Of a stretch of DNA of 64,000 bases, positions 1-64,000 are shown one piece after another. Origin of the DNA: Thermoclostridium stercorarium subsp. stercorarium DSM 8532. Its GTDB lineage: Bacteria; Bacillota; Clostridia; DSM-8532. The stretch covers positions 2,021,465 through 2,085,464 of the forward strand of contig NC_020134.1 in NCBI RefSeq assembly GCF_000331995.1, read 5' to 3'. Within the stretch, counting starts at the first letter, position 1. Each line of letters starts with the position of its first letter. The notes beneath the pieces were generated by a model. That model did no database searches, was not told the DNA's origin, and was given only the letters and a program-made list of their open reading frames with translations. Position numbers and translations under genes: made by a program.

Positions 1-1755
1 TATCAGGCATTTAATGCGGGAAATGCCACAATGATGGCGGTATTTTTTGACTCGCCTACATCAGCCGACGTTACAATGGACGCAATAAGGGAAATCCGTG
101 CAATATGCGGTAAGCAATGCTTTGTATCGGGTATGTCGGCACTGGTAACCGATCTTAAAGATTTGTGCGAACAACAGGAACCGATCTATGTTACAATAGC
201 CGTAATCCTTGCTTGTGTGGCAATGACCCTGTGTCTTGACAGCTGGCTCATACCCTTTGTTTTTCTTTTTTCCATCGGTATGATGATTATGCTCAATTTT
301 GGAAGCAATTTCTTCCTCGGAGAAATTTCATATGTTACAAAAGCCCTTGCCGCTGTTCTACAGCTGGCTGTTACAATGGACTACTCAATTTTTCTCTGGC
401 ACAGCTACAACGAACAGTGCATGTACTATACCGATAAGAAAGAGGCAATGGCGGTCGCAATAAAAGAAACACTGTCAAGCGTTATAGGCAGCTCAACCAC
501 AACAATAGCAGGTTTCATCGCCCTTTGTTTCATGTCATTTACTATGGGCCGGGATCTCGGCATTGTAATGGCTAAAGGAGTACTTCTTGGCGTTATCGGA
601 AGCGTGACGGTACTGCCCTCACTTATCCTTATACTGGACAAACCGCTGCAGAAAACAAAGCACCGCCCTCTTATTCCAAACCCGGAGAAAATGGAAAACG
701 GCATATTAAAGATATTCCCTGTGTTTCTCATAATTTTTGTGCTTCTTATCCCTCCGGCATATTACGGTTACCGGAAAACCAACAGCGAGGTATATTACGA
801 CATGGGCGAATGCCTGCCTAAGAATATTGATTTTGTCATTGCAAACACAAAACTCCGTGAAACATTTGGAATCGGTTCGACACACATGGTCCTTGTCAGC
901 AGTTCGCTGCCGTCGAAAGATATCCGGGCTATGATAAATGAAATGAAACAGGTGGACGGCGTTAAATATGTCTTTGGCCTTGAATCGGTAATGGGTTCAC
1001 GGATACCTGAGGAAATTTTGCCTGAATCCATTAACTCGGCCATGAAAAGTGACAAATGGAAATTCATGCTTATAAATTCCGAATACAGGGTTGCAAGCGA
1101 CAGCGTAAACGAGCAGATTGACAAGCTGAACGCTATACTGAAAAAGTATGACAGGAACGGCATGCTCATCGGTGAAGCTCCGTGCGTAAAAGACATGATT
1201 GAAGTAACAGACTATGACTTCAAAGTTGTTAATATTTTTTCAATCGTGTCAATATTCGTTATCATCGCATTGGTCACGAAAAGCATATCTCTCCCGTTCA
1301 TACTTATTGTAGTAATCGAGCTCGCAATATTCATTAATCTCGGGCTGCCGCATTATTTCGGGCAAAGCCTGCCGTTTATCGCCCCCATCTGTATCAGTAC
1401 CATTCAGCTGGGTGCGACTGTGGACTATGCAATACTTATGACAACAAGGTATATTTCCGAGCGTACCGGCGGCAAAGACAGGAAACCGGCCGTACTGACT
1501 GCACTCAGAACGTCGGTTCAGTCGGTAATTGTGTCGGGTATGGGATTGTTTGCTGCGACAATCGGTGTTGCGGTATATTCAGACATTGACATTGTAAGCT
1601 CCATGTGCAGACTGCTGGCGCGCGGCGCCATTATAAGCATGCTGATGGTAATTTTCATTCTGCCTGCGCTTTTACTCCTTTGCGATAAATTAATCTGTAA
1701 AACAACATTCGGCATGACAAAAATCTGCGATAGATCGGGGGTTGTCGTCCAATGA
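1..1755 (+). CDS. MMPL-family RND transporter, 5'-truncated by window edge
   Basis: Membrane exporter of the MMPL/RND superfamily, probably moving lipids or other hydrophobic molecules in the cell membrane. The reading frame is open from base 1, so the gene begins upstream and only its last ~585 residues are present. Two hydrophobic blocks, each with several membrane segments, surround a soluble domain (about residues 250-410 of the visible part). Both blocks carry the MMPL-type 'VTMDYSIFLWHSY' and 'GATVDYAILMTTRY' segments in which Asp lies inside a membrane helix, the expected proton-relay position. The stop codon overlaps the next gene's start (ATGA), so the two are translationally coupled. 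The neighbour is a heptad-repeat protein of the type usually paired with MMPL exporters. The substrate cannot be read from sequence. Confidence 0.85.
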   Translation, partial: YQAFNAGNATMMAVFFDSPTSADVTMDAIREIRAICGKQCFVSGMSALVTDLKDLCEQQEPIYVTIAVILACVAMTLCLDSWLIPFVFLFSIGMMIMLNFGSNFFLGEISYVTKALAAVLQLAVTMDYSIFLWHSYNEQCMYYTDKKEAMAVAIKETLSSVIGSSTTTIAGFIALCFMSFTMGRDLGIVMAKGVLLGVIGSVTVLPSLILILDKPLQKTKHRPLIPNPEKMENGILKIFPVFLIIFVLLIPPAYYGYRKTNSEVYYDMGECLPKNIDFVIANTKLRETFGIGSTHMVLVSSSLPSKDIRAMINEMKQVDGVKYVFGLESVMGSRIPEEILPESINSAMKSDKWKFMLINSEYRVASDSVNEQIDKLNAILKKYDRNGMLIGEAPCVKDMIEVTDYDFKVVNIFSIVSIFVIIALVTKSISLPFILIVVIELAIFINLGLPHYFGQSLPFIAPICISTIQLGATVDYAILMTTRYISERTGGKDRKPAVLTALRTSVQSVIVSGMGLFAATIGVAVYSDIDIVSSMCRLLARGAIISMLMVIFILPALLLLCDKLICKTTFGMTKICDRSGVVVQ

Positions 1756-4055
1756 AAGGTAAAGCGTTGAAAATCATATCTTTGTTTCTGTGCACAATTC
1801 TCATTGCAGTCGGAGCGGTTTATTCCGTAGCTTTGAATGACAACGGCAAAACTTCGGAAAACAAGCCGGCGGATATAACTGAAAAAGTACCGGCATCAAC
1901 TGTCCCGGAAAGTGTTTTCAAGGATGAAACGGTATACGTCATAGCCGACGCGAACGGTACGGTACAGAAAATTATCGTCAGTGACTGGCTGAAAAACACG
2001 CTTTCTGCCGACAAAATAAACGATGTAACCGAACTTGAGAATGTGGAAAACATCAAAGGCGATGAAGAATACACGACTGGCGGGAACAACGTCATTGTAT
2101 GGGACGCAAACGGGAAGGACATTTATTACCAGGGTACAACGGAGAAGGAACTGCCGGTTAATCTTACCGTTTCCTATAACCTTGACGGGCAGGCAATATC
2201 ACCTGATGAACTTGCCGGAAAAAGCGGCAAGGTAACCATCCGTTTTGATTATAGAAACAATCAGTATGAAACTGTTAAAATAAACCGCAAGGATGAAAAA
2301 ATTTATGTTCCGTTTGCGGTATTTACGGGTATGATACTGGACAACGACAATTTTTCCAATGTGGAAGTATCAAACGGAAAAGTTATAAACGACGGCGACC
2401 GGACGATAGTAATAGGTTTCGCCTTTCCGGGACTTCAGGAAGACCTCGGGATTGACAGGAATAAATTTGAAATCCCGTCATACGTGGAAATAACAGCCGA
2501 TGCCAGCGATTTTTCCCTCGGGATGACCGTTACTGTTGCAAGCAATGCATTATTTAACAGCATCGACACGGAAAAAATCAATTCAGTATACGATTTAACC
2601 GGTTCAATAACAGAACTCAACAACGCCATGGCACAGCTTCTTGACGGTTCTTCAGCGTTATACGACGGCATTTGTACCCTCCTTGAAAAATCAGGCGAAC
2701 TGGTCAGCGGAATCAATCAGCTTGCCGACGGCGCCTCCAAATTAAAAGACGGGGCAAACGATCTTAACAGCGGCGCAGAGCAGTTATATAATGGAACTGC
2801 GGCGCTGTTGCAGGGGCTTGACACACTCGCGGCAAACAACGATAAATTAAACGACGGAGCCAAAAAGGTTTTTGAAACATTTCTTGCCACTGCCGAGGCG
2901 CAACTGAAGGAAGCAGGCTTTTCGGTTCCTACGCTTACAATCGACAACTACGCATCGGTCCTGAATGAAATTCTTGATTTGCTTGATGAAACAAAACTCT
3001 ACAACCAGGCACTTGAACAGATAACCGCCGCCGTTGAGGAAAATCGTGATTACATTAAATCACAGGTCACCAATGCAGTGCGTGAACAGGTGGAAGCAGG
3101 CGTTACATCAGCGGTCAAAGAACAGGTAACGGCACAGGTTACCGAAACAGTTAAGAATCAGGTACTGACGCAGGTTACCGAAGCTGTCCGCAAAAACGTG
3201 GAAGAACAGGTAATTCTCGCCGCGACGGGAATGAATAAGGCAAAGTATGATGCAGCCGTTTCGGCAGGGCGTATTGACACAGCAACGCAAAACATGATTG
3301 AATCCGCCGTCAATGAAAAAATGGCAGGCGGCGATATCAAGGCATTGATTTCAAAAAACACCGATGAACAAATGCAGAGCAGTAATATTCAGTCGCTGAT
3401 TGCACAGAAAGTCAGTGAACAAATGGAAACCGAGCAGGTTAAAAATATCATAACGGCAAACATCAATTCAAAAATGGCTGAAAACGAAATCCAGGCACTG
3501 ATTGAAGAAAAAACCGAAGAACAAATACAGAAAATTGTTGCCGAAAAAATGGCCGGTGAAGAAGTCCAGTCAAAACTGGCGGCCGCAGCCGAGGGTGTAA
3601 AATCAATAAAATCACTTAAGTCTTCGCTTGACGATTACAATACATTCTACCTCGGGCTCAGAAATTATACCTCAGGTGTCGCTCAGGCTGCCAGCGGTGC
3701 TTCTGAGTTGAGCAAAGGCGCAAGTGATCTTAAAAACGGAACCAAAGTCCTGTATAACGGTGCAGTTGCGCTGTACGACGGTGTAAACGCAATGAAAAAC
3801 AGCGTTCCGGCACTGACAGACGGCATAACACGGCTAAAGGACGGCGCAATGCAGCTTTCGGAGGGACTTTCACAGTTTAACGAAAAAGGGATTCAGAAAC
3901 TTGCTGACAGCGTTGACGACGCAGAAACATTTACAGAAAGGCTGAAAGCAACTGTAAAAGTGTCTAAGAATTACAGGGCTTTTGCCGGAATAAGCGACTG
4001 GATGGACGGGAATGTCAAATTCATTTACAAAACCGCAGAAATAAAGGATAAATAA
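1752..4055 (+). CDS. Secreted heptad-repeat (YhgE/Pip-like) partner of the MMPL transporter
   Basis: 767 residues with an N-terminal membrane anchor or signal (about residues 7-27) and an otherwise soluble extracellular body. It resembles the 'X-X-X-Leu-X-X-Gly heptad' proteins. Such repeats are visible twice: around residues 320-370 (LADGASKLKDGANDLNSGAE) and 630-690 (SGASELSKGASDLKNGTKVL). Between them lies a long predicted coiled coil (about residues 420-620) built from short repeats of the type VTxAVxEQV and KMAxxxIQALI. The start overlaps the MMPL stop by four bases, so the two probably act together, perhaps as a periplasm-like stalk or adaptor in cell-wall or lipid export. There is no C-terminal membrane domain as in full YhgE/Pip. 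The exact role is unknown. Confidence 0.7.
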   Translation: MKGKALKIISLFLCTILIAVGAVYSVALNDNGKTSENKPADITEKVPASTVPESVFKDETVYVIADANGTVQKIIVSDWLKNTLSADKINDVTELENVENIKGDEEYTTGGNNVIVWDANGKDIYYQGTTEKELPVNLTVSYNLDGQAISPDELAGKSGKVTIRFDYRNNQYETVKINRKDEKIYVPFAVFTGMILDNDNFSNVEVSNGKVINDGDRTIVIGFAFPGLQEDLGIDRNKFEIPSYVEITADASDFSLGMTVTVASNALFNSIDTEKINSVYDLTGSITELNNAMAQLLDGSSALYDGICTLLEKSGELVSGINQLADGASKLKDGANDLNSGAEQLYNGTAALLQGLDTLAANNDKLNDGAKKVFETFLATAEAQLKEAGFSVPTLTIDNYASVLNEILDLLDETKLYNQALEQITAAVEENRDYIKSQVTNAVREQVEAGVTSAVKEQVTAQVTETVKNQVLTQVTEAVRKNVEEQVILAATGMNKAKYDAAVSAGRIDTATQNMIESAVNEKMAGGDIKALISKNTDEQMQSSNIQSLIAQKVSEQMETEQVKNIITANINSKMAENEIQALIEEKTEEQIQKIVAEKMAGEEVQSKLAAAAEGVKSIKSLKSSLDDYNTFYLGLRNYTSGVAQAASGASELSKGASDLKNGTKVLYNGAVALYDGVNAMKNSVPALTDGITRLKDGAMQLSEGLSQFNEKGIQKLADSVDDAETFTERLKATVKVSKNYRAFAGISDWMDGNVKFIYKTAEIKDK

Positions 4056-4078
4056 ATCATTTCCTGATAAATGCACCG

Positions 4079-4107
4079 CACCCGGCCGGGTTGGCCGGGT
4101 GTTTTTT
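4079..4107 (+). terminator. Rho-independent terminator of the MMPL operon
   Basis: A perfect nine-base stem (CACCCGGCC / GGCCGGGTG) with a five-base loop is followed by six T. It lies 24 bases after the stop of the heptad-repeat gene. The minus-strand side has no T run, so it serves the plus strand only. Confidence 0.9.
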
Positions 4108-4146
4108 ATGTAACTGCGCCTAAAGGAAACTTATTTACAAAAATGG

Positions 4147-7100
4147 TTATGAAGGCATCTTTATAATGACGGCCGTCAAAGGTTCAAGGGTAATTGAATC
4201 AGGGGTCAGCTCAAACCCCGATCTTTCAGTTACTTCATCCACTCCGGCCTCATCATTGTCCACGACTACAACACCTCTTGTCAAATCCTCATTTAAAGTC
4301 AGTTTCCTTACTTCTGAATCGGCGTTTACAAATACGTAATAAACCCCTGTGCCATCGGTGGACCGGCACTTATATGCTATCACCAGATCTTTTCTCCGAA
4401 TTTCAGGCGCATCAATCAACGTAACATTTGAATCAACCAGCTTTTTCGTTCCAAGCCTGAAGGCATTGGTGGATCTGCGAAGCGCAATCAGGCCCGCGGT
4501 ATACTTCCTTGTTACGCTGTTCACGGGGTACTTTTCGGCGTCTGTTGCTTTAGCCCAGTCAAACATGTTAATGGCGTCGCTTGAATTGTATGAATCGTCA
4601 ATTAAGTACCCAATCACGTTTCCGTAGACGTCTTTATGCTCTGTGTATTTGCCCTGAGGCACTCCTTTCCCCAACCACCGCTTTGTACGCCCGTATTCCT
4701 GCCCCGCATGCAGGAACGCCGTTCCCTGTGAAGTAAGTACTAAAACATTTCCAAGCCTGATTCGTTTGTGAATTTCAAGGTCGTTTTCAGGCTTTGAGGG
4801 ATCCTTTTTTATCGACAACGCTATAACGTCATATAAAGTAAGATTATCGTGACACTCGATGTATTGCACCACGTCTCCGGGATTATCGGCTTTCACATTG
4901 CCCGGCTGTCCCTTGATATTATTGAATATGGTCTGTATATCCCTTGCCCCGCCGGTGATAAATCTTGGCTCACCTTCGTGGCCAAAGCCCGATTTCAGTT
5001 CATTTCTTATTTCATCCGAAAATACGCCCACATCATCGGTTTTGTCCATCCAGTCCTGATCGGCGCCCTTGCCGGCCAGTTCAGGATCGGCCAGATGTCC
5101 TGAAAAAGTTCTCCATCCTTCGCCTATGAACAACGCGTTCGGATTTATTTTTTTGGCTTCATTATAAGCATTCTGTATCGCCTCGTACGTGGCATCGCCC
5201 ATCATGTCAAACCTCATTCCGTCAATTTTGTATTCGCTGAACCAATACTTTACGGAATCCGTCATTAATTTTTCGGCCATTTTGCGGTTTGTCGCAAGGT
5301 TGTTCCCAAATCCGCCCACTAACTTGCCTGTTTCATCCTTCCAGAAATAGTAATCGGGCACAATATCGTCTAACAGGCTTGCCTTGGCCATGTGGGTATA
5401 CACAACATCAAGAATTACTCCCATACCCTTTTCATGGATTGCGTTAATCAGTTCTTTTAATTCCCTTATCCTCAATTCGGGATCATTGGGATTTTCTGAA
5501 TACGCCCCGTCAGACGAGAAATAGTTGTGGGGATCATATCCCCAGTTATAGTTGCTGCACTTTGTGGAATATTCCAGCTCCCTTTCGCCCATTGCGGCTT
5601 CATCGCCGTAATACCACGCCATGACGGGAAGCAGCTGAATATGGGTAACGCCAAGGGATTTTATATAGTCAAGTTTGTCAATAAAAGCCCTGTATGTACC
5701 CCATCTCGCGTTTAAGTCGCTTTCAATGGAAGGATCGGATGTAAAGTCCCTTATATGTACCTCCCAGATGATGGCATCCTCGCGCTTTTCAAATCCTTCA
5801 ATATCAGCGCTTACGAATTTTTCCGGATTGGTCCTGCTTAAGTCAACAATTGCGGCCTTTCCGACGGTATCGCCGTCAGGCCCGGGATTCCCCCTCGCAT
5901 CGACCCGGAACGCTGCCATCGATTTTGCGTAAGGGTCCAGCACCTTCTTTGTAACACCGTAGTTTGTCACTTCATACTGGTAGTAATATCCTCTCAAATC
6001 ATCCACACCGTCGAAATCTTCAGGCTTTGCCAGCACCGACCAGACTCCCTTGTCTCCGCGGGTAAGTTCCAGGCTCCCGATTAACCGCGCGGGATCTTTC
6101 TTATCAAAAAAATTCGCAACAACCTTCGATGCCGTCGGCGCCCACAACTTAAGCAACGCCTTCCCGTTAATATATGTAGCCCCGAGATCATCTCCGTCGT
6201 AGTAATACAAGGCATCTATCAGTCGCCAGCTGTACCTGGCGGAAATGCTCTTCCCATTATAGGAAACCTTCAGCGGAAGTTTATTCAAATCAAAATTTGC
6301 AGTTGCCAGAACGGTATCCCCTGTTATTTCTATTTTTTCAATTCCTATCGGATTGCTTTCATTGTCAAAAATGCGTATTTCTTTTCTCAAGGTTTCGCAA
6401 TCCAATCCGTCGGTTGCGGCAAACTTAATCCGGATTTCGTTTACAGCCGCAAGTTCGGCGGCTACAATTTCATATGGTGTTTCCCAATAAGGCGAAACAT
6501 ATACTGTATCATCGTTTTCCCTAATCCATATGTGGTTATATTTATGAAGCAGACTGAAATTTTTGTCTCCACCGTCTTTTTGACCATTTTCGCGGTTCAC
6601 TACAACCATCCCTATATTCCTCGCATTCTCTTTAAGCTGAATATCAAGATATGCCCCGTAACGATCCACCATGGCATTTGAAAACATTTCAATGTCCGAA
6701 GGCCTTTTTCCGTTTTCTCCGGAAGTTTTCATAACATCACCCCATATCCGTAATCCCCATTGTTCATAATTATTGTCCTGTCTCAGATAATGAACTCTGA
6801 CGGTGTTTTTGGGCAAATCTACCGGCTCGTACTTAAATACTTCGTCAGAGCCTTGTTTTATCCATATTTCATTTATTTTTGGATTAGAAATTACAAAAAT
6901 TTTGTCTCCCCCGTCCTTGCCAGCATCACCTCTGTTCCTGTCCACGACAAGAAACCCTATTCTCTTTGCGTTCTCTTTCAGTTCAATGTCCAGGTATACA
7001 CCGTAATTGTCTCTTTGTCCGGGATCAAAAGGTATCGCACCGACAGGCCAGTTTGTTGAAGGGTTTGCCACATCCTCCCATATCCACAGGCCATATCCGT

Positions 7101-9063
7101 CATAATCGCCATTTGGCCTGTTGTAATGGATTCTTATATGTCCTTCCGGTACCGGGAGAATGCCTGTTGAAGCGGTATGCGTTGTGAGAACAGCAGTTCC
7201 GCCGTATGTATTTCCGGGTATGGATATGACTATTTTACCGTTTTTCACCGTATATGTAACGTCGTTGTACTCATCCCTGAACACCGATCCGTCGGGCGCC
7301 GAAACGGCTATTTCAACATTATCTGCGGGTTCGTGCTTGACATTTAACGCCACATAGATTTCCTTATCCCCGTAAGCCCTTTTTACAACCAGATATCCTT
7401 CATTGTCGCCGCCCGCGGCTTTAACCGTGCTTCCTCTGGAAAACACCTTGGAATATTTGGCTCTGATATTCAGAAGTTTTTTATAATGATTAAGGAAGTC
7501 CTGCATCTCAGGGTTATTCTCAATTTCATCCCACGGCATTACGTACCTGTTGTCGTAGTACGGGTAATTGCTTTCACCGGAAAGCCCAAGTTCTTCGCCG
7601 TAGTATATGACAGGCTGGCCTTTTGAAGTAATCTGAAGCGCCGCAGCGACCTTCATCTTGCCCTTGTCGCCTTTTAGCCTTACTTTAAGGAACCCGTCTT
7701 CGTCATGACTGCTCAGAAACTGCCCAAGAGTGGCCGTGTTATCCATTATTTCGTCCCGTTTCTGAAGATATTGAAAAGCCTCGTCAATTTTCCCGTTAAC
7801 AAATTTGAAAGCCACATCCTTGAATTCAAAATCCAGCAGGGAATCCATCTGCCCCGACCTGAGCTGGCCGGCGGTATTGTTTATTCCCGCGCCATACCAT
7901 TCGCCTATCAGTTTGAAATCAGGCTTAATCAGTGTCAACGCATTCTTAAATGCTTTCCATGTGGTATTGTCAACATGCTTGACGGTATCCACCCTGAAAA
8001 AGTCGATGGTATTTCCTTTTTCGGTTCTGGCTTTCTCGAGCCATTTTACCTGCCATTCGATTAGTTTGTTTCTCACCTGTGCGTCTTCAGTCCTGAAATC
8101 AGGCAGCCCGCTGAGCTCGTTTTTTACATACCCGCCTTCGTTTACGGTACGGAACATTCCCGCAAACCTCATACGATCTTCATATGTAGGATATCCCGGT
8201 ATGTCATAGAACTCATCGGTTTCTTTAAGCCCATATCCCGCATGGTTCAAGACCACATCCACCATAATCTTTATTCCTCTGTCATGGGCTTCATCAATCA
8301 GTTTTTTAAATGTCTCAAGATCACCAAACTGTTTTTCCGTTTCCTCAAAATTTTTAGCCCAGTAGCCATGATAGGCATAATAAGATATGTTTTTATCGGT
8401 CGGCAGTCCATAGTCGATATTGTCAACTATCGGCGAAATCCAGATTGTATTTATTCCGAGTTCTTTTAAATAATCCAGTTTGTCAATAATCCCCTGGAAG
8501 TCACCGCCGTAATATGCCCCCGGATTTTCTTTGCTGTAGCTTTCACCGTAGAGGTTATTGTTGGACTTATCACCGTCACTGAAGCGGTCGGTCAGAAGAA
8601 AATATATCCTTGCCTCATCCCAGTCAAAATCCGTGTTATCCTCATATACTCTCTTCTCCACTTCCAGAGTTGCCGTATGGAAATGGCGGTTGCCGTATTC
8701 GTCGGTCACCGTAATGGGAATTTCCTTTATTCCTGGTTCAATATCATACCTTACCGCAACGGTCAGGGCATTGAGTTCCGGATCAATATACGTCACTGGA
8801 TTCCCGCCCAACTGAGACAAATCGGCATATATTTCCTTAACCGTCCCCTGACTGAGCTTTATTTCCAGCATAAGTACCGCATTTTCATTAAATGTAATCC
8901 GGTCGGGGTAAACCTTTGAAGTGATTAGGACCGTGCTTTGGTTTTCGGTAACCGATGCCCCGGCGCCGATTTTTAACACCGGCGGCAGCACAAATTTCAG
9001 AAGAACAACCAGTACTAACGATACCACTAAAAATAAAACCGCTTTTTTGGGACCTGCTTTCAT
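4147..9063 (-). CDS. Extracellular amylase-pullulanase with two GH13 catalytic domains
   Basis: A 1638-residue secreted or membrane-anchored enzyme that cuts alpha-1,4 and alpha-1,6 bonds in starch, pullulan or glycogen. Order: Lys-rich N-terminus and hydrophobic signal/anchor (residues 6-35); a beta-rich domain; first GH13 domain (about 145-630) with VDVVLNH, FFRVDTVKH (nucleophile Asp), IGEWYG (acid Glu) and SSHDED; two CBM41-like starch-binding modules (about 640-740 and 750-850); an Ig-like stretch; a CBM48-like module (about 955-1060); and a type I pullulanase GH13_14 domain (about 1095-1638) with the signature YNWGYDP, then GMRFDMMGD, FIGEGW and ECHDN. Both active sites look intact. A GGAGGG ribosome-binding site precedes the ATG. 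It is transcribed alone; LacI-type palindromes upstream suggest maltodextrin control (inference). Confidence 0.93.
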   Translation of the reverse strand: MKAGPKKAVLFLVVSLVLVVLLKFVLPPVLKIGAGASVTENQSTVLITSKVYPDRITFNENAVLMLEIKLSQGTVKEIYADLSQLGGNPVTYIDPELNALTVAVRYDIEPGIKEIPITVTDEYGNRHFHTATLEVEKRVYEDNTDFDWDEARIYFLLTDRFSDGDKSNNNLYGESYSKENPGAYYGGDFQGIIDKLDYLKELGINTIWISPIVDNIDYGLPTDKNISYYAYHGYWAKNFEETEKQFGDLETFKKLIDEAHDRGIKIMVDVVLNHAGYGLKETDEFYDIPGYPTYEDRMRFAGMFRTVNEGGYVKNELSGLPDFRTEDAQVRNKLIEWQVKWLEKARTEKGNTIDFFRVDTVKHVDNTTWKAFKNALTLIKPDFKLIGEWYGAGINNTAGQLRSGQMDSLLDFEFKDVAFKFVNGKIDEAFQYLQKRDEIMDNTATLGQFLSSHDEDGFLKVRLKGDKGKMKVAAALQITSKGQPVIYYGEELGLSGESNYPYYDNRYVMPWDEIENNPEMQDFLNHYKKLLNIRAKYSKVFSRGSTVKAAGGDNEGYLVVKRAYGDKEIYVALNVKHEPADNVEIAVSAPDGSVFRDEYNDVTYTVKNGKIVISIPGNTYGGTAVLTTHTASTGILPVPEGHIRIHYNRPNGDYDGYGLWIWEDVANPSTNWPVGAIPFDPGQRDNYGVYLDIELKENAKRIGFLVVDRNRGDAGKDGGDKIFVISNPKINEIWIKQGSDEVFKYEPVDLPKNTVRVHYLRQDNNYEQWGLRIWGDVMKTSGENGKRPSDIEMFSNAMVDRYGAYLDIQLKENARNIGMVVVNRENGQKDGGDKNFSLLHKYNHIWIRENDDTVYVSPYWETPYEIVAAELAAVNEIRIKFAATDGLDCETLRKEIRIFDNESNPIGIEKIEITGDTVLATANFDLNKLPLKVSYNGKSISARYSWRLIDALYYYDGDDLGATYINGKALLKLWAPTASKVVANFFDKKDPARLIGSLELTRGDKGVWSVLAKPEDFDGVDDLRGYYYQYEVTNYGVTKKVLDPYAKSMAAFRVDARGNPGPDGDTVGKAAIVDLSRTNPEKFVSADIEGFEKREDAIIWEVHIRDFTSDPSIESDLNARWGTYRAFIDKLDYIKSLGVTHIQLLPVMAWYYGDEAAMGERELEYSTKCSNYNWGYDPHNYFSSDGAYSENPNDPELRIRELKELINAIHEKGMGVILDVVYTHMAKASLLDDIVPDYYFWKDETGKLVGGFGNNLATNRKMAEKLMTDSVKYWFSEYKIDGMRFDMMGDATYEAIQNAYNEAKKINPNALFIGEGWRTFSGHLADPELAGKGADQDWMDKTDDVGVFSDEIRNELKSGFGHEGEPRFITGGARDIQTIFNNIKGQPGNVKADNPGDVVQYIECHDNLTLYDVIALSIKKDPSKPENDLEIHKRIRLGNVLVLTSQGTAFLHAGQEYGRTKRWLGKGVPQGKYTEHKDVYGNVIGYLIDDSYNSSDAINMFDWAKATDAEKYPVNSVTRKYTAGLIALRRSTNAFRLGTKKLVDSNVTLIDAPEIRRKDLVIAYKCRSTDGTGVYYVFVNADSEVRKLTLNEDLTRGVVVVDNDEAGVDEVTERSGFELTPDSITLEPLTAVIIKMPS

Positions 9064-9134
9064 CCCGGACCCTCCAATGGCTTATATTACCATCTTAAAA
9101 AAAATCATTGCGGCCGGTGCCCCGTTGTTGTCAT

Positions 9135-9146
9135 GCAAGCGATTGT
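9135..9146. promoter_or_regulatory. LacI-family-like operator (imperfect), upstream of amylase-pullulanase
   Basis: GCAAGCGATTGT differs at two positions from the perfect palindrome GCAATCGATTGC found about 175 bases further upstream of the same gene. It lies 72 bases before the amylase-pullulanase start. The form resembles operators of LacI-family sugar regulators such as MalR or CcpA. No regulator gene for it is in the window. Confidence 0.5.
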
Positions 9147-9311
9147 GCAAACTATACAAAAATTACCTTCAATGGGTTTTATCGCATAATAATATTACCA
9201 TATTTGTGACAATTGTGCAATACCTGTATGTTTATTTTAATAAAAAATGTATACTCTTAACAATAATGATAAATAAATAAAAAAATTGGCAATATAAAAT
9301 TCATTTTTTGC

Positions 9312-9323
9312 GCAATCGATTGC
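9312..9323. promoter_or_regulatory. LacI-family-like operator, perfect palindrome
   Basis: GCAATCGATTGC is a perfect twelve-base palindrome with a central CG, the hallmark of LacI/GalR-family operators. It lies in the 350-base gap between the amylase-pullulanase gene and rlmA. With the similar site at 9135-9146 it could allow DNA looping. Apart from these sites the gap is AT-rich and I see no gene in it. Confidence 0.55.
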
Positions 9324-9408
9324 AATAATATTAAAGTTATCCTTCATATATAATGGCGATATAATTTTAAAAATATCATGTGCCATTACCTTCAACCCCA
9401 TTAAATAA

Positions 9409-9424
9409 GCGCTTTTACAAGCGC
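9409..9424 (-). terminator. Weak hairpin overlapping the rlmA stop codon
   Basis: A six-base stem GCGCTT / AAGCGC with a four-base loop contains the stop codon of rlmA. It is followed on the minus strand by the T-rich stretch TTATTTAAT. The tract is poor, so termination here is uncertain. Confidence 0.35.
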
Positions 9425-10236
9425 CGGTAAACATCAATCCCGAATTCAGTTTCGGTACTTAATTTGTCTGTTTCGGCAATTTTACCTTTATCGCTTTGGC
9501 TCGTTCTGTAATAATATGGAGTCATCATAAACAGATTCAAAATATCGCCGTTTGTCCCAAGATTAATAATATTCTTCACGGTATGTGATTCCGCCAGTTT
9601 CAGCCCTTCAATGTCCCTGTTGGGCAATTCATTCAAAACAACATTGTCATATATAAGCTTTTTTAACGAAAGCAAGTGCCTTTCAAGGGGATAAACCCTT
9701 ATAAAAACGGCATCCCGTTTCAGTACCCGTTTGATTTCCTCCGCGCAGACGGGGGCAAATACCGAAAGGACAATGTCGCAACTTTCACTTTTTACAGGCA
9801 TTTTATATACACTTGCAACTGCCGTTTCAATTTCCTTGTTGCGTTTCGCCAAAAGCTCCACCGCATTTTTGGAAATGTCAATTCCGATAACATGGACATT
9901 ATAATCACGGCTTTTAAGTTCCCTGTAAATGTTATCGGTATACCATCCTTCCCCGCAACCTGCGTCAAGCAAAACATCATTGTTCTTGACACACCTGATT
10001 ATTATTTCCGTCAGCTTATCCAATAACGGTTTATAGTATCCTTTTTCAAGGAAATTCCTCCTTGCCAGAAGCATTGTTTTATCGTCGCCGTGCACTTTTT
10101 TCGCCTGCGACATTAATAAATTGACATACCCGCTTCTCGCCCTGTCGTAGCAGTGATTGTTTCGGCACCTGAATATATTTCCTTCAAGCATAAGTTCACT
10201 ATTGCAAACCGGACAGACAAAATGAGACATTCTCAC
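9415..10236 (-). CDS. rlmA: 23S rRNA (guanine-N1)-methyltransferase, RlmA family
   Basis: SAM-dependent methyltransferase that modifies a guanine in 23S rRNA (G745 or G748 in the two known subtypes). The N-terminus carries the family's zinc finger (CPVC at residues 8-11, then CRNNHC at about 24-29). It is followed by the conserved SGYVNLL, and by the SAM-binding motif LLDAGCGEGWYTD (about residue 93). Length (about 273) is normal for the family. The start is either the GTG given or the ATG two codons later; a GGAAAGGA sequence sits upstream. The gene is monocistronic. RlmA(I) and RlmA(II) cannot be told apart here. Confidence 0.85.
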   Translation of the reverse strand: MRMSHFVCPVCNSELMLEGNIFRCRNNHCYDRARSGYVNLLMSQAKKVHGDDKTMLLARRNFLEKGYYKPLLDKLTEIIIRCVKNNDVLLDAGCGEGWYTDNIYRELKSRDYNVHVIGIDISKNAVELLAKRNKEIETAVASVYKMPVKSESCDIVLSVFAPVCAEEIKRVLKRDAVFIRVYPLERHLLSLKKLIYDNVVLNELPNRDIEGLKLAESHTVKNIINLGTNGDILNLFMMTPYYYRTSQSDKGKIAETDKLSTETEFGIDVYRRL

Positions 10237-10409
10237 GCTTTCAAAATCCTTTCCGGGTTACATTCGTATTAACAAGTTCAATTATATCATTAATCCATTC
10301 CACAGATTTACCACGGTTCGTTTTATTGCGGTTTATTCCCCGTGCTCCGCTTGCATAACGTTACACAGTCTGTTGTCACGGCTGTTTAATTTCGTAAAAT
10401 GTGTCGCAT

Positions 10410-10907
10410 TCATTTTCTCGGATACGCAATGAAAAAGAACCTGGGGAATCTAAAATAATATCCCCGTTCTTTTGCCTGGGATACCCTTTAATTAAAAGCT
10501 CCATTATCTCATCTTCAAATTCTTTCTTCCTGGTATCGGGCAAAACGCTTAAGTAACATGTTTCTTATTAAATTTCTATGGTCAGGCACCCACTGAATGC
10601 ATGCATTTGAAAACACAATATCAAAATCATTGTCCAGCTGCGACAAATCCTTGCCGGCATCACATATTCTGAAATCCAAATTTGGGTATTTCATTCTTGC
10701 CGTCCTGATCATTTCCTCGGAAATATCCACTCCAAGAATATAAGCCTTTGGAAATTTATTATACAAAACTTCGGTACTGTTTCCGGGCCCGCATCCAATA
10801 TCCAGTATTTTTTCAGGATTTACTGCACTGATACGGTTTACCAGATCCACAGCAGGTTGTGTACGTTCACTTTTGAACTTTAAATATTGATCAGAATTCC
10901 AGTCCAT
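10410..10907 (-). pseudogene. Broken trans-aconitate 2-methyltransferase-like gene
   Basis: A Tam-family SAM methyltransferase remnant. The N-terminal part is intact, from ATG at 10907 (good AGGAGGT site) with MDWNSDQYLKFKSERTQPA, the SAM motif ILDIGCGPGNST and NACIQWVPDHRNLIRN. Just after this the family's middle part (roughly 95 residues) is missing. The reading frame then runs out of register to a stop at 10515. The expected C-terminus is still readable in other frames: LPDTRKKEFEDEIMELL then KGYPRQKNGDII, and after one more one-base shift FPRFFFIAYPRK and a stop at 10410. So there is one internal deletion with a frame change plus a second frameshift. Any product from 10907 to 10515 would lack most of the substrate lid. 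Confidence 0.85.
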
Positions 10908-11131
10908 GGTATTTAACCTCCTGAAAAACAGGTGAAATGGCATTAGCGCTTTTATTTCGTTTGACTACTTTCAATATTCATTCGCTATGCCATCTTTTTC
11001 ATCTTCAAAATCATTGTCATAAGCATACACACGAATTTTTCAATATCAAAAACATTATTATTATAATATTTCGGCAAAAGTTGTTGAAATCGCCAGTGTG
11101 TTATTTTACACCAGAATTATTGTTATATAAA

Positions 11132-11202
11132 AAAGGTTTTCTGACATTATTCCCCTAAAGGAGGTTTTACTTTGCAACGTAAATTAATGTCAGAAAACCT
11201 TT
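11132..11202 (-). terminator. Long 18-bp hairpin with T run on the minus strand
   Basis: Perfect 18-base inverted arms (11132-11149 and 11185-11202) with a 35-base loop. Read on the minus strand the hairpin ends in CCTTTTTTATATAAC, so it may terminate the siderophore transporter operon that ends at 11302. The loop is long for a terminator and holds, on the plus strand, a strong Shine-Dalgarno sequence (AAAGGAGG) for a tiny ORF. Confidence 0.5.
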
Positions 11203-11309
11203 CAAAAATCAATCAACTTGCCAACTCATCGGTGTATTTATTCAGGGGAGTGATTCTCACTCAAGCGCACTGTCGGCTTTTTTCGGGGGAAGGGTATGCT
11301 TTTATTTAA
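11172..11309 (+). CDS. Possible 45-residue small ORF, start in hairpin loop
   Basis: A TTG start preceded by AAAGGAGG at seven bases' distance opens a 45-codon frame (MQRKLMSENLSKINQLANSS...) that ends eight bases inside the 3' end of the convergent siderophore-binding gene. The ribosome-binding site and start lie in the loop of an 18-bp hairpin. The stretch ENLSKINQLANSS faintly resembles the N-terminus of DUF896/YnzC-type small proteins, but the rest does not. It may be a decayed gene, a regulated small protein, or chance. Confidence 0.25.
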   Translation: MQRKLMSENLSKINQLANSSVYLFRGVILTQAHCRLFSGEGYAFI

Positions 11310-12402
11310 GCAATGCACTTTCCAAATCGGAGAGCATTATGCTCAGGGCTTTAATACCGCCTTCTGCCACATACCATACAGCAGGATGTTCCAGGATAAT
11401 CAGATTACCGTTTTTATATGCATCGGTACTCATCACAAGCTCATTTTCCATTATTTCTTTCGCCGGCTTTGCACCGTTTGTACCAATAGCTGCATCACGA
11501 TCCATTACGAATATATAATCAGGCTTTAATGCCACAATCAATTCAAAGGATGCTTCATTACCATGCGGTGAACCGCTTCCGCCGCTATTTCTGCCATTGC
11601 CGCCCTCACTTCCTCCGCCCGAATTTGCATTGGCTGCACCATTTCCCAGGTTTTCAAAACCAATTTCTACGCCTATTATCGAACAGCGGCCGTTGTTTCC
11701 AAGGATATAGAATCCTCCGTTCGTGCACATACCGACAATCGCAGTCTTGCCGGCAGCAACCTCTTTCAGCGCGGCTATTCTTTCATCGAATCCCGCAAAG
11801 AAGGCATCCACTTCAGCTTCCTTACCGAAAATCGACGCTATTGTCATCGCATTTTTTCTGGTGCTTTCAACTACACCAATTTCCGAATCTGTAATCAGCC
11901 GCACCACGGGAGCTATTTCGTTAAGAGCATCATAATTATCGCCCATGCGAACCCCCATGAATATTACATCGGGCTCACATGCCATGATGGCCTCGAAATC
12001 AACTTCTTTAACCGTACCTACATTTACTGTGTTTTCTTTTTCCATATAGCCCTTCAGGTATTCCACGTTTGAGCTGTCAGCAACACCCACAACCCTGTCT
12101 CCGAGGCCAAGGCTGTCGATAATGTCAAGTGCGGCCAGATCAAGAACCACAATCCTTTGCGGATCATACGGAACTTCAACTTCTACCGGCTCAGATTGTC
12201 CGTTGACCGATGTTACTGTAACCGTTTCGGGTCTGTTTGATTTGCTGACTGTGTTTGCATTATCGGATTCATTCAATACACCGGCGTTTACATTTACATT
12301 TTCCGACTTTTGAGTCTCCTTGCTTTTTTCGTCAACGCCGCCGCAGGCGGTAAGGGATATTATGACTATAAAGGCTAAAAAAGCCAATAAATATTTCTTC
12401 AT
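11302..12402 (-). CDS. Siderophore-binding lipoprotein of an iron ABC transporter (YclQ/CeuA type)
   Basis: Extracellular binding protein that captures a ferric siderophore and hands it to the permease pair upstream in the same operon. Residues 1-20 form a lipoprotein signal with lipobox LTAC and the lipidated Cys at 20. The periplasmic-binding fold typical of Fe3+-siderophore proteins follows (RIVVLDLAALDIIDSLGLGDRVVGV near residue 83; CEPDVIFMG). An odd feature is a low-complexity Gly/Asn/Ser insert (about residues 254-284, NSGGGSEGGNGRNSGGSG) between the lobes, which is not usual in the family. It is the last gene of the operon; an AAGGAG site precedes the ATG. Order and types match B. subtilis yclNOPQ. 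The actual siderophore is unknown. Confidence 0.85.
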   Translation of the reverse strand: MKKYLLAFLAFIVIISLTACGGVDEKSKETQKSENVNVNAGVLNESDNANTVSKSNRPETVTVTSVNGQSEPVEVEVPYDPQRIVVLDLAALDIIDSLGLGDRVVGVADSSNVEYLKGYMEKENTVNVGTVKEVDFEAIMACEPDVIFMGVRMGDNYDALNEIAPVVRLITDSEIGVVESTRKNAMTIASIFGKEAEVDAFFAGFDERIAALKEVAAGKTAIVGMCTNGGFYILGNNGRCSIIGVEIGFENLGNGAANANSGGGSEGGNGRNSGGSGSPHGNEASFELIVALKPDYIFVMDRDAAIGTNGAKPAKEIMENELVMSTDAYKNGNLIILEHPAVWYVAEGGIKALSIMLSDLESALLK

Positions 12403-12467
12403 GACTCAATGCTCCTTCACTATAATTTTTTTGAAAGAGTTTTAAGAAATTATAATTAAAGGCGGGA

Positions 12468-13220
12468 CTAATAGTATATGGACAGGGGTTTCCCCTCTAT
12501 TTCCATTATTTCAAAATCAACATCGTATATCTTTGAAAGAGTTTCTTTCGTCATTACTTCCCTGACTGTGCCGAACTTGACTATTTTTCCGTTTTTGAAG
12601 GCACAGATGTAGTCTGAATAAAATGCGGCATAGTTTATTTCATGAAGCACCATTATTACCGTTTTGCCCAGCTCATCGCAAAGTCGGCGGGCAATTTTCA
12701 TCATGTTTGTAGCGTGGTATATATCCAGATTGTTGGTAGGCTCATCAAGCAACACATACTCAGTATCCTGAGCTATAACCATGGCTATATAAGCCCTTTG
12801 CCGCTGGCCGCCGGACAATTCATCAATAAATCTGTCTCGAAACTCTTCCAGCTCCATATATTTAATGGCTCTGTCGACGATTTTTCTGTCCTCGGCTGTT
12901 AGGTGGCTCCCGGAATACGGAAATCGCCCGAAAGAAACCAGCTCTTCAACCGTAAGCTTCATCTGAATGTTATTGCTTTGGGTGAGAATGGCAAGCTTTT
13001 TCGCCAGTTCCCTGCTCTTCCACCTGGAAATGTCTTTTCCTTCAAAATTTACTTCTCCGCCGTCCCTTGCGATTAACCTTGATATCATTCCCATTACGGT
13101 GCTTTTACCCGCTCCGTTGGGACCTATAAGCGCGGTGACTCTTCCTTTCGGTATTTCGAAACTTACTTCATCCACCACTTTTTTACCGCCATATTTTTTT
13201 GTAATTTTATCGATGATCAT
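12468..13220 (-). CDS. Iron-siderophore ABC transporter ATPase (YclP/CeuD type)
   Basis: Cytoplasmic ATP-binding subunit that powers siderophore uptake. All ABC motifs are present: Walker A GPNGAGKST (about residue 33), Q-loop ILTQSNN, signature LSGGQRQRAYIAM, Walker B YVLLDEPTNNLD and the switch His in VLHEIN. Its ATG directly follows the stop of the permease gene (TGAATG), and its AGGAGG ribosome-binding site is embedded in the permease's last codons, so the two are coupled. A short gap leads to the binding-protein gene. Confidence 0.93.
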   Translation of the reverse strand: MIIDKITKKYGGKKVVDEVSFEIPKGRVTALIGPNGAGKSTVMGMISRLIARDGGEVNFEGKDISRWKSRELAKKLAILTQSNNIQMKLTVEELVSFGRFPYSGSHLTAEDRKIVDRAIKYMELEEFRDRFIDELSGGQRQRAYIAMVIAQDTEYVLLDEPTNNLDIYHATNMMKIARRLCDELGKTVIMVLHEINYAAFYSDYICAFKNGKIVKFGTVREVMTKETLSKIYDVDFEIMEIEGKPLSIYY

Positions 13221-14216
13221 TCAAACCCTCCTGTTCGCTAGCAAAAGATATAGGAAATAAACGCCGCCGGCTGTGGAGATAATTACACCTATGGGCACCG
13301 AATAGGTAAACACCTGTTCAACAATCAACTGCCCGCCCACAAGCACAATTATTCCAAACATTGCCGAACCAAGGATCAACTGCCTGTGGCGATAGGTTTT
13401 CAAAAGCTGTCTGGTGAGATTGGCGATAATCAATCCAATGAATGATATCGGCCCCACCATCGCCGTCGCCACCGCAATGCATACAGTGACGCCTATTAAC
13501 AGCCTTTTAATGCACCTGTCGTAATCAATTCCCAGATTTATCGCCTGTTCTTTCCCCAGACCGATAACATCAAGCAGTGCCAATTCTTTGCGCAGGATGA
13601 ACGCCAGTGCGGTAAGCACCATTACCGAAAAAATTATTATCTCGGTATTTATGTTGCTGAAACTGGCTATCAGACTGTTCAACAAACTGTCATAGGAATT
13701 GGGGTCCATGACCCTTACCAATGTGTTCTGAATGCTTGAGAAAAAGGAGGTAAGCACCGTTCCTACCAAAATGACGTAAAGCACATTATATTTTGTTTTT
13801 TTGAATAAGTAACCATATATAAAAGTGGCCGTAATCCCCATTACAACTAAATCAACGGCGAAAAATAAATTTGAATTTGACACAATGATATTTCCAGCAC
13901 CGAAAAAGAAATACACGGCAGTATGAATCAATGTGTATAAAGAATTCATGCCAAGCAGGCATGGAGTTACTATTCTGTTGTTAATGATCGACTGGAATAC
14001 AATCGACGCAGCTCCCATCGCCACCGCGGTAACAACCATTGCCGCAAGCTTCGGCGACCGAATTTTCATCGAATAACGGAACAGCTTTGGATTGTCAAAT
14101 CGTACATTCACAAACATATATAAAATCAATGCCGACAATGCCAGGAAAAATATTAACAACAGTTTTTTATCGGCGGAAGGACGGTTCACCGACCGATTTA
14201 AAGCTTGTTGTTTCAC
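13221..14216 (-). CDS. Iron-siderophore ABC permease 2 (YclO/CeuC type)
   Basis: FecCD/BtuC-family integral membrane subunit with about nine or ten helices. Family motifs are visible, including GLGKEQAINLGIDYDR (about residue 220) and the ATPase-coupling segment GPISFIGLIIANLTRQL (about 252). The chosen start is GTG with GGAAGGGGG upstream; it lies inside the 3' end of the first permease gene (50-base overlap), which implies tight co-translation. With the partner permease it forms a heterodimeric channel. Confidence 0.9.
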   Translation of the reverse strand: MKQQALNRSVNRPSADKKLLLIFFLALSALILYMFVNVRFDNPKLFRYSMKIRSPKLAAMVVTAVAMGAASIVFQSIINNRIVTPCLLGMNSLYTLIHTAVYFFFGAGNIIVSNSNLFFAVDLVVMGITATFIYGYLFKKTKYNVLYVILVGTVLTSFFSSIQNTLVRVMDPNSYDSLLNSLIASFSNINTEIIIFSVMVLTALAFILRKELALLDVIGLGKEQAINLGIDYDRCIKRLLIGVTVCIAVATAMVGPISFIGLIIANLTRQLLKTYRHRQLILGSAMFGIIVLVGGQLIVEQVFTYSVPIGVIISTAGGVYFLYLLLANRRV

Positions 14217-15249
14217 ACTTCTTTCCCCCTTCCCGACCTTCCACGTTTTTGGCTTTCCAAAGTTTTATCGCCTTTCGTCCGTGCTTAAGCCGGTAGAACA
14301 GTAATACAATATAAACAACGCTTCCTGCTATTCCTATAATTAGCTCAATGGGTAACTCGTAAGGTGCTATCAGTACACGTGCCAGCATGTCACAAACCAG
14401 AACGAAAATTGCGCCGAACAGAGCCGTGTCAATAAGCGTACCCCTGATTTTGTCGCCTTTAAACATCGCGACCAGATTCGGAACAATAAGGCCGATATAG
14501 GATATGGCGCCAACGACAACCACAACCGAAGCGGTAATCATCGAGGCTATCGTAAGTCCCATAAATAGAACCAGGTTGTAATTAACGCCAAGGTTTTCGG
14601 AAAAATCCCTCCCCATTCCAACAATGTTGAAATGATTGGCGTAAACAAACGCAAGAATTACAAGAGGTACCACCAGATACACTATTTCATACCTGCCGCG
14701 GAGCACCATCGAAAAATGCCCGACAAGCCACGAGGACAGCGCCTGTGTCATATTGTACTTATACGCCAGAAAACTGGTAATTCCGTTTATGATATTCCCA
14801 AACATAACACCGACCAGCGGTACCATAATCGGATCCTTGAACCTTATTCGTTGTATGAAACCGATAAACACCCATGTACCTATTATCGCAGTGGCAAACG
14901 CGAACAAAGCTCTGCTCCACAGGGTTGATGAAGGCATGAACAAAAGGGCGATAAGGATTCCGAACTGCGCTGATGAAATGGTTGCTCCGGTCGTCGGCGA
15001 CACAAATTTATTCATGCAAAGCTGCTGCATTATAAGCCCTGCGACACTCATGCCAACCCCCGTGCAAATAATCGCAAGCAGTCGGGGAAGCCTTGAAATC
15101 AGCAGTAACTCAATTTGTTTCACGTCGCCTTTAAATATCCCTGAAATGTCCAAATTCAAAACGCCTATGAACAGGGACCACACCGACAGAACTAACAACA
15201 CGGCAGCCAGTACGAACGTTGAAAGGTTTTTCTTAATTAAGTCATTCAA
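14167..15249 (-). CDS. Iron-siderophore ABC permease 1 (YclN/CeuB type)
   Basis: First gene of the siderophore operon and the second half of the heterodimeric FecCD-type channel. It has about nine hydrophobic helices, GMGRDFSENLGVNYN and the coupling segment GAISYIGLIVPNLVAM. The frame is open upstream to 15315, but the best start is the TTG at 15249, preceded by AAGGAGAGG at a suitable distance; this gives 360 residues beginning NDLIKKNLSTF after the start. The C-terminal tail overlaps the next permease. Upstream are the putative AraC operator and the regulator gene. Confidence 0.9.
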   Translation of the reverse strand: MNDLIKKNLSTFVLAAVLLVLSVWSLFIGVLNLDISGIFKGDVKQIELLLISRLPRLLAIICTGVGMSVAGLIMQQLCMNKFVSPTTGATISSAQFGILIALLFMPSSTLWSRALFAFATAIIGTWVFIGFIQRIRFKDPIMVPLVGVMFGNIINGITSFLAYKYNMTQALSSWLVGHFSMVLRGRYEIVYLVVPLVILAFVYANHFNIVGMGRDFSENLGVNYNLVLFMGLTIASMITASVVVVVGAISYIGLIVPNLVAMFKGDKIRGTLIDTALFGAIFVLVCDMLARVLIAPYELPIELIIGIAGSVVYIVLLFYRLKHGRKAIKLWKAKNVEGREGGKKCETTSFKSVGEPSFRR

Positions 15250-15408
15250 AGTGCCTCTCCTTTCCGGCAGCTGCAAGCAGCCGTAGATTAAAATAAACAT
15301 TCCCGATACGGGCAAAAATTTTCACCGTGCGGCTAATAATGCCTCAATTACATTTACCAGCTGGTTTTCCGGACAGACTTTATTTTACTTGCGGGTAGAT
15401 TTCTTTTC

Positions 15409-15440
15409 TACTCCAAAAAATAAATTTGTTACTCCAAAAA
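15409..15440 (-). promoter_or_regulatory. Probable AraC-type operator: two direct repeats 21 bp apart
   Basis: TACTCCAAAAA occurs at 15409-15419 and again at 15430-15440 (on the minus strand TTTTTGGAGTA twice). The 21-base period equals two helical turns, as in classical AraC-family half-sites. On the minus strand a -10-like TAAAAT lies near 15383-15388, placing the nearer repeat over the -35 position, as for an activator. It lies between the AraC gene and the siderophore operon. Confidence 0.55.
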
Positions 15441-15532
15441 GACATTCCTTATTAAAAATAAATTCCAAATCGCTTATACGGGGAGTTTATAAAAAGGCTT
15501 AAGTGTCTTTATGGGACAAGAAGCGTAAACAT

Positions 15533-15567
15533 AAAAAACGACGTAGCGTGAAAGTACTCGCTACGTC
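15533..15567 (-). terminator. Rho-independent terminator of the AraC gene
   Basis: Nine-base perfect stem GACGTAGCG / CGCTACGTC with a ten-base loop. On the minus strand it is followed by GTTTTTTATG. It lies about 30 bases after the stop of the AraC regulator and separates it from the siderophore operon promoter. Confidence 0.85.
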
Positions 15568-15598
15568 CCAAATGCAATTAACTTTATAAAGGTTTATT

Positions 15599-16480
15599 TC
15601 ATCCGATTAATTCCAAAAAGGCACTCTGCCTTCTCATTTCTTTTCTGTATTCACTGGGTGACATTCCCATAACGGCTTTAAAAGCATTGGCAAATTTACT
15701 GCTGTTTTCATACCCGTAGGATGCTGCAATTTCGGTTACGGATAGATTGGTATCCTTCAAATCCTTAGCCGCAAGCTGCATTTTGTAACTTCGTATGAAA
15801 GAATAGACCGGTGTTCCGCACACGCAATGAAAACATTTTTTCAGCTGGCTGGATGAAATATGAAATTGCTTTGCAATCTCTTCAATGGTTAAACGAACAT
15901 GTACATTCTCCCTGATATAGTCGCAAACCTTCCTTATAAGTTCGGCCTGTTCCCGTGAGCAACACTGCTCATGGTGTTTTGAACATTCCGAGTCTATGCC
16001 TGACAAAAGCATTAATAATTCCAGTATTTTTACCCTGTAATAACCTGTTTTATAATTTTCAGGTACTTCATCAATAAGTTCTTCAAATACCGCTTCGAGG
16101 CGTTTTGTGGCCTGCATTACATAATAGTTTTTACATCTGCAGATTTTATTTGTTATCTTGTTTATGCTGACATCCACTCCGTCCAAATATGAGGCTAAAT
16201 TATCAGGCACTGTTGCAAGATCAATTATCACAGATACTCCCTGGTAATGCCTTGTAGGATAACATATAAACAATTCTCTTCCGCTTCCTTGTATAATCCC
16301 CAGATCTCCTTTTTTCAAGTAAATGACCATGTTTTTCAAAGCATATTCAATTCTTCCGTCTTTACAGTACACAATCTCAACAAAGCCCGAAGGATAGGAA
16401 GAATAGGAATCAAATTTGTGAATTTCAGCATTCCGTAAAATCAACGAGATACCATCGAACACCTTGAACTCCGCTGTCAT
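15599..16480 (-). CDS. AraC-family regulator, probably of siderophore uptake
   Basis: Cytoplasmic transcription factor of 293 residues. The N-terminal part (1-170) looks like an effector-sensing cupin-type domain (beta-rich, FVEIVYCKDGRIEYALKN). The C-terminal AraC DNA-binding domain (about 195-285) has both helix-turn-helices: LTIEEIAKQFHISSSQLKKCF and LSVTEIAASYGYENSSKFANAFKAVMGMSPSEYRK. The second of two tandem ATGs is preferred, as the first is too close to AAAGGGG. It lies just upstream of the siderophore ABC operon in the same direction with its own terminator, and AraC-type repeats sit in the gap. Control of that operon, perhaps with the ferric siderophore as inducer, is inferred. Confidence 0.85.
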   Translation of the reverse strand: MTAEFKVFDGISLILRNAEIHKFDSYSSYPSGFVEIVYCKDGRIEYALKNMVIYLKKGDLGIIQGSGRELFICYPTRHYQGVSVIIDLATVPDNLASYLDGVDVSINKITNKICRCKNYYVMQATKRLEAVFEELIDEVPENYKTGYYRVKILELLMLLSGIDSECSKHHEQCCSREQAELIRKVCDYIRENVHVRLTIEEIAKQFHISSSQLKKCFHCVCGTPVYSFIRSYKMQLAAKDLKDTNLSVTEIAASYGYENSSKFANAFKAVMGMSPSEYRKEMRRQSAFLELIG

Positions 16481-16483
16481 CAT

Positions 16484-16966
16484 ATCCCCTTTCTTTTGAC
16501 TTTGACATTAAACATCCATTTAATAACAATTTACCACGTTAAAAGCCGAAAAAATGCTTATACCCTATTTTCCACATAATTAAACCGATGAAACATAAAT
16601 TTTTAAACGAACCGTAGTATACGGGAATAAATGCCTTACACTACGAAACAGACAGGTTTAAAAATTGCATTTTAAGACTGAGCAAGCATTACCAACAACG
16701 ACTTTAGCCATTATAAAAGTAAGAAGAACGACTATTTGTCATTCAAAAAAGTATTTCTATTTTTAAACCTATAAGGTAATGATAAATACGCACATCTTTA
16801 TTATTGCATTATTACAATTGTTTTGTTACAACATAAGTATAACTTACACAAAGTATGAATATTACAGGTTTAATAAAATTATTAAAATCTGTGTGCTATG
16901 AACAGCTATCTACAATAGGCGAAAGCAAAGTTTTAAAGCACGAAAGACCAAGGGGAGGGTGGATTT
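16484..16966. other. Divergent intergenic region, no gene seen
   Basis: About 480 AT-rich bases between the divergent AraC and nuclease-helicase genes. It must hold both promoters. I see no convincing ORF, RNA or long repeat in it. Confidence 0.5.
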
Positions 16967-18457
16967 TTGAGACCGTCTTATCTGGTTTCCGTATATCAAG
17001 GTGAAGCTGCCCTTGATGAGAACTGTGCAACAGACAAAAGGTTCCGGAAATTGAAAAGCCATGAAATCAGTAATCTTCGTTCGTTCTGTGAGGAAATAAC
17101 TTCTTTTGGTTGTAACAGTGCCGATCTTGACGGATATTTTGTCGGATACTCAATACCGCAGATAGGAAAAGAATTTGATTTGTTGCGATTTGGGAATGAC
17201 AACATAATCAATATAGAGTTGAAAAGCGAGTTTAATGAAACTAAAATTGTTAAACAAATGAAAAAAAATTACTATTATTTAAAGTTTTTAAGCCGGCCTG
17301 TTAGAATTTTCTGTTTTGTTGACAACAATGGTTTTTATGAATATGATATTACTTCCGATTCCATTACTAAAATCCAAACTGATGTCATCGCCCAATGCAT
17401 AAAAAATCAGTTTGTTGATTACAGTACAGACCCGGATAAAGAATTCCTCCCGTCAAAATATCTTATCTCGCCTTTTAATTCCACCGATAAGTTTATTAAC
17501 GGAGAATATTTTCTGACAAACGCACAGCAGAAAATCAAAGATGAAATAAAAGCCGAATTGGGAAACACCCCCTTTACATATTTCTGTTTATCCGCAAACG
17601 CAGGCACCGGAAAAACGCTGTTGATATATGATATTGCCAAAGAAATGATCTCCAACGGGCTGACCCCTTTAATTATCCACTGCGGGAATTTAAACTTAGG
17701 GCATAATCTGCTCAAAGTTAAATACGATTGGAACATATATCCCATTAAGGACGTTGATGAAAAGTTTGTTGACACCTGTTTAGACAATTGCTCGGTTTTA
17801 TTTGTTGACGAGGCTCAGAGAATCAGGGACTCCCAATTGGAAATAATATTGAAAAAATCCATAGAAAATGAAATACCTATTATATTTTCTTATGATAAAA
17901 AACAGTTTTTACATAAAAATGAAGGAAAAGATATAGCTGAATATTTAAGAGGTAAATATCCAGAAGTTCGGCTTTCGGAAAAACATCTATCGTCGAATGT
18001 GCGTACAAACAATAAAATAGCGTCTTTTATAAACAACTTGTTCAAACCGGGAAGTTGTTATAGTAATTTGGATTACGATTGTATAACAATTGAATATTTC
18101 AAGAATTTGGATGATATGAAGAATTACGTAAATTTCTTAAGAAAAAATAATTGGACGCCCATAACATATACCACTTTTAAATCTAACAGTGATCCTTACG
18201 AGTATTTAGCCGATATATGTCCCATAAACGCACATAATGTCATCGGGCAGGAATTTCCGAAAGTGGTATCATTTATCGACAATCATTTCTATTATGGAGA
18301 AAACGGGGAGTTGGAGGCTGAGGACGGTTATTACAGCGCCAAAGGAATGCTATATCAGATTGTAACCCGCGCCGTTGAAGAATTGAAAATTATTGTATTC
18401 AATAATTGGAATTTGTACCATAGACTGCTTGAAATAAAATTTGCAGAAACTAAATAA
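16967..18457 (+). CDS. Nuclease-like plus DUF2075/SF1 helicase-like ATPase, defence candidate
   Basis: 496 residues, not in an operon. The N-terminal part (about 30-130) has a PD-(D/E)XK-like pattern: E...D in IGKEFDLLRF followed by NIELKSEF, i.e. D-x(n)-E-x-K, with a preceding helix. The C-terminal part (about 185-490) is a superfamily 1 helicase-type ATPase of the DUF2075 kind: Walker A SANAGTGKT (about 209), Walker B LFVDEAQRI (about 279), a Q/K-rich motif III (FSYDKKQF) and a late helicase motif with QIVTRAVEEL (about 463). Start is TTG with GGGAGGGTGG upstream. Single-gene nuclease-helicase proteins are often phage-defence genes; here that is inference. The gene is AT-rich against its neighbours, hinting at transfer. 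Confidence 0.65.
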   Translation: MRPSYLVSVYQGEAALDENCATDKRFRKLKSHEISNLRSFCEEITSFGCNSADLDGYFVGYSIPQIGKEFDLLRFGNDNIINIELKSEFNETKIVKQMKKNYYYLKFLSRPVRIFCFVDNNGFYEYDITSDSITKIQTDVIAQCIKNQFVDYSTDPDKEFLPSKYLISPFNSTDKFINGEYFLTNAQQKIKDEIKAELGNTPFTYFCLSANAGTGKTLLIYDIAKEMISNGLTPLIIHCGNLNLGHNLLKVKYDWNIYPIKDVDEKFVDTCLDNCSVLFVDEAQRIRDSQLEIILKKSIENEIPIIFSYDKKQFLHKNEGKDIAEYLRGKYPEVRLSEKHLSSNVRTNNKIASFINNLFKPGSCYSNLDYDCITIEYFKNLDDMKNYVNFLRKNNWTPITYTTFKSNSDPYEYLADICPINAHNVIGQEFPKVVSFIDNHFYYGENGELEAEDGYYSAKGMLYQIVTRAVEELKIIVFNNWNLYHRLLEIKFAETK

Positions 18458-18518
18458 AATAGCCTGCTTTTTGTCGCCTTTGGCTGGGAAATATGAACGC
18501 TTCGCGTAATTGTTAAAT

Positions 18519-19157
18519 TCAAACAAGGCTTGCTCCCAGCTCATAGGCTTCTTTTAATTTCAACGGGAACACCTTTTCATGGCGGGATTTTTTCTCTTCC
18601 GGATCAAAAACTGTCCAGTCGTATTTGCTGTAATCATCAACCTGCAAAGTGTTCCCGCAGATCATGACTTTTGTCGGTCCGACAAAGCGTTCCAGCGTCT
18701 GTTTATATCTGTCAAGCATGACTGTATAGCCTATTTTGTCGTAATAGCTTTCGTCACAGTTACTGGTATGGATTAGAAGGACGGGAATCATGTGTTCGTT
18801 GCAGTTAGGCCGTTCTTTGTTATAGGTCAATGACTGGAATACCAGCCGCTCATAAAGGGCTCTGAATCCTGCCGTCATTTCAGACAGATAATTCGGTGAG
18901 CCGAGGATAAGACCGTCGGCTTTACGGATTTTACCCAATACCTCAGTTAAACCGTCCTTAACGGCGCATCTGCCAAAACTTTCAGGCAGTTTGCAACGGA
19001 AACATGAAATACATCCTTTAAAAGGCTCAAGCTTATAAAGGTGAATGACTTCAGCGTCAGCCCCCGCTTCCCTGGCTCCCCTTGCCGCGGCCTCCACCAG
19101 TTTGGCTGTATTCCAGTTAGTCCTCGGACTGGCATTGACAGCAACAATATATTTCAT
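18519..19157 (-). CDS. Flavodoxin-fold NAD(P)H-dependent oxidoreductase, iron-sulfur flavoprotein-like
   Basis: FMN-binding flavodoxin-like protein of 212 residues. The N-terminus has the FMN-phosphate loop (VNASPRTNWNTAKLVEAA), then GCISCFRC...GRC (about residues 48-65), a compact Cys cluster as in iron-sulfur flavoproteins, and the second flavin loop GSPNYLSEMTAGFRALYERL. It probably transfers electrons from NAD(P)H or ferredoxin to a small acceptor; the substrate is unknown. Good AGGGA ribosome-binding site before ATG. No operon partner. Confidence 0.75.
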   Translation of the reverse strand: MKYIVAVNASPRTNWNTAKLVEAAARGAREAGADAEVIHLYKLEPFKGCISCFRCKLPESFGRCAVKDGLTEVLGKIRKADGLILGSPNYLSEMTAGFRALYERLVFQSLTYNKERPNCNEHMIPVLLIHTSNCDESYYDKIGYTVMLDRYKQTLERFVGPTKVMICGNTLQVDDYSKYDWTVFDPEEKKSRHEKVFPLKLKEAYELGASLV

Positions 19158-19296
19158 GCTTATCCCTCCCGGTTAAATTCGGCACTTATTATTTTACAAC
19201 CGTCACATGACGCAGACAATATGAGTATTTCGGAATAATAAATCATCCGGAATGACTTTTCGCGACAAACGCTGAAAATTAAAATAATACCGCTTT

Positions 19297-19355
19297 ATAA
19301 AAATAAAAATACTCTCTTTCGTTTATAAACGTATCTGCCCGAAAGAGAGTATTTT
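19297..19355 (-). terminator. Terminator of the phosphoribosyltransferase/permease operon
   Basis: A perfect 16-base inverted repeat (19306-19321 and 19340-19355) with core ATACTCTCTTTCG, followed on the minus strand by TTTTTATTTTTATAAAG. It lies 41 bases after the stop of the phosphoribosyltransferase gene. The stem core resembles the terminator at 30656-30701. Confidence 0.85.
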
Positions 19356-19396
19356 AATTCATATTGACGGGTTGATTTCATTAAGTTTTTCAATTT

Positions 19397-19981
19397 CTAT
19401 TCACTGTCGGAAATTTTACCCGGCAGCGGAATATGTCCGAGGGATACCAGCGGAATTCCTCTATAATTGCTTCTTTTTTCGCCCTCGGTTAAAACACAGG
19501 CAATTACCGAAATTTCAAAACCGATTTCCTGCGCCATCATTAAAGCCGCGTCCACCGTTCCGCCTGTAGACACCACATCATCGACAAAACACAGTTTTTT
19601 GCCCCGAAACCGTTCGTATTTTTCCCTGCCTACCCACAATTCCTGTTCACCATGCGTGGTTATGGACTTAACCGTCACATGCTTTGGCTCCTGCATAAAA
19701 GGTTTGCGGGATTTGCGCAGCTCAAGGTAACAGTCCATATCCCTCGCCAGTTCCTGGCAAAGTCCCGAGGACTTGGTCTGTACCGTAACAAACCCGTCAA
19801 AACTGTATGCCGCCAGTTTTTTAGACAGCGCCTTTGCAGCATGTCTGTTCCACTTTGACTCGCCTGTCATATCAAAGGAATATATATAAAACCCGTCCCC
19901 AATGTCAACAAGGGGCAACTCAACTTCAAGTTCTTCGTCTATGCGTATTTTCCAGAACGGAGGCCATTTTGAACCGAGCAT
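19397..19981 (-). CDS. Purine phosphoribosyltransferase (adenine/xanthine PRT type)
   Basis: Type I phosphoribosyltransferase that would join a purine base to PRPP for salvage. The PRPP-binding motif is clear: KLCFVDDVVSTGGTVDAAL (about residue 130), with two Asp and the TGGT loop. The N-terminal hood is specific and not closely recognised, so the base (adenine, xanthine or another) is not assigned. The start is set at the ATG at 19981, preceded by AAAGGG; an upstream GTG six codons earlier is possible. It is encoded 37 bases after an NCS2 purine permease, so uptake and salvage are coupled. Confidence 0.8.
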   Translation of the reverse strand: MLGSKWPPFWKIRIDEELEVELPLVDIGDGFYIYSFDMTGESKWNRHAAKALSKKLAAYSFDGFVTVQTKSSGLCQELARDMDCYLELRKSRKPFMQEPKHVTVKSITTHGEQELWVGREKYERFRGKKLCFVDDVVSTGGTVDAALMMAQEIGFEISVIACVLTEGEKRSNYRGIPLVSLGHIPLPGKISDSE

Positions 19982-20017
19982 TTCATCATCCCTTTCCACA
20001 AGCTTAGTTAAATATTT

Positions 20018-21163
20018 TCATATTAAACCTACGTATTGAGCGAAATAGCGAACCAAAATACCCACCACCATGCCAATGAAGGGATTTTTTGACCAGGCTG
20101 TCACTCCCATCGCAATATAACCGCTCATCGGATTTTCCGAGCCTGCCACAGCACTCAAATTGGGGGCGAAAGTAAGTGCAAAGCCGATTACAAGTAAGAA
20201 ACCCGCAATACTCTGGCTTGGAAGATATTTTCCCAGCCTGTCAATCAGGCCTGCCAAAATCAAAATACCCGTAGTAAACATGAAAACTATACCACACGCC
20301 ACAGGCCACGGAGCTCCGGCAGTACCTGATATTATGGCTTCAATCGGCGGCCCCCCGAATAAGGCACTGGGGAAGTCAGCCAGAGAGTTGATAATGGAAA
20401 GGTGGTCGTAATTTTGGCTTGTTCCCGCAATGCTTGCGGTTATGCCTCCAAAGGATATATTGGCGCCTATGTTAAGCATAACCAGGCTTAACGCCCCAAG
20501 AATAACATTTACGTTAATTCTGGGCTTAATGAGTTTAAAGTCTTTCCAGTACTCTTTTTTCCAAAAGCGCCATTCACTGCTCATTCGCATATATTCCCGG
20601 CCTTCTTCGACCGACGCGGCTATGTCCACTCTGCGTTTTTGCAACAGCAAAAAGTCCGCGGTTGACGCCACAACAGAAATAAAAATTGTCCAGACAACCT
20701 TGTTCGGGCTGTTGTAAAAAACAGCATAGGCCGCAATGGCCGTAACGATTGATACCAGCGAAGTGCGTTTATCCTGGTTAAACATATCCAGCGACACACC
20801 GGCCAAGATTAGCCCGACTCCGCTCATCATTCCGGAAATAACCGCCACGCCCGCAAATTCGGAAATTTTCGTAACGCCTCCGAAAGCAGAAATAATAATC
20901 ATGAATACCGCTGCAAGAAGAATGGAGCTGACATTATCCCTTAAATTCTTTTTAACACTGGCAACGGTGATGGTTTCAGCCTGGGCGGAAATCGGTGTTA
21001 CCGAGCCTGTGATAAGATTGCCAAATCCCCCGATTAAATAGGCAAAACCCGCAGGCTTTAAAGCAAAACCACGCGCCTGTGCATAAAGAAGCTGCGGCAC
21101 GCCATTGATGATTACAGCCACTACTGCCAGAATAAACGGTCCGAGATTGCTTAAGAACTCCAT
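20018..21163 (-). CDS. NCS2-family purine/xanthine permease
   Basis: Membrane symporter of about 381 residues with roughly twelve helices, importing a nucleobase. Features of the AzgA-like NCS2 group are seen: N-terminal GVPQLLYAQARGFALKPAG, the SVTPISAQAETITVASVKKN loop, and FGGPPIEAIISGTAGAPW in the second half. A GAGGAGG ribosome-binding site precedes the ATG. First gene of a two-gene operon with the phosphoribosyltransferase. I looked for a purine riboswitch in the leader and saw none. Confidence 0.85.
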   Translation of the reverse strand: MEFLSNLGPFILAVVAVIINGVPQLLYAQARGFALKPAGFAYLIGGFGNLITGSVTPISAQAETITVASVKKNLRDNVSSILLAAVFMIIISAFGGVTKISEFAGVAVISGMMSGVGLILAGVSLDMFNQDKRTSLVSIVTAIAAYAVFYNSPNKVVWTIFISVVASTADFLLLQKRRVDIAASVEEGREYMRMSSEWRFWKKEYWKDFKLIKPRINVNVILGALSLVMLNIGANISFGGITASIAGTSQNYDHLSIINSLADFPSALFGGPPIEAIISGTAGAPWPVACGIVFMFTTGILILAGLIDRLGKYLPSQSIAGFLLVIGFALTFAPNLSAVAGSENPMSGYIAMGVTAWSKNPFIGMVVGILVRYFAQYVGLI

Positions 21164-21332
21164 GAATTTTTCCTCCTCGTATCTTTCAATGTCAACAATA
21201 TAGCACTATTAAACCAAATCAGACAAGTAGATATAGTATGATTTGCAAAAAAATAATAAATTAGCCTTGAAATAAATTCACAATTCCAGGAAACTATGCT
21301 TGAACCGATTTTAAATGAATTTTCTCTTTTTT

Positions 21333-21371
21333 ACGCCTTCATACATCATTGCGGGAAGGCGTCATTCCCGC
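21333..21371. other. Two mutually exclusive hairpins
   Basis: ACGCCTTC (21333-21340) pairs with GAAGGCGT (21355-21362); GCGGGAA (21351-21357) pairs with TTCCCGC (21365-21371). The two stems share bases, so only one can form. The element lies between the divergent NCS2 permease and amino-acid transporter operons. There is no U tract on either strand. Function unknown. Confidence 0.4.
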
Positions 21372-21484
21372 TTCATTCAACTCAAGTTGTCCTTTCTGTT
21401 TCTGCTGACATTACTCAACAGTCTCCGGTAAAATATTTCATAACTAAATACATAGTATTCATATATTTTTAATAAAAAAAATAA

Positions 21485-21515
21485 TTGACAAAGTCCAGCT
21501 ACCATGCTATATAAT
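21485..21515 (+). promoter_or_regulatory. Sigma-A promoter of the amino-acid transporter operon
   Basis: TTGACA (21485-21490) and, after 17 bases, TATATA overlapping TATAAT (21508-21515). This is the clearest consensus promoter in the window. The leader ORF and the chimera gene follow. Confidence 0.8.
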
Positions 21516-21520
21516 GTTAT

Positions 21521-21547
21521 AAATTCATATATGAATAATATGAATTT
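21521..21547. promoter_or_regulatory. Palindromic operator just downstream of the -10 box
   Basis: AAATTCATAT and ATATGAATTT form ten-base inverted arms seven bases apart, and the first arm is itself part of the palindrome ATTCATATATGAAT. The site sits at the expected transcription start, so a bound repressor would block the promoter. The regulator is unknown. Confidence 0.5.
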
Positions 21548-21563
21548 AAAAAGGAGCATTTTT

Positions 21564-21632
21564 ATGAAAGAAAATCATGTAAATTACTGTTATTTAAGCG
21601 ATAAAAGCAGACATGAGATCTGTTGCCCCTGA
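21564..21632 (+). CDS. 22-residue Cys-containing leader peptide
   Basis: An ATG with AAAAAGGAGC seven bases upstream starts the peptide MKENHVNYCYLSDKSRHEIC followed by Cys-Pro and a stop. It has three Cys codons, two in tandem before the final Pro. It lies between the promoter and the first gene of an amino-acid (possibly cystine) ABC operon, so it could be an attenuation or translational-coupling leader that senses Cys-tRNA charging. The strong ribosome-binding site supports translation; the role is inference. Confidence 0.5.
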   Translation: MKENHVNYCYLSDKSRHEICCP

Positions 21633-21687
21633 CGCCTGATAATACACCAATAAAACATTCGCAAATAAAACGGAAGGAGAATCTGGC

Positions 21688-22995
21688 ATGTCAAAAAGGC
21701 AGTTGGTACTTGACGCATTCAACAATAAACCCGTGGAAAGAGTTCCTGTCGGTTTCTGGTTCCATTTCGCAGACAGCGGTGAATTTACCGAAGGGCTCAG
21801 AAATCCGGATATCATCCGTAAAAACATTGAAGGTCATAAAAAGTTTGTTGCCAAATTCAGGCCTGACTTTGTCAAAATCATGAGTGACGGTTTTTTTGAG
21901 TATCCGAACCCGGTTTTATTCAATATAGAATCTCCTGAAAAATTACTGGATCTAAAACCGATAGGTCCTGAACACCCCTGGATTGAAAAACAGGTCGGAC
22001 TGGTCAGAACTTTAACAGATTCTTTCGGTGACGAAGTTCTTACATTTTATAATATTTTTGCTCCTGCTACATATTTTAAAATGCTCTATGAAAAAACGGG
22101 AAACAGAGACAAGGTTCTTGCCGATCTTACAATGCAGAACAAAGACGCCGTCAAACACGCATTAAACACGATAGCGGAAGATCTTTCCACATTGGCGCGA
22201 AGAGTCATAACCGAAGGAAAAGCCGACGGAATTTATTTAAGCGTACAGAACGTTCAGGATTCCCGCATCACCCCCGAGCTTTACAATGAAGTGATTGCGC
22301 CGTCAGAGCTTATTGTGCTGGAAACGGCGAACAGACACAGTGAAAACAACATTCTGCACATTTGCGGATACGAAGGAAGCCGTAACGATTTGAACCTTTA
22401 TGTGCATTACAATGCAAAAGTTATAAATTGGGCCGTGAATGTGGAAGGCATAAGCCTTGCGGAAGGTAAAAAACTTTTTGGCGGCAGGGCAGTCATTGGA
22501 GGTTTTGACACGGCAAGTATAATAGGTTTAACCATACGAGCTGAAGACGCCGACAAAATCACCGATATGGAATCATTTGCAAAATACAGCGGCAAACTTG
22601 TTCCCATTGCGCCGCAAAACGCCCAGTGGGCCATAGTGGAGGAATACAACAGAACCCATCCCGACAATCAGGTAAACCTTGTTGCTTCGGAAGTTTTCAA
22701 TATTTCCGATGCATATACATGGGTCCTTGAAAGAAGATATGACGCGTATTTTGACATAAAATTAAGCTTTTATAACAATGTTCTGGCTGAAAATGCCCCA
22801 TACCGGGATTTTGCCGATAAACTTGCATATGTGCCGTATAGAGCCATTCCGACATATCCTTTGTTCAACAAAAACGATCAGGCGTTGGCAGACGCCTATG
22901 ATGAAGCTGTTGAACAGCTCAGAAAAGACGGTGTTATTTCGGAATTATCCCAGAAATATTTCGGCGAAGACATTTTCAAATACATTGACAAATAA
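21688..22995 (+). CDS. Chimera: URO-D-like N-terminus fused to C-terminal half of an ABC solute-binding protein
   Basis: One 435-codon frame with two unrelated parts. Residues 1 to about 274 look like a uroporphyrinogen-decarboxylase/MtaA-like barrel (MSKRQLVLDAFNNKPVERVP at the start, then HICGYEGSRNDLNLYVHYNA, LAEGKKLFGGRAVIGGFD) but lack the last ~65 residues of the family. From about residue 275 the sequence is that of an amino-acid-binding protein (SBP_bac_3): MESFAKYSGKLVPIAPQNAQ, RRYDAYFDIKLSF, ending ALADAYDEAVEQLRKDG and SELSQKYFGEDIFKYI. The signal peptide and first lobe of the binding protein are missing. Downstream lie the matching permeases and ATPase. The likely origin is an in-frame deletion joining two adjacent genes. 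As read, neither part is complete, so transport may be lost. AAGGAG precedes the ATG. Confidence 0.75.
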   Translation: MSKRQLVLDAFNNKPVERVPVGFWFHFADSGEFTEGLRNPDIIRKNIEGHKKFVAKFRPDFVKIMSDGFFEYPNPVLFNIESPEKLLDLKPIGPEHPWIEKQVGLVRTLTDSFGDEVLTFYNIFAPATYFKMLYEKTGNRDKVLADLTMQNKDAVKHALNTIAEDLSTLARRVITEGKADGIYLSVQNVQDSRITPELYNEVIAPSELIVLETANRHSENNILHICGYEGSRNDLNLYVHYNAKVINWAVNVEGISLAEGKKLFGGRAVIGGFDTASIIGLTIRAEDADKITDMESFAKYSGKLVPIAPQNAQWAIVEEYNRTHPDNQVNLVASEVFNISDAYTWVLERRYDAYFDIKLSFYNNVLAENAPYRDFADKLAYVPYRAIPTYPLFNKNDQALADAYDEAVEQLRKDGVISELSQKYFGEDIFKYIDK

Positions 22996-23022
22996 TTTTG
23001 ACAGTAAAGAAGGCAGATTGTT

Positions 23023-23727
23023 ATGAGACCATTTAGTCCCCTCTATATTCCGAAAGTATTTTTTGAATTGCTTACATCCTTTCCCGTAACAGTTTTAATG
23101 CTTGTAGGCTCCGTTATCTTCGGCTCTTTGCTGGGATTTGTCCTGGCAAGAGCCAAAATATCAGGGGGAAAAATTTCAAAGATCCTGGCCGACGCTTATA
23201 TTGGCGTGATGCGCTGCACCCCTCCGATTGTTCTGCTGTTTATTGTTTACTATGGCCTGCCCGAACTTCTGCTTTCCACCGCCGGCATAGACATCAATAA
23301 CGTTAATAAAGGCGTTTTCGTTCTTGTAACATATACACTGCTTTACGGGGCAACTATTTCAGAAATCATGCGGTCAGCCTACGAGTCTGTTGACAAAGGC
23401 CAGTGGGAAGCCGCAGTCAGCATAGGCTTAAGTCCTTTTCAGGCATTTTACAGAATCATGCTTCCCCAGGCAACCGCCGTGGCTCTGCCGAATTTTTGCA
23501 ATCTTTTAATAAACCTGATGAAAGACGGAGCTTTGGCTTTTACAATCGGGCTGGTTGATATAATGGGCAGAGGCTCGTTAATTATTTCAAGAAATTTCGG
23601 CGCCTATGCCCTGGAAACATATATTGCCCTTGCTTTGATATACTGGTGCCTTACGCTTGTTATTGAAAAGACTTTCAGCGTTCTGGAAAAATCCCTTTTG
23701 AGAGGTAAAAGAAGCCTGACGGAATAG
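23023..23727 (+). CDS. Polar amino-acid ABC transporter permease 1
   Basis: HisM/GlnP-family membrane subunit of 234 residues with about five helices. The ATPase-coupling EAA loop is clear (QWEAAVSIGLSPFQAFYRIMLPQA, about residue 128). It follows the chimera gene by 27 bases with AGAAGG before ATG. It would pair with the next gene to form a heterodimeric channel. Cystine or another polar amino acid is a plausible substrate, but sequence alone does not fix it. Confidence 0.88.
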   Translation: MRPFSPLYIPKVFFELLTSFPVTVLMLVGSVIFGSLLGFVLARAKISGGKISKILADAYIGVMRCTPPIVLLFIVYYGLPELLLSTAGIDINNVNKGVFVLVTYTLLYGATISEIMRSAYESVDKGQWEAAVSIGLSPFQAFYRIMLPQATAVALPNFCNLLINLMKDGALAFTIGLVDIMGRGSLIISRNFGAYALETYIALALIYWCLTLVIEKTFSVLEKSLLRGKRSLTE

Positions 23728-23739
23728 GAGGTGCACCGT

Positions 23740-24465
23740 ATGGAACTGGATGTCAAATTTATGATAGAAACGTTTTTCCAGGCGCTTTCCGGTATCCCCG
23801 TGACTCTTAGCATTACCGCAGTTGCTCTTATAATATCAACGCCGGTTGCATTTTTTATGGCCGTCTCGAAAATCTATAACATAAAAATCATAAAACAATT
23901 AGTGTCCGCATATGTTTCATTTATCAGAGGCACACCTGTTGTTTTGCAGATTCTGATTATTTACAGCCTGCTTCCGAGCCTGTTTAACTCAATAGCCAAA
24001 GGCATCGGATGGAATATTAACGTATTTGACATAAACCCAATCATTTACGCCTACATAGTTTTTTCAATTAACACATGCGCCGGGCTTTCCGAAATATTCC
24101 GTTCCGCCCTTCTGACCGTAAATAAGGGACAGCTGGAGGCTGCGCTTTCCATCGGAATGTCCGCCGTCCAGGCCTATGTCAGGATAATAATTCCGCAGGC
24201 CCTGGTTACGGCAATTCCCAATATCTGCAATCTTACAATCAATTTGATCAAGGGAACCTCCCTTGCCTTCATGATGACGGTAAAAGACATCACAGCCATT
24301 GCAAAAATTGCGGCTTCATACGGTTATAACTATATTGAAGCCTATCTGGACATTCTGTTCATCTATATTATTTTATGTTCACTGATCCAGCTGCTTTTTT
24401 CAATGCTTGAAAAACGTTTTGGTTCTTATAAAACCCTTGCCGGGACCACGGCGGGAACGAAATAA
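23740..24465 (+). CDS. Polar amino-acid ABC transporter permease 2
   Basis: Second HisM/GlnP-type subunit, about 241 residues, with the EAA loop QLEAALSIGMSAVQAYVRII. The ATG at 23740 is preferred to the in-frame GTG at 23731 because AGGAGGTG lies six bases before it. It starts 12 bases after the first permease. The two permeases are clearly related but distinct, as in TcyLM-like systems. Confidence 0.88.
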   Translation: MELDVKFMIETFFQALSGIPVTLSITAVALIISTPVAFFMAVSKIYNIKIIKQLVSAYVSFIRGTPVVLQILIIYSLLPSLFNSIAKGIGWNINVFDINPIIYAYIVFSINTCAGLSEIFRSALLTVNKGQLEAALSIGMSAVQAYVRIIIPQALVTAIPNICNLTINLIKGTSLAFMMTVKDITAIAKIAASYGYNYIEAYLDILFIYIILCSLIQLLFSMLEKRFGSYKTLAGTTAGTK

Positions 24466-24501
24466 AAAGCAACAAAAAACAAAAAAACCGGAGGCTGAAT
24501 C

Positions 24502-25257
24502 ATGCTCGAATTAATTGACATACATAAATCCTTTAATAATAATGAGGTTCTGAAAGGTGTCAGCATAAAAGTGAACAAGGGCGATGTGGTTGTTATTCTG
24601 GGCCCCAGCGGTTCCGGAAAAACCACTCTTCTCCGCTGCATTAATTTTCTCGAACGGGCCGATAAAGGAGAAATAATCCTTGACGGCATGCATGTGAATG
24701 TCAGGACAGCGTCTTCATCCGAGATTTCAAGAATACGAAAAAAAACGGCATTTGTATTCCAAAGTTTCAATCTTTTTAACAACAAAACCGCTCTTGAAAA
24801 TGTTACTGAAGGTTTGATCGTGGCAAGGAAAGTACCAAAGGCCGAAGCCATTGAAATTGCAAAAAGAGCCTTGAACAAAGTGGGGCTTTCGGACCGGGAG
24901 GATTATTACCCTTCCAAACTTTCAGGCGGACAGCAGCAGAGAGTAGCAATTGCGAGGGCAATCGCCGTCAATCCGGATGTAATATTGTTTGACGAGCCCA
25001 CTTCCGCCCTTGACCCTGAACTTACGGGCGAAGTGCTTGCGGTTATGAAACAGCTGGCCGGAGAAGGTGTAACCATGCTTGTAGTAACCCATGAAATGTC
25101 TTTTGCCCGGGATGTCGCCAATCACATTGTATTCATGGCCGGCGGGGTTGTTGTTGAGGAGGGGCCGCCCGAAGAGATATTCACCAATCCACACGAGGAA
25201 AGAACAAAACAGTTTTTAAGCAGAATACTTCCACCGGTGGAGGATTACGTCATTTAA
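24502..25257 (+). CDS. Polar amino-acid ABC transporter ATPase (GlnQ/TcyN type)
   Basis: ATP-binding subunit of 251 residues with all ABC motifs: Walker [10 protein letters not shown] (about residue 34), signature [14 protein letters not shown], Walker [12 protein letters not shown], and the switch His in [11 protein letters not shown]. Last gene of the operon; it is followed by a bidirectional terminator. Length and motifs are typical of the polar amino-acid uptake family. Confidence 0.93.
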
Positions 25258-25382
25258 TCCCTTTCCCCCTCTTGCCGGGATATTTGTCCGGCGACAAACT
25301 GAAATTCAGCCTTTCAGTCGGTCTTTGCCATTATACATACTGTTTTGCGTGATCTTTGAAAAAATAAACCCTGATTTTGCAA

Positions 25383-25427
25383 AAAAACTAATGGTATTGT
25401 TTTTCAAAATCAACACCATTAGTTTTT
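25383..25427. terminator. Bidirectional terminator
   Basis: Perfect 13-base inverted repeat AAAAACTAATGGT / ACCATTAGTTTTT with a 19-base loop, giving T runs on both strands. It lies between the convergent amino-acid transporter ATPase (+) and mrp (-) genes. Confidence 0.85.
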
Positions 25428-25465
25428 CTAATCGGGATGAATTCCACTGTCTGCCGGTATATACA

Positions 25466-26308
25466 TTATTTGTTATCAAGGCTTTTTTCCAGTATATCTG
25501 CCACAGGCTCAAGCCAGTTGCCTTCGAACAGCTCTATCAGTCCCTTGTCACACACGGCTGAGATTTCAGGATTGATAGGAAGCCTTGCAAGCACTTTTAA
25601 ATTGTGCATACCCGCGATTTCATCAATATGGCTGTCGCCGAAAATTTTATGTTCGGTGCCGCAGTCAGGACATTTATAATACGACATGTTTTCTACAAGG
25701 CCTATAATAGGAATATTCATCATTTCAGCCATTCTGACGGCTTTTGACACAATCATTGATACCAAATCCTGAGGCGAAGTTACGACAATAATCCCGTCAA
25801 CGGCAATGGACTGGAAAACCGTCAAAGGTACGTCTCCGGTGCCGGGCGGCATATCAATGAACATAAAATCCACATCGCTCCATATAACGTTCGTCCAGAA
25901 CTGTTTCACCAAATTGCCAATCATCGGACCTCTCCATACAACAGGATCGGTATCGTTCTCCAGAAGCAAATTGACGGACATAATATCTATGCCTGTCCTG
26001 CTTCTGACGGGTAACAGGCCGAATTCATTGCCCGTTGCCTTTTGCTTTATCCCGAATGCTTTAGGAATGGAAGGCCCTGTGATGTCAGCATCCATAATTG
26101 CGGTATGATAACCCCTTCTGTTCATTGTAACCGCCAGCATTGAGGTTACAAGCGACTTGCCCACTCCTCCCTTGCCGCTTACAATACCGATGACTTTTTT
26201 AATACTGCTCATTTCATGCGGCTTTTCACGGAAATCAACTTTCCGTTCCGTTCTTGCAGCGCAGTCATCCGTACAACTGCCACAGTTTTGATTGCACATT
26301 GTACCCAT
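25466..26308 (-). CDS. mrp: Mrp/NBP35-type Fe-S cluster carrier ATPase
   Basis: P-loop ATPase of 280 residues that binds and delivers Fe-S clusters (ApbC/Nbp35 family). The deviant Walker A GKGGVGKS is at about residues 45-52. DADITGPSIPKAF and FIDMPPGTGD follow, then the C-terminal CPDCG cluster-binding pair (about 216). An extra N-terminal Cys cluster (CNQNCGSCTDDC, residues 5-16) resembles the ferredoxin-like N-terminus of NBP35 proteins. AAAGGAG precedes the ATG. Useful in a cell with many Fe-S enzymes such as the hydrogenases in this window. Confidence 0.88.
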   Translation of the reverse strand: MGTMCNQNCGSCTDDCAARTERKVDFREKPHEMSSIKKVIGIVSGKGGVGKSLVTSMLAVTMNRRGYHTAIMDADITGPSIPKAFGIKQKATGNEFGLLPVRSRTGIDIMSVNLLLENDTDPVVWRGPMIGNLVKQFWTNVIWSDVDFMFIDMPPGTGDVPLTVFQSIAVDGIIVVTSPQDLVSMIVSKAVRMAEMMNIPIIGLVENMSYYKCPDCGTEHKIFGDSHIDEIAGMHNLKVLARLPINPEISAVCDKGLIELFEGNWLEPVADILEKSLDNK

Positions 26309-26804
26309 GGTTTTTTCTCCTTTCAGATTAAAGCATATATTTCATAAACTTATCATTGGTATATTTACCCTTTGTTTTTTGTTCTCTGCAGGTAATTTTC
26401 ATCCTTAAAGCCTTTTCAAAATTTTACAATCTATAAATAAAAGGAACTAAAAAAATAAAAAATTCTGGCGCACTATTCTTAGAATATATCAAAAATCCGG
26501 AAAATAAAAACCCAAAATAACAGAATACAGTACGGATGGGTGGCATAATTTTTTCTTTACTGCCGTTTAACGCCTGTAATTAGTCAATTCAACAGCCTTT
26601 ATAACCAGATCATCCTTCTCCGTTCACCCCGTTACATCCGTCCTTTGCTGTATGGTACGTCCTTTACAGACTTAATCTCCTGCCTTGTACAAGTTGAGCA
26701 AATTTAAATTGTGTAAACAGCCTAAATTACCCGACTTTTACCATTGATCATCTTTTAATGTTGACATAAAATACTTTTCAGTAGAAACTATCCGGAGGTG
26801 CTCC
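26309..26804. other. Divergent intergenic region
   Basis: About 500 bases between mrp (-) and the MarR gene (+). A TTGACA lies at 26761-26766 in front of the MarR gene, with a poor -10. A small palindrome TATTCTTAGAATA is at 26474-26486. I see no gene here. Confidence 0.4.
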
Positions 26805-27251
26805 ATGGACATAGACAGTATGGCAGTCGAACTCAGCCAAATGCACATTGACAATGCAAAACTCCTTACACAGATTGCAAATGCCCTGTCCATGAGCGGC
26901 GAAATGGGCGTTTTGCTGTGGCTGAGCCAACAAAAAAGTAGAACTTACGCTACTGATATAATAAAACACTTCGGTTTAACGCCCGGCCGAGTTGCGAATA
27001 TCTTAAAAAAACTGGAGCAGCGTCAGTTAATTGTCCGGCATGAAGATACCGTAGATCAGCGAAAGTTTTGCATATTACTGACAAAAAAAGGCGTCATGTA
27101 CGCAAATGAGCTTTACTCGCAGATGAATGACGGTCATGCCCGGATTCTGGCGGCTCTGGGCCAGGAAGATGCGTCTGAGGGATTAAGAATCCTCAAGCGC
27201 GTTATTACTCTGATTAACAACGGGGTAAAACTTCACACAGCCGATTCATAA
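26805..27251 (+). CDS. MarR-family regulator upstream of feoAB
   Basis: 148-residue winged-helix transcription factor. The MarR core is clear: GVLLWLSQQKSRTYATDIIK, recognition helix region LTPGRVANILKKLEQRQLIV, wing RHEDTVDQRKFCILLTKKG. CGGAGGTG precedes the ATG. It is directly upstream of the FeoA-FeoB gene (62 bases), so it may regulate ferrous-iron uptake; no metal-binding motif is obvious, and that link is inference. Confidence 0.8.
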   Translation: MDIDSMAVELSQMHIDNAKLLTQIANALSMSGEMGVLLWLSQQKSRTYATDIIKHFGLTPGRVANILKKLEQRQLIVRHEDTVDQRKFCILLTKKGVMYANELYSQMNDGHARILAALGQEDASEGLRILKRVITLINNGVKLHTADS

Positions 27252-27313
27252 TTACATTCATGCCTGTTTTGCCCACTGCACCATCCGGAAGCCATAAGAA
27301 AAGAGGGCATTGT

Positions 27314-29650
27314 ATGACACTAAATGAGATAGAAATCGGAAAAACAGCGGTCATAACCAAAGTAGGCGGAGAAGGTGCCTTGCGACAGCATTTGCTGGAC
27401 ATGGGGGTAATTCCCGGCGCGGAGGTCACCATAGTTAGATACGCACCGATGGGTGATCCTGTTGAGGTAATAATCCACGGTTATGCACTGACTTTGAGGC
27501 TGGACGACGCAAAAAAAATAGAAGTCAGGCCTGTATCCGAACCTGCAAAAAAAGCGGAAAAAAAGCGCTCAACATCAAAGACCGTTCATCCCAATCTCGG
27601 TGAAAGGGGAAAGTCCCGTTCAAAAAGCAATTGCACCCCGTTACCTGAAGGAACAACGTTGACCTTTGCACTGGTCGGAAATCAGAACTGTGGCAAAACC
27701 ACGCTTTTTAATCAGCTCACAGGCGCCAATCAGCATGTGGGCAATTTCCCCGGCGTGACGGTTGATCGTAAAGACGGCGTAATCAAGGGGCATCCAAATA
27801 CAATTGTTACCGATTTACCCGGCATTTACTCAATGTCGCCCTACAGCAACGAAGAGATCGTATCCCGTAATTTCGTTCTTTACGAAAAGCCAAAGGCCAT
27901 TATCAACATAGTAGACGCCACCAATATAGAACGCAACCTGTATCTTACCATGCAACTGCTGGAAATGAATGTCCCCATGGTTGTTGCGCTGAATATGATG
28001 GACGAACTGACCGCAAACGGCGGAACCATAGACATAAATACCATGGAAGCCATGCTCGGTGTTCCCGTCGTTCCTATATCCGCAGCGAAAAATCAGGGAA
28101 TAAACGAACTGGTGGAACATGCAATTCACGTTGCCCGCTATCAGGAAAAACCCCTGCATCAGGATTTCTGTGACGAAAACGGCGAACGTGGCGCCGTTCA
28201 CCGCTGTCTGCACAGTATATATCATCTGATTGAGGACCATGCAAAAAAGGCTCAGATTCCTCCCCGCTTTGCAGCAAGCAAGGTAATTGAGGGCGACCCT
28301 CTGGTCATATCACAGCTTGAGCTTGATCAAAACGAAATAGAAACAATAGAGCATATTATTCTTCAAATGGAAAAAGAACGCGGGCTTGACAGGCATGCCG
28401 CAATTGCCGATATGCGGTATGCATTTATCAGGAAAGTGTGCGACGCCAGCGTGACAAAGCCCCAAAAAAGCAGGGAAAGCATACGGAGTGAAAAAATCGA
28501 CCGCGTTCTTACAGGTAAATGGACTGCAATACCAATATTTGTTCTGATAATGGCAGCCGTTTTCTGGCTGACATTTGACGTGATTGGTGGCACGCTCCAG
28601 GGCTGGCTGGAAGAAGTAATATATGCTCTTACCGAACTTACCGATAAAGGGCTGACCAGGCTTGGCGTAAATGCTGTATTGCACAGGCTTATCATTGACG
28701 GAATTTTTACCGGTGTGGGAACGGTTTTAAGCTTCCTTCCGATAATCGTCACGCTGTTCTTCTTCCTCTCTCTGCTTGAAGACAGTGGTTATATAGCCCG
28801 TGTGGCGTTTTTTATGGACAAGCTGCTTCGTAAAATAGGACTGTCCGGCCGGAGCATAGTCCCACTGCTGATAGGATTCGGCTGCACCGTTCCGGCGGTT
28901 ATGTCCACCCGTACCCTGCCAAGTGAACGGGACAGGAAGATGACAATCCTTCTTACTCCGTTTATGAGTTGTACGGCAAAACTGCCCATATATGCGTTTT
29001 TCGTCGACGCGTTTTTCCCGAAATACAAAGCGCTTATTATGAGCGGACTTTACTTTCTCGGCATTGCCGTTGGCATCCTTGTCGCGCTGCTGTTTAAGAA
29101 TACCCTTTTCAAGGGTGAGGCGGTACCGTTCGTGATGGAACTTCCCAATTACCGTATGCCAAGCACCCGGAATGTCGGACAGCTTTTGTGGGAAAAAGCC
29201 AAGGATTTCCTTCAGAGAGCGTTTACCATTATTTTTCTTGCAACTATTGTCATTTGGATACTGCAGAGTTTTGATCCCCATTTCTACCCGGTTGAAAACC
29301 AGCAGGACAGCATTCTGGCGATTATTGCCGGCTGGCTGACACCAATAATGAAGCCGGTTGGGCTTGGGGACTGGAGGATATGCACATCGCTGATAAGCGG
29401 ATTTTTGGCAAAGGAAAACGTTGTATCCACTTTTAAAATCCTTTTTGGTCAGGACGTACCCGCTGTAATGGCACCGGCCACTGCAGCGTCACTGCTGGTG
29501 TTTTCCCTCCTCTACACCCCATGTGTCGCAGCCATTGCTTCAATTAAAAGAGAACTTGGGGCAAAATGGGCTTTCGGAGTAATTGCATGGCAGTGTTTCG
29601 TTGCCTGGTGCGCCGCTTTGGTTACACATCTTATTGTCGTTCTTGTTTAG
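27314..29650 (+). CDS. feoB: FeoA-FeoB fusion, ferrous iron transporter
   Basis: Membrane GTPase that imports Fe2+. Residues 1-75 are a FeoA (SH3-like) domain (MTLNEIEIGKTAVITKVGGE), then a basic linker (75-110), then the FeoB G domain with G1 GNQNCGKTT (about 121; the usual Pro is Gln), GNFPGVT and DLPGIYS. A helical insert follows, then a membrane part of roughly eight or more helices with the Gate motifs around GFGCTVPAVMSTRTL and FLAKENVV. FeoA and FeoB are usually separate genes; fusion occurs in some Firmicutes. The start is set at the ATG after AAGAGGG. It follows the MarR gene in the same direction. Confidence 0.92.
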   Translation: MTLNEIEIGKTAVITKVGGEGALRQHLLDMGVIPGAEVTIVRYAPMGDPVEVIIHGYALTLRLDDAKKIEVRPVSEPAKKAEKKRSTSKTVHPNLGERGKSRSKSNCTPLPEGTTLTFALVGNQNCGKTTLFNQLTGANQHVGNFPGVTVDRKDGVIKGHPNTIVTDLPGIYSMSPYSNEEIVSRNFVLYEKPKAIINIVDATNIERNLYLTMQLLEMNVPMVVALNMMDELTANGGTIDINTMEAMLGVPVVPISAAKNQGINELVEHAIHVARYQEKPLHQDFCDENGERGAVHRCLHSIYHLIEDHAKKAQIPPRFAASKVIEGDPLVISQLELDQNEIETIEHIILQMEKERGLDRHAAIADMRYAFIRKVCDASVTKPQKSRESIRSEKIDRVLTGKWTAIPIFVLIMAAVFWLTFDVIGGTLQGWLEEVIYALTELTDKGLTRLGVNAVLHRLIIDGIFTGVGTVLSFLPIIVTLFFFLSLLEDSGYIARVAFFMDKLLRKIGLSGRSIVPLLIGFGCTVPAVMSTRTLPSERDRKMTILLTPFMSCTAKLPIYAFFVDAFFPKYKALIMSGLYFLGIAVGILVALLFKNTLFKGEAVPFVMELPNYRMPSTRNVGQLLWEKAKDFLQRAFTIIFLATIVIWILQSFDPHFYPVENQQDSILAIIAGWLTPIMKPVGLGDWRICTSLISGFLAKENVVSTFKILFGQDVPAVMAPATAASLLVFSLLYTPCVAAIASIKRELGAKWAFGVIAWQCFVAWCAALVTHLIVVLV

Positions 29651-29832
29651 GTAACTTTAATAATTTTCCGCAGCAAAATAAAAAGTCCCCGGGCACTGCC
29701 CTGCCGGACATGATAAACAAAATTGCAAACCTTCAACGATTTAAATCCATCTGTGTTGACGAGTCCCAAAATCATTATTAAAAATATTAACATAATAAAC
29801 CAAAACATAAAATGGAAGGTAGGTGCAGAATT

Positions 29833-30600
29833 ATGAAAAAATTTAGTTTCAAATCCTTCATGTTAGGTGTTTTGGTAACCGTATTGATCGCAGAGTCGGC
29901 TTTACCAGGGCTTGCCGCCGCAACAATGAAAACCGCCGAACTGTATTACAATTCCATTAAAGTCAAACTTAACGGTAAAATACTGGATCTGAGAGACACA
30001 AAAGGAAATCCTGTTGAACCCTTTGTAATGAATGGTACGACTTACCTGCCGGTTAGAGCAATTGCAGAAGCCCTTGGTTTACCGGTATCGTGGGACGCTG
30101 AAACCCAAACCGTCGTATTGGGTCAGGATCCGGAGTATAACCAGCCCGCCGCGTGGCTTGGGGATTTAAAAACTTTTACGGGAGAACACAGATATTTCGT
30201 GAACGATTCGGGTATATATGAAGGTATCGATTTTATGGCAAATGACGGCTCCACTTATGAAAGATATTGGTATCCTGACACTAAAGAAGTGATCTATTTG
30301 TTGAACGATCAATACAGCAAATTCACCGGTACAATTTATTTAACTGAAGATGCAAAAAATGCCATACAAGGATTTAAAAACGGCAGATCAAGATATTTAA
30401 TCTATCTTGACGACAGGCTGGTTTACACTTCCGATGAAATAAAACCCGGAAGCCTTCCCTGCGAATTTTCCATTGACGTTACCAATGCATATAAAATGAA
30501 GATTGTCCATCAATGGGATCATACTGGGTATAGTGGTTTTTACAATAGCACTGACGGAGCATCTTCAACACCAATCGGAAATCCTGCGCTTTGGAAATAA
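29833..30600 (+). CDS. Secreted protein with copper-amine-oxidase-type stalk domain and NPCBM-like domain
   Basis: 255-residue exported protein. A signal peptide (about residues 1-29, ending LAA) precedes a 'copper amine oxidase N-terminal' stalk domain (about 35-105, with VEPFVMNGTTYLPVRAIAEA and LGLPVSWDAETQTV). That domain name does not mean copper or amine oxidase activity. The C-terminal half (about 110-235) has the look of a beta-sandwich NPCBM/NEW2-like carbohydrate-binding domain. AGGTAGGTG precedes the ATG. A terminator follows. It is monocistronic; it probably acts at the cell surface, with ligand unknown. Confidence 0.7.
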   Translation: MKKFSFKSFMLGVLVTVLIAESALPGLAAATMKTAELYYNSIKVKLNGKILDLRDTKGNPVEPFVMNGTTYLPVRAIAEALGLPVSWDAETQTVVLGQDPEYNQPAAWLGDLKTFTGEHRYFVNDSGIYEGIDFMANDGSTYERYWYPDTKEVIYLLNDQYSKFTGTIYLTEDAKNAIQGFKNGRSRYLIYLDDRLVYTSDEIKPGSLPCEFSIDVTNAYKMKIVHQWDHTGYSGFYNSTDGASSTPIGNPALWK

Positions 30601-30655
30601 ATCAGACTCAGTTGTTACAATCCTTTCCAATACATATGCCTGAATAACGGAATGC

Positions 30656-30701
30656 AAAAAATACTCTATTCCTGTGATATCACCGGAAGAGAGTATTTTT
30701 T
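30656..30701 (+). terminator. Terminator of the stalk-domain gene
   Basis: Perfect 12-base arms AAAAAATACTCT and AGAGTATTTTTT around a 22-base loop, giving a T run on the plus strand and, by symmetry, also on the minus strand. It lies 55 bases after the stop. Confidence 0.8.
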
Positions 30702-30799
30702 GTTTTCGACCCATTTGCTCAATTGCCCCTTTTTCCCCTATGTTTTTCAGTTTGTCCATTACATCTTCCATTAAACCGAACAGGATAATACTATATAAA

Positions 30800-30835
30800 C
30801 ATAATAAAACCCCCGCGAGTGGAGGTTTTATTATG
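30800..30835 (-). terminator. Terminator-like hairpin after the FAD oxidoreductase gene
   Basis: Fifteen-base arms with one mismatch (CATAATAAAACC... and ...GGTTTTATTATG) and a six-base loop. On the minus strand it lies 43 bases after the stop of the oxidoreductase gene and ends in GGTTTTATTATGTTTATA. Confidence 0.6.
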
Positions 30836-30878
30836 CTGCCCTTTGGAAAAATTTCGGTTTAAGCATCACACACCGTAA

Positions 30879-32105
30879 TCAGTTATGCAGAATATTATTG
30901 ACAGCCTCGGCACTTACTTCGGTCATGAGCATGGCCTGAAGTTTATTAAAAGCTTTTGCAGGTTCACCGACAAGCATAAACCCGACAAACAATCCATTGC
31001 GGAAAATCAGCTTTGAATAAGAAAAAGCCTTTTTGTCTATTTTCCGTTCTGTTTTATAATCCGCCACTGAATTTCCAGAGCGGGCAATGCCGGTATCTCC
31101 TGAACAAACAACTCTCGTTCCCATAGTGGCAAGAACATAAGGAACATCGGCTGCCTTGTATATGGCATTTCCTCCAGCGGCATTGGTTCCGGCAACCTGT
31201 CCCTGTTTGCCTGCCACCGCCCACTGTCCGAACCATTTGCCATTGACGCTTGCCACATCTCCTGCTGCGTATATATCCTTAATATTGGTTTCCATTTTCT
31301 CATTAACTTCAACAAAACGGTCCATTATAATGCCACAATTCCGGCATAAATCAGTGTTTGGCGCAACGCCAACCGCCACTATTACAATATCGGCTTCAAG
31401 CCGTGTGCTGTCGGTCATACGCACACTTTTAACATGCCCTTTAATATCCCCTTCAAAGCCTTCTACGGATTTTCCGCATAAAACCGATATTCCAAGGCTT
31501 TCCACCTTATTTCTGAATACCTCGGATCCGTCTTCATCAAGTTGTTTGGGCAAAAGCCTCGGCATGGCTTCTATCAGTGACACGCCGATACCCGTTTCGG
31601 AAATTTTGTATGCGGCTTCAAGCCCAAGCAGCCCGCCACCGATGACAACCGCTTTTTTTGCACCCTGAAGGCTTTCGTTAATACCGGCTATGTCTTCAAC
31701 TGTCCATACCGTATGGATTCCTTTAAGCTCTTTACCTTTAAATGGCGGCATAATCGGCGTACTGCCTGTGGCAAGTATCAGGCTGTCGTAATGATACTCC
31801 CTGCCGCTTGCCGCGATTTTTTTCTTTCCGGGGTGTATTGCCGTAACTTTTGCTCCCAGTTCCACCCTGATCCTGTTTTTTTCAAACCATTCCTCACTGT
31901 TGAGCTTAAGTTTGTCATAATCAATGTTTTTACCAATATAATCACATAAGCGCAGCCTGTAGTATGGCAACCTGTTTTCGGCACAAAACATGGTTATTTC
32001 GGCGTCCGGGTCCTGGGCTCTGGCTGCCTTTGCGGCTGAAAAACCCGCAGCTCCGTTCCCTGCAATCAGGATTTGTCTTGAACCTCCTGAAAAACCCGCA
32101 CTCAT
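30879..32105 (-). CDS. FAD-dependent NAD(P)H oxidoreductase (rubredoxin reductase/NROR-like)
   Basis: Pyridine nucleotide-disulfide-type flavoprotein of 408 residues. An N-terminal FAD-binding Rossmann motif (AGNGAAGFSAAKAAR) is followed by ATGSTP, the NAD(P)H-binding motif VVIGGGLLGLEAAYK (about 150) and the second FAD motif DIYAAGDVAS (about 275). It fits NADH:rubredoxin oxidoreductase or related nitrite-reductase-like flavoproteins, which help remove oxygen in anaerobes. No rubredoxin gene is nearby. The start at 32105 is chosen because GGAGG lies eight bases upstream; the longer form has no such site. Confidence 0.8.
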   Translation of the reverse strand: MSAGFSGGSRQILIAGNGAAGFSAAKAARAQDPDAEITMFCAENRLPYYRLRLCDYIGKNIDYDKLKLNSEEWFEKNRIRVELGAKVTAIHPGKKKIAASGREYHYDSLILATGSTPIMPPFKGKELKGIHTVWTVEDIAGINESLQGAKKAVVIGGGLLGLEAAYKISETGIGVSLIEAMPRLLPKQLDEDGSEVFRNKVESLGISVLCGKSVEGFEGDIKGHVKSVRMTDSTRLEADIVIVAVGVAPNTDLCRNCGIIMDRFVEVNEKMETNIKDIYAAGDVASVNGKWFGQWAVAGKQGQVAGTNAAGGNAIYKAADVPYVLATMGTRVVCSGDTGIARSGNSVADYKTERKIDKKAFSYSKLIFRNGLFVGFMLVGEPAKAFNKLQAMLMTEVSAEAVNNILHN

Positions 32106-32269
32106 AATTATGGCCTCCGTAAACATAAATTATCGTTAAATTAACAATATCATTGTATCACACCGGAACAGGACCGGGGCACACAGATGTGAGCAGGATC
32201 AAAAAATTGCTGCTTCCGCTGATCTTTATATTTCGCATAAGAGTAAAATCGCATGCATTGCGAAAAATT

Positions 32270-33331
32270 TTATATATAATTGTAAGCTACCAGCCATACT
32301 ATTCCCAGAATTAACAGCTTACCGAATAAACCCACTCCTTTGGCGTCAAATATCATTCCCTTTGTAGTGGCTATGGCAATATACAACGCCCAGAAACGTG
32401 TACTTATGGGCTCATGCGTAATTGCAGCGCTGATGACGATATTACTAATTAAAACAATGACAAGAATGTTGGTAAGTATATTAGACAGGCTTTTCCCCTT
32501 CAGGAAATTTGTAAGATTAATCTCAAAACCGTTATATGTTTTTCGCCCACCGATCGGTTTTTGAAGATACGGTGCTTTTACTTTTCTGCGAAAAACAGAC
32601 GTATTACCATGATTTTCATAACCGGTGTATCCATGTTCATAACTCTGATAATCGGTGTATTGATTATTTCCATGGGATTCCTGTGTGCCCTGTGAATTTT
32701 CATCCTGCAGTAATGCGGGTAAATTAAATGCTCCTATGGTCATAAGCAAAATGAAAAGAGAAATGAACCAATGTTTAAATAAATTCCCGGTAAATAACAG
32801 AATTAATAAAACCAAAACGCCTATAAAACCAATTCCGATGAACAGTGACGAAGCTTGCATATTATATCCTGGATTATCCCGGCTGTTAAGAGCGTTACCG
32901 TCAGGAATATCAAACTGCGAAAAATTACTCCCCTGAAAAGGCCTGGAATTTGTTTCCTGTGTTCCGGCACCGGCGATTCTTGTTTTCAGAAAATCTTCAA
33001 AGGTAATTCCTATGTCGAACGTTCCATTGGGATATGTATTAACAAAGTCTTCAATATCTTTCCTCGTTACTCTGTAACCGTAATTCCTTTCAAAATTACA
33101 TCCGGGGGCATATTTCCCGCTGTTCTGTCCGAAAAAGTTGTAGCACCTGTGGATTAACGAAACCTTAAAGCTATAGTTTTCTTCTCCGAATACCATACCA
33201 CCTACTTCTTCCATATTGTATCTGCGTCCGTTTATACCAATTAAATAAGCCTCCATGCTGTCTATTTTTTTCTGCACGGGCAACTTTTTAAACTGATAGA
33301 ACTCTTCCTCAGTGATTTTATTGTTCATCAT
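32270..33331 (-). CDS. Membrane protein of unknown function
   Basis: Not recognised. 353 residues: a soluble N-terminal region (1-165) with several Tyr and Asn/Phe, including GRRYNMEEVGGMVFGEE and an ANF-like EDFVNTYPNG; two membrane helices (about 166-210); an acidic/Gln/Tyr-rich loop (215-265, HGNNQYTDYQSYEHGYTGYE); and about three more helices at the C-terminus (290-353). The Tyr-rich loop is probably outside the membrane. GGAG lies upstream of the ATG at 33331. It is monocistronic between the oxidoreductase and hydrogenase genes. Confidence 0.55.
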   Translation of the reverse strand: MMNNKITEEEFYQFKKLPVQKKIDSMEAYLIGINGRRYNMEEVGGMVFGEENYSFKVSLIHRCYNFFGQNSGKYAPGCNFERNYGYRVTRKDIEDFVNTYPNGTFDIGITFEDFLKTRIAGAGTQETNSRPFQGSNFSQFDIPDGNALNSRDNPGYNMQASSLFIGIGFIGVLVLLILLFTGNLFKHWFISLFILLMTIGAFNLPALLQDENSQGTQESHGNNQYTDYQSYEHGYTGYENHGNTSVFRRKVKAPYLQKPIGGRKTYNGFEINLTNFLKGKSLSNILTNILVIVLISNIVISAAITHEPISTRFWALYIAIATTKGMIFDAKGVGLFGKLLILGIVWLVAYNYI

Positions 33332-33591
33332 ACTACACCACTCCATAATGTTTTTTTACCTTTGTCCAATACCTGCCTTCCAGTCCTGCAGTCGTCATCG
33401 CATATAACCGTCTTCGTAATTAATTTCCCTGTTTTCTTTTATCCCTCTTAACCATCTCCTTCATAACCGGGGTTTGTCATTAATCAAGACCTGCTTATCT
33501 CCCGTTTAATATATTTAATATAAACGTATATCGACAAATATCGACCTGTTCTATATTATTTATTTTTAACTCAATATTCGGCCAATTTAAT

Positions 33592-33618
33592 TAAAAAACC
33601 ACCCTAATCCGGGTGGTT
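33592..33618 (-). terminator. Terminator of the adhE-hydrogenase operon
   Basis: Stem AACCACCC / GGGTGGTT with a six-base loop. On the minus strand it is followed by TTTTTTAATT. It lies 26 bases after the stop of the last hydrogenase gene. Confidence 0.85.
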
Positions 33619-33643
33619 TGTAAACTTTGCAGTATTTTACTGT

Positions 33644-35068
33644 TTATATCAACACCGATATTGCATCTGAAATGGTTTTTTCAAAGGCCTCCCTACCATA
33701 TTTATCAACCTCGGCCTTATCTTTCTCGCCATGCGTAAGGCAACCGGCACCGCCGATACACCCGCCTACGCAGGCCATTCCTTCAATGAAGTTCGCATCT
33801 GACATGTTTTTGCTTTTTTTCATCAGAGCAACTTTGCATTGTTCAATGCCGTCACAGATGCTTGATTTCAGTTCAAAGTCCGTAAAGCCGTGCTCTTTCA
33901 GCCCTTCAGCTATCGCATCGGTAAGACCTCCGCTGCGGGCAAAAATTCTGCCATAATACGACGCATTGTCCAGAACATCCTCAGGCAAAGTGGTAATGTC
34001 AATATCTTTGGAATCAAACAGCGCCTGTAATTCCTCAAAAGTTAAGACAACATCCACATAAGGTCTGACACTTTCTTTTTGAACTTCCGCCTTTTTGGCG
34101 GTACACGGGCCGATGAAAATCACTTTGCAGTTTTTCTCGCGTTCTTTCAAATACTTTGCAATAGTTGCCATAGGCGAAAGATTATGGGAAATGGACGGGG
34201 CCAGACCCGGGAAGTTCTTCTCCACATAACTGACAAACGCCGGACAGCAGGAGCTTATCAAAAATCCCTTCTCTACAAGTTCCCTGCTTTCGGAATAAGC
34301 CACCATGTCCGCTCCCAATGCCGCTTCAATAACAGTATAAAAGCCGAGTTCTTTTAACCCCGTAATCACCTGACCGAGTTTTGCGTAAGTAAACTGGCTG
34401 GAAATTGACGGAGCCACTACCGCATAAACTTTGTATTTCCTGTTGTTATCGCTTTTCTTTATAATATCAATCGCATCCAGAATATAAGACTTATCCATAA
34501 TCGCGCCAAACGGGCACTGATACACGCACGCACCGCACGCAATGCACTTTTTGTTGTCAATGGCAGCGGTTTTGGCCTCGCTCATATGAATTGCCTTTAT
34601 TTTACACGCATTCTCACAGGGACGGCGGAGGCTGATTATGGCGGAATAAGGGCAAACCCTCGAACATGCGCCGCATTCCCTGCATTTAGTCTTATCTATA
34701 TGCGCCACATGATTCTGGTCAAAATAAATAGCGCCGAATTTGCAGGCATCCTCACAGCGGTGAGCAAGACATCCTCTGCAGGCGTTAGTGACTTCGTAGC
34801 CACCCATCGGGCATTCATCGCAGGCTATCTCAATGACTTCAATAACATTCGGATTATCCTTGTTGCCACCCATAGCCAGCTTTACGCGTTCCGCTACAAT
34901 TGCACGCTCTTTATAAACACAACAGCGCATGGTCGGTGTCTTTCCGGGTATAATCATTTGCGGAATATCCATCAGGTTTTCAAGCAAAGTATCGTTCCAT
35001 GCGAGCCGTGCCACTTCCTTCAAAACCTTGTATTTTAAATGCTGGACTTTTGTATCGAACTTCCGCAT
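33644..35068 (-). CDS. FeFe-hydrogenase, group B-like, with N-terminal ferredoxin clusters
   Basis: 474 residues. The N-terminal half carries a Cys-rich region (CDECPMGGYEVTNACRGC) and two 4Fe-4S ferredoxin motifs (CRECGACSRVCP, CIACGACVYQCP). The H-cluster domain has L1 SSCCPAF (about residue 273), L2 GPCTAKKAE (about 321) and L3 GMACVGGCIGG (about 433). The ligand cysteines are present, but the flanking residues differ from the classical group A motifs (MPC replaced by GPC, no PGG in L3), which fits group B. It probably reacts with hydrogen through ferredoxin, as enzyme or sensor. Last gene of the operon, 117 bases after the phosphatase. AAGGTG precedes the ATG. Confidence 0.82.
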   Translation of the reverse strand: MRKFDTKVQHLKYKVLKEVARLAWNDTLLENLMDIPQMIIPGKTPTMRCCVYKERAIVAERVKLAMGGNKDNPNVIEVIEIACDECPMGGYEVTNACRGCLAHRCEDACKFGAIYFDQNHVAHIDKTKCRECGACSRVCPYSAIISLRRPCENACKIKAIHMSEAKTAAIDNKKCIACGACVYQCPFGAIMDKSYILDAIDIIKKSDNNRKYKVYAVVAPSISSQFTYAKLGQVITGLKELGFYTVIEAALGADMVAYSESRELVEKGFLISSCCPAFVSYVEKNFPGLAPSISHNLSPMATIAKYLKEREKNCKVIFIGPCTAKKAEVQKESVRPYVDVVLTFEELQALFDSKDIDITTLPEDVLDNASYYGRIFARSGGLTDAIAEGLKEHGFTDFELKSSICDGIEQCKVALMKKSKNMSDANFIEGMACVGGCIGGAGCLTHGEKDKAEVDKYGREAFEKTISDAISVLI

Positions 35069-35185
35069 TTTTTCACCTTCTTAAAACCAACTGACTTTTC
35101 AGGCAATACCCGCTGTTTCACGCAGGCATACGAATTTAATCTTAATATCAAAAATAATTTATGTCAAAATGTAATTTTCTCCTTC

Positions 35186-36358
35186 TTAAAAATAGCATAC
35201 TTTTACACGCTTCCCCATTTGTCTCAAACACGCCGACAATTCTTCCACAAGGTTCATTTTTATGTTGAAGGTAATCGGCAAATCGGGATTTTGATGCGCC
35301 GGGTTGACGGCCCTTCCCACAAAAAAATTGATATCAGTTGCCTCCTCAAACAACATCCGGCAAATCATAGAAGCGCCGTCACGTTTAAATGCCCAGTGTT
35401 CATACAGTTCGTTTTTTCCCAACGCATCTTTGGCATATTCAATCACCCTGCTCATGGTTATAACTCCTTCGGTAACCAAATCCACACCCTCTATTTCCGC
35501 AACAGGCGGAATGTCAGCGCTTTCAAAGTTAAGGCTTGTCTTTACTTCCTTACCAAGATATTTCGCCGCTATTGAAGCGGTTGTACCGCCACAGATAATA
35601 TGCTTTCCTTCCTTGGAAAAAAACAGGGACATCATCCGGTCACAATCATCCCTGTTGCGCGGGGGGCCAAAAAGAACGTTCATAGGCTCACGTTTACGCA
35701 CTTTCACCACGCACGCGGTCGCATCATCACCGGGACGTTTGCCGTACCGCTTATTACATTCATCCACCAGCATTGTGGCAAGGTTTTTCGCAGTGTGACC
35801 GGCAATATACACGGTTTTCATGAAATCCGCTATGTCTTCCCATTTCCACCCGAAATTGAAAGCACGCCCGATACCGGCATGAGGACAACCGTCACTCATC
35901 GCAACCATGCAGTCATTTTCCTGCAGCTTTATGACAGATTTCAGAATTTTCTTGTTGTCAATATTAAGTTCCTGTTTAGGATAGTGGAATATCTCACCGT
36001 TCCGGATAAAAATGACATCAGGATTATCATATTGAATTATCTCCACCGTCTCATTCTCAATAAGATGTAAAATAGTAAAGGTGGAATAAGCAACCCCTCT
36101 GACGGAACAAATCGGTAAAGTGGCGGCAATTGTGGAAACACATTCTTCAAGGCTGAGACCCTCTGCCAGCATGGTAGATATAATCCTCGATGTAAGCGTG
36201 GAAAGAATGCATGCTTTCACCCCGCTGCCAAGCCCGTCGGCAAGCACTATTACCGTTGAGTTCTCGCCATGCTCGATTACATCAACGTGATCGCCGCAAA
36301 GCTGCTCGCCCTCGTGGTTGATACTTTTATAACCGATATCAACACACAGGTTATTCAT
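35186..36358 (-). CDS. SpoIIE-type PP2C serine phosphatase
   Basis: 390 residues. The first ~230 residues form a PP2C/SpoIIE fold with the metal-binding acidic residues: VLADGLGSGVKA (about 37), VAMSDG (about 152) and GDDATACVV. The remaining 160 residues are a domain of unknown type (MNVLFGPPRNRDDCDRMMSL, HIICGGTTASIAA) which is seen with sensory hydrogenases. It would remove phosphate from Ser/Thr. Its ATG overlaps the end of the sensory hydrogenase gene by eight bases, so the two are coupled; this pairing is known for group C FeFe-hydrogenases and suggests hydrogen or redox state controls the phosphatase (inference). Partner kinase: possibly the APH-fold gene in this operon. Confidence 0.8.
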   Translation of the reverse strand: MNNLCVDIGYKSINHEGEQLCGDHVDVIEHGENSTVIVLADGLGSGVKACILSTLTSRIISTMLAEGLSLEECVSTIAATLPICSVRGVAYSTFTILHLIENETVEIIQYDNPDVIFIRNGEIFHYPKQELNIDNKKILKSVIKLQENDCMVAMSDGCPHAGIGRAFNFGWKWEDIADFMKTVYIAGHTAKNLATMLVDECNKRYGKRPGDDATACVVKVRKREPMNVLFGPPRNRDDCDRMMSLFFSKEGKHIICGGTTASIAAKYLGKEVKTSLNFESADIPPVAEIEGVDLVTEGVITMSRVIEYAKDALGKNELYEHWAFKRDGASMICRMLFEEATDINFFVGRAVNPAHQNPDLPITFNIKMNLVEELSACLRQMGKRVKVCYF

Positions 36359-38021
36359 TAGTGATCGACTCCTTCAGCTTTGTAAGTGCAATCTTGGTCT
36401 CTGCCACAGTCTCACCCAGTAAAGACGCAATTTCCTGCACAATCCGCATTTGCTTATCCACCACTTTGTCCGCGATTTCTATCGTCTGATGGGTGATACT
36501 TTCCTTCCTTGCCCGCTGGTTTTCTTCCTCGGTGACATCACGAAGAATGCAAAGAATTTGCCGGTATTCTTTATCATAGATAATGGTTTTTTCCACATAT
36601 TTTTTGTACTCTGCCAAATATTCGCGCTTGTCACGAATACCGGTTCCTTCCGTAAGCACCGTCAAAAAGTCACCGGGGTCCAGCACCCGCACGATTTGAT
36701 CGCCCAGAATATCCGAAGCTCTGCGCAGATTTAATATTTTCAGCGCCGCATTGTTTATTTGCTGAACTTCAAGCTTTTCATTCAGCACAATAAGCCCATT
36801 GGGAATATTCCTTGCAATCGTATCCGAAAAATTCTCCGCCTTTTCCTTCAAAAAAGGCAGACACATGGAAATTTCAGCCTTTCCCTGGCAAATGGCTATG
36901 GCTTTTTCCCTGCAGGTGTTGTAACCGCACGAACCGCAATTCAGTTCGTCAGACGGCTTCATTTTTCCCATTTGACGCAGTGTATCCAGAATTTCTTCTT
37001 CGGTGGGCTCCCTGAGCCTCTGTTCTATTATTTCAAAATCCTTACGGATTTCCGCCCGGGAAGGCTGCTCCACCAAAAAATCCTTTTTCCCTGCATATCT
37101 TGAGATAACGGCAAAATCCCTCACCGGTGAACGGTGATGTTTTTCCATAACCGGTCCGCCTATACAACTGCCGGCGCATGCAGACATCTCAATAAAGCAA
37201 TGGTGAAGATTGCCCTTTTCAATATCCCTGAGAGCGGCAATACAGTTTTCGGCCCCGTCAATGGCCATGTAAACATATTTAGGATTTTTCTTATCCATGG
37301 TTTTGAGAATACCGCCGGTTGTCGGAAAAAATCTTGCCCGGCTGTTTTCATTCGAATCGGTTTTCTTTTCCAGTGTAATATTTTCGGCTTTCAGCCATGC
37401 CGTCAGTTCGTCAAATGTCAGTACGGCGTCCACAATGCCCTTGTATTGCTGCGCCTCATCCTTTTTCGCAACGCATGGGCCGATAAAAACCGTTTTGGCA
37501 TTCGGAATACGCTTTTTAATATCTTTACAGTGCACCTGCATCGGAGACATTATATCGGCAAGGTAAGGCAAGCAACGGGGAAAATGTTTCTGAATCAGCA
37601 AATTTACCGAATGACAGCAGGAAGTTATGATAATATCCCGTTCCTCATCTTTTACCAAACGTTCATATTCCCTTTTTACGATGGTTGCTCCGATAGCGGT
37701 TTCCTCCACATCATAAAATCCAAGCTTTTTAATGGCTTCACGCATGGCTTCAATACCCACTTCATAATTTGCGACAAAGGACGGGGCAAGACTCACCACA
37801 ACAGGAGCACCGCTCTGTAACAGCACTTTGACCTTTTCGGTTTCATCCACAATTTGTTTCGCGTTCTGCGGGCATACAACAAAACACTGCCCGCACATAA
37901 TGCATTCATCCCCGATAATATACGCCTGATTTCCCGAAAAGCGGATAGATTTTACAGGGCAGTGGCGAATGCATTTGTAACAGTTTTTGCAGTTAGATTT
38001 TTTCAGCGTCAGACATTCCAT
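36351..38021 (-). CDS. Sensory FeFe-hydrogenase with PAS domain (HydS, group C)
   Basis: 556 residues. Order: two 4Fe-4S ferredoxin motifs (CKNCYKCIRHCP, CIMCGQCFVVCP) at residues 14-60; an H-cluster domain with L1 TSCCHSVNLL (about 135; His where Pro is usual), L2 IGPCVAKKDE (about 183) and L3 MSACAGSCIGG (about 282); an extra 4Fe-4S site CGSCGYNTC (about 363); a PAS domain (about 400-510); and a C-terminal coiled coil. The architecture is that of a hydrogen or redox sensor rather than a turnover enzyme. The start lies 29 bases inside the 2Fe-2S gene before it, and its end overlaps the phosphatase start, so it is made in step with both. Confidence 0.85.
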   Translation of the reverse strand: MECLTLKKSNCKNCYKCIRHCPVKSIRFSGNQAYIIGDECIMCGQCFVVCPQNAKQIVDETEKVKVLLQSGAPVVVSLAPSFVANYEVGIEAMREAIKKLGFYDVEETAIGATIVKREYERLVKDEERDIIITSCCHSVNLLIQKHFPRCLPYLADIMSPMQVHCKDIKKRIPNAKTVFIGPCVAKKDEAQQYKGIVDAVLTFDELTAWLKAENITLEKKTDSNENSRARFFPTTGGILKTMDKKNPKYVYMAIDGAENCIAALRDIEKGNLHHCFIEMSACAGSCIGGPVMEKHHRSPVRDFAVISRYAGKKDFLVEQPSRAEIRKDFEIIEQRLREPTEEEILDTLRQMGKMKPSDELNCGSCGYNTCREKAIAICQGKAEISMCLPFLKEKAENFSDTIARNIPNGLIVLNEKLEVQQINNAALKILNLRRASDILGDQIVRVLDPGDFLTVLTEGTGIRDKREYLAEYKKYVEKTIIYDKEYRQILCILRDVTEEENQRARKESITHQTIEIADKVVDKQMRIVQEIASLLGETVAETKIALTKLKESITNE

Positions 38022-38289
38022 TCCCCAGACCCTTTCTTTCCGCTTCTATAGGTTTTAACACCTTTTCAGTAAAAAAATCCTTAAAATTTTCGGTCGTAAT
38101 ACCTGTATAAACCTCGTCATTCACCGTAACCGTTACACCTATACGATTACACTTGCCGGTGCAAAAGCTGCCGGCAAGTGTAATGTCATCTTCCAACTTA
38201 TGTTCCGCTATGGCCGTCTGAAACAGTTCAACAATTCGTTCGGCTCCCTTCAGATAGCAGGAAGATCCAACACAAATCTGAACAATCAT
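37993..38289 (-). CDS. Thioredoxin-like 2Fe-2S ferredoxin 2
   Basis: 98 residues with the NuoE/thioredoxin-like 2Fe-2S fold. Cluster ligands: Cx4C in CVGSSC (about 6-11) and Cx3C in CTGKC (about 44-48). It likely carries electrons to or from the hydrogenases. It starts one base after the stop of the first 2Fe-2S gene and its 3' end overlaps the sensory hydrogenase gene by 29 bases. AGGTGG precedes the ATG. Confidence 0.85.
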   Translation of the reverse strand: MIVQICVGSSCYLKGAERIVELFQTAIAEHKLEDDITLAGSFCTGKCNRIGVTVTVNDEVYTGITTENFKDFFTEKVLKPIEAERKGLGNGMSDAEKI

Positions 38290-38290
38290 C

Positions 38291-38533
38291 TCATTCCACC
38301 TGTTTTAAAATATTCTCATTAAAAAACTCATCCAGTGTTTCGGGAGACACGGAACAGAATTTGTCATCCACGGTAACACAAACACCCTGCTGGCATTTGC
38401 CCATGCAGAATGTTCCGCCGAGCTCCACCTTATCGCCGATATTGTGTTTGCGTATCAGATACTGCAGCCCTTCAACCACCTGGCGAGAGCCTTTTATGTG
38501 GCATGAAGAACCAATGCATATTGTAACTTTCAT
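38291..38533 (-). CDS. Thioredoxin-like 2Fe-2S ferredoxin 1
   Basis: 80 residues, same fold as the next gene: ligands in CIGSSC and CMGKC. The start at 38533 follows GAGGGGACAGG; a longer frame begins inside the kinase gene but lacks support. A close paralogue of equal length (80 residues) is encoded at 47739-47981, sharing SSCHIKGSRQVVE and GTFCMG. Confidence 0.85.
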   Translation of the reverse strand: MKVTICIGSSCHIKGSRQVVEGLQYLIRKHNIGDKVELGGTFCMGKCQQGVCVTVDDKFCSVSPETLDEFFNENILKQVE

Positions 38534-38546
38534 ATATCCTGTCCCC

Positions 38547-39296
38547 TCATTCATAATCTACGACATTAATCCATGAACATAAGAATTCCCGCTCTTTGGC
38601 ATTGCCTTTGGCTAACTGGGAGGCTGCCACTATAGGCATCCACTTTTGCACATATTCCTTTTCGGTATTGCTTTTCGCGCAAAACAGCTCGAGATATTTA
38701 TTGGCACCGTCAATATCGCCATTCAGCCAGAATAAAAGATAAGTCCTTGCAGCGTCGGCGGAGGCGTTGCCCTGGGTCGCATGAGCCCAGTCCAGGATAT
38801 ACGGCGTACCGTCCTCGGTAATGACGATATTGGACGGGTTAAAATCACCGTGGCAAACTTTGTTGTGTTTTGGCATTGCCTCCAGCCGGGTTTGCAGATC
38901 ATAACGCACGGTAGCCGGGAGATCGGTTTCGTTGATTTTATGGCTCAATTTGTCCTTAAGTTTATTTAATCCCGGACAGACTTTACTGTGCATTTCAAGC
39001 TGCAGATCAACAAACAAATTCAAATACTCATCTTTCCTGTCAGGATTTTCTTCCATTAACCGCGCCAACGTTTTCCCTTTAATGTATTGCGAAACAATTG
39101 TCCAATTCCCGTCGATAACCGTAACTTCAAGAATTCTGGGAATATTAAGCCCGGTCTCTTCAACGCGCGCCTGATTCAGTGCTTCGTTCAGCACATCGGC
39201 TTTCGAATAGGTTTCGTCAAACACTTTAAGAACGCGTTCTCCATCACGGTAGACTGTTTTATTGTTTCTTACCGCAATGATACGATCTGCATTCAT
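38547..39296 (-). CDS. APH-fold kinase (aminoglycoside phosphotransferase family) in adhE operon
   Basis: 249 residues with the choline/aminoglycoside kinase fold. The Brenner-type catalytic loop is HGDFNPSNIVI (about residue 150) and the metal-binding Asp is in ILDWAHA (about 170). The N-lobe has VYRDGERVLKVF with the ATP-binding Lys. An antibiotic role is unlikely in this setting: it lies 16 bases after adhE and 13 bases before a 2Fe-2S gene, in one run with a sensory hydrogenase and a PP2C phosphatase. Protein or small-metabolite kinase activity is therefore possible (inference). GGCGGAGG precedes the ATG. Confidence 0.75.
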   Translation of the reverse strand: MNADRIIAVRNNKTVYRDGERVLKVFDETYSKADVLNEALNQARVEETGLNIPRILEVTVIDGNWTIVSQYIKGKTLARLMEENPDRKDEYLNLFVDLQLEMHSKVCPGLNKLKDKLSHKINETDLPATVRYDLQTRLEAMPKHNKVCHGDFNPSNIVITEDGTPYILDWAHATQGNASADAARTYLLFWLNGDIDGANKYLELFCAKSNTEKEYVQKWMPIVAASQLAKGNAKEREFLCSWINVVDYE

Positions 39297-39312
39297 AAAC
39301 ACTGCCTCCGCC

Positions 39313-42030
39313 TCATGCTCTCTTCGCTCCGACTCTGGCTCTCAGATACGCCTTTTTAACTTTGTTTTCATCCTCTGTCCCGGCGATATCCGCTTCATTT
39401 GGCTTTTCTTCATCGACAAAATGTTTTTTGCCGTAATAAGCATTCAGATACATTTGCCTTATTTCGCTCATCAGCGGATATCGCGGATTGGTACCGGTGC
39501 ACTGGTCGTCGAATGCCTGTTCAACCATCTCGTCGAGGCGTTCCAGGAATTCCTTCTCATTTATGCCATACTCTTTGATTGATGACTTGATCCCCACCCT
39601 TGCCTTCAGATCATTAATGGCTTTAATGAGATTTTCCAGCTTTTCATGATCGTTTTCGCCGCCGAGATTAAGCGCCTCAGCAATTTCGGCATAACGTCTT
39701 AAAGCGTGCGGGTATCCGTATTGCGGGAAAGTTCCCATTTTGGCCGGTGCTTCCGAAGCGTTGAAACGGATTACTTCTTCTATCATAAGCGCGTTGGCAA
39801 TACCATGAGGCAAATGATAAAAAGCGCCCAGCTTATGTGCCATGGAATGGCAAACACCAAGGAAAGCATTTGCAAACGCCATACCTGCAATGGTGGCGGC
39901 ATTAGCCATTTTTTCACGTGCTTCCACATCGGTCTGACCGTTATCATAGGCGCGGGGCAGGTATTTAAAAATCATCTGCAGAGCCTGTTTCGCCAGTCCG
40001 TCGGTAAAATCAGTGGCCATAAGAGAAACGTACGCCTCAAGCGCATGGGTGAGGGCATCTATACCTGCTGCGGCGGTAAGGCCCTTGGGAGCACTCATGT
40101 GAAAATCCACATCTATAATTGCCATGTCGGGGAGCAACTCGTAGTCTGCGAGGGGATATTTTACTCCACTCTTTTCGTCGGTGATAACCGCAAAAGGAGT
40201 TACTTCGGATCCGGTACCCGCAGAAGTCGGTATTGCAACAAAATACGCCTTTTCTCCCATTTTCGGAAATGTATAAACCCTTTTCCTGATATCCATAAAA
40301 CGCATAGCCATGTCCATGAAATCAACTTCGGGATGCTCATACATTACCCACATGATTTTCGCGGCGTCCATCGCAGATCCGCCACCGAAGGCAATAATGG
40401 TATCGGGCTGGAAGGCTCTCATCTGCTCAGCTCCCGCTTTTGCGCAGGAAAGCGTCGGATCGGGTAAAACATCAAAAAACGTTGTATGTTCAATGCCCAG
40501 TTCGTCAAGTCTGTCGGTAATGGGCTTTGTGTAACCATTGTGATAGAGGAAGCTGCCGGTAACTATAAAAGCGCGTTTCTTACCCATGACGTATTTCAAC
40601 TCATTAAGGGCTACCGGCAAACATCCCTTTTTGATGTATATTTTTTCGGGAGCGCGGAACCACAGCATATTTTCCCTTCTTTCAACAACCGTTTTGATAT
40701 TAAGCAGGTGTTTTACCCCAACATTTTCGGAAACCGAATTTCCGCCCCAGGAACCACAGCCAAGAGTTAACGACGGCGCAAGCTTAAAGTTGTAAATGTC
40801 GCCGATAGCTCCCTGAGAAGACGGAGTATTCACAAGTATACGGCAGGTCTTCAAACGCGAAGCGAATTCGTCAATTTTAGCCTGTTCGGTGGTTACATCC
40901 AAATAAATTGCTGCGGTATGACCGTAACCTCCGTTGGCAACCAAACGTTCGGCTTTCTCAAAAGCGTCATGAATATCCTCAGCTTTATACATCGCAAGGA
41001 CAGGTGACAGCTTTTCATGGGCAAATTCTTCCGACGGGTCTGTGCTGTCAACTTCTCCGATGAGGATTTTTGTGCCTACAGGCACTTTCACACCGGCAAG
41101 TTCGGCAATTTTGTATGCCGGCTGACCAACAATCTGGGCATTTAACGCGCCGTTGACAAAAATCGTCTTGCGTACCTTTTCAATTTCATCTTCTTTAAGG
41201 AAATAGCATCCACGGGCCGCAAATTCAGCTTTTACAGCGTCATAAACATTCTTGTGAACAATTACCGATTGTTCTGATGCGCAAATCATACCATTATCAA
41301 ACGTTTTGGAATGAATAATGGAGTTCACGGCAAGGACAACGTCGGCGCTTTCATCAATAACGGCCGGAGTATTGCCAGGCCCGACACCGATAGCCGGTTT
41401 CCCGGAGGAATAAGCCGCCTTCACCATACCGGGACCACCTGTGGCAAGGATAATGTCTGCTTCTTTCATAAGCAGATTGGTCAACTCAATGTTCGGCACA
41501 TCAATCCAGTCAATAATCCCTTCCGGAGCCCCCGCGGCAACGGCAGCATCCAATACGATTTTTGCCGCAGCGATGGTGCATTTTTTAGCTCTCGGATGTG
41601 GGCTGATAATAACGGCATTGCGTGTTTTCAGCGCGATCAGGGTTTTAAAAATTGCCGTGGAAGTAGGGTTAGTGGTAGGAATAACAGCGGCAATCACACC
41701 GACAGGCTCGGCAATTTTTTTGATACCGTATGCCTTATCTTCTTCCAAAACCCCGCAGGTTCTTACGTTCTTATACGTATTGTAAACATATTCGGCGGCA
41801 TAGTGGTTTTTTATAACTTTATCTTCCACAACGCCCATACCGGTTTCTTCCACCGCCATTTTCGCCAGCGGAATTCTTGCCTGGTTTGCGGCAGTGGCAG
41901 CAGCCTTAAAAATTTCATCCACCTGTTCCTGGGAATAGGTTGAAAATTTCCTTTGCGCTTCCCTTACCCGGGCAATGACTTTCTTTAACGCGTCCACACT
42001 GTCTACAATCTTTCTTTCTTTGTTTTCCAT
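39313..42030 (-). CDS. adhE: Bifunctional acetaldehyde/alcohol dehydrogenase
   Basis: 905-residue AdhE that converts acetyl-CoA to acetaldehyde and then ethanol with NADH; it forms filaments (spirosomes) in known species. The N-terminal aldehyde dehydrogenase domain (1-440) has the catalytic Cys in GMICASEQ (about 251). The C-terminal iron-type alcohol dehydrogenase (about 460-865) has FGGGSAMDAAKIM, STSAGTGSEVTPF and the iron-binding His residues in HSMAHKLGAFYHLPHG. A charged C-terminal tail (about 870-905) is longer than usual. Good GGAGGTAGG site before ATG. First gene of the operon; two Rex-like boxes lie within 80 bases upstream, so induction at high NADH is expected. Confidence 0.96.
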   Translation of the reverse strand: MENKERKIVDSVDALKKVIARVREAQRKFSTYSQEQVDEIFKAAATAANQARIPLAKMAVEETGMGVVEDKVIKNHYAAEYVYNTYKNVRTCGVLEEDKAYGIKKIAEPVGVIAAVIPTTNPTSTAIFKTLIALKTRNAVIISPHPRAKKCTIAAAKIVLDAAVAAGAPEGIIDWIDVPNIELTNLLMKEADIILATGGPGMVKAAYSSGKPAIGVGPGNTPAVIDESADVVLAVNSIIHSKTFDNGMICASEQSVIVHKNVYDAVKAEFAARGCYFLKEDEIEKVRKTIFVNGALNAQIVGQPAYKIAELAGVKVPVGTKILIGEVDSTDPSEEFAHEKLSPVLAMYKAEDIHDAFEKAERLVANGGYGHTAAIYLDVTTEQAKIDEFASRLKTCRILVNTPSSQGAIGDIYNFKLAPSLTLGCGSWGGNSVSENVGVKHLLNIKTVVERRENMLWFRAPEKIYIKKGCLPVALNELKYVMGKKRAFIVTGSFLYHNGYTKPITDRLDELGIEHTTFFDVLPDPTLSCAKAGAEQMRAFQPDTIIAFGGGSAMDAAKIMWVMYEHPEVDFMDMAMRFMDIRKRVYTFPKMGEKAYFVAIPTSAGTGSEVTPFAVITDEKSGVKYPLADYELLPDMAIIDVDFHMSAPKGLTAAAGIDALTHALEAYVSLMATDFTDGLAKQALQMIFKYLPRAYDNGQTDVEAREKMANAATIAGMAFANAFLGVCHSMAHKLGAFYHLPHGIANALMIEEVIRFNASEAPAKMGTFPQYGYPHALRRYAEIAEALNLGGENDHEKLENLIKAINDLKARVGIKSSIKEYGINEKEFLERLDEMVEQAFDDQCTGTNPRYPLMSEIRQMYLNAYYGKKHFVDEEKPNEADIAGTEDENKVKKAYLRARVGAKRA

Positions 42031-42066
42031 ATTCCTACCTCCAGTCTAATTTCCAATTTTTAAACA

Positions 42067-42084
42067 ATGTTATTTTTTTAACAA
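42067..42084 (-). promoter_or_regulatory. Rex-like operator 1 upstream of adhE
   Basis: On the minus strand TTGTTAAAAAAATAACAT fits the Rex consensus TTGTTAAnnnnTTAACAA, with two mismatches in the second arm. It lies 37 bases before the adhE start. Rex is the NADH/NAD+ sensor known to repress adhE in clostridia. No rex gene is in the window. Confidence 0.65.
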
Positions 42085-42092
42085 ATTTATAT

Positions 42093-42110
42093 CTGTTATA
42101 ATTTTAACAA
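42093..42110 (-). promoter_or_regulatory. Rex-like operator 2 upstream of adhE
   Basis: On the minus strand TTGTTAAAATTATAACAG, one perfect arm and one arm with two mismatches to the Rex consensus. It is 26 bases from site 1, centre to centre. The same 18 bases occur at 48118-48135. Confidence 0.65.
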
Positions 42111-42213
42111 ACTTATTTTTGACTGGGTATTGCCTTTTTTTCAATTCAATATTGCATTTTTTTAAACCTCGTTACTTTTACGGAATATATGGAAACCTTA
42201 GATACTTTGCGGA

Positions 42214-42237
42214 ATAAAAAAACCGCCTTTCCGCGGT
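42214..42237 (-). terminator. Terminator of the LysR gene
   Basis: Short stem ACCGC / GCGGT with a six-base loop, followed on the minus strand by TTTTTTT. It lies 30 bases after the stop of the LysR gene and upstream of adhE. Confidence 0.75.
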
Positions 42238-42266
42238 CAAAATTTACTTCTCAGGATTTTTACTTT

Positions 42267-43205
42267 TCAGGCTTCACTTCTGTTAAACACTCTCCGTTTT
42301 GCCTTCACCAGTTCTTCGATAAACATCTTGTCCAAATCAGAGAGTTTATAATCTTTCCGGTGTATCAGCACGTCCTTGAATTTCCGCTTATTATCGGCAC
42401 ATGTACGTTCCACAAGTCCGTAACGATCAAGCAAATCCTGCGGGGTCGGGGAAACCCACATATAGGTGTTAGGGTTTTTTGACAGCAGTTCAAACTGACT
42501 ACACCGTTCGAACACAAAAATCCGGCAGCCCTCATGCTCCGGAAATTCCTCCCTTTTAACAGCCGACAGGGGAAGAGACGGCACATACGGATCGCCATGG
42601 GCAATTTCACAATATGATTTCAAACTATCAAATGTTATTCTATCCAGTCTGGAAAGAGGACAATCTCTGCTCATAAGCAAAACATAGCTGAACTCCACAA
42701 TAAGCTCGCTTGAAAGTTCCTTTTCATCCAGCAAAGCTTTATAATAGCTGTCATACTGCTCGTTATAACGGAGAATACCCAATTTACAATCTTCTTTCAG
42801 TATGCTGTTTATCACCCGGTATGCATTTGTTTCTTTATAAAAAATTTCAGTTTCCGATTTGGGATCTATTCTTTTTGAAAACTCTGCAAAAGCATCGGCA
42901 ATATAACTGGCCCGGGGAACCGAAATGGAAAACTGCCTTTTTGCCGTTATTCCTTCTTTAAATATTGTTTCAATATCGTCAATTTGTTTCAGAATTTTCT
43001 TTGCATAACTGATAAAAAGTTCCCCCTCGGGCGTTAAAAACATTCCCCTGGCACTGCGCTCAAACAGTGTCACCCCAAGAGTATTTTCAAGCTCTTTAAT
43101 CGCGCGGCTCAGTGCCGGTGCGCCGACAAGCAGCTCTTCCGCCGCTTTATTGATGGATCTTGCTTCAGCCACCGCCAATGCATATTTCATATGTAGAAGC
43201 TTCAT
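42267..43205 (-). CDS. LysR-family transcriptional regulator
   Basis: 312-residue DNA-binding regulator. The N-terminal winged helix-turn-helix is clear (KYALAVAEARSINKAAEELL, PALSRAIKELENTLGVTLFER, LTPEG). The C-terminal effector domain (about 90-300) is divergent. The ATG at 43205 is chosen with GAGAGGG upstream. It lies just before adhE in the same direction but with its own terminator between, so it could control the adhE operon or something else; its ligand is unknown. Confidence 0.85.
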   Translation of the reverse strand: MKLLHMKYALAVAEARSINKAAEELLVGAPALSRAIKELENTLGVTLFERSARGMFLTPEGELFISYAKKILKQIDDIETIFKEGITAKRQFSISVPRASYIADAFAEFSKRIDPKSETEIFYKETNAYRVINSILKEDCKLGILRYNEQYDSYYKALLDEKELSSELIVEFSYVLLMSRDCPLSRLDRITFDSLKSYCEIAHGDPYVPSLPLSAVKREEFPEHEGCRIFVFERCSQFELLSKNPNTYMWVSPTPQDLLDRYGLVERTCADNKRKFKDVLIHRKDYKLSDLDKMFIEELVKAKRRVFNRSEA

Positions 43206-43541
43206 ATACAAAAGCCCTCTCTTTTTTCTGTTTGATACATAATTTTAAAACAGGTTCAGTAAAAACTCAATTCCTGCTTATACAAAAAGTACCAGGAATA
43301 TTTCACCGGATGATTTTAGAGCTTTGTTTCGGGAGTATCCGTTTTATTATAAATTTCATGTTTGTGACCATGGGCCGGTCCATCAGGATACTTATAAAGT
43401 ATGTCAATTCAGAATCGGATTACATCCTCCCGGCATATATCCATATATACCCGCTGCATTGATGTATCTGTTATAAAAACGGCCCCGGCGCGCTGAACCA
43501 CCGGAGCCGATCTGTATTTATACCTTCCATGCCTTTATTCT
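43206..43541. other. Intergenic region with one terminator
   Basis: About 335 bases between the LysR and chemoreceptor genes. The right part holds the chemoreceptor terminator (43474-43509). The remainder probably holds the LysR promoter; I see no gene. Confidence 0.4.
43474..43509 (-). terminator. Terminator of the chemoreceptor gene
   Basis: Nine-base arms CGGCCCCGG / CCGGAGCCG with one mismatch and a 12-base loop. On the minus strand it is followed by TTTTTAT. It lies 32 bases after the stop. Confidence 0.75.
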
Positions 43542-45572
43542 CTATACTTTAAGTTTTGCAACCAACTGCTTCAACCCTTCCGCAATTCCGGCCAAATTCT
43601 CCCCAAAATCGGCTATTTCCTGAATTACGGCAGATTGTTCTTCCGTAGAGGCAGATGCCTGTTCCGTTCCGGCTGCATTTTCTTCAGAAATTGCCGACAG
43701 ACTTTCAATTAACTCTATGATTTTGTTTTTATGTTCCGTCATGGCCTCGGATGAATCATTAAGATTATCAATTATGGATTTTATGACATCTATTGCTTCT
43801 GCAATTCCACCGAACTTATCTTCGGTCTGTTTTACACTTTCATTTTGTGCGTCAAAGATATGCTTGACTTCATTCATTGTCTCAACCGCTGACTGGGACT
43901 TATTCCTGATTTCATTAATTACCGCACTTATAGCGCTGGTAAAACTGTTTGTTTGTTCTGCCAATTTTCTGATTTCGTCAGCAACGACGCCAAAACCTCT
44001 TCCGGCCTCCCCTGCCCTTGCCGCCTCTATTGCGGCATTCAGAGCCAGAAGGTTTGTCTGATCAGCAATACTCTTAATCATTGCGCTGGCTTCTTCAATT
44101 TTCTCAGCACTTTCATTACTGCTTACTATAACCTGATAAATTTCATTTATGGCTTCGTTACTCTTTTCAGTCTTTTCAACAAGTGCTCTGAGAATTTCAT
44201 TACCGTCCTCTTTCTGTTTCTCAATTTTCGCTGCGGCGCCATTAAGTTCCTGAATATATTTCACATCCTGCTCAAGCAAATTACCCAACTCTCCTATGTT
44301 GTCCGCTATGTTCTCGATGTCTTTTGCCTGCTGTACCGCGCCTTTTGCAATTTCCTCAACCGTTTTTGCAACCTCTTCCGATGTATTAGCCGCCATCTTT
44401 GTCCTTTCGGACAACTCTTCGGTCATACCTGCAATGTTCTTTGAGTTCTCAGAAATTGTATTAACAATATGTTTCAGTTCTTCAAGAACGTTATTATAAT
44501 AGCTGCCCATTTTTCCTATTTCATCTTTGGTCCTTACTTCAACCGGCCGGGTAAAGTCGCCCTTTGCTATAAACCCAAGGTTGTCGACAAACTGTTTGAT
44601 GCGTTTGGTAAAAGAAGCACTGTAATAAGTTATGAATGCAGATGCTAATACAATGGCTCCTATGGTAATCAAAATTACCCCTTTAACACTCTCCTTTACA
44701 GATGAGAACAGTTCTTCGTTCGGAGCCATTACAACCAGTTTCCAGCCGGTGCCTTTAAGTGTTAAATAATATGCTTTAAAATCTTTTCCGTCGAATTTGA
44801 CATACTCCGAGCCTTTGTCATTGCCCATTATCTTATCTGCCACTGGGCCAAAATTCCCGTCGTCTTTAATATTTTGATTAATAACCTTGTCAGAGTCTTT
44901 GTGGGCAATGAATTGCCCGTTTGAATCAAGCAGAAACGCAAAACCGCTTTTTTCCAACTTCACTTCAGAGACAATTTTTTGTATTGTTGTCAAATCATAG
45001 TCAGCGGATACAACCCCAACTATGCCTCTCTCCATATTAATTGGTACGGCTGTGGTTATCATTGTAATTCCCAATGTTTCGTCATAATACGGCGCTGTCC
45101 ACGCTACTCCGTTTCCGGCATTCACACCGGCGATATACCATTCCTTATTATGATAGTCATATCCTTCTGTTTCATATTCCTCCGTATATGCCAGCGAATC
45201 ACCGTCCTTGTAAACATACGGTCCAAAGTACTTTGTATTATTATCATACGCGTACTTTTCAAGCCACAACCCGGACCCCAGTGTATTGGCGTTTAAAGAA
45301 ACCATTTTCTCAATAATCGCTTTGTAGTCGGCTTTTGTCAACTTATTTCCCTGCGCTTTGTACACCGAAGCTATTGCTTCTGCGATTCGTCTGTGGGATG
45401 TGAATTCGCGTTCAATAGATTCATTTATTTTTTCAAGGGATGTATCTATTCTTTCTTCTATTTGCCGCTCCAGCCCTTTTTTCGACTCAAAAACCGAGAC
45501 CGACGAGACCAACAGCGTTGCCACCAGTATAATGGGAATAAACGCAATTAACATCTTCGTTCTGATGCTCAT
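43542..45572 (-). CDS. Methyl-accepting chemotaxis protein with dCache sensor domain
   Basis: 676-residue membrane receptor. Order: membrane helix (about 10-30); extracellular dCache_1 sensor (35-290) with [21 protein letters not shown] and DYDLTTIQ, the pattern of small-ligand (amino acid or organic acid) binding; second helix (about 298-320); HAMP (320-375); and a long cytoplasmic signalling coiled coil whose hairpin tip is [20 protein letters not shown] followed by [16 protein letters not shown]. The start at 45572 has AAGGGA nine bases upstream; an earlier in-frame ATG is too close to that site. No other chemotaxis gene is nearby. Confidence 0.9.
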
Positions 45573-46029
45573 TGAAATCATTCCCTTCAAATTGATTCGA
45601 CATTGTACGTCTGTTAAACTGTTGAAATTGCTTATCTATGAACTATTTGTATTTATCTTATATGAGAAAAACTTTAAGGTCAATAGAAATAAGTCAAATT
45701 TTGATAAATATCTTTGTTATTCGACAGATTACGATAGTCTTATCAAAATTTTTGTCTAATATGCACGATAAAACCAGCAGCCGGATTCCAATATCGTCTT
45801 GTAAAGGGAATTAATGCCATTTTTATGAAATGAAAAAAATCACCCATTAAAAAACAGGCCGCACTGTCCTGCTTTATTGATGAAAAATATACAAAATCAA
45901 AAGATACTAATTTATCTTATTAAGTTGTAATTTTATGCCATTTTGTTAAAATATATATACATATAATGTTAAAAAGGGAATGTATTATTTGTTTATATAT
46001 TAAAACTCTATATGAAAGAAGGCGTTGGC
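45573..46029. other. AT-rich divergent intergenic region
   Basis: About 450 bases between the divergent chemoreceptor and glycosyltransferase genes. No gene, riboswitch or strong repeat was seen. Confidence 0.4.
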
Positions 46030-47475
46030 TTGACGAAGCTTGTTTGTTTTTTAAAAAAAATTCTACGTTACGTTGAAATTGTTATTGTCGGCTTATTATG
46101 CATTCTACTGACTGTTAATATCTTTAAGGGTGTTAATAAATCCCTGCTTGTAGTATTGGTTTATTCTCTTTTTTATGCAGCAAGCCTCGTTACAATATAT
46201 TTTCTCAGGGAGAAGTTTTTTGACGGAAACGTGGTAAAACGGTTTATATTTATTTTATCAGTATCGGTATTTATCCGCTTTTTGGCTGTTTATTTCTTAG
46301 GATTGACACCACAGGGCGATTATGCGATTTACCTTTCCGTTGCAAGGAAAATTAAAAACGGAAATCTCGACAATAAATTATATTTTGGCATATTTCCCCA
46401 TGCCCTTAACTACCCTATTTTTATTTCATTGTTTTACAGGCTGTTAGGCGAAAGAACGTGGTTACCGAGGATCATAAATTTGATTTTCGGTACTTTTGAG
46501 GCAGCCTTTGGAACATATATTATGGAAAAATGCACGAACCCTCGAATTGGCATGATCGGAGGTCTGGCGATAGCATTAAATCCTTCGATTATTACATTTA
46601 CTTTATTGTCCGGTGGCGAACCGATATATGCGTCAATCATCATAACCGCCGTTTTCTTTTTAACCGTGGGGTTCAACAGCAAAAAGCAACATTTCTGGAT
46701 TGTTGCCGCCGGAATCACCTGCGCGGTAGCAAACTTTTTCAGGCCGACGGGCATTATATTAATCATCGCCTCTATACTTGTAATATTTCTTTACAGTAAA
46801 GTAAAGATAACAATAAAAATTAAGCAGTCATTATTGCTGGTATTTTCTTTTGCGGTGATTGTTTGGGCTACGGGTTTTGTTACATCTTCGGTAAGCGGAT
46901 ACACAAAGCCTTCATACAGCTTCGGATGGAATTTATTTATCGGGGCAAACGAACAGACACAAGGGAGGTGGAACGAAAAAGACGCAGAATTGTTTGACGA
47001 GGTGAAAAATAATTTGGGCGACCCGTCTGAAATCCAAAAGCACTTTTTCAAATTAGGCGTTGAACGGTATAAAAATATGGGAATGCGTGTAATTCCGCAC
47101 TTCAGAAAGAAATTGGGTGTTTGGTTTGACGAAAGTTATGTTTCAAGAGTTATAACAGAATGGCAAACACAATACACAAGATTTAAGTCCGGCGATTTGC
47201 AACAAACCTATTCTTTAATAATAAATCTTTATAACATTTTAATTATGTCAGGAGCCATTGCCGCACTGCTTTTCTTATCATTGGAAGAAAAGCCTCCGCT
47301 GATACTCAAGATAATTTCTTTTTATATGATCGGTTCAATAATGCTTTTTATGGTGATTGAAACCGCCGCCCGCTATAAAGGAGCTTACTATTCCGTACTT
47401 ACAATATTGGCAGTATACGGTTACTGCAAAACCGGCGGTTTTATAAAAAAACGCTTAAGCCGGAATAATCAGTAA
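46030..47475 (+). CDS. Membrane glycosyltransferase-like protein (GT39/ArnT superfamily)
   Basis: 481 residues with about ten to twelve membrane helices. The first outside loop has FLGLTPQGDYAIYLSVARKI, where the Asp in the GDY motif matches the catalytic acidic residue of polyprenol-phosphate-sugar-dependent GT-C enzymes (ArnT, PMT). It would attach a sugar from a lipid carrier to a protein or envelope glycan. The start is uncertain: a TTG at 46030 has AAGAAGG seven bases upstream, while the ATG at 46012 has none. Monocistronic. Confidence 0.65.
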   Translation: MTKLVCFLKKILRYVEIVIVGLLCILLTVNIFKGVNKSLLVVLVYSLFYAASLVTIYFLREKFFDGNVVKRFIFILSVSVFIRFLAVYFLGLTPQGDYAIYLSVARKIKNGNLDNKLYFGIFPHALNYPIFISLFYRLLGERTWLPRIINLIFGTFEAAFGTYIMEKCTNPRIGMIGGLAIALNPSIITFTLLSGGEPIYASIIITAVFFLTVGFNSKKQHFWIVAAGITCAVANFFRPTGIILIIASILVIFLYSKVKITIKIKQSLLLVFSFAVIVWATGFVTSSVSGYTKPSYSFGWNLFIGANEQTQGRWNEKDAELFDEVKNNLGDPSEIQKHFFKLGVERYKNMGMRVIPHFRKKLGVWFDESYVSRVITEWQTQYTRFKSGDLQQTYSLIINLYNILIMSGAIAALLFLSLEEKPPLILKIISFYMIGSIMLFMVIETAARYKGAYYSVLTILAVYGYCKTGGFIKKRLSRNNQ

Positions 47476-47738
47476 AGGCGAAAAACCCATATGTAAAAAT
47501 GTTCTCACGTACGCGGAAGGGAAATTACTATAACTGTGAAAAATCAAAAGCGCGTAAAAACCTTCGTACTCAGCATCACCGGAGCCGGAAACCGGATATT
47601 TCCATTGGCTTCGTACCGGAACAAAATCTGCCGGTCAATACAACATCGTTTACCGACTCCGGACAGGCTTTTAAATGACGGAACAGCTAAATACTTATTC
47701 TTGCAGAAACCAGCAAGCTTTGTGAGCACAAAAACTCC

Positions 47739-47981
47739 TTATTTCACGCACTCCAGAACATTTTTGTTAAAGAACTCTTCTACTGTATCGTGGGACACGG
47801 AGCAGACTTTGTCATCCACTGCCACACAAACACCTTTTAGGCATTCGCCCATACAGAAAGTTCCTGCAAGTTCAACCTTATCCTCAAGATTATATCTGCG
47901 AATTAGACGCCTGAATTCCTCTACCACCTGGCGAGAACCCTTAATGTGGCATGATGAACCAATACATACCGTAATTTTCAT
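47739..47981 (-). CDS. Orphan thioredoxin-like 2Fe-2S ferredoxin, paralogue of the adhE-operon one
   Basis: 80 residues, the same length as ferredoxin 1 at 38291-38533 and clearly similar (ICIGSSCHIKGSRQVVE versus VCIGSSCHIKGSRQVVE; GTFCMGKC versus GTFCMGEC). All four cluster Cys are kept. The start at 47981 follows AAGGAGAAAAGG. Here it stands alone. The bases just upstream resemble the end of the APH-fold kinase gene, and a Rex-like box lies at 48118-48135, so the locus looks like a shortened copy of the adhE operon that kept the operator and this gene. Confidence 0.85.
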   Translation of the reverse strand: MKITVCIGSSCHIKGSRQVVEEFRRLIRRYNLEDKVELAGTFCMGECLKGVCVAVDDKVCSVSHDTVEEFFNKNVLECVK

Positions 47982-48095
47982 ATTCCTTTTCTCCTTGTTC
48001 ATAATCTTCATTATGAGTCCAGGAATAAAAATTTCTCTTCCCGGATATTCTCACAAGCCAACAGGCAAACATGTTTCCATATATTTATAGTCTAA
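47982..48095 (-). other. Scar-like region: remnants of adhE leader and kinase-gene 3' end
   Basis: Read on the minus strand, the bases before the orphan ferredoxin gene parallel those before ferredoxin 1: both have AGATTATGAA, then an A/G-rich stretch and ATATGAAA. Further upstream one frame reads LLACENIREEKFLFLDS, similar to the kinase C-terminus QLAKGNAKEREFLCSWI. Further still, TTAGACT followed by ATATGGAAA matches the adhE leader and first codons. The adhE and kinase bodies are absent. This is inferred by eye. Confidence 0.45.
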
Positions 48096-48117
48096 AAATA
48101 TATCCTTATAACTTAGA

Positions 48118-48135
48118 CTGTTATAATTTTAACAA
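48118..48135 (-). promoter_or_regulatory. Rex-like operator upstream of the orphan ferredoxin
   Basis: CTGTTATAATTTTAACAA (plus strand) is identical to the site at 42093-42110 in front of adhE; identity continues for four more bases. It lies 136 bases before the orphan 2Fe-2S start. The rest of the region 47982-48323 is AT-rich and holds no credible gene. Confidence 0.6.
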
Positions 48136-48323
48136 ACTTCTGTCTATCTGTGTAGAGTTTTTTCAATTTGGTATTAAAATTTTTAAGACGCTCAATTTTT
48201 TTACTAAAGAATTCCCTTAAAGACATGGTTTTTGCATTGACAAGCTGACTATGAAAAAGAAAACAAATAAAAACACTGTATATATCGTCCATCAAACGCT
48301 TTTTTCGGATTTTACGTTTAATA

Positions 48324-48362
48324 AAAAAAGACAAGAGAAGCGTTCGTTCCCTTGTCTTTTTT
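48324..48362. terminator. Terminator after the flavin reductase gene
   Basis: Perfect 12-base arms AAAAAAGACAAG / CTTGTCTTTTTT with a 15-base loop, giving T runs on both strands. It lies right after the stop of the minus-strand flavin reductase gene. Confidence 0.85.
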
Positions 48363-48364
48363 GA

Positions 48365-48796
48365 CTACCGAATTGTCAACATAGGCTTATCACTTTTTGT
48401 GAATGATTTTATAAGGCCGTATACCAGACTATCCTCTTCTATCCCGGGCAAATGCAGTACATCTATTACTTCAATCACCATATTGACGCTTGCGCTATTG
48501 ATTAATATCGCGGAATTGTTTAAGGTATAATCTATGTTTAAAAACTTGTCCACTTCATCGGAATGATTATTCCCTAAAATGTTTACAACATTCTCCTGCT
48601 GAGTACTCAACACACTCACACCGATAATATCACCCTTTGAAATGTTTTTTCCGGTGACACTTTGAGCGCCAATAAGCATCACAATTTTGTCGTAATCAAC
48701 CTGAGTCGCCCACGAACAAATCATTCCGTATTTACGGCCGTTTTTCTGAAAACAAACAGCATTGGCACCATAGTTGAAAGCTCTGAACTCCGCCAT
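48365..48796 (-). CDS. Flavin reductase-like FMN-binding split-barrel protein
   Basis: 143 residues resembling the flavin reductase domain found alone or joined to rubredoxin in anaerobes (NYGANAVCFQKNGRKYGMICSW, KNISKGDIIGVSVLSTQQ). It binds FMN and passes electrons, possibly in oxygen or peroxide detoxification; substrate unknown. AAAGGAAG precedes the ATG. It has its own terminator and lies just upstream of, and divergent from, the CRISPR locus. Confidence 0.7.
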   Translation of the reverse strand: MAEFRAFNYGANAVCFQKNGRKYGMICSWATQVDYDKIVMLIGAQSVTGKNISKGDIIGVSVLSTQQENVVNILGNNHSDEVDKFLNIDYTLNNSAILINSASVNMVIEVIDVLHLPGIEEDSLVYGLIKSFTKSDKPMLTIR

Positions 48797-48933
48797 TTTT
48801 ATAACTTCCTTTCATTGTTCTGTTTAGGGCATTTTAATCCCTGAAAATATTATAAGGAATTACATCATAAAATTAAACTTCATCAACATTCAGAAAATTT
48901 CATAAAACCCAACCGAAAGTTTTTTGCTCTAAA

Positions 48934-48958
48934 GCTTTAAAAATAGTACTTTTAAAGC
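48934..48958. other. Inverted repeat upstream of the cas operon
   Basis: Perfect nine-base arms GCTTTAAAA / TTTTAAAGC with a seven-base loop, about 120 bases before cas6 in the 284-base divergent gap. It could be an operator. A -10-like TATATT lies near 49035. Confidence 0.4.
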
Positions 48959-49080
48959 AATTGTATGTATTTTTCCGACTGATTACCTTTACCGATTTTT
49001 CAAATTACTTGTTTAATTTTTTTGATTTTTATGCTATATTTGTAGTTAAACAATAATAATGACAAAAGGTGTCTATAGAA

Positions 49081-49467
49081 ATGGATATCAGCGTTAAATT
49101 TAGATTAAAAAATAATAGACTGCCTTTAGAATATAGAAAATCAATAATCAGTTTTTACAAAAATATTTTATCTAATTACAAAGATGGAAAGTGGAAGGAC
49201 AAATTTTATAAAAATCAAGATCCTATTCAAAAAAAATTTAAGACAAAAAATATACATGAAATTAAACCGTGGATGATTGACGAACTGGATATAAAATTTA
49301 ATAACAATGAAGTAAAAAAAATTATCGTGACTCATTACGGAATTAAATTTCCTGTAACCATTGGGTGTTTTTACTTGAAAGGTAATCCTGTTTTACTTAA
49401 TTTTTTGCATTGCTCAGGTATGGGCAGCAGGACTTCCAGCGGATTTGGTCATTTTAAAGTGATTTAA
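49081..49467 (+). CDS. cas6: Unusually short Cas6-like CRISPR RNA endonuclease
   Basis: 128 residues, about half the normal Cas6 length. The first ~50 residues (MDISVKFRLKNNRLPLEYRK...) look like the N-terminal strand and helix of Cas6, and the last ~45 residues (VTHYGIKFPVTIGCFYLKGN, then GMGSRTSSGFGHF) have the C-terminal glycine-rich loop of the family. The ~100 residues normally between them are absent, with the frame kept. No His is present in the N-terminal helix where the general base is usual. Known role: cut pre-crRNA in repeats. Whether this form works is unclear. The ATG at 49081 fits AAAAGGTG; an in-frame GTG lies at 49069. First gene of the cas operon. Confidence 0.75.
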   Translation: MDISVKFRLKNNRLPLEYRKSIISFYKNILSNYKDGKWKDKFYKNQDPIQKKFKTKNIHEIKPWMIDELDIKFNNNEVKKIIVTHYGIKFPVTIGCFYLKGNPVLLNFLHCSGMGSRTSSGFGHFKVI

Positions 49468-49482
49468 CAAGGGGTGTACCTC

Positions 49483-51192
49483 ATGCCTCAAATCACTTTG
49501 CGATTAAATAACTTTTTATATAATGCCAGTATTTACGGCTTTATACAGGTATTAAAAACCATGGAAAATGATTTTCTTGATGTTAACTATACTATCAAAG
49601 GAAATACATTAACGTTTTCCAGTGACGTCTTTGAAAATTTCACAGAATACTACCTAAAAACCTTAATTAATAAATTTGAAAAAGATACAAATTATTACAT
49701 GATTATTGATAAATATCATGCGCTCATATCACATGATTTTACAGAAGATAGCTCTCAGTATAAAGAGTTTCTTAATTTTTTGAGCAGTAAATTAAAAAAA
49801 TTTAAGGGTTATGAAATTATTAAAAAGAGAAATGAAAAAACAGACATATTAAACACATTAGATTTGCTTAAAAGAAAAGATATAGATTTTGATACAAAAA
49901 AAATTTATCTTAAGGAAATTGTGGAGTGCCTTGAAAAGCACAAAGACATTTTCTTATTAAAAGATATAGTTAATACAAAAGTAAAACTATTTTGGGATAA
50001 TATTGCTTTTCTTAATAATAACAATAAAAATAAAGAAATGTCCGATTGTTATAAAAATACATTTATTGACCCCGTAATACAATATCTTAATAAAAAACAG
50101 AGGAAGAGTGCCAATCAATGCATTGAATGTGGCAGGAATGTTTCTTCCCAAAAAGAAGGTTCGATGAGATGGTTAAATGACGTAGGAGTAGATATAAAAA
50201 GGAAAATATCTAACTACTGGAATTTTAATCCGGATATTGTGGTGTGTCCTATATGTAAAACAGTTTATTCGTGCGCTCCATTAGGTTTTTATATTGTGGG
50301 AAACAACGCCCTGTTTATAAACAGCAATACAAGTATTGAGGCTATAATTAGAATGAATAACTTAAACTTTAAAATGAATACATTGGTCGACATTGAGAAC
50401 GCCGTTTATTACAGTATTGCAAGAGCATTTAACTATTTAAGCAATGTAGAATCCGCCAAAAAGCAAGCAAACTCAAATATACAAGTTGTAAAACGTGTGG
50501 CATATAAAAATGGAACAACGTACCAATTTAATATTATTGTTCCTTCGGTTTTAACAGTCTTAAGTGAAAGAGAAAAAGAATTTAGGCAATTATTGAATAA
50601 ATACTATATGTTTAGTCAGAAAGCAAATAAAAAAGAACCAAGAAAGATAATTAACATATATGATAAAACCATAGAAAATATATTGAATAACAGGGACTTA
50701 TATATGCTTTTATATGACATTCTGAAGGACGCATTGGATTCCAGTCAGAAAGTTGATTTTCTTTATGCAGTTTTAAAGGTTCAAATATCAAATTTAATGA
50801 AAGGGGTCACCGGAATGGAACGAACGGAGCGAATTAATAAATTAGAAAAAACAACATTTTTTTTGAGAAAGTGTGGTTTAGAAATAAAAGGCACCTTTGC
50901 GGACAACAATGAAATCCAAGAAAGCGGAAAACTTAAATCTTATATTTATAAATTATTAACTGCTTTAAGAATAAATAATGTATCTCTATTTATGGATACA
51001 GCAATAAGAATCTTCAACGATACTAAAAAGGAAATACCTATTACTTTTATTAATATGCTTAATGACCAAAATCAATTCAAAATATTGGGTTATGCATTTG
51101 TATTGGGATTATTAGGACAAGATGATGTTAGCGATAAAAATGAATTTAATAATAAAAATTTAACAGAAAAGGGTGAGGATGAGAATGAATAA
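49483..51192 (+). CDS. cas8: Cascade large subunit Cst1 (Cas8, Tneap type, CXXC-CXXC)
   Basis: 569-residue Cas8 of the Tneap/Cst subgroup of type I-B, the large subunit that recognises the PAM and recruits Cas3. The diagnostic zinc finger is present: CIEC at about residue 213 and CPIC at about 255. The N-terminus MPQITLRLNNFLYNASIYGF is typical. The ATG at 49483 has AAGGGG eight bases upstream. It starts 15 bases after cas6 and overlaps cas7. The code is very AT-rich, like the rest of the locus. Confidence 0.85.
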   Translation: MPQITLRLNNFLYNASIYGFIQVLKTMENDFLDVNYTIKGNTLTFSSDVFENFTEYYLKTLINKFEKDTNYYMIIDKYHALISHDFTEDSSQYKEFLNFLSSKLKKFKGYEIIKKRNEKTDILNTLDLLKRKDIDFDTKKIYLKEIVECLEKHKDIFLLKDIVNTKVKLFWDNIAFLNNNNKNKEMSDCYKNTFIDPVIQYLNKKQRKSANQCIECGRNVSSQKEGSMRWLNDVGVDIKRKISNYWNFNPDIVVCPICKTVYSCAPLGFYIVGNNALFINSNTSIEAIIRMNNLNFKMNTLVDIENAVYYSIARAFNYLSNVESAKKQANSNIQVVKRVAYKNGTTYQFNIIVPSVLTVLSEREKEFRQLLNKYYMFSQKANKKEPRKIINIYDKTIENILNNRDLYMLLYDILKDALDSSQKVDFLYAVLKVQISNLMKGVTGMERTERINKLEKTTFFLRKCGLEIKGTFADNNEIQESGKLKSYIYKLLTALRINNVSLFMDTAIRIFNDTKKEIPITFINMLNDQNQFKILGYAFVLGLLGQDDVSDKNEFNNKNLTEKGEDENE

Positions 51193-52108
51193 ACCAGCAC
51201 TCCACTTGGGTATTATTACAGAAAATATTAGTATCAACTATGGAGAAGGTTTTGGTAACGTTGCAACTTTAAAAAAATTTACCAGAAGTGACGGGACTGA
51301 ATATCCCTACGCCTCTCCGCAAAAATTAAGTTACTGTATTAAATCGGTTGCAAATTTTATAGATACACCTGTGGAAAAATCAGGAACAGGTAAAACAGTC
51401 TGGCAATTTTCAAAAAGTGCGACCATAAAAGAATATCCTGAGATTGATTTTTCAGGATACTTAAAAACAGAGAGTACAAGTAAAGGTGAGAAAAAAAACG
51501 AAGCAGAAGCCGAAGATAATAAAAGCGAGGGCAGCCGTTCGCGAACAAAGGTCCTTCGTGTAAGTCCGTTAATTGCTTTAGAACCTTATAGAGCAGATAT
51601 GGACTATCAAACAAATTTGTCTCTTGTTAAACGTGGCGGTGGTGAAGGCAGTAACATCGTCCAAAATGAAATTCAATATTCTTACTGTACCTATACAGTA
51701 TCTGTGGATTTAGACAGATTGGGAATTGACGAAAATGATAAAATAAAGCTTCCCAATGATGAAAAAATAAAAAGGATGAATGTAATGCTGGATGCAATTC
51801 AGTTCCTCTACGCCGATATAAAAGGCAGAAGAGAAAATTTATCCCCCATTTTTGTCATAGGTGGCATTTACAGGAGGAAAAATCCGTTTTTTCTCAACCG
51901 TATTAAATTTACCGAAGGACATAAGTTAAACATCATAATGCTCAAAGACACAATTAAAGATGCAGGAATTCAAGAAGATACAATAGTGGGATATCTCGAT
52001 ACTTCATTAGACAACAATGAAGAAATTATAAATGAATTCAATCCAATGACTATTGGGGAATTTTTCAACGAACTGAAAAAACGGGTGGTAAAAGTATATT
52101 CAGAGTAA
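51185..52108 (+). CDS. cas7: Cascade backbone subunit Cas7 (Cst2/DevR family)
   Basis: 307-residue RAMP protein that polymerises along the crRNA. The N-terminus LGIITENISINYGEGFGNVA and the middle SPLIALEPYRADMDYQTN fit Cst2/DevR. A charged, low-complexity loop (about 92-120, GEKKNEAEAEDNKSEGSRSR) is the thumb-like insert. Three ATGs are close together; 51185 is chosen, with GGTGAGG upstream, overlapping the end of cas8 by eight bases. Confidence 0.87.
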   Translation: MNKPALHLGIITENISINYGEGFGNVATLKKFTRSDGTEYPYASPQKLSYCIKSVANFIDTPVEKSGTGKTVWQFSKSATIKEYPEIDFSGYLKTESTSKGEKKNEAEAEDNKSEGSRSRTKVLRVSPLIALEPYRADMDYQTNLSLVKRGGGEGSNIVQNEIQYSYCTYTVSVDLDRLGIDENDKIKLPNDEKIKRMNVMLDAIQFLYADIKGRRENLSPIFVIGGIYRRKNPFFLNRIKFTEGHKLNIIMLKDTIKDAGIQEDTIVGYLDTSLDNNEEIINEFNPMTIGEFFNELKKRVVKVYSE

Positions 52109-52172
52109 TCGGTGGAAACCAATTTGTATTAACAATTCAGCAAGATAACTACTGAAAGGTAGGGAAATCCGG

Positions 52173-52883
52173 TTGAAAGGAATAAGGATTGAAATAGAAC
52201 AACCTTTTGCTTCATACAGTGTACCGGGAAGTTTTCAATTAAGGGAAACATTTCCTTTACCTCCTTATTCTACGGTAATAGGGATGGTTCATAATGCCTG
52301 TGGATTTAAAAAATACGTAGATATGGATGTTAGTGTCCAGGGAAATTGGGCATCCGTATGTAATGACATATATACCAGATATGAATTCAGCCCTAACAGG
52401 CAGTTTGAAAAAGAACGCCACCAAGGATATTTTGAGGAAAATGGCCGAAAATACGGAGTTGTAATTGGAGTAGGCCATGTGGAACTATTGGCAGATGTTA
52501 ATTTGCTTATTCATATTGTTCCTAAAAATCAAGATATCGTTGAAACAATATATAATGGATTATTGTACCCGCAAAATTTTCTTTATTTGGGCAGAACGGA
52601 AGATATAGTTAGAATTAACAGTTTGGAAACAGTGGATATAATAGAGGAAATATTGGATTATGAAGAAATTCTGAAATATAATGCATATATTCCTGTAAGT
52701 TATAAGGTAGAAAATGAAATCGGAACTATTTACAGACTGAATAAGAAATATATAATAAATAAAAGTCAGACGAGATATTGGGAAGAACGAATAGAAGCAT
52801 TATTTGCGCCCAAAGAAAAAGAATTAACTATTGGAACTAAAATTTACAAAGACAGTAAAGGTGATTTAGTTTTCTTGGCGTAA
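52173..52883 (+). CDS. cas5: Cascade subunit Cas5 (type I-B)
   Basis: 236-residue Cas5 that holds the 5' handle of crRNA. The Cas5 signature is near the N-terminus: EIEQPFASYSVPGSFQLRET, then FPLPPYSTVIGMVHNACGF. The start is TTG with AAAGGTAGGG upstream. It follows cas7 by 64 bases. The array begins 180 bases downstream. Confidence 0.87.
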   Translation: MKGIRIEIEQPFASYSVPGSFQLRETFPLPPYSTVIGMVHNACGFKKYVDMDVSVQGNWASVCNDIYTRYEFSPNRQFEKERHQGYFEENGRKYGVVIGVGHVELLADVNLLIHIVPKNQDIVETIYNGLLYPQNFLYLGRTEDIVRINSLETVDIIEEILDYEEILKYNAYIPVSYKVENEIGTIYRLNKKYIINKSQTRYWEERIEALFAPKEKELTIGTKIYKDSKGDLVFLA

Positions 52884-52884
52884 C

Positions 52885-52930
52885 ATCTGTCGATCATTAA
52901 TAACCACTATGTTGCAGAGGCTCGACAGAT
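52885..52930. repeat. Inverted repeat in the CRISPR leader, with repeat-like loop
   Basis: ATCTGTCGA (52885-52893) and TCGACAGAT (52922-52930) are perfect nine-base inverted arms right after the cas5 stop. The 28-base loop contains TCATTAATAACCACTATG, which matches the CRISPR repeat core at 11 of 14 bases over its best part. The rest of the leader (to 53063) is AT-rich. Confidence 0.5.
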
Positions 52931-53063
52931 CAATGTAAAACGCAAAATACAGCAATTTGAAAAAATAAATAAAAAACATATTAAGTTTTTTACAGCTTAA
53001 ATTTACCGTTAGACAGAAACAAAAAGCACAATATTTGGTGCTGAATATATCTATCGGGACGGG

Positions 53064-53390
53064 GTTAATAATTAACCATTATGGAATGTAAATGCTGTTC
53101 AGCAATCCCTTCGCATCATACGGTGTTGCGTTAATAATTAACCATTATGGAATGTAAATAGTGTGAGTTACGAGCTTACAATATACGATGAAGAAGTTAA
53201 TAATTAACCATTATGGAATGTAAATTTGTTTATAGCCTTTTCAAATGTGCAATGCAATATAGTCAATAATCAACCATTATGGAATATAAATGAATCAAGC
53301 AAATTTCGTTCTATTCTGGATGCAAATTTATATTTCGATATAAAATACGATGGAGCCACTTGTTAATAATTTACCATTACGAATGAAAAC
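53064..53390 (+). CRISPR. Small CRISPR array (5 repeats) between cas5 and cas3
   Basis: Three identical 30-base repeats (GTTAATAATTAACC...GGAATGTAAAT) at 53064-53093, 53130-53159 and 53196-53225; a fourth with three changes at 53262-53291; and a fifth, strongly changed and about 29 bases, at 53362-53390. The first three spacers are each 36 bases; the last interval is 70 bases. Decay at the cas3 end places the leader on the cas5 side and transcription on the plus strand. The array ends 28 bases before the cas3 start. Confidence 0.95.
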
Positions 53391-53418
53391 AGTTATTGCG
53401 ATGTCAGGAGAATAAACT

Positions 53419-55632
53419 ATGGAGTATTATGCTAAATTGAACCCGACTCAAACCATTCTTGAGCATACACAAAAAGCATTGGAACTTTATAAGCAACTAA
53501 AATTATTATATTCCCGCCTTTTGTCCAATGAGGAATGGGAACTTCTTGAACTTGCCATAATATGCCATGACTTAGGAAAAACTAATGCCTTTATGCAGAA
53601 ATTCTTTTACCAAAAACTTAATATTCCTTTTCCCTTGGCATTAGAGCATAATATACCTCAAATTTATCATAACCACCTTAGCTGTGCTTTTATAGATTAT
53701 AAAGACGTTATTAGCAAATACGGACTTAAAAATTATAAAATTCTCTGTAATTGTATATATTATCATCATAATAGGCCTGAAACCGATAAAAAAGTGCTGA
53801 AATATTATATTAAAAATTGTTTACCTAATGATATTGAAAACTTTAATTTTCCACTGTTGGCATATAATTTTAGGTCAAAACTAAACTGTGAATTCACGCC
53901 ATATATTGACATATATAATAATGGCCTCTTTACTGATTTCGAAAACTTTAAAAGATATGTGATGATTAAGGGCTTATTACATAAAGTTGATTATTGTGCA
54001 AGTGCTGGTATAGACATTATTGAGGACAATACCCGAGACGAAGACGGATTATCTGCTGCGGAAAAAATAAAATGCATTTACCCTAACCTTAGAGACATTC
54101 AAATCTATATGAATGCTAATAAAGATAAAAACCTGATAATTGTCGGTTCCACCGGCATAGGAAAAACAGAAGGAGCTATTTTGTGGATAGGAGAAGAAAA
54201 AGGATTCTACACCTTGCCTTTGCAAATTGCCAATAATTCAATTTATGCCAGAATAAAAGACAAAATTAAGTATAAAAACGTTAAGCTTCTTCATTCAAAC
54301 GCCATTTCAACTTATATAAGAGAAGAAAAAGAAAACGGAAACACTGATGCACAGGAAGAGTATCAAAAGGCAAAACTTTTCTCCTCCCCTCTTACTGTTT
54401 GTACAGTTGACCAAATATTTAAATTTGTTTTTAAATACAATGGGTTCGAATACTTATTGGCTACCTTGGCATACTCAAAAATAGTAATAGATGAAATCCA
54501 AATGTACAGTCCGGAAATCGTAGCCAGTATTTTATACGGTTTAAAATTGGCAACCGGCCTTGGGAGTAAATTCGCGATTATTACCGCAACATTTCCACCT
54601 ATACTTGGAGATTTAATGGAAAGATATAAAATCCCATTTAAAGGGCCTGTATTTTTCCATAAACCAGGCTTACCTACAAGACACCGTATAAAATTTTTTG
54701 AAAACAGAGATTTCGATTTAGAACTAATTATTGATTTGGCCGAAAGATACAAAGTTTTGATTATTACAAACACTGTATCAAAAGCTCAGAAAATATATGA
54801 AAAATTAAAAGACAAGGTTAATACGTGGATAATACATAGCAGATATATCAGAAAACATAGAAGAATGCTGGAAAATAAGATATTGGAGTTTGCCCCGAAC
54901 AAAAAAGACAGAAATAGTAATCCCGGTGTGTGGGTATCAACACATGTTGTTGAGGCAAGTTTGGATATAGATTTTGATTACATACTTACTTCTATGTGTA
55001 GTATTGAAAGTCTGATACAAAGAATGGGAAGAGTATGGAGAGACAGGTTATATGATGCCGAAACGCCAAATGTCTATATATACGATAACCACGATGGTCT
55101 CAATTCTGTCATAGATTCTCAGATCTATTCTTTTTCATGTAATGCTGTTAAAGCATATGATGGAAAATTATTATACGAAACTGATATTCAAAATGATAAA
55201 CAGGCCATGATGGAAATGGTATATGACAGGAAGAAAAATCCTGATATTTTATCGTCAGAATATTTCAAAGAAATTGTTAAGCGAATTGATAGCCTTGATA
55301 ACCTTCTTCCTTATGACTTAAAAATCAAAGAAGTTGTTAAACTTTTCAGAGGCATCAATAGTATTACCATAATACCGAGTTCCATCTATAGCGAACTAAA
55401 AAAATCCGGTAAAATCAGTGAATGGGAATACAAGCTGAACCAAAACATTTCAATGAAAGAAAAACAATCAATTAAAGATGAAATAAATGAATACACTTTA
55501 GAACTTCCTTGGTATGACAAGGGTAATCTTATCATACAGGAAAATATCATTTACCCTCATAGTGACATTAATTTATGGAATGGTGAATACGATTTCGATG
55601 AAAACACATTAAAAGGAATAGGGTTAATTTAA
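53419..55632 (+). CDS. cas3: CRISPR helicase-nuclease Cas3 (HD + helicase)
   Basis: 737-residue effector nuclease recruited by Cascade to shred target DNA. An N-terminal HD nuclease domain has ICHDLGKT (HD at about residues 50-51) and YYHHNRPE. The SF2 helicase follows, with Walker A STGIGKTEGA (about 244), motif II VIDEIQ (about 358; DEIQ rather than the common DEVH), motif III ITATFPP, motif V THVVEASLDIDFD (about 509) and motif VI QRMGRVWRD (about 536). AGGAG precedes the ATG. It lies downstream of the array rather than next to cas5, so it may depend on array read-through or its own promoter. No cas1, cas2 or cas4 follows. Confidence 0.93.
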   Translation: MEYYAKLNPTQTILEHTQKALELYKQLKLLYSRLLSNEEWELLELAIICHDLGKTNAFMQKFFYQKLNIPFPLALEHNIPQIYHNHLSCAFIDYKDVISKYGLKNYKILCNCIYYHHNRPETDKKVLKYYIKNCLPNDIENFNFPLLAYNFRSKLNCEFTPYIDIYNNGLFTDFENFKRYVMIKGLLHKVDYCASAGIDIIEDNTRDEDGLSAAEKIKCIYPNLRDIQIYMNANKDKNLIIVGSTGIGKTEGAILWIGEEKGFYTLPLQIANNSIYARIKDKIKYKNVKLLHSNAISTYIREEKENGNTDAQEEYQKAKLFSSPLTVCTVDQIFKFVFKYNGFEYLLATLAYSKIVIDEIQMYSPEIVASILYGLKLATGLGSKFAIITATFPPILGDLMERYKIPFKGPVFFHKPGLPTRHRIKFFENRDFDLELIIDLAERYKVLIITNTVSKAQKIYEKLKDKVNTWIIHSRYIRKHRRMLENKILEFAPNKKDRNSNPGVWVSTHVVEASLDIDFDYILTSMCSIESLIQRMGRVWRDRLYDAETPNVYIYDNHDGLNSVIDSQIYSFSCNAVKAYDGKLLYETDIQNDKQAMMEMVYDRKKNPDILSSEYFKEIVKRIDSLDNLLPYDLKIKEVVKLFRGINSITIIPSSIYSELKKSGKISEWEYKLNQNISMKEKQSIKDEINEYTLELPWYDKGNLIIQENIIYPHSDINLWNGEYDFDENTLKGIGLI

Positions 55633-55871
55633 TTGCTCACGGATATTTTCCTGTCCTATTTTCTGAAAATTCATTTGTTCTGTCCTTTCATTAAATCGTA
55701 TATATTTTCTTTTAAGTTTTTTGAGAATTTTGTATATTTTGGGGTTCGTTATTCGGCACATACTACCGGTTACTATCTATTAGAAAAGACTTATACATCA
55801 CTTATATAAGAATTAGATAGTTTGCGTAATCAAACTGAAAATTGATTTACGAAAAAATTACTTCCAATAAA
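55633..55871. other. AT-rich gap after cas3
   Basis: The gap between cas3 (+) and celZ (-), 328 bases with the celZ terminator at its right side. I see no cas1/cas2 or other gene, and no clear plus-strand terminator for cas3. Confidence 0.5.
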
Positions 55872-55917
55872 ATAGAAAAAGCTGCCGCTTCCACTTAATA
55901 GAGGTTAAAGCGGCAGC
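55872..55917 (-). terminator. Terminator of the celY-celZ operon
   Basis: Ten-base arms GCTGCCGCTT / AAGCGGCAGC with a 17-base loop. On the minus strand it is followed by TTTTTCTATTTT. It lies 43 bases after the celZ stop. Confidence 0.88.
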
Positions 55918-55960
55918 AAAACTTTATTTCTTGGAATAAGTAAACTCTTTAATTTGCAAA

Positions 55961-58921
55961 TTACGGTTCAATTCCACTGACCAACACGCCTGAAATGTAT
56001 ACAGTGATCCTGTCATTACTGCCGTAAGAGGTATTTGTGCTGAAGGAATAATCATTGGTTTGAATGTAATCTGTCCAGTCAGCTTTGGAGAACCTGTTTT
56101 GAACCTCAATACTCTGATTGGGCTGCAGATAACCCGCTCCATCGGTAAAGCCGGTTTCCAGGTAATAATCCGCGCCTTCTTTGGGTTCAGCCATTTTGAC
56201 AAAAGTCCCGGTTATATTATTGCTTCCTACACTGGACCAGTCACACCAGAAGTTCTGATCCTTTTCCCCGTCAATGGTATAGTAGTAACGGATTTTAACA
56301 TCGGATAATCTAATCGGAGTTGTTCCGGTATTGGTAAGCCTGTATCTCGGCATTATTCCGTTTGTTTTATCGGAAGTATTGCCGTTGAACATCTGTATCT
56401 GAATAACTCCCGTTTCTACCTGCCTTGAATCGGTTATATTAATTGTCAGAACAGGATCGGTTCCTCTGTCAAAATCAAAGGTCAGAGTAACCCTGCCCAC
56501 AGGCTGGTCTGCAAGATATTCCCTGAAAATAGTAACCTCATCACCGTCAATACTGTAATCCCTACCCAAAACCAAAGCCTCGCCGTCCTTTTTAACCGCT
56601 AAAAGAGTATTTCCGTTCGGCACTAATTTAACCTTCACATCCCGGCTTGCGTCAGGATTTTTGTCAAAGTCTGCCGTAGTCGGCACAATTGAAGCACTGG
56701 TAGTGGTATCAATAATGTTTACTGTAAGAACCGGATCTCTTCCTGCGCTGAAATCAAATATAAGCTGAACAGTACTGGTATCGAAGGAATTAAGAAAACT
56801 TTTCAGAATTGTAACCGTATCGCCGGATACCGTATAATCCGTCCCTTCCCTTAAATAAGTATTTCCGTACTTAATTCCGTTCAAGGTATTGCCGTTTAAG
56901 TTCATTACAACCTGAATATTCTCCTGCTTAGCAGGATTTTTATCAAACGTGGCATTGGTAATTGAAATGGAAGAGTTGTTTTCACCGCTGCCACCTTCCG
57001 GCTCTACTCCAAATACCAGAACCCCGTCATCATATACAGGTATATAAACCGTCTTAACGGTATTACCCGATGTTACTCCTTTAATGTCCCTGAAAGAATA
57101 GTCATTATCATTATTCCAGAAATTGGTGTTCTGAGGAGCCGCAATTCTGAACTGGACTTCCTTTCTGTATGCCGACTGACCGCCCGGATAAATTTTGGTT
57201 CCGGTAAAGTCTACATTTACATAATAGATATTTTCGGCCTCATTCCACGGATGCAGGCCCGTAACTTTAGCTCCGGCGTTGTAGTTGGTGGTTATTGTAA
57301 CATCACTTGCACTGTATCCTGCTTCAATAAGCTCGGTTAAATCCACAAAGTAACGGAATGAAAGTTTGTCGGCTACTCTTGCGGGCCAACCGGACTGGTT
57401 ATGAAGCAGAGCCTTAATTTCTATGAAGTTTTGCCCGGAAGCATTGATACCCGCCATGACAAAAAATTCATCATTTGTTATTTCTTCAAAGGCGTTCAAA
57501 TCGGGTATCGGACTTCCTCCATAATCTTCATACATCTTGGCGAGAGCACCGACAAATCCGGCATTATAGTCGCAGGCTACTTCATTATTTATATAATTGT
57601 TTATATCATCGGTATAACTGTCATCTTTTCCGGGTCCTCCCACCAAAGCTCCGATAAGTACATGTCTGTGATAATCGGGGACGCTCATGCTGTCGGCCCA
57701 GGAACTGTGGGCTGTTCTGTGATGAGGCCTTTTGGGGGGATTTACTCCGAAACCTACCACATAGCTTCTGCCGGAACTTCCTAAAGCATAATCAATCTGC
57801 TGTTTTGCAAAATCATTGTATATGGCGGCTTTCTCCCTGCTGCAGCCTTCCCAGTCGGCGTAAACACTGGCCAAAAATGCGGTGGTGGTCGCATAACGGA
57901 GAGAACCCCAGCTGTCAAGCCATGCCAGCCCTTTAGGCGTATAATGTACCCGTTCACCGTTATATCCTACCGACCAATAATCCAGATGTCTCTCAATAGC
58001 TTCCTTATAAATCTGCTTACCGGTTATTTTAGCCAAAAGCAGGCATGCGCCGTAATGAACATCGTCCCAGCAATGTGCCCATTTATATGATATTATATTG
58101 GTCTGCGGCTCCGTTCCCCAATAGGCTACATACTGTTCGGCCTTGTTAAGATATGTCTCATCTCCGGTCGCCAGGTATAGCCATACACCAGCCCATGAAA
58201 GCTCGTCATAGAAGCCGCTGTGTGAATCATAAAAACCACTGGCTGCGGTATATCCGCTGTCACTCTTGGTAATTTCAGCAAAGTTATACAGTTCCTTCGC
58301 ATGCTGTATACATGTCGCCGCGTATGCAGGGTCTCTGTCCGCAAATACCACCGCTGCTGATGCCAAAGCCGCAGCGGCTTCGGCGACTACCGTAGAGCCG
58401 GGATTAGCCAAATCCACTTTATACGCCGGCCTGTCCATCTGCATTACTTCAGCCGGCCCCCACCACGAGTGATCCAGATGACCGTCCCCGACCTGATAAT
58501 AAAATACATTTGGCGAAGGGTGGCATTTTATAAGGTAATCGCTGACCCATTTGATGGCATCCAAAAGATAGCCCATTTGCCCGCTTCGTTCCAAAGCTTC
58601 TTCGGCCTCATACGCAGCCCATGCAAGCATTGTCTGGGAATAGGCCATTGGAAGGTTAAACTTTACGTGATCACCGGCATCATACCAACCGCCGGTAAGA
58701 TCAAGGCCAACGTCCGCTCCGTCGTTAAGTCCGGAATCTCCCCGCCAATTATCCCTTTTGTTTTCCGGCAGTTTTCCAGACCTTTGAAATTCATAAAACA
58801 TAATAGCTTTTTGTAATGCTTCCCCATAATTATATCCTGCCGCTTCAGCCTTAGGAGTATGTATAAAGAGACCGGTGACAAGTAAACTGATTATAATTGC
58901 AAAGGACCAAAATTTTCGCAT
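55961..58921 (-). CDS. celZ: GH9 cellulase CelZ-like (Avicelase I)
   Basis: 986-residue secreted processive endoglucanase. Signal peptide 1-28 (cut near AEA-AGYNYG); GH9 catalytic domain (about 29-460) with [11 protein letters not shown] (base and nucleophile-water Asp pair) and [18 protein letters not shown] carrying the acid Glu; CBM3c-like module (about 475-625, [20 protein letters not shown]); two X2 modules (about 640-830, each with ATFDKNP or TADFDKNP and FDFSAGRDP or FDFDRGTDP); and a C-terminal CBM3b (about 835-986, [17 protein letters not shown]). Catalytic residues are intact. Length and order match C. stercorarium CelZ. It is the second gene after celY. GGGAGGAGG precedes ATG. No dockerin, so a free enzyme. 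Confidence 0.95.
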
Positions 58922-58982
58922 ATTAAAACCTCCTCCCTTCAACGGTTTCAAATGTATTCTCACCATATACAACGTCTAATTC

Positions 58983-59007
58983 CGGGTGCATGGTAACCAT
59001 GCACCCG
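58983..59007 (-). other. Strong hairpin between celY and celZ
   Basis: Perfect 11-base arms CGGGTGCATGG / CCATGCACCCG with a three-base loop, in the 142-base gap between the two cellulase genes. There is no U tract, so it is not a terminator. It may protect or mark a cleaved mRNA end. Such stem-loops set transcript ratios in the cip-cel operon of C. cellulolyticum. Confidence 0.8.
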
Positions 59008-59063
59008 AAATTATGATCAATTGAACGTCATATCCCATCATGCCCGTTGTTTTTAATCCGCTA

Positions 59064-61808
59064 TTACGGCTCTATACCGTATACCAGATTCCCAGAAATG
59101 TATGCCGTAATTTTATTAAAATCCACATAACTGCTTGCCGTCGGATTAAAGGAATAATCATTGGTCTGAGTATAATCGGTCCAATCAATCTTTGAAAATC
59201 TTCCCTGAACCTCAATTGAAGCTCCGGGCTCAAGGGTTCCGGCCTGTGGTGTAAAACCGATTTCAAGGTAATAGTCAGCGCCGGTCGTGGCACCGTCCAT
59301 CTTCACGAAGGTTCCGGTTACATTGCTGCTGCCTATGCTTGCCCAGTCGCACCAGAAATTCTGGGGTTTATCACCGTCCACGGTATAGTAATACCTTAAC
59401 TTTACCTCAGACAAAGGTATACTTGTATTCCCGCTATTGTAAATCCTGAATCTTGGCATTATGGAATTGCTTATCTCCTGAGTATTGGCATTGAAGGACT
59501 GAATTATAAGTACTCCTTCAACCGGTTCCACGGGCTCCACAGGCTCTTCTCCGCCGCCGGTATCAATGATATCTATCGTTAACGTACGGTCAAGACCTGC
59601 GCTGAAGTCAAAAAGAAGGGATATGCTTCCTGTGGCTTGTCCGGCCAGGAATTCTTTCTTTATGATTATTACGTCACCGTTTACAATATAATCCACACCT
59701 TCTATAAGATAGGAAGACCCGGATTTTATTCCAAGCAGGGTATTGCCGTTATATGTTACCGTTACACTAATGTCTTCCTGATTATTTTTATCAAATGTAG
59801 CCGAAGTAGGAGTAATAAACGAATCATTAGCCTGCTCCGAGCCGAAAAGAATGGAATACAAACCGTTTGCTATTGCGATATCACACTGTGCCCAGAATCT
59901 GTGATAATTGAATACAGGAGCCTTGCCCTCATTGTATGCCTGCTGCAACTTTGGATAATCAGGATCGTTCAAATATTTGGACCGAATATCCAGGAAAGTG
60001 ACGCCCGGCTCAATTCTGTCGCCATTCGGCATGGTTCCGGACCAGCCTTGCGGTACATATACTTCCTGTTCAAAGAATCTTACATAATCCTCCCTTGTTT
60101 CTGGAGCCGAAAGCCCCTTGTCATCCCTGTACAGATTCCACATACGGTCAAGCAGTTCTTTCGCAAGGTTCCGGGCTTCATCATCACCGGAGGTTTTTGC
60201 GTAGTATAGCAAGGCATTGGCAAGAGAACCGGCAGCGCCCAGATCGGTTCCGTAAGAGACTACACTTACATGAAGATTAGGATTGCCTGTATATGTGCCT
60301 GTCCATGTGTCAGGTTGCCCGGACCATTCTAAATTGCCGGGTATTTCAAATGTTCCGTCGCTGTTAAGCCTTACAACGGATTTAATCCAGTCCACCCACT
60401 TGTCAAGCAGTTGTTCAGCTCTGGTGTCGCCCGTCAGATAATAATATTCGGCCACTCTTTGCATTGTCCATGCCTGGAATCCAAACCAGGTATTGCTTCC
60501 GGGATCAAGGTAGACCGGGTGTTCCTCATAAGCCATGCCATAGAATGTGGATATACCTGCAGGCAAAGTCTCATAACGTCCTTTATATGAATTGGTCGCT
60601 CCGCCGGCTATGGCACCTTCAGCCGACTGTAACCACTGATAGAATTCCAGCTGACGTTCCAAACTCTTTGCCCAGTCATTTGCGCCGTTGGGCGATTCAG
60701 GCTTAAATTCAGGATCGTTTGCCAGAATCCATGCGGTCATCGGATTCTGATAACCCGCGTGAACATGGCTGCAGCCTATAATCCATGCCCAGTCCGCCGT
60801 AATACCGCCACCCCACGCATAATACCAGGACAAGAGATAATGAGCTGCATCATAACCGGTTCCGGCCTGTTTTGAGTCGCCTATCTTTCTGAAATACTTG
60901 TCAAACATCGCATACCGGAGGTAGTCTCCCATCCTGGAAGCTTTTTTAACATACTGACTGAGATTTACACCATGCTCCTTCGCCCACTGATTAGCCCAAT
61001 AAGTTGCTTGAATTGCCCTGGCATCCGCATCAGGCGCATTGGTATACTTAAATTGCGCCGAATATTGGCTGTCCCCGACGAAAAGATCCAGAAATCCGTT
61101 CCTCCCGCCAATGGTCAAATCATCCCAACAAGGCTGCGGAATCGTTTCCCACACAGATTCCTGGCTTCCTCTCTGGAACGTATTGATATAGGCCGGTGAA
61201 CTGATCCTGTCAGCCCGTCTTCCGAAACCATACCAGTTGTCTACGTCAAGCAGCCAGTGCATTCCGTAGATCGTATTGGTTCCATAGGTACTGACCAGCT
61301 CATTGTAAATTGGATCTATTCCTACGGGAGCTGAAAAATCCAGCTGTGAAGGATACATACTGGGCTCTTCCCATTCGGGAGCATATGTGGCGGGTTTAGC
61401 GGGATTGTATCCTGCCATGCTTCTGTTAGGCTGATCCTGTTCGGTAGGTATCATATACTTTTCGATAGTCTCCCAAGCCTTCATAAAATATGAAAAATCT
61501 CCGGTAAATTTTCCGTACAAAGCTTCCAGCCAGAGGTAATAGCTCATGGCTTCACTGGTGGTAAGATGCCCATAATCAGGTGCCTCGACTATCAATGTCT
61601 CGACGGCGTGATATGGTATCCCATGAGAGCTGAAATATCCGTTGGAAGGGTCATGAAGTTCTTCCCACAATTCCAAGAAGCGTTGCTTATAGGGATCATC
61701 CGAAGAAGCATATGCCGTAAGTTCGCTTTTCAGTGACAATTGGAGCATGATACCAATTAAAAACACCAGGGTCAATAAAGAGATTCCTTTCATCAATCTT
61801 CTCTTCAT
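59064..61808 (-). CDS. celY: GH48 exocellulase CelY-like (Avicelase II)
   Basis: 914-residue secreted cellobiohydrolase working from reducing ends. Signal peptide about 1-35; GH48 domain (about 38-660) with [18 protein letters not shown] (catalytic acid Glu) and [20 protein letters not shown]; an X2 module (about 665-750, [12 protein letters not shown]); a short Pro-Glu-Val linker ([12 protein letters not shown]); and a C-terminal CBM3b (about 768-914). It is first in the operon with celZ downstream, and the pair is known to act in synergy on crystalline cellulose. AAAGGGG lies eight bases before the ATG. No dockerin. Confidence 0.95.
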
Positions 61809-62614
61809 TTATGATCCCCTTTCTTATTTAATTGAAGGTATCCGGCTTATTATTTGACTACAGATTTGCCGCAGTTATCATCAATCACCTCACTTTTGCG
61901 ACAGATTAACCTATAGTTCAAACAAATAAGCGGATTACAATTACAAACTGTGTGTAAAATACCAGACCCCTCTGCAATTGTCACTCTTACGGCAAATTAT
62001 GCATCTATCTGATTATATTTCCAGTTATTTCAGATTGATTACTTTTATTAACTTCTTGCTAATGATCATACCTTATTTTACATTATTTGTAAATACCTTT
62101 TTTATAAAATTTTTATATTTTAATTCCTTTTTTGGATTAAAATTTGTATAAGACTAACACATCCGTCACTGGATTGTATTAATATCCCTAATGCGCCGGA
62201 ATTCACCACTTGTTCAATGAGCCTTGCCCATACAAAAATACGCATACAACTCCCTCATTTTGGTAAAATCACTTTTAAAAAACATGGATACTTAGATTGC
62301 TGTTTCCGATAATAAGAATGTTTCGTGTTTGAGAAAAGATAGGCCCATTAATTTACAGATACCGGTAATAAAACAAAACCTTATTAACCGAAAAGTGTCA
62401 ATTTTAGTATTTTATCAACAATATCCCGGCTCCTATATATCACATAGAAAGGCCATGTAAATAATTAGGTTTTCCAGACATTAAGAAATAACAGCTCCAA
62501 GGCCGTCTTCAATCATTTATTTACCGTTCCGCCAGGTGTCTTCCCTAAAGCAACATTAATTTAATATTTTGTATGTGAACCATCAACATTTTCCATGTTC
62601 ATGTAGCTTCCGTT
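61809..62614. other. Long AT-rich upstream region of celY
   Basis: About 800 bases without a credible gene between jetD and celY, both on the minus strand. It must hold the celY promoter. An imperfect hairpin (arms around TTTTAATTCC and GGATTAAAA near 62125) is the only structure noticed. It may also hold the jetD 3' end signals. Confidence 0.4.
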
Positions 62615-63835
62615 TTATTTCTTCGTATTCATCAATGTATAACTCACAATCTCCTGTTCCAGCTTAACATTGTTATCCAGCATAAACTTTACTGTTTTTG
62701 CATAAATATCCATATCTTTAAGTTCTTGAAGTCTTATGATGTCATTATCTGTAAGTTTGCGTAAATATGGTTGGTAGACATTATTCCTAAGCTCCTCAAC
62801 AGACATACAAAACATACCAAATTCTATCCCCGTAACTTGACACAAATTATAATGAATCCAAAATCCCCCAGGATCAATATCACCAAAATGTAAATATGTT
62901 ATTGTTGGATTTGCCTTATAAACCATTTTAATAAAATCCCGCTGATAACGGTTTGCATATCCTCCCAAATAAAATGTTACAACATCGGGATGTTTGTATC
63001 TTAAATAAGATGTTCTGTTTTCAATAGTCATGAACTTAGATGCATGTAAAATTACAGACTCTATATTGACTAAATCCGATGCCATTATTTCTATTCCATC
63101 TGAAAATCTGCTTATATCAACTTCAGTTCCGAACATGTAAATAACAGCATTTCCCTTAATACATATTTTCTGGGGTTCTCTCAGAATATGATAATATAAT
63201 AATATTTCATCCAACAGTTCTGAGTCTTCTAAAGGTTTATTGGTATATTTTCGTAATATTGAACATACCGGCTGCAACGTTACTTTTTCAAAATATTTAG
63301 AATCGCCGTATATTTTCATCGATACTTCTCGGATGTATAATTGTTCCTGATTGTTTTCAATAAACGCTATTGCTTTAAAAATGTCATCAAGCAACTTTAT
63401 ATTCTTTGGTAATTTTCTGTTGAGAACAGCCTGTTCTAAAAGTTTGCACTCTTCCTTACATATAGGCGAAGCCTCTTTATATAGTTTAATTAAATTCTTG
63501 ACATATTCAAGTTGTGTATTCTTAGATACAAAACCATATTTTTCCTCCAGATATCTTTCAATTTCGTCTACCTTCTCATCAATAAGATAAATACATTTAA
63601 TTTGTGTGCCAAAAGATTCCCTGACGCTGGTTATGTACCCTCTTTTCTCCAGTAATTCCACAGTGGCATTTAATCTATTTATTTCATCAAAATCCCCATC
63701 ATTTGCACTATACTTTTTATAAATCTTTTCTGGCTTTATCTGTGTTCTCTTATAAATTTTATTGGTACCTGAATCTTTTTTACTGCTACGGTATTTGTTT
63801 ACTAAACACGTAAGGATTTTTTCTTCATAACTCAA
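62615..63835 (-). CDS. jetD: Wadjet system nuclease subunit JetD
   Basis: 406 residues resembling JetD (DUF3322/DUF2220), the TOPRIM nuclease that cuts circular plasmid DNA after JetABC (SMC-like MksBEF homologue) has detected it by loop extrusion. The N-terminal winged-helix-like part is Lys-rich. The TOPRIM motifs are visible: MTIENRTSYLRY (Glu at about residue 271) and LHFGDIDPGGFWIHYNL (about 317). Start is TTG with AAGGGGTG upstream, 13 bases after jetC. jetA-C would lie beyond the right edge. AT-rich relative to the cellulases. Confidence 0.83.
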   Translation of the reverse strand: MSYEEKILTCLVNKYRSSKKDSGTNKIYKRTQIKPEKIYKKYSANDGDFDEINRLNATVELLEKRGYITSVRESFGTQIKCIYLIDEKVDEIERYLEEKYGFVSKNTQLEYVKNLIKLYKEASPICKEECKLLEQAVLNRKLPKNIKLLDDIFKAIAFIENNQEQLYIREVSMKIYGDSKYFEKVTLQPVCSILRKYTNKPLEDSELLDEILLYYHILREPQKICIKGNAVIYMFGTEVDISRFSDGIEIMASDLVNIESVILHASKFMTIENRTSYLRYKHPDVVTFYLGGYANRYQRDFIKMVYKANPTITYLHFGDIDPGGFWIHYNLCQVTGIEFGMFCMSVEELRNNVYQPYLRKLTDNDIIRLQELKDMDIYAKTVKFMLDNNVKLEQEIVSYTLMNTKK

Positions 63836-63848
63836 ATTCTGACACCCC

Positions 63849-64000
63849 TTAATGTATTTTTACTATGCCAATTTCCATTAAATCTGGTTTTGTTCTAAGG
63901 ACAGGCAATATAACATCACATTCATTACCGATTAACTCTGTTTTATCAGGTGCGCAGAAAATCATTTGAAGATTTTGCTTTTTCATAAAATCCAACATGA
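63849..64000 (-). CDS. jetC: Wadjet SMC-like subunit JetC, C-terminal end only
   Basis: Only the last ~50 residues lie in the window: MLDFMKKQNLQMIFCAPDKT, then ELIGNECDVILPVLRTKPDL and a stop at 63849. This resembles the ABC-ATPase tail of JetC/MksB-like SMC proteins (NLQMIFCAP corresponds to the end of the ATPase core). It is immediately upstream of jetD in the same direction, the normal Wadjet order. The rest is outside the window. Confidence 0.65.
   Translation of the reverse strand, partial: MLDFMKKQNLQMIFCAPDKTELIGNECDVILPVLRTKPDLMEIGIVKIH

Follow-up and report, generated by a model that had tools for sequence, protein, structure and literature searches.

Automatic annotation records as an ordinary open frame a stretch of coding DNA that unites parts of two different proteins, and such a frame could be mistaken for a novel fusion of domains. 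One lies in the window analysed here, a 64,000-nucleotide stretch of the genome of Thermoclostridium stercorarium subsp. stercorarium DSM 8532, where a URO-D/MtaA-like enzyme runs directly into the end of an amino-acid solute-binding protein (SBP). The question is whether this frame encodes a new protein, descends from an old fusion, is a product of assembly, or is what a deletion left of two neighbouring genes, as the initial annotation had proposed.

Architecture of the chimeric frame

The open reading frame (21688–22995, plus strand) has an ATG start, a good ribosome-binding site and 435 open codons. Residues 1–274 (21688–22510) are URO-D/MtaA-like, and the remainder (22511–22995) is the C-terminal ~160 residues of an SBP_bac_3 binding protein, without signal peptide, lipobox or N-lobe; this division, already seen in the initial annotation, is upheld by Pfam and by alignment of each half to G023, a genome from the same family but another genus that was found among 60 relatives. 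The URO-D match (PF01208) covers residues 75–279 (46.7 bits, E 3e-12) and ends at profile position 295 of 346. The expected SBP_bac_3 match was also found, at residues 314–427, with only the profile end (97–132 of 132) and 26.4 bits, exactly the cut-off, or 28.2 bits when the C-terminal part was scanned alone. Both domains are thus real, and each is truncated where it meets the junction.

The URO-D fold is recovered over the barrel by both Pfam and Foldseek, the top structural matches of the chimera model being URO-D structures, and the C-terminal end of the match is incomplete. The HxC pair (H224, C226) is kept, the C-terminal GADC cysteine is deleted and C226 is the one cysteine that the chimera retains, with none after it, which leaves the HxC...C zinc motif incomplete. 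The SBP_bac_3 part does not have the two lobes and export signal of a solute-binding protein. AlphaFold confidence is mostly 84–99 over residues 1–270 and then falls to a mean of about 45; the residues of the intact G023 SBP that match this poor part reach a mean of about 77 from an alignment of comparable shallowness, and the SBP fragment of the chimera is predicted to fold poorly.

Formation of the junction

In G023 the genes are unfused and ordered as URO-D (338 aa), a gap of about 20 bp, a lipoprotein SBP (298 aa), two permeases and an ATPase. Identity of the two halves to G023 is 79–81%; in the direct alignment, the chimera is 79% identical to the G023 enzyme over residues 1–282 and 80% identical to the G023 SBP over residues 273–434, and the matched parts are 600 bp apart in G023. 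From enzyme start to SBP stop, the distance is 1935 bp in G023 and 1308 bp in the window, a difference of 627 bp; with two extra upstream codons in the window, ~633 bp (211 codons) are missing relative to G023, in frame. The alignment with a relative that had been suggested as a check hence supports the proposal that a deletion joined two adjacent genes in frame, and it places the edge where expected, around base 22510: the best-scoring break against G023 falls at 22510/22511 and is uncertain by a few bases (22508–22516, plus strand).

An imperfect repeat lies near the deletion ends in G023, ACAGCAAGC and GCAGCCAGC, which agree at 7/9 bases. Simple slippage between direct repeats was considered and rejected, since the repeat is only 7/9 in G023 and the Asn codon found after GGF(D/A/S/P) in relatives is gone from the chimera, a product that does not fit a simple slip. 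These two features suggest near-blunt joining instead. A chimeric pseudogene is marked by one clean junction and by relatives in which both parent genes are intact and adjacent; here the junction is single and clean, and intact neighbouring parents occur in G023 and in five other lineages.

Losses and remaining copies

In MtaA/MtbA-type enzymes, zinc held by the HxC...C residues activates the thiol acceptor. An analogous HXCXnC zinc site is documented for MetE (PMC7005905). Both HxC and the GADC cysteine are kept in 10/10 unfused enzymes aligned, and this conserved cysteine was taken by the deletion, as were the signal peptide, lipobox and N-lobe of the SBP. The truncation of the URO-D-like enzyme and the loss of its zinc-ligand-type cysteine had escaped the initial annotation, and on their account both proteins, rather than the receptor alone, are probably dead.

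Of the two outcomes originally put forward, a transporter that lost its receptor is favoured, since no second copy of the cassette SBP, N-lobe included, occurs in the genome; for the other, a gained cytoplasmic function, no evidence was found. The genome likewise has no second gene of the URO-D family. Its other SBP_bac_3 proteins adjoin their own permeases, and the permease–ATPase complex may share such a foreign SBP. Elsewhere in the same genome, a 285-aa SBP_bac_3 lipoprotein (L040:1291-2148, minus strand, near G000:C1:1835487-1836185) is apparently circularly permuted, with profile positions 80–131 before 1–119, and is followed by a permease gene.

The transporter genes and the cassette

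Downstream, on the plus strand, lie two permease genes of the BPD_transp_1 family (23023–23727 and 23731–24465), intact by Pfam, NCBIfam and codon comparison, and an ATPase gene (24502–25257), likewise intact, whose best NCBIfam match is the L-cystine model TcyN, below its cut-off. As first described, these are intact subunits of an amino-acid ABC transporter; their best NCBIfam matches are of cystine or glutamine type, all below equivalog cut-offs.

When window positions 18000–29700 were compared by blastn with the G023 stretch (L015), the sole matched part was 21453–25256 (plus strand), a cassette block with about 75% DNA identity and unrelated flanks. The cassette is absent from the three same-genus genomes, and its neighbours match DNA in same-genus genomes that do not carry it. 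Because homology with G023 is confined to this block and the neighbours match cassette-free genomes, the cassette appears to be a discrete block that was gained or lost as a whole.

A possible 22-codon leader peptide precedes the enzyme gene (21564–21632, plus strand). Its sequence, MKENHVNYCYLSDKSRHEICCP, is identical to that of G023, MKRNHVNCSYLSDRSRHEICCR, at 17/22 residues by alignment of the leader DNA, and it ends in RHEICCP; it is possibly a cysteine-responsive leader peptide. A widespread RHEICC leader was considered and rejected: a motif search gave 24 genomes, but hits beyond the window and G023 stood in unrelated contexts, either inside a conserved long frame with AIARHEICC, which looks like a methyltransferase and is probably TrmN6, or at places where no short leader frame is plausible, which leaves two genomes in support of the leader. 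No Rfam riboswitch match was found in the conserved leader of the window or of G023.

Timing and constraint

Between the window and G023, dN is 0.12 for the enzyme part, 0.10–0.12 for the SBP part and 0.13–0.15 for the permeases, with dS near or above 1, so that both halves evolve in the regime of the permeases, with dN low against dS. With Paenibacillus as outgroup, the counts of changes on the window and G023 branches are 10:11 in the enzyme, 8:11 in the SBP part and, in the three transporter genes, 17:7, 11:19 and 13:8; relative-rate tests on the five parts gave no significant result, and neither half is accelerated. Single changes between the window and G023 do occur at outgroup-invariant positions, including Gly to Arg in the window SBP part.

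Since neither half evolves faster, the deletion looks very recent. Almost the whole branch would have passed under normal constraint, and a very recent deletion, an artefact or a fusion still under constraint fit the rate data equally; the recent deletion is favoured among the three, given which residues are missing and that the genome is a single contig. The intactness of the downstream genes, confirmed here, had been thought odd for a dead system, an oddness that disappears if the deletion is recent, as the frame was kept and the downstream ribosome-binding sites were untouched.

Weighing the explanations

The same fusion was sought in other genomes, as had been advised, and was found in none of 32 family genomes and none of 391 genomes sampled from the class. 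Two apparent further cases, L020 and L021, came from a short matched span that was misleading; the genes, when read, are an SBP followed by a URO-D, unfused. The five gene types are unfused in Paenibacillus sp. NFR01, a Megamonas MAG, two Treponema/Spirochaetales MAGs, Anaerobium acetethylicum and a Lachnospiraceae MAG, the SBP preceding the enzyme in the last two. An ancient fusion inherited by the lineage, in favour of which nothing was found, is ruled out by these unfused relatives on present sampling, and its probability is negligible. It is also very improbable that the fusion is a functional new protein, such as a cytoplasmic sensor or regulator of the transporter, a cytoplasmic decoy built from a methyltransferase barrel and a lobe of the binding protein, or a methyltransferase whose partner domain has changed. 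The chimera is open and shows no decay: its frame, start and ribosome-binding site are preserved, it has no premature stop and neither half is accelerated, just as a selected fusion would show, but it has lost the zinc-motif cysteine, carries an N-lobe-less SBP fragment that is predicted to fold poorly, has Arg in place of an outgroup-invariant Gly, and was found in no other genome examined.

The junction is known from one assembly of one strain, a fact that, with the lack of decay in either half and of any other genome with the junction, speaks for an assembly or consensus error that dropped 633 bp from an intact pair, or for a deletion that only a minority of the culture or population carries. 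Such an origin is nevertheless unlikely: the genome is one 2.97-Mb contig rated 100% complete, only the imperfect repeat lies near the ends, so that an assembler would meet no long repeat that could lead it astray, and a join made by artefact would be in frame only one third of the time. A recent in-frame deletion that produced a chimeric pseudogene, abolished both functions and orphaned the transporter is highly probable. As in other deletion-made chimeric pseudogenes, the remnants come from two neighbouring, co-oriented genes, were joined by one deletion and are intact in relatives; unlike the usual case, the deletion is in frame, and for this reason no stop codon flags the chimera as a pseudogene. 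A literature search on deletion-made gene fusions and orphaned transporters returned nothing specific.

The deletion would have struck a conserved transport-and-methyltransfer cassette, removing the 3' end of the gene for a URO-D-like, MtaA/Mlp-type zinc methyltransferase-like enzyme, together with the 20-bp gap and the 5' portion of the SBP lipoprotein gene. The fused remnants would then be a URO-D barrel without its last segment and GADC cysteine, joined to a cytoplasmic SBP fragment without the N-lobe. Enzyme and binding functions would both be lost, and the permease–ATPase complex, left without its cognate receptor, would decay in time.

The intact cassette and known systems

The intact G023 enzyme matches NCBIfam models of MtaA/CmuA type (best PRK06252, E 2.8e-7, far below every curated cut-off) and, by sequence, is a distant member of that group; a PDB sequence search with the intact enzyme gave no match at E 0.001. 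According to Kountz and Balskus (PMC10418091), type 1 mlp gene clusters with related enzymes have been linked to methyl-sulfur or methyl-selenide metabolism and have nitrogenase-like and cystathionine-lyase genes in their vicinity. The cassette shares with the soluble coenzyme M methyltransferases MtaA/MtbA and the Mlp proteins of these clusters the conserved HxC...C, and NifH/NifDK-like and Cys/Met PLP-enzyme genes lie near cassettes, as the same paper reports for non-selenium mlp clusters. In contrast to these systems, the cassette stretches read contained no recognisable gene for a corrinoid protein or an activase, the enzyme of the window is truncated, and the available text of PMC10418091 makes no mention of an ABC transporter. 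Beside the cassette of the Megamonas MAG (L024:1475-4701, minus strand) lie a NifH-like gene and an 820-aa fused NifDK-like gene with two nitrogenase component 1 domains; Cys/Met PLP-enzyme genes adjoin other cassettes. A further genome, G055 (L004:57-3556), has two tandem URO-D-like genes after two putative dihydroxyacetone kinase subunit genes, with no transporter in the stretch read.

The transporter resembles cystine-type ABC importers (TcyJKLMN / YtmK), for cystine models are among the best matches of SBP, permeases and ATPase, and the best PDB match of the intact SBP is 2o1m, YtmK. It differs from them in that all cassette scores lie below equivalog cut-offs, which makes cystine a candidate ligand type only, and in that the window SBP is truncated. 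The best conjecture for the intact cassette is that it imports a methylated sulfur compound and demethylates it, with about an even chance of being correct.

Significance

The chimera is most likely a plain example, ordinary in kind, of gene decay confined to one genome, in which a cassette would have been caught shortly after a single deletion put two of its five genes out of action and before decay. The comparison also brought out a conserved five-gene set in Firmicutes and Spirochaetes, an MtaA-like enzyme with a cystine-type importer, often beside sulfur-metabolism genes.

Follow-up and report, generated by a model that had tools for sequence, protein, structure and literature searches.

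The 64,000-nt stretch of the Thermoclostridium stercorarium subsp. stercorarium DSM 8532 genome analysed here (hereafter the window; C1:2021465-2085464 in a genome assembled as a single contig of 2,974,379 bases, 100 percent complete) carries a type I-B CRISPR effector operon that is headed by a short cas6b gene. Behind this gene follow cas8b1, cas7, cas5, a CRISPR array, and cas3, the four cas genes all open and in order. The features of this spare operon are as follows:

49081..49467 (+): short cas6b (128 aa); GTG 49069 is a possible earlier start
49081..49239 (+): N-terminal Cas6b homology (residues 1-53), covering the first strand, the initial helices, and the catalytic loop of domain 1
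49240..49287 (+): junction (residues 54-69), matching no Cas6b position significantly
49288..49464 (+): C-terminal Cas6b homology (residues 70-128), covering the final strands, a helix, and the glycine-rich loop of domain 2
49474..51192 (+): cas8b1, 572 aa; ORF and family match
51173..52108 (+): cas7, 311 aa; ORF and family match
52173..52883 (+): cas5b, 236 aa; ORF listed with a TTG start, family match
52887..52928 (+): leader inverted repeat CTGTCGATC...CGACAG, common to the genome's two other arrays
53064..53391 (+): CRISPR array, 5 repeats GTTAATAATTAACCATTATGGAATGTAAAT; spacers of 36, 36, 36, and 70 nt
53419..55632 (+): cas3, 737 aa; HDLGK, GSTGIGKT, DEIQ, and QRMGRV motifs

The open cas8b1, cas7, cas5, and cas3 genes bear out the position assigned to the short gene in a preliminary description of this DNA, i.e., first in an otherwise complete effector operon. 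That description mentioned neither the embedded array nor the missing adaptation genes. The leader-bearing array, with its 70-nt last spacer, is located between cas5 and cas3, within the effector operon; its repeats start at 53064, 53130, 53196, 53262, and 53362, and the last two, including the one at 53362, are degenerate. Adaptation genes, a common but dispensable companion of type I-B effector operons, do not lie beside this one: the genome's only Cas1 match is at C1:1789851-1790687, outside the window, and neither cas2 nor cas4 was recognised by eye in the ORF list across 44-60 kb of the window. The 420 nt upstream of the short cas6b contain no repeat-like element (best 14/25, with a 95th percentile of 16 for shuffles), and promoter and terminator scans were at chance. 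One of the four embedded-array spacers had no match in an exact search of viral contigs, and 11-nt seeds from these spacers, read one base late, had no hit in the window outside the array and one in L026, an 11-nt stretch with 14/36 identity overall. Two large secreted enzymes, encoded on the reverse strand at window positions 55961-58972 and 59064-61808, adjoin the cas operon; these are presumably a GH9 and a GH48 cellulase.

The short cas6b is an open in-frame ORF with an ATG start that encodes 128 aa, or 132 aa from the upstream GTG. Its product matches Pfam Cas_Cas6_C (PF01881) at 2.2e-13 with 51.6 bits (cut-off 23), PADLOC Cas6b at 1.4e-30 with 104.8 bits over two separate stretches, and TIGR01877 at 1.3e-07 with 32.3 bits, the last below the NCBIfam equivalog cut-off of 58.65 bits. 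Against a profile of 49 full-length Cas6b proteins, residues 1-53 align to positions 1-51 (39.4 bits) and residues 65-128 to positions 179-240 of 240 (63.6 bits); residues 54 to ~69 add no score. About 130 middle positions, ~52-181 of 240 in the model, are absent in frame. K27, Y43, and K51 are present within the N-terminal part, and near the other end GMGSRTSSGFG aligns to invariant columns as the glycine-rich loop before the last strand. The ORF, family, and profile matches confirm the earlier description of a half-size Cas6, with N- and C-terminal elements joined in frame in 128 residues. The best match of the protein among the loci was Clostridium bowmanii (L062), by a small margin, and not the genus's main I-B systems, and no PDB chain matched it by sequence at E 1.

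Two other ways of dividing the protein were tried and set aside. A junction after residue 33, within the region of the first helix and with residues 34-69 coming from domain 2, is suggested by the Pfam alignment, but residues 34-53 score ~6 bits as N-terminal versus ~1 bit as C-terminal sequence (21-protein profile), and the closest N-termini (L071, L086, and L091) align through residue 53. Treating residues 53-74 as an additional piece derived from the last part of domain 1 was not significant, as an equal score was reached by 124 of 1000 shuffles with the 49-protein profile and by 563 of 1000 with a five-protein profile.

We surveyed the size of Cas6 in genomes sampled at one per species, with one strain of the host. 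Within the order, Cas6 was found in 12 of 33 genomes (14 places), and the only short one is the T. stercorarium gene. For the class (Cas6 in 76 of 391 sampled genomes), the open frames shorter than 200 aa among the matches listed were the short cas6b (134), a 73-aa piece in G051 that is a contig-edge fragment, and a frame of 96 aa in G163. For the phylum (Cas6 in at least 144 of 398 genomes), those among the matches listed were again the short cas6b and two frames with a missing N-terminus, one of 178 aa (G754) and one of 187 aa (G632) with one stop and, by eye, a transposase-like ORF upstream. Across 84,980 species genomes, a scan limited by pattern yielded 43 Cas6 loci, 42 of them encoding 233-291 aa and the 43rd cut by a contig end. 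The search for other ~130-residue Cas6 proteins proposed in the preliminary description thus returned none among the order, class, and phylum matches listed or the 43 loci. In these sets the other Cas6 genes are full size, truncated by contig ends, or clearly remnants, and the short form is unique, which weakens the reading as a natural minimal Cas6. Literature on truncated, minimal, single-domain, and orphan Cas6 yielded no description of a half-length Cas6; if active, the short protein would be, to our knowledge, the smallest Cas6. The G163 frame (L052:6168-6443) is a remnant: it comprises 91 aa from the C-terminal end of a Cas6, its glycine motif is altered, and it stands alone, as inspection of 15 kb by eye revealed no cas genes around it.

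Structure prediction of the short protein alone, also proposed earlier, was of low confidence: AlphaFold2 reached pLDDT 61.7 and pTM 0.34 (31 sequences), versus pLDDT 96.2 and pTM 0.90 (35 sequences) for the full-length Cas6b of a congener (L085). Only a helix (16-42), two strands (72-85 and 88-100), and a second helix (103-112) were formed; the first and last strands were unformed, and the glycine loop had pLDDT <50. Since this is a monomer model based on an alignment of full-length rows, and may mislead for a deletion protein, it counts against a stable monomer and not against a dimer. Mapped on the L085 model, domain 1 keeps strand 2-9 and helices 19-33 and 35-43 and loses strands 51-57, 73-80, and 107-117 and helix 83-96. 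Domain 2 keeps strands 182-195 and 198-210, helix 213-222, the glycine loop, and the C-terminal end, and loses strand 126-140 and helix 155-170. By profile mapping and model, the inter-domain cleft is lost as well. Among solved structures, those nearest in fold to the full-length protein of the congener include Pyrococcus Cas6 and Cas6-related structures (3qjj, 3ufc, 3pkm, and 3i4h; Z 24.7-27.3), led by 3qjj (Z 27.3, rmsd 2.3 over 229 residues), 3ufc (Z 27.2, rmsd 2.2 over 229 residues), and 3pkm (Z 25.3, rmsd 2.4 over 224 residues). Pyrococcus Cas6 has two full ferredoxin-like domains, an arrangement that is impossible for the short protein. With the middle positions missing and a poor model, two ferredoxin-like (RRM) domains were not found in it; because this feature was tested and is absent, we file the gene as a truncated Cas6b and not as a working Cas6.

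The preliminary description had drawn attention to the lack of a His in the usual N-terminal region. This is true of the short Cas6b but uninformative, as it is normal among 21 full-length relatives: none of their first 60 positions is a His column (maximum 4/21), and 8 of the 21 have no His at all in the first 60 residues. The highest count at any N-terminal column of the 49-protein set is likewise only 7/49, and the missing His was therefore rejected as a sign of inactivity. Among the full-length relatives, K49 is invariant (49/49) and Y42 is found in 45/49, the rest having Phe; the catalytic-loop residues K27, Y42, and K49 of the clade are all present in the short protein, as K27, Y43, and K51. 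In an alignment to Pyrococcus furiosus Cas6 (3pkm), with positions counted along the printed alignment, the residues conserved in the clade pair with the chain as K27 with Y36, Y42 with H51, and K49 with K57; we take these three chain residues to be the published Y31, H46, and K52 if the chain has a five-residue tag. Because the clade residues on the Pyrococcus triad are K, Y, and K, the missing His is, on these alignments, a feature of the clade and not peculiar to the short protein. The SPxxVRxH segment (S in 45, P in 46, R in 44, and H in 37 of the 49 full-length proteins) is lost in the short Cas6b.

What remains of the protein is well preserved. In a fit that drops the inserted residues of the N-terminal piece, the short protein keeps 6/6, 8/8, 10/10, and 15/16 of the columns conserved at 100, 95, 90, and 80 percent among the 49 full-length proteins (medians for left-out full-length proteins: 1.0, 1.0, 1.0, and 0.94). 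Its mean identity to the full-length set is 35.2 percent (lowest member 29.1, middle 36.8), and its leave-one-out profile score is the lowest of 22, at ~92 bits versus 94.6-134.6 for 21 full-length proteins. By these measures the retained parts are little decayed or not decayed at all, which suggests that the deletion is recent or that the protein is still under selection.

The genome has a main I-B system at C1:1785-1797.7 kb, in which a 238-aa Cas6b heads cas8b1-cas7-cas5-cas3-cas4-cas1, with the genome's only Cas1 match, and a cas2-like ORF (cas4 and cas2 named by eye); the pattern used counts 63 repeats in its array. A third, cas-less array lies at C1:1503.3 kb (3 kb around it read). The embedded and main repeats are identical at 22 of 30 positions, with 3/9 in the first nine letters and 19/21 in the last 21, where both mismatches fall in a tiny hairpin loop, and TGGAATGTAAAT is identical across the embedded, main, and third-array repeats. 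All are nearly unstructured (MFE -0.6, -1.1, and -0.6 kcal/mol, no better than shuffles). The leader inverted repeat precedes the first repeat by 177 nt in the embedded, 176 nt in the main, and 119 nt in the third array, and AGACAGAAAC is common to the embedded and main leaders. Among the loci compared, the main I-B systems of the genus give the best scores for Cas8b1, Cas7, Cas5, and Cas3 from the spare operon, by a slight margin for Cas3; identities to the host's own main system are 32, 46, 44, and 40 percent, respectively. No close ortholog of the spare operon was found in 391 class genomes, where no Cas8b1 was nearer than those of the genus's main systems (33-34 percent), and none was found by a pattern-based Cas8b1 scan of species-genome contigs or in plasmids (DNA, near mode). 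Phages searched with the short Cas6 and viral contigs searched with query A1 also gave no match. On the L026 reverse strand, two spacers of the main array, numbers 43 and 58 with the first taken as 0, have 20 leading nt and 30/34 letters in common, and one further spacer is 54 nt long.

We consider it probable, at roughly two chances in three, that an in-frame internal deletion ended autonomous processing in the spare operon and that its crRNAs are supplied in trans by the main Cas6b. The in-frame loss of the ~130 middle model positions takes away the last three strands and second helix of domain 1 along with the first strand and helix of domain 2. The short protein would then be unable to form the cleft between two domains in which the repeat RNA is held, and would make no crRNA alone. 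Instead, the embedded-array transcript would be cut by the full-length Cas6b of the main system, presumably 8 nt before the 3' end of the repeat GTTAATAATTAACCATTATGGAATGTAAAT, leaving an 8-nt 5' handle AUGUAAAU on the crRNAs. These, and perhaps the main crRNAs too, would be loaded into the spare Cas8b1-Cas7-Cas5 complex, which would recruit its own Cas3. Judging from sequence, in-trans processing is likely because a full-length Cas6b and repeats with a near-identical 3' half are found in the same genome. Since the embedded array carries a homologous leader, any new spacers would come from the main Cas1-Cas2. In the I-B system of Haloferax, interference is reported to proceed without Cas6b once a crRNA has been produced by other means (PMC4326828). 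Most likely, the finding has an ordinary meaning: a second operon has suffered a deletion in a gene that was redundant.

Three features count against this reading, namely the undecayed retained parts, the conservation of all three positions aligned with the Pyrococcus triad, and the open frame; against in-trans supply in particular stands the agreement of the embedded and main repeats at only 3 of their first nine letters. Between the two readings in the preliminary description, however, an in-frame deletion that leaves processing to another enzyme is the better supported, given the full Cas6b, the near-identical repeat 3' halves, and the poor model, and the minimal dimeric Cas6 loses ground. 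The latter would have the joined halves form one beta-alpha-beta-beta-alpha-beta unit, with a dimer rebuilding the cleft and cutting the repeat. The retained elements, taken in order on the full-length model, could indeed give one such unit, and the triad-equivalent residues, glycine loop, and conserved columns are all kept. A dimeric Cas6 described as lacking an active-site His, as the short protein does, also exists in the crenarchaeal SsoCas6, although that protein is full length and its dimer is reported to form via the C-terminal domains, not to complete one domain (PMC3652601). Against such a minimal Cas6 are the uniqueness of the short form in the samples (for the phylum, among the matches listed), the first and last strands that AlphaFold2 leaves unformed, and the loss of both the SPxxVRxH segment and the inter-domain cleft, and we regard it as unlikely.

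We are a shade more doubtful of a single-domain Cas6 in which the deletion fused the first half of one ferredoxin-like domain to the second half of the other and in which the catalytic and glycine loops would act in a ~128-residue homodimer or together with the full-length Cas6b; if true, this would in effect be a return to the single-domain ancestor proposed for the protein class. Just as doubtful is a non-catalytic leftover whose glycine-loop half, serving as a cap or regulator, would bind the crRNA 3' handle or pair with either the spare Cascade or the full-length Cas6b. The conserved residues kept in both halves and a gene that has stayed open at the head of the operon are consistent with such a role, as is the copurification of Cas6b with I-B Cascade, perhaps via the crRNA (PMC4326828), but the fold prediction is poor and no relative in the samples (among the matches listed, for the phylum) has a short form that would indicate selection. 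Finally, a very recent deletion, or a sequencing or assembly artefact, in one genome and without biological history would fit the sampling of one genome per species and the undecayed look of the retained parts, but is very improbable for a complete one-contig genome with a clean in-frame junction and open flanking genes.

Compared with known systems, the short protein resembles the Cas6b of type I-B (PADLOC PDLC02103/01783; PF01881; TIGR01877) in both ends, element order, first operon place, catalytic-loop residues, and glycine-rich loop, and differs from it in lacking the middle ~130 of 240 positions and in falling short of the NCBIfam cut-off (32.3 vs 58.65 bits). The operon itself is similar to the extra I-B operons described in Clostridioides difficile, which are reported as cas6-cas8b-cas7-cas5-cas3 without adaptation genes alongside a complete I-B system (PMC6079278); unlike these, cas6 is half-length here and an array lies between cas5 and cas3. 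A table in the same review gives C. stercorarium as type I-A, whereas the families matched here are I-B. If the short protein is dead, in line with the in-trans supply that we favour, the locus would be a clean natural example of two I-B effector complexes, whose repeats are related but distinct, that depend on a single Cas6b; an active short protein would put to the test whether a two-domain Cas6 can run with one domain.

Two further observations concern the rest of the genome. A third Cas6, of another clade (C1:1820685-1821404; 261 aa by ORF scan), has no cas8 or cas7 ORF recognised by eye in the surrounding 17 kb, and its nearest large same-strand ORF, of 461 aa, has a CARF-type look by eye. 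In addition, a two-repeat mini-CRISPR lies upstream of the main cas6b at C1:~1797.70-1797.87 kb and is also present in L085 and L069; none was found upstream of the spare operon, or upstream of cas6 in a fourth congener, L006. The spacer-like stretch of the mini-CRISPR matches the opposite strand immediately ahead of the start of cas6, beside CCC or CCA, in runs of 15-16 nt if every sixth letter may differ. With the register chosen by hand, equal matches were obtained for 7, 2, and 0 of 2000 shuffled spacers in three congeners. By analogy, the mini-CRISPR looks like a CreR-type guide, a class treated in a review (PMC12737573), that may repress its own cas operon.
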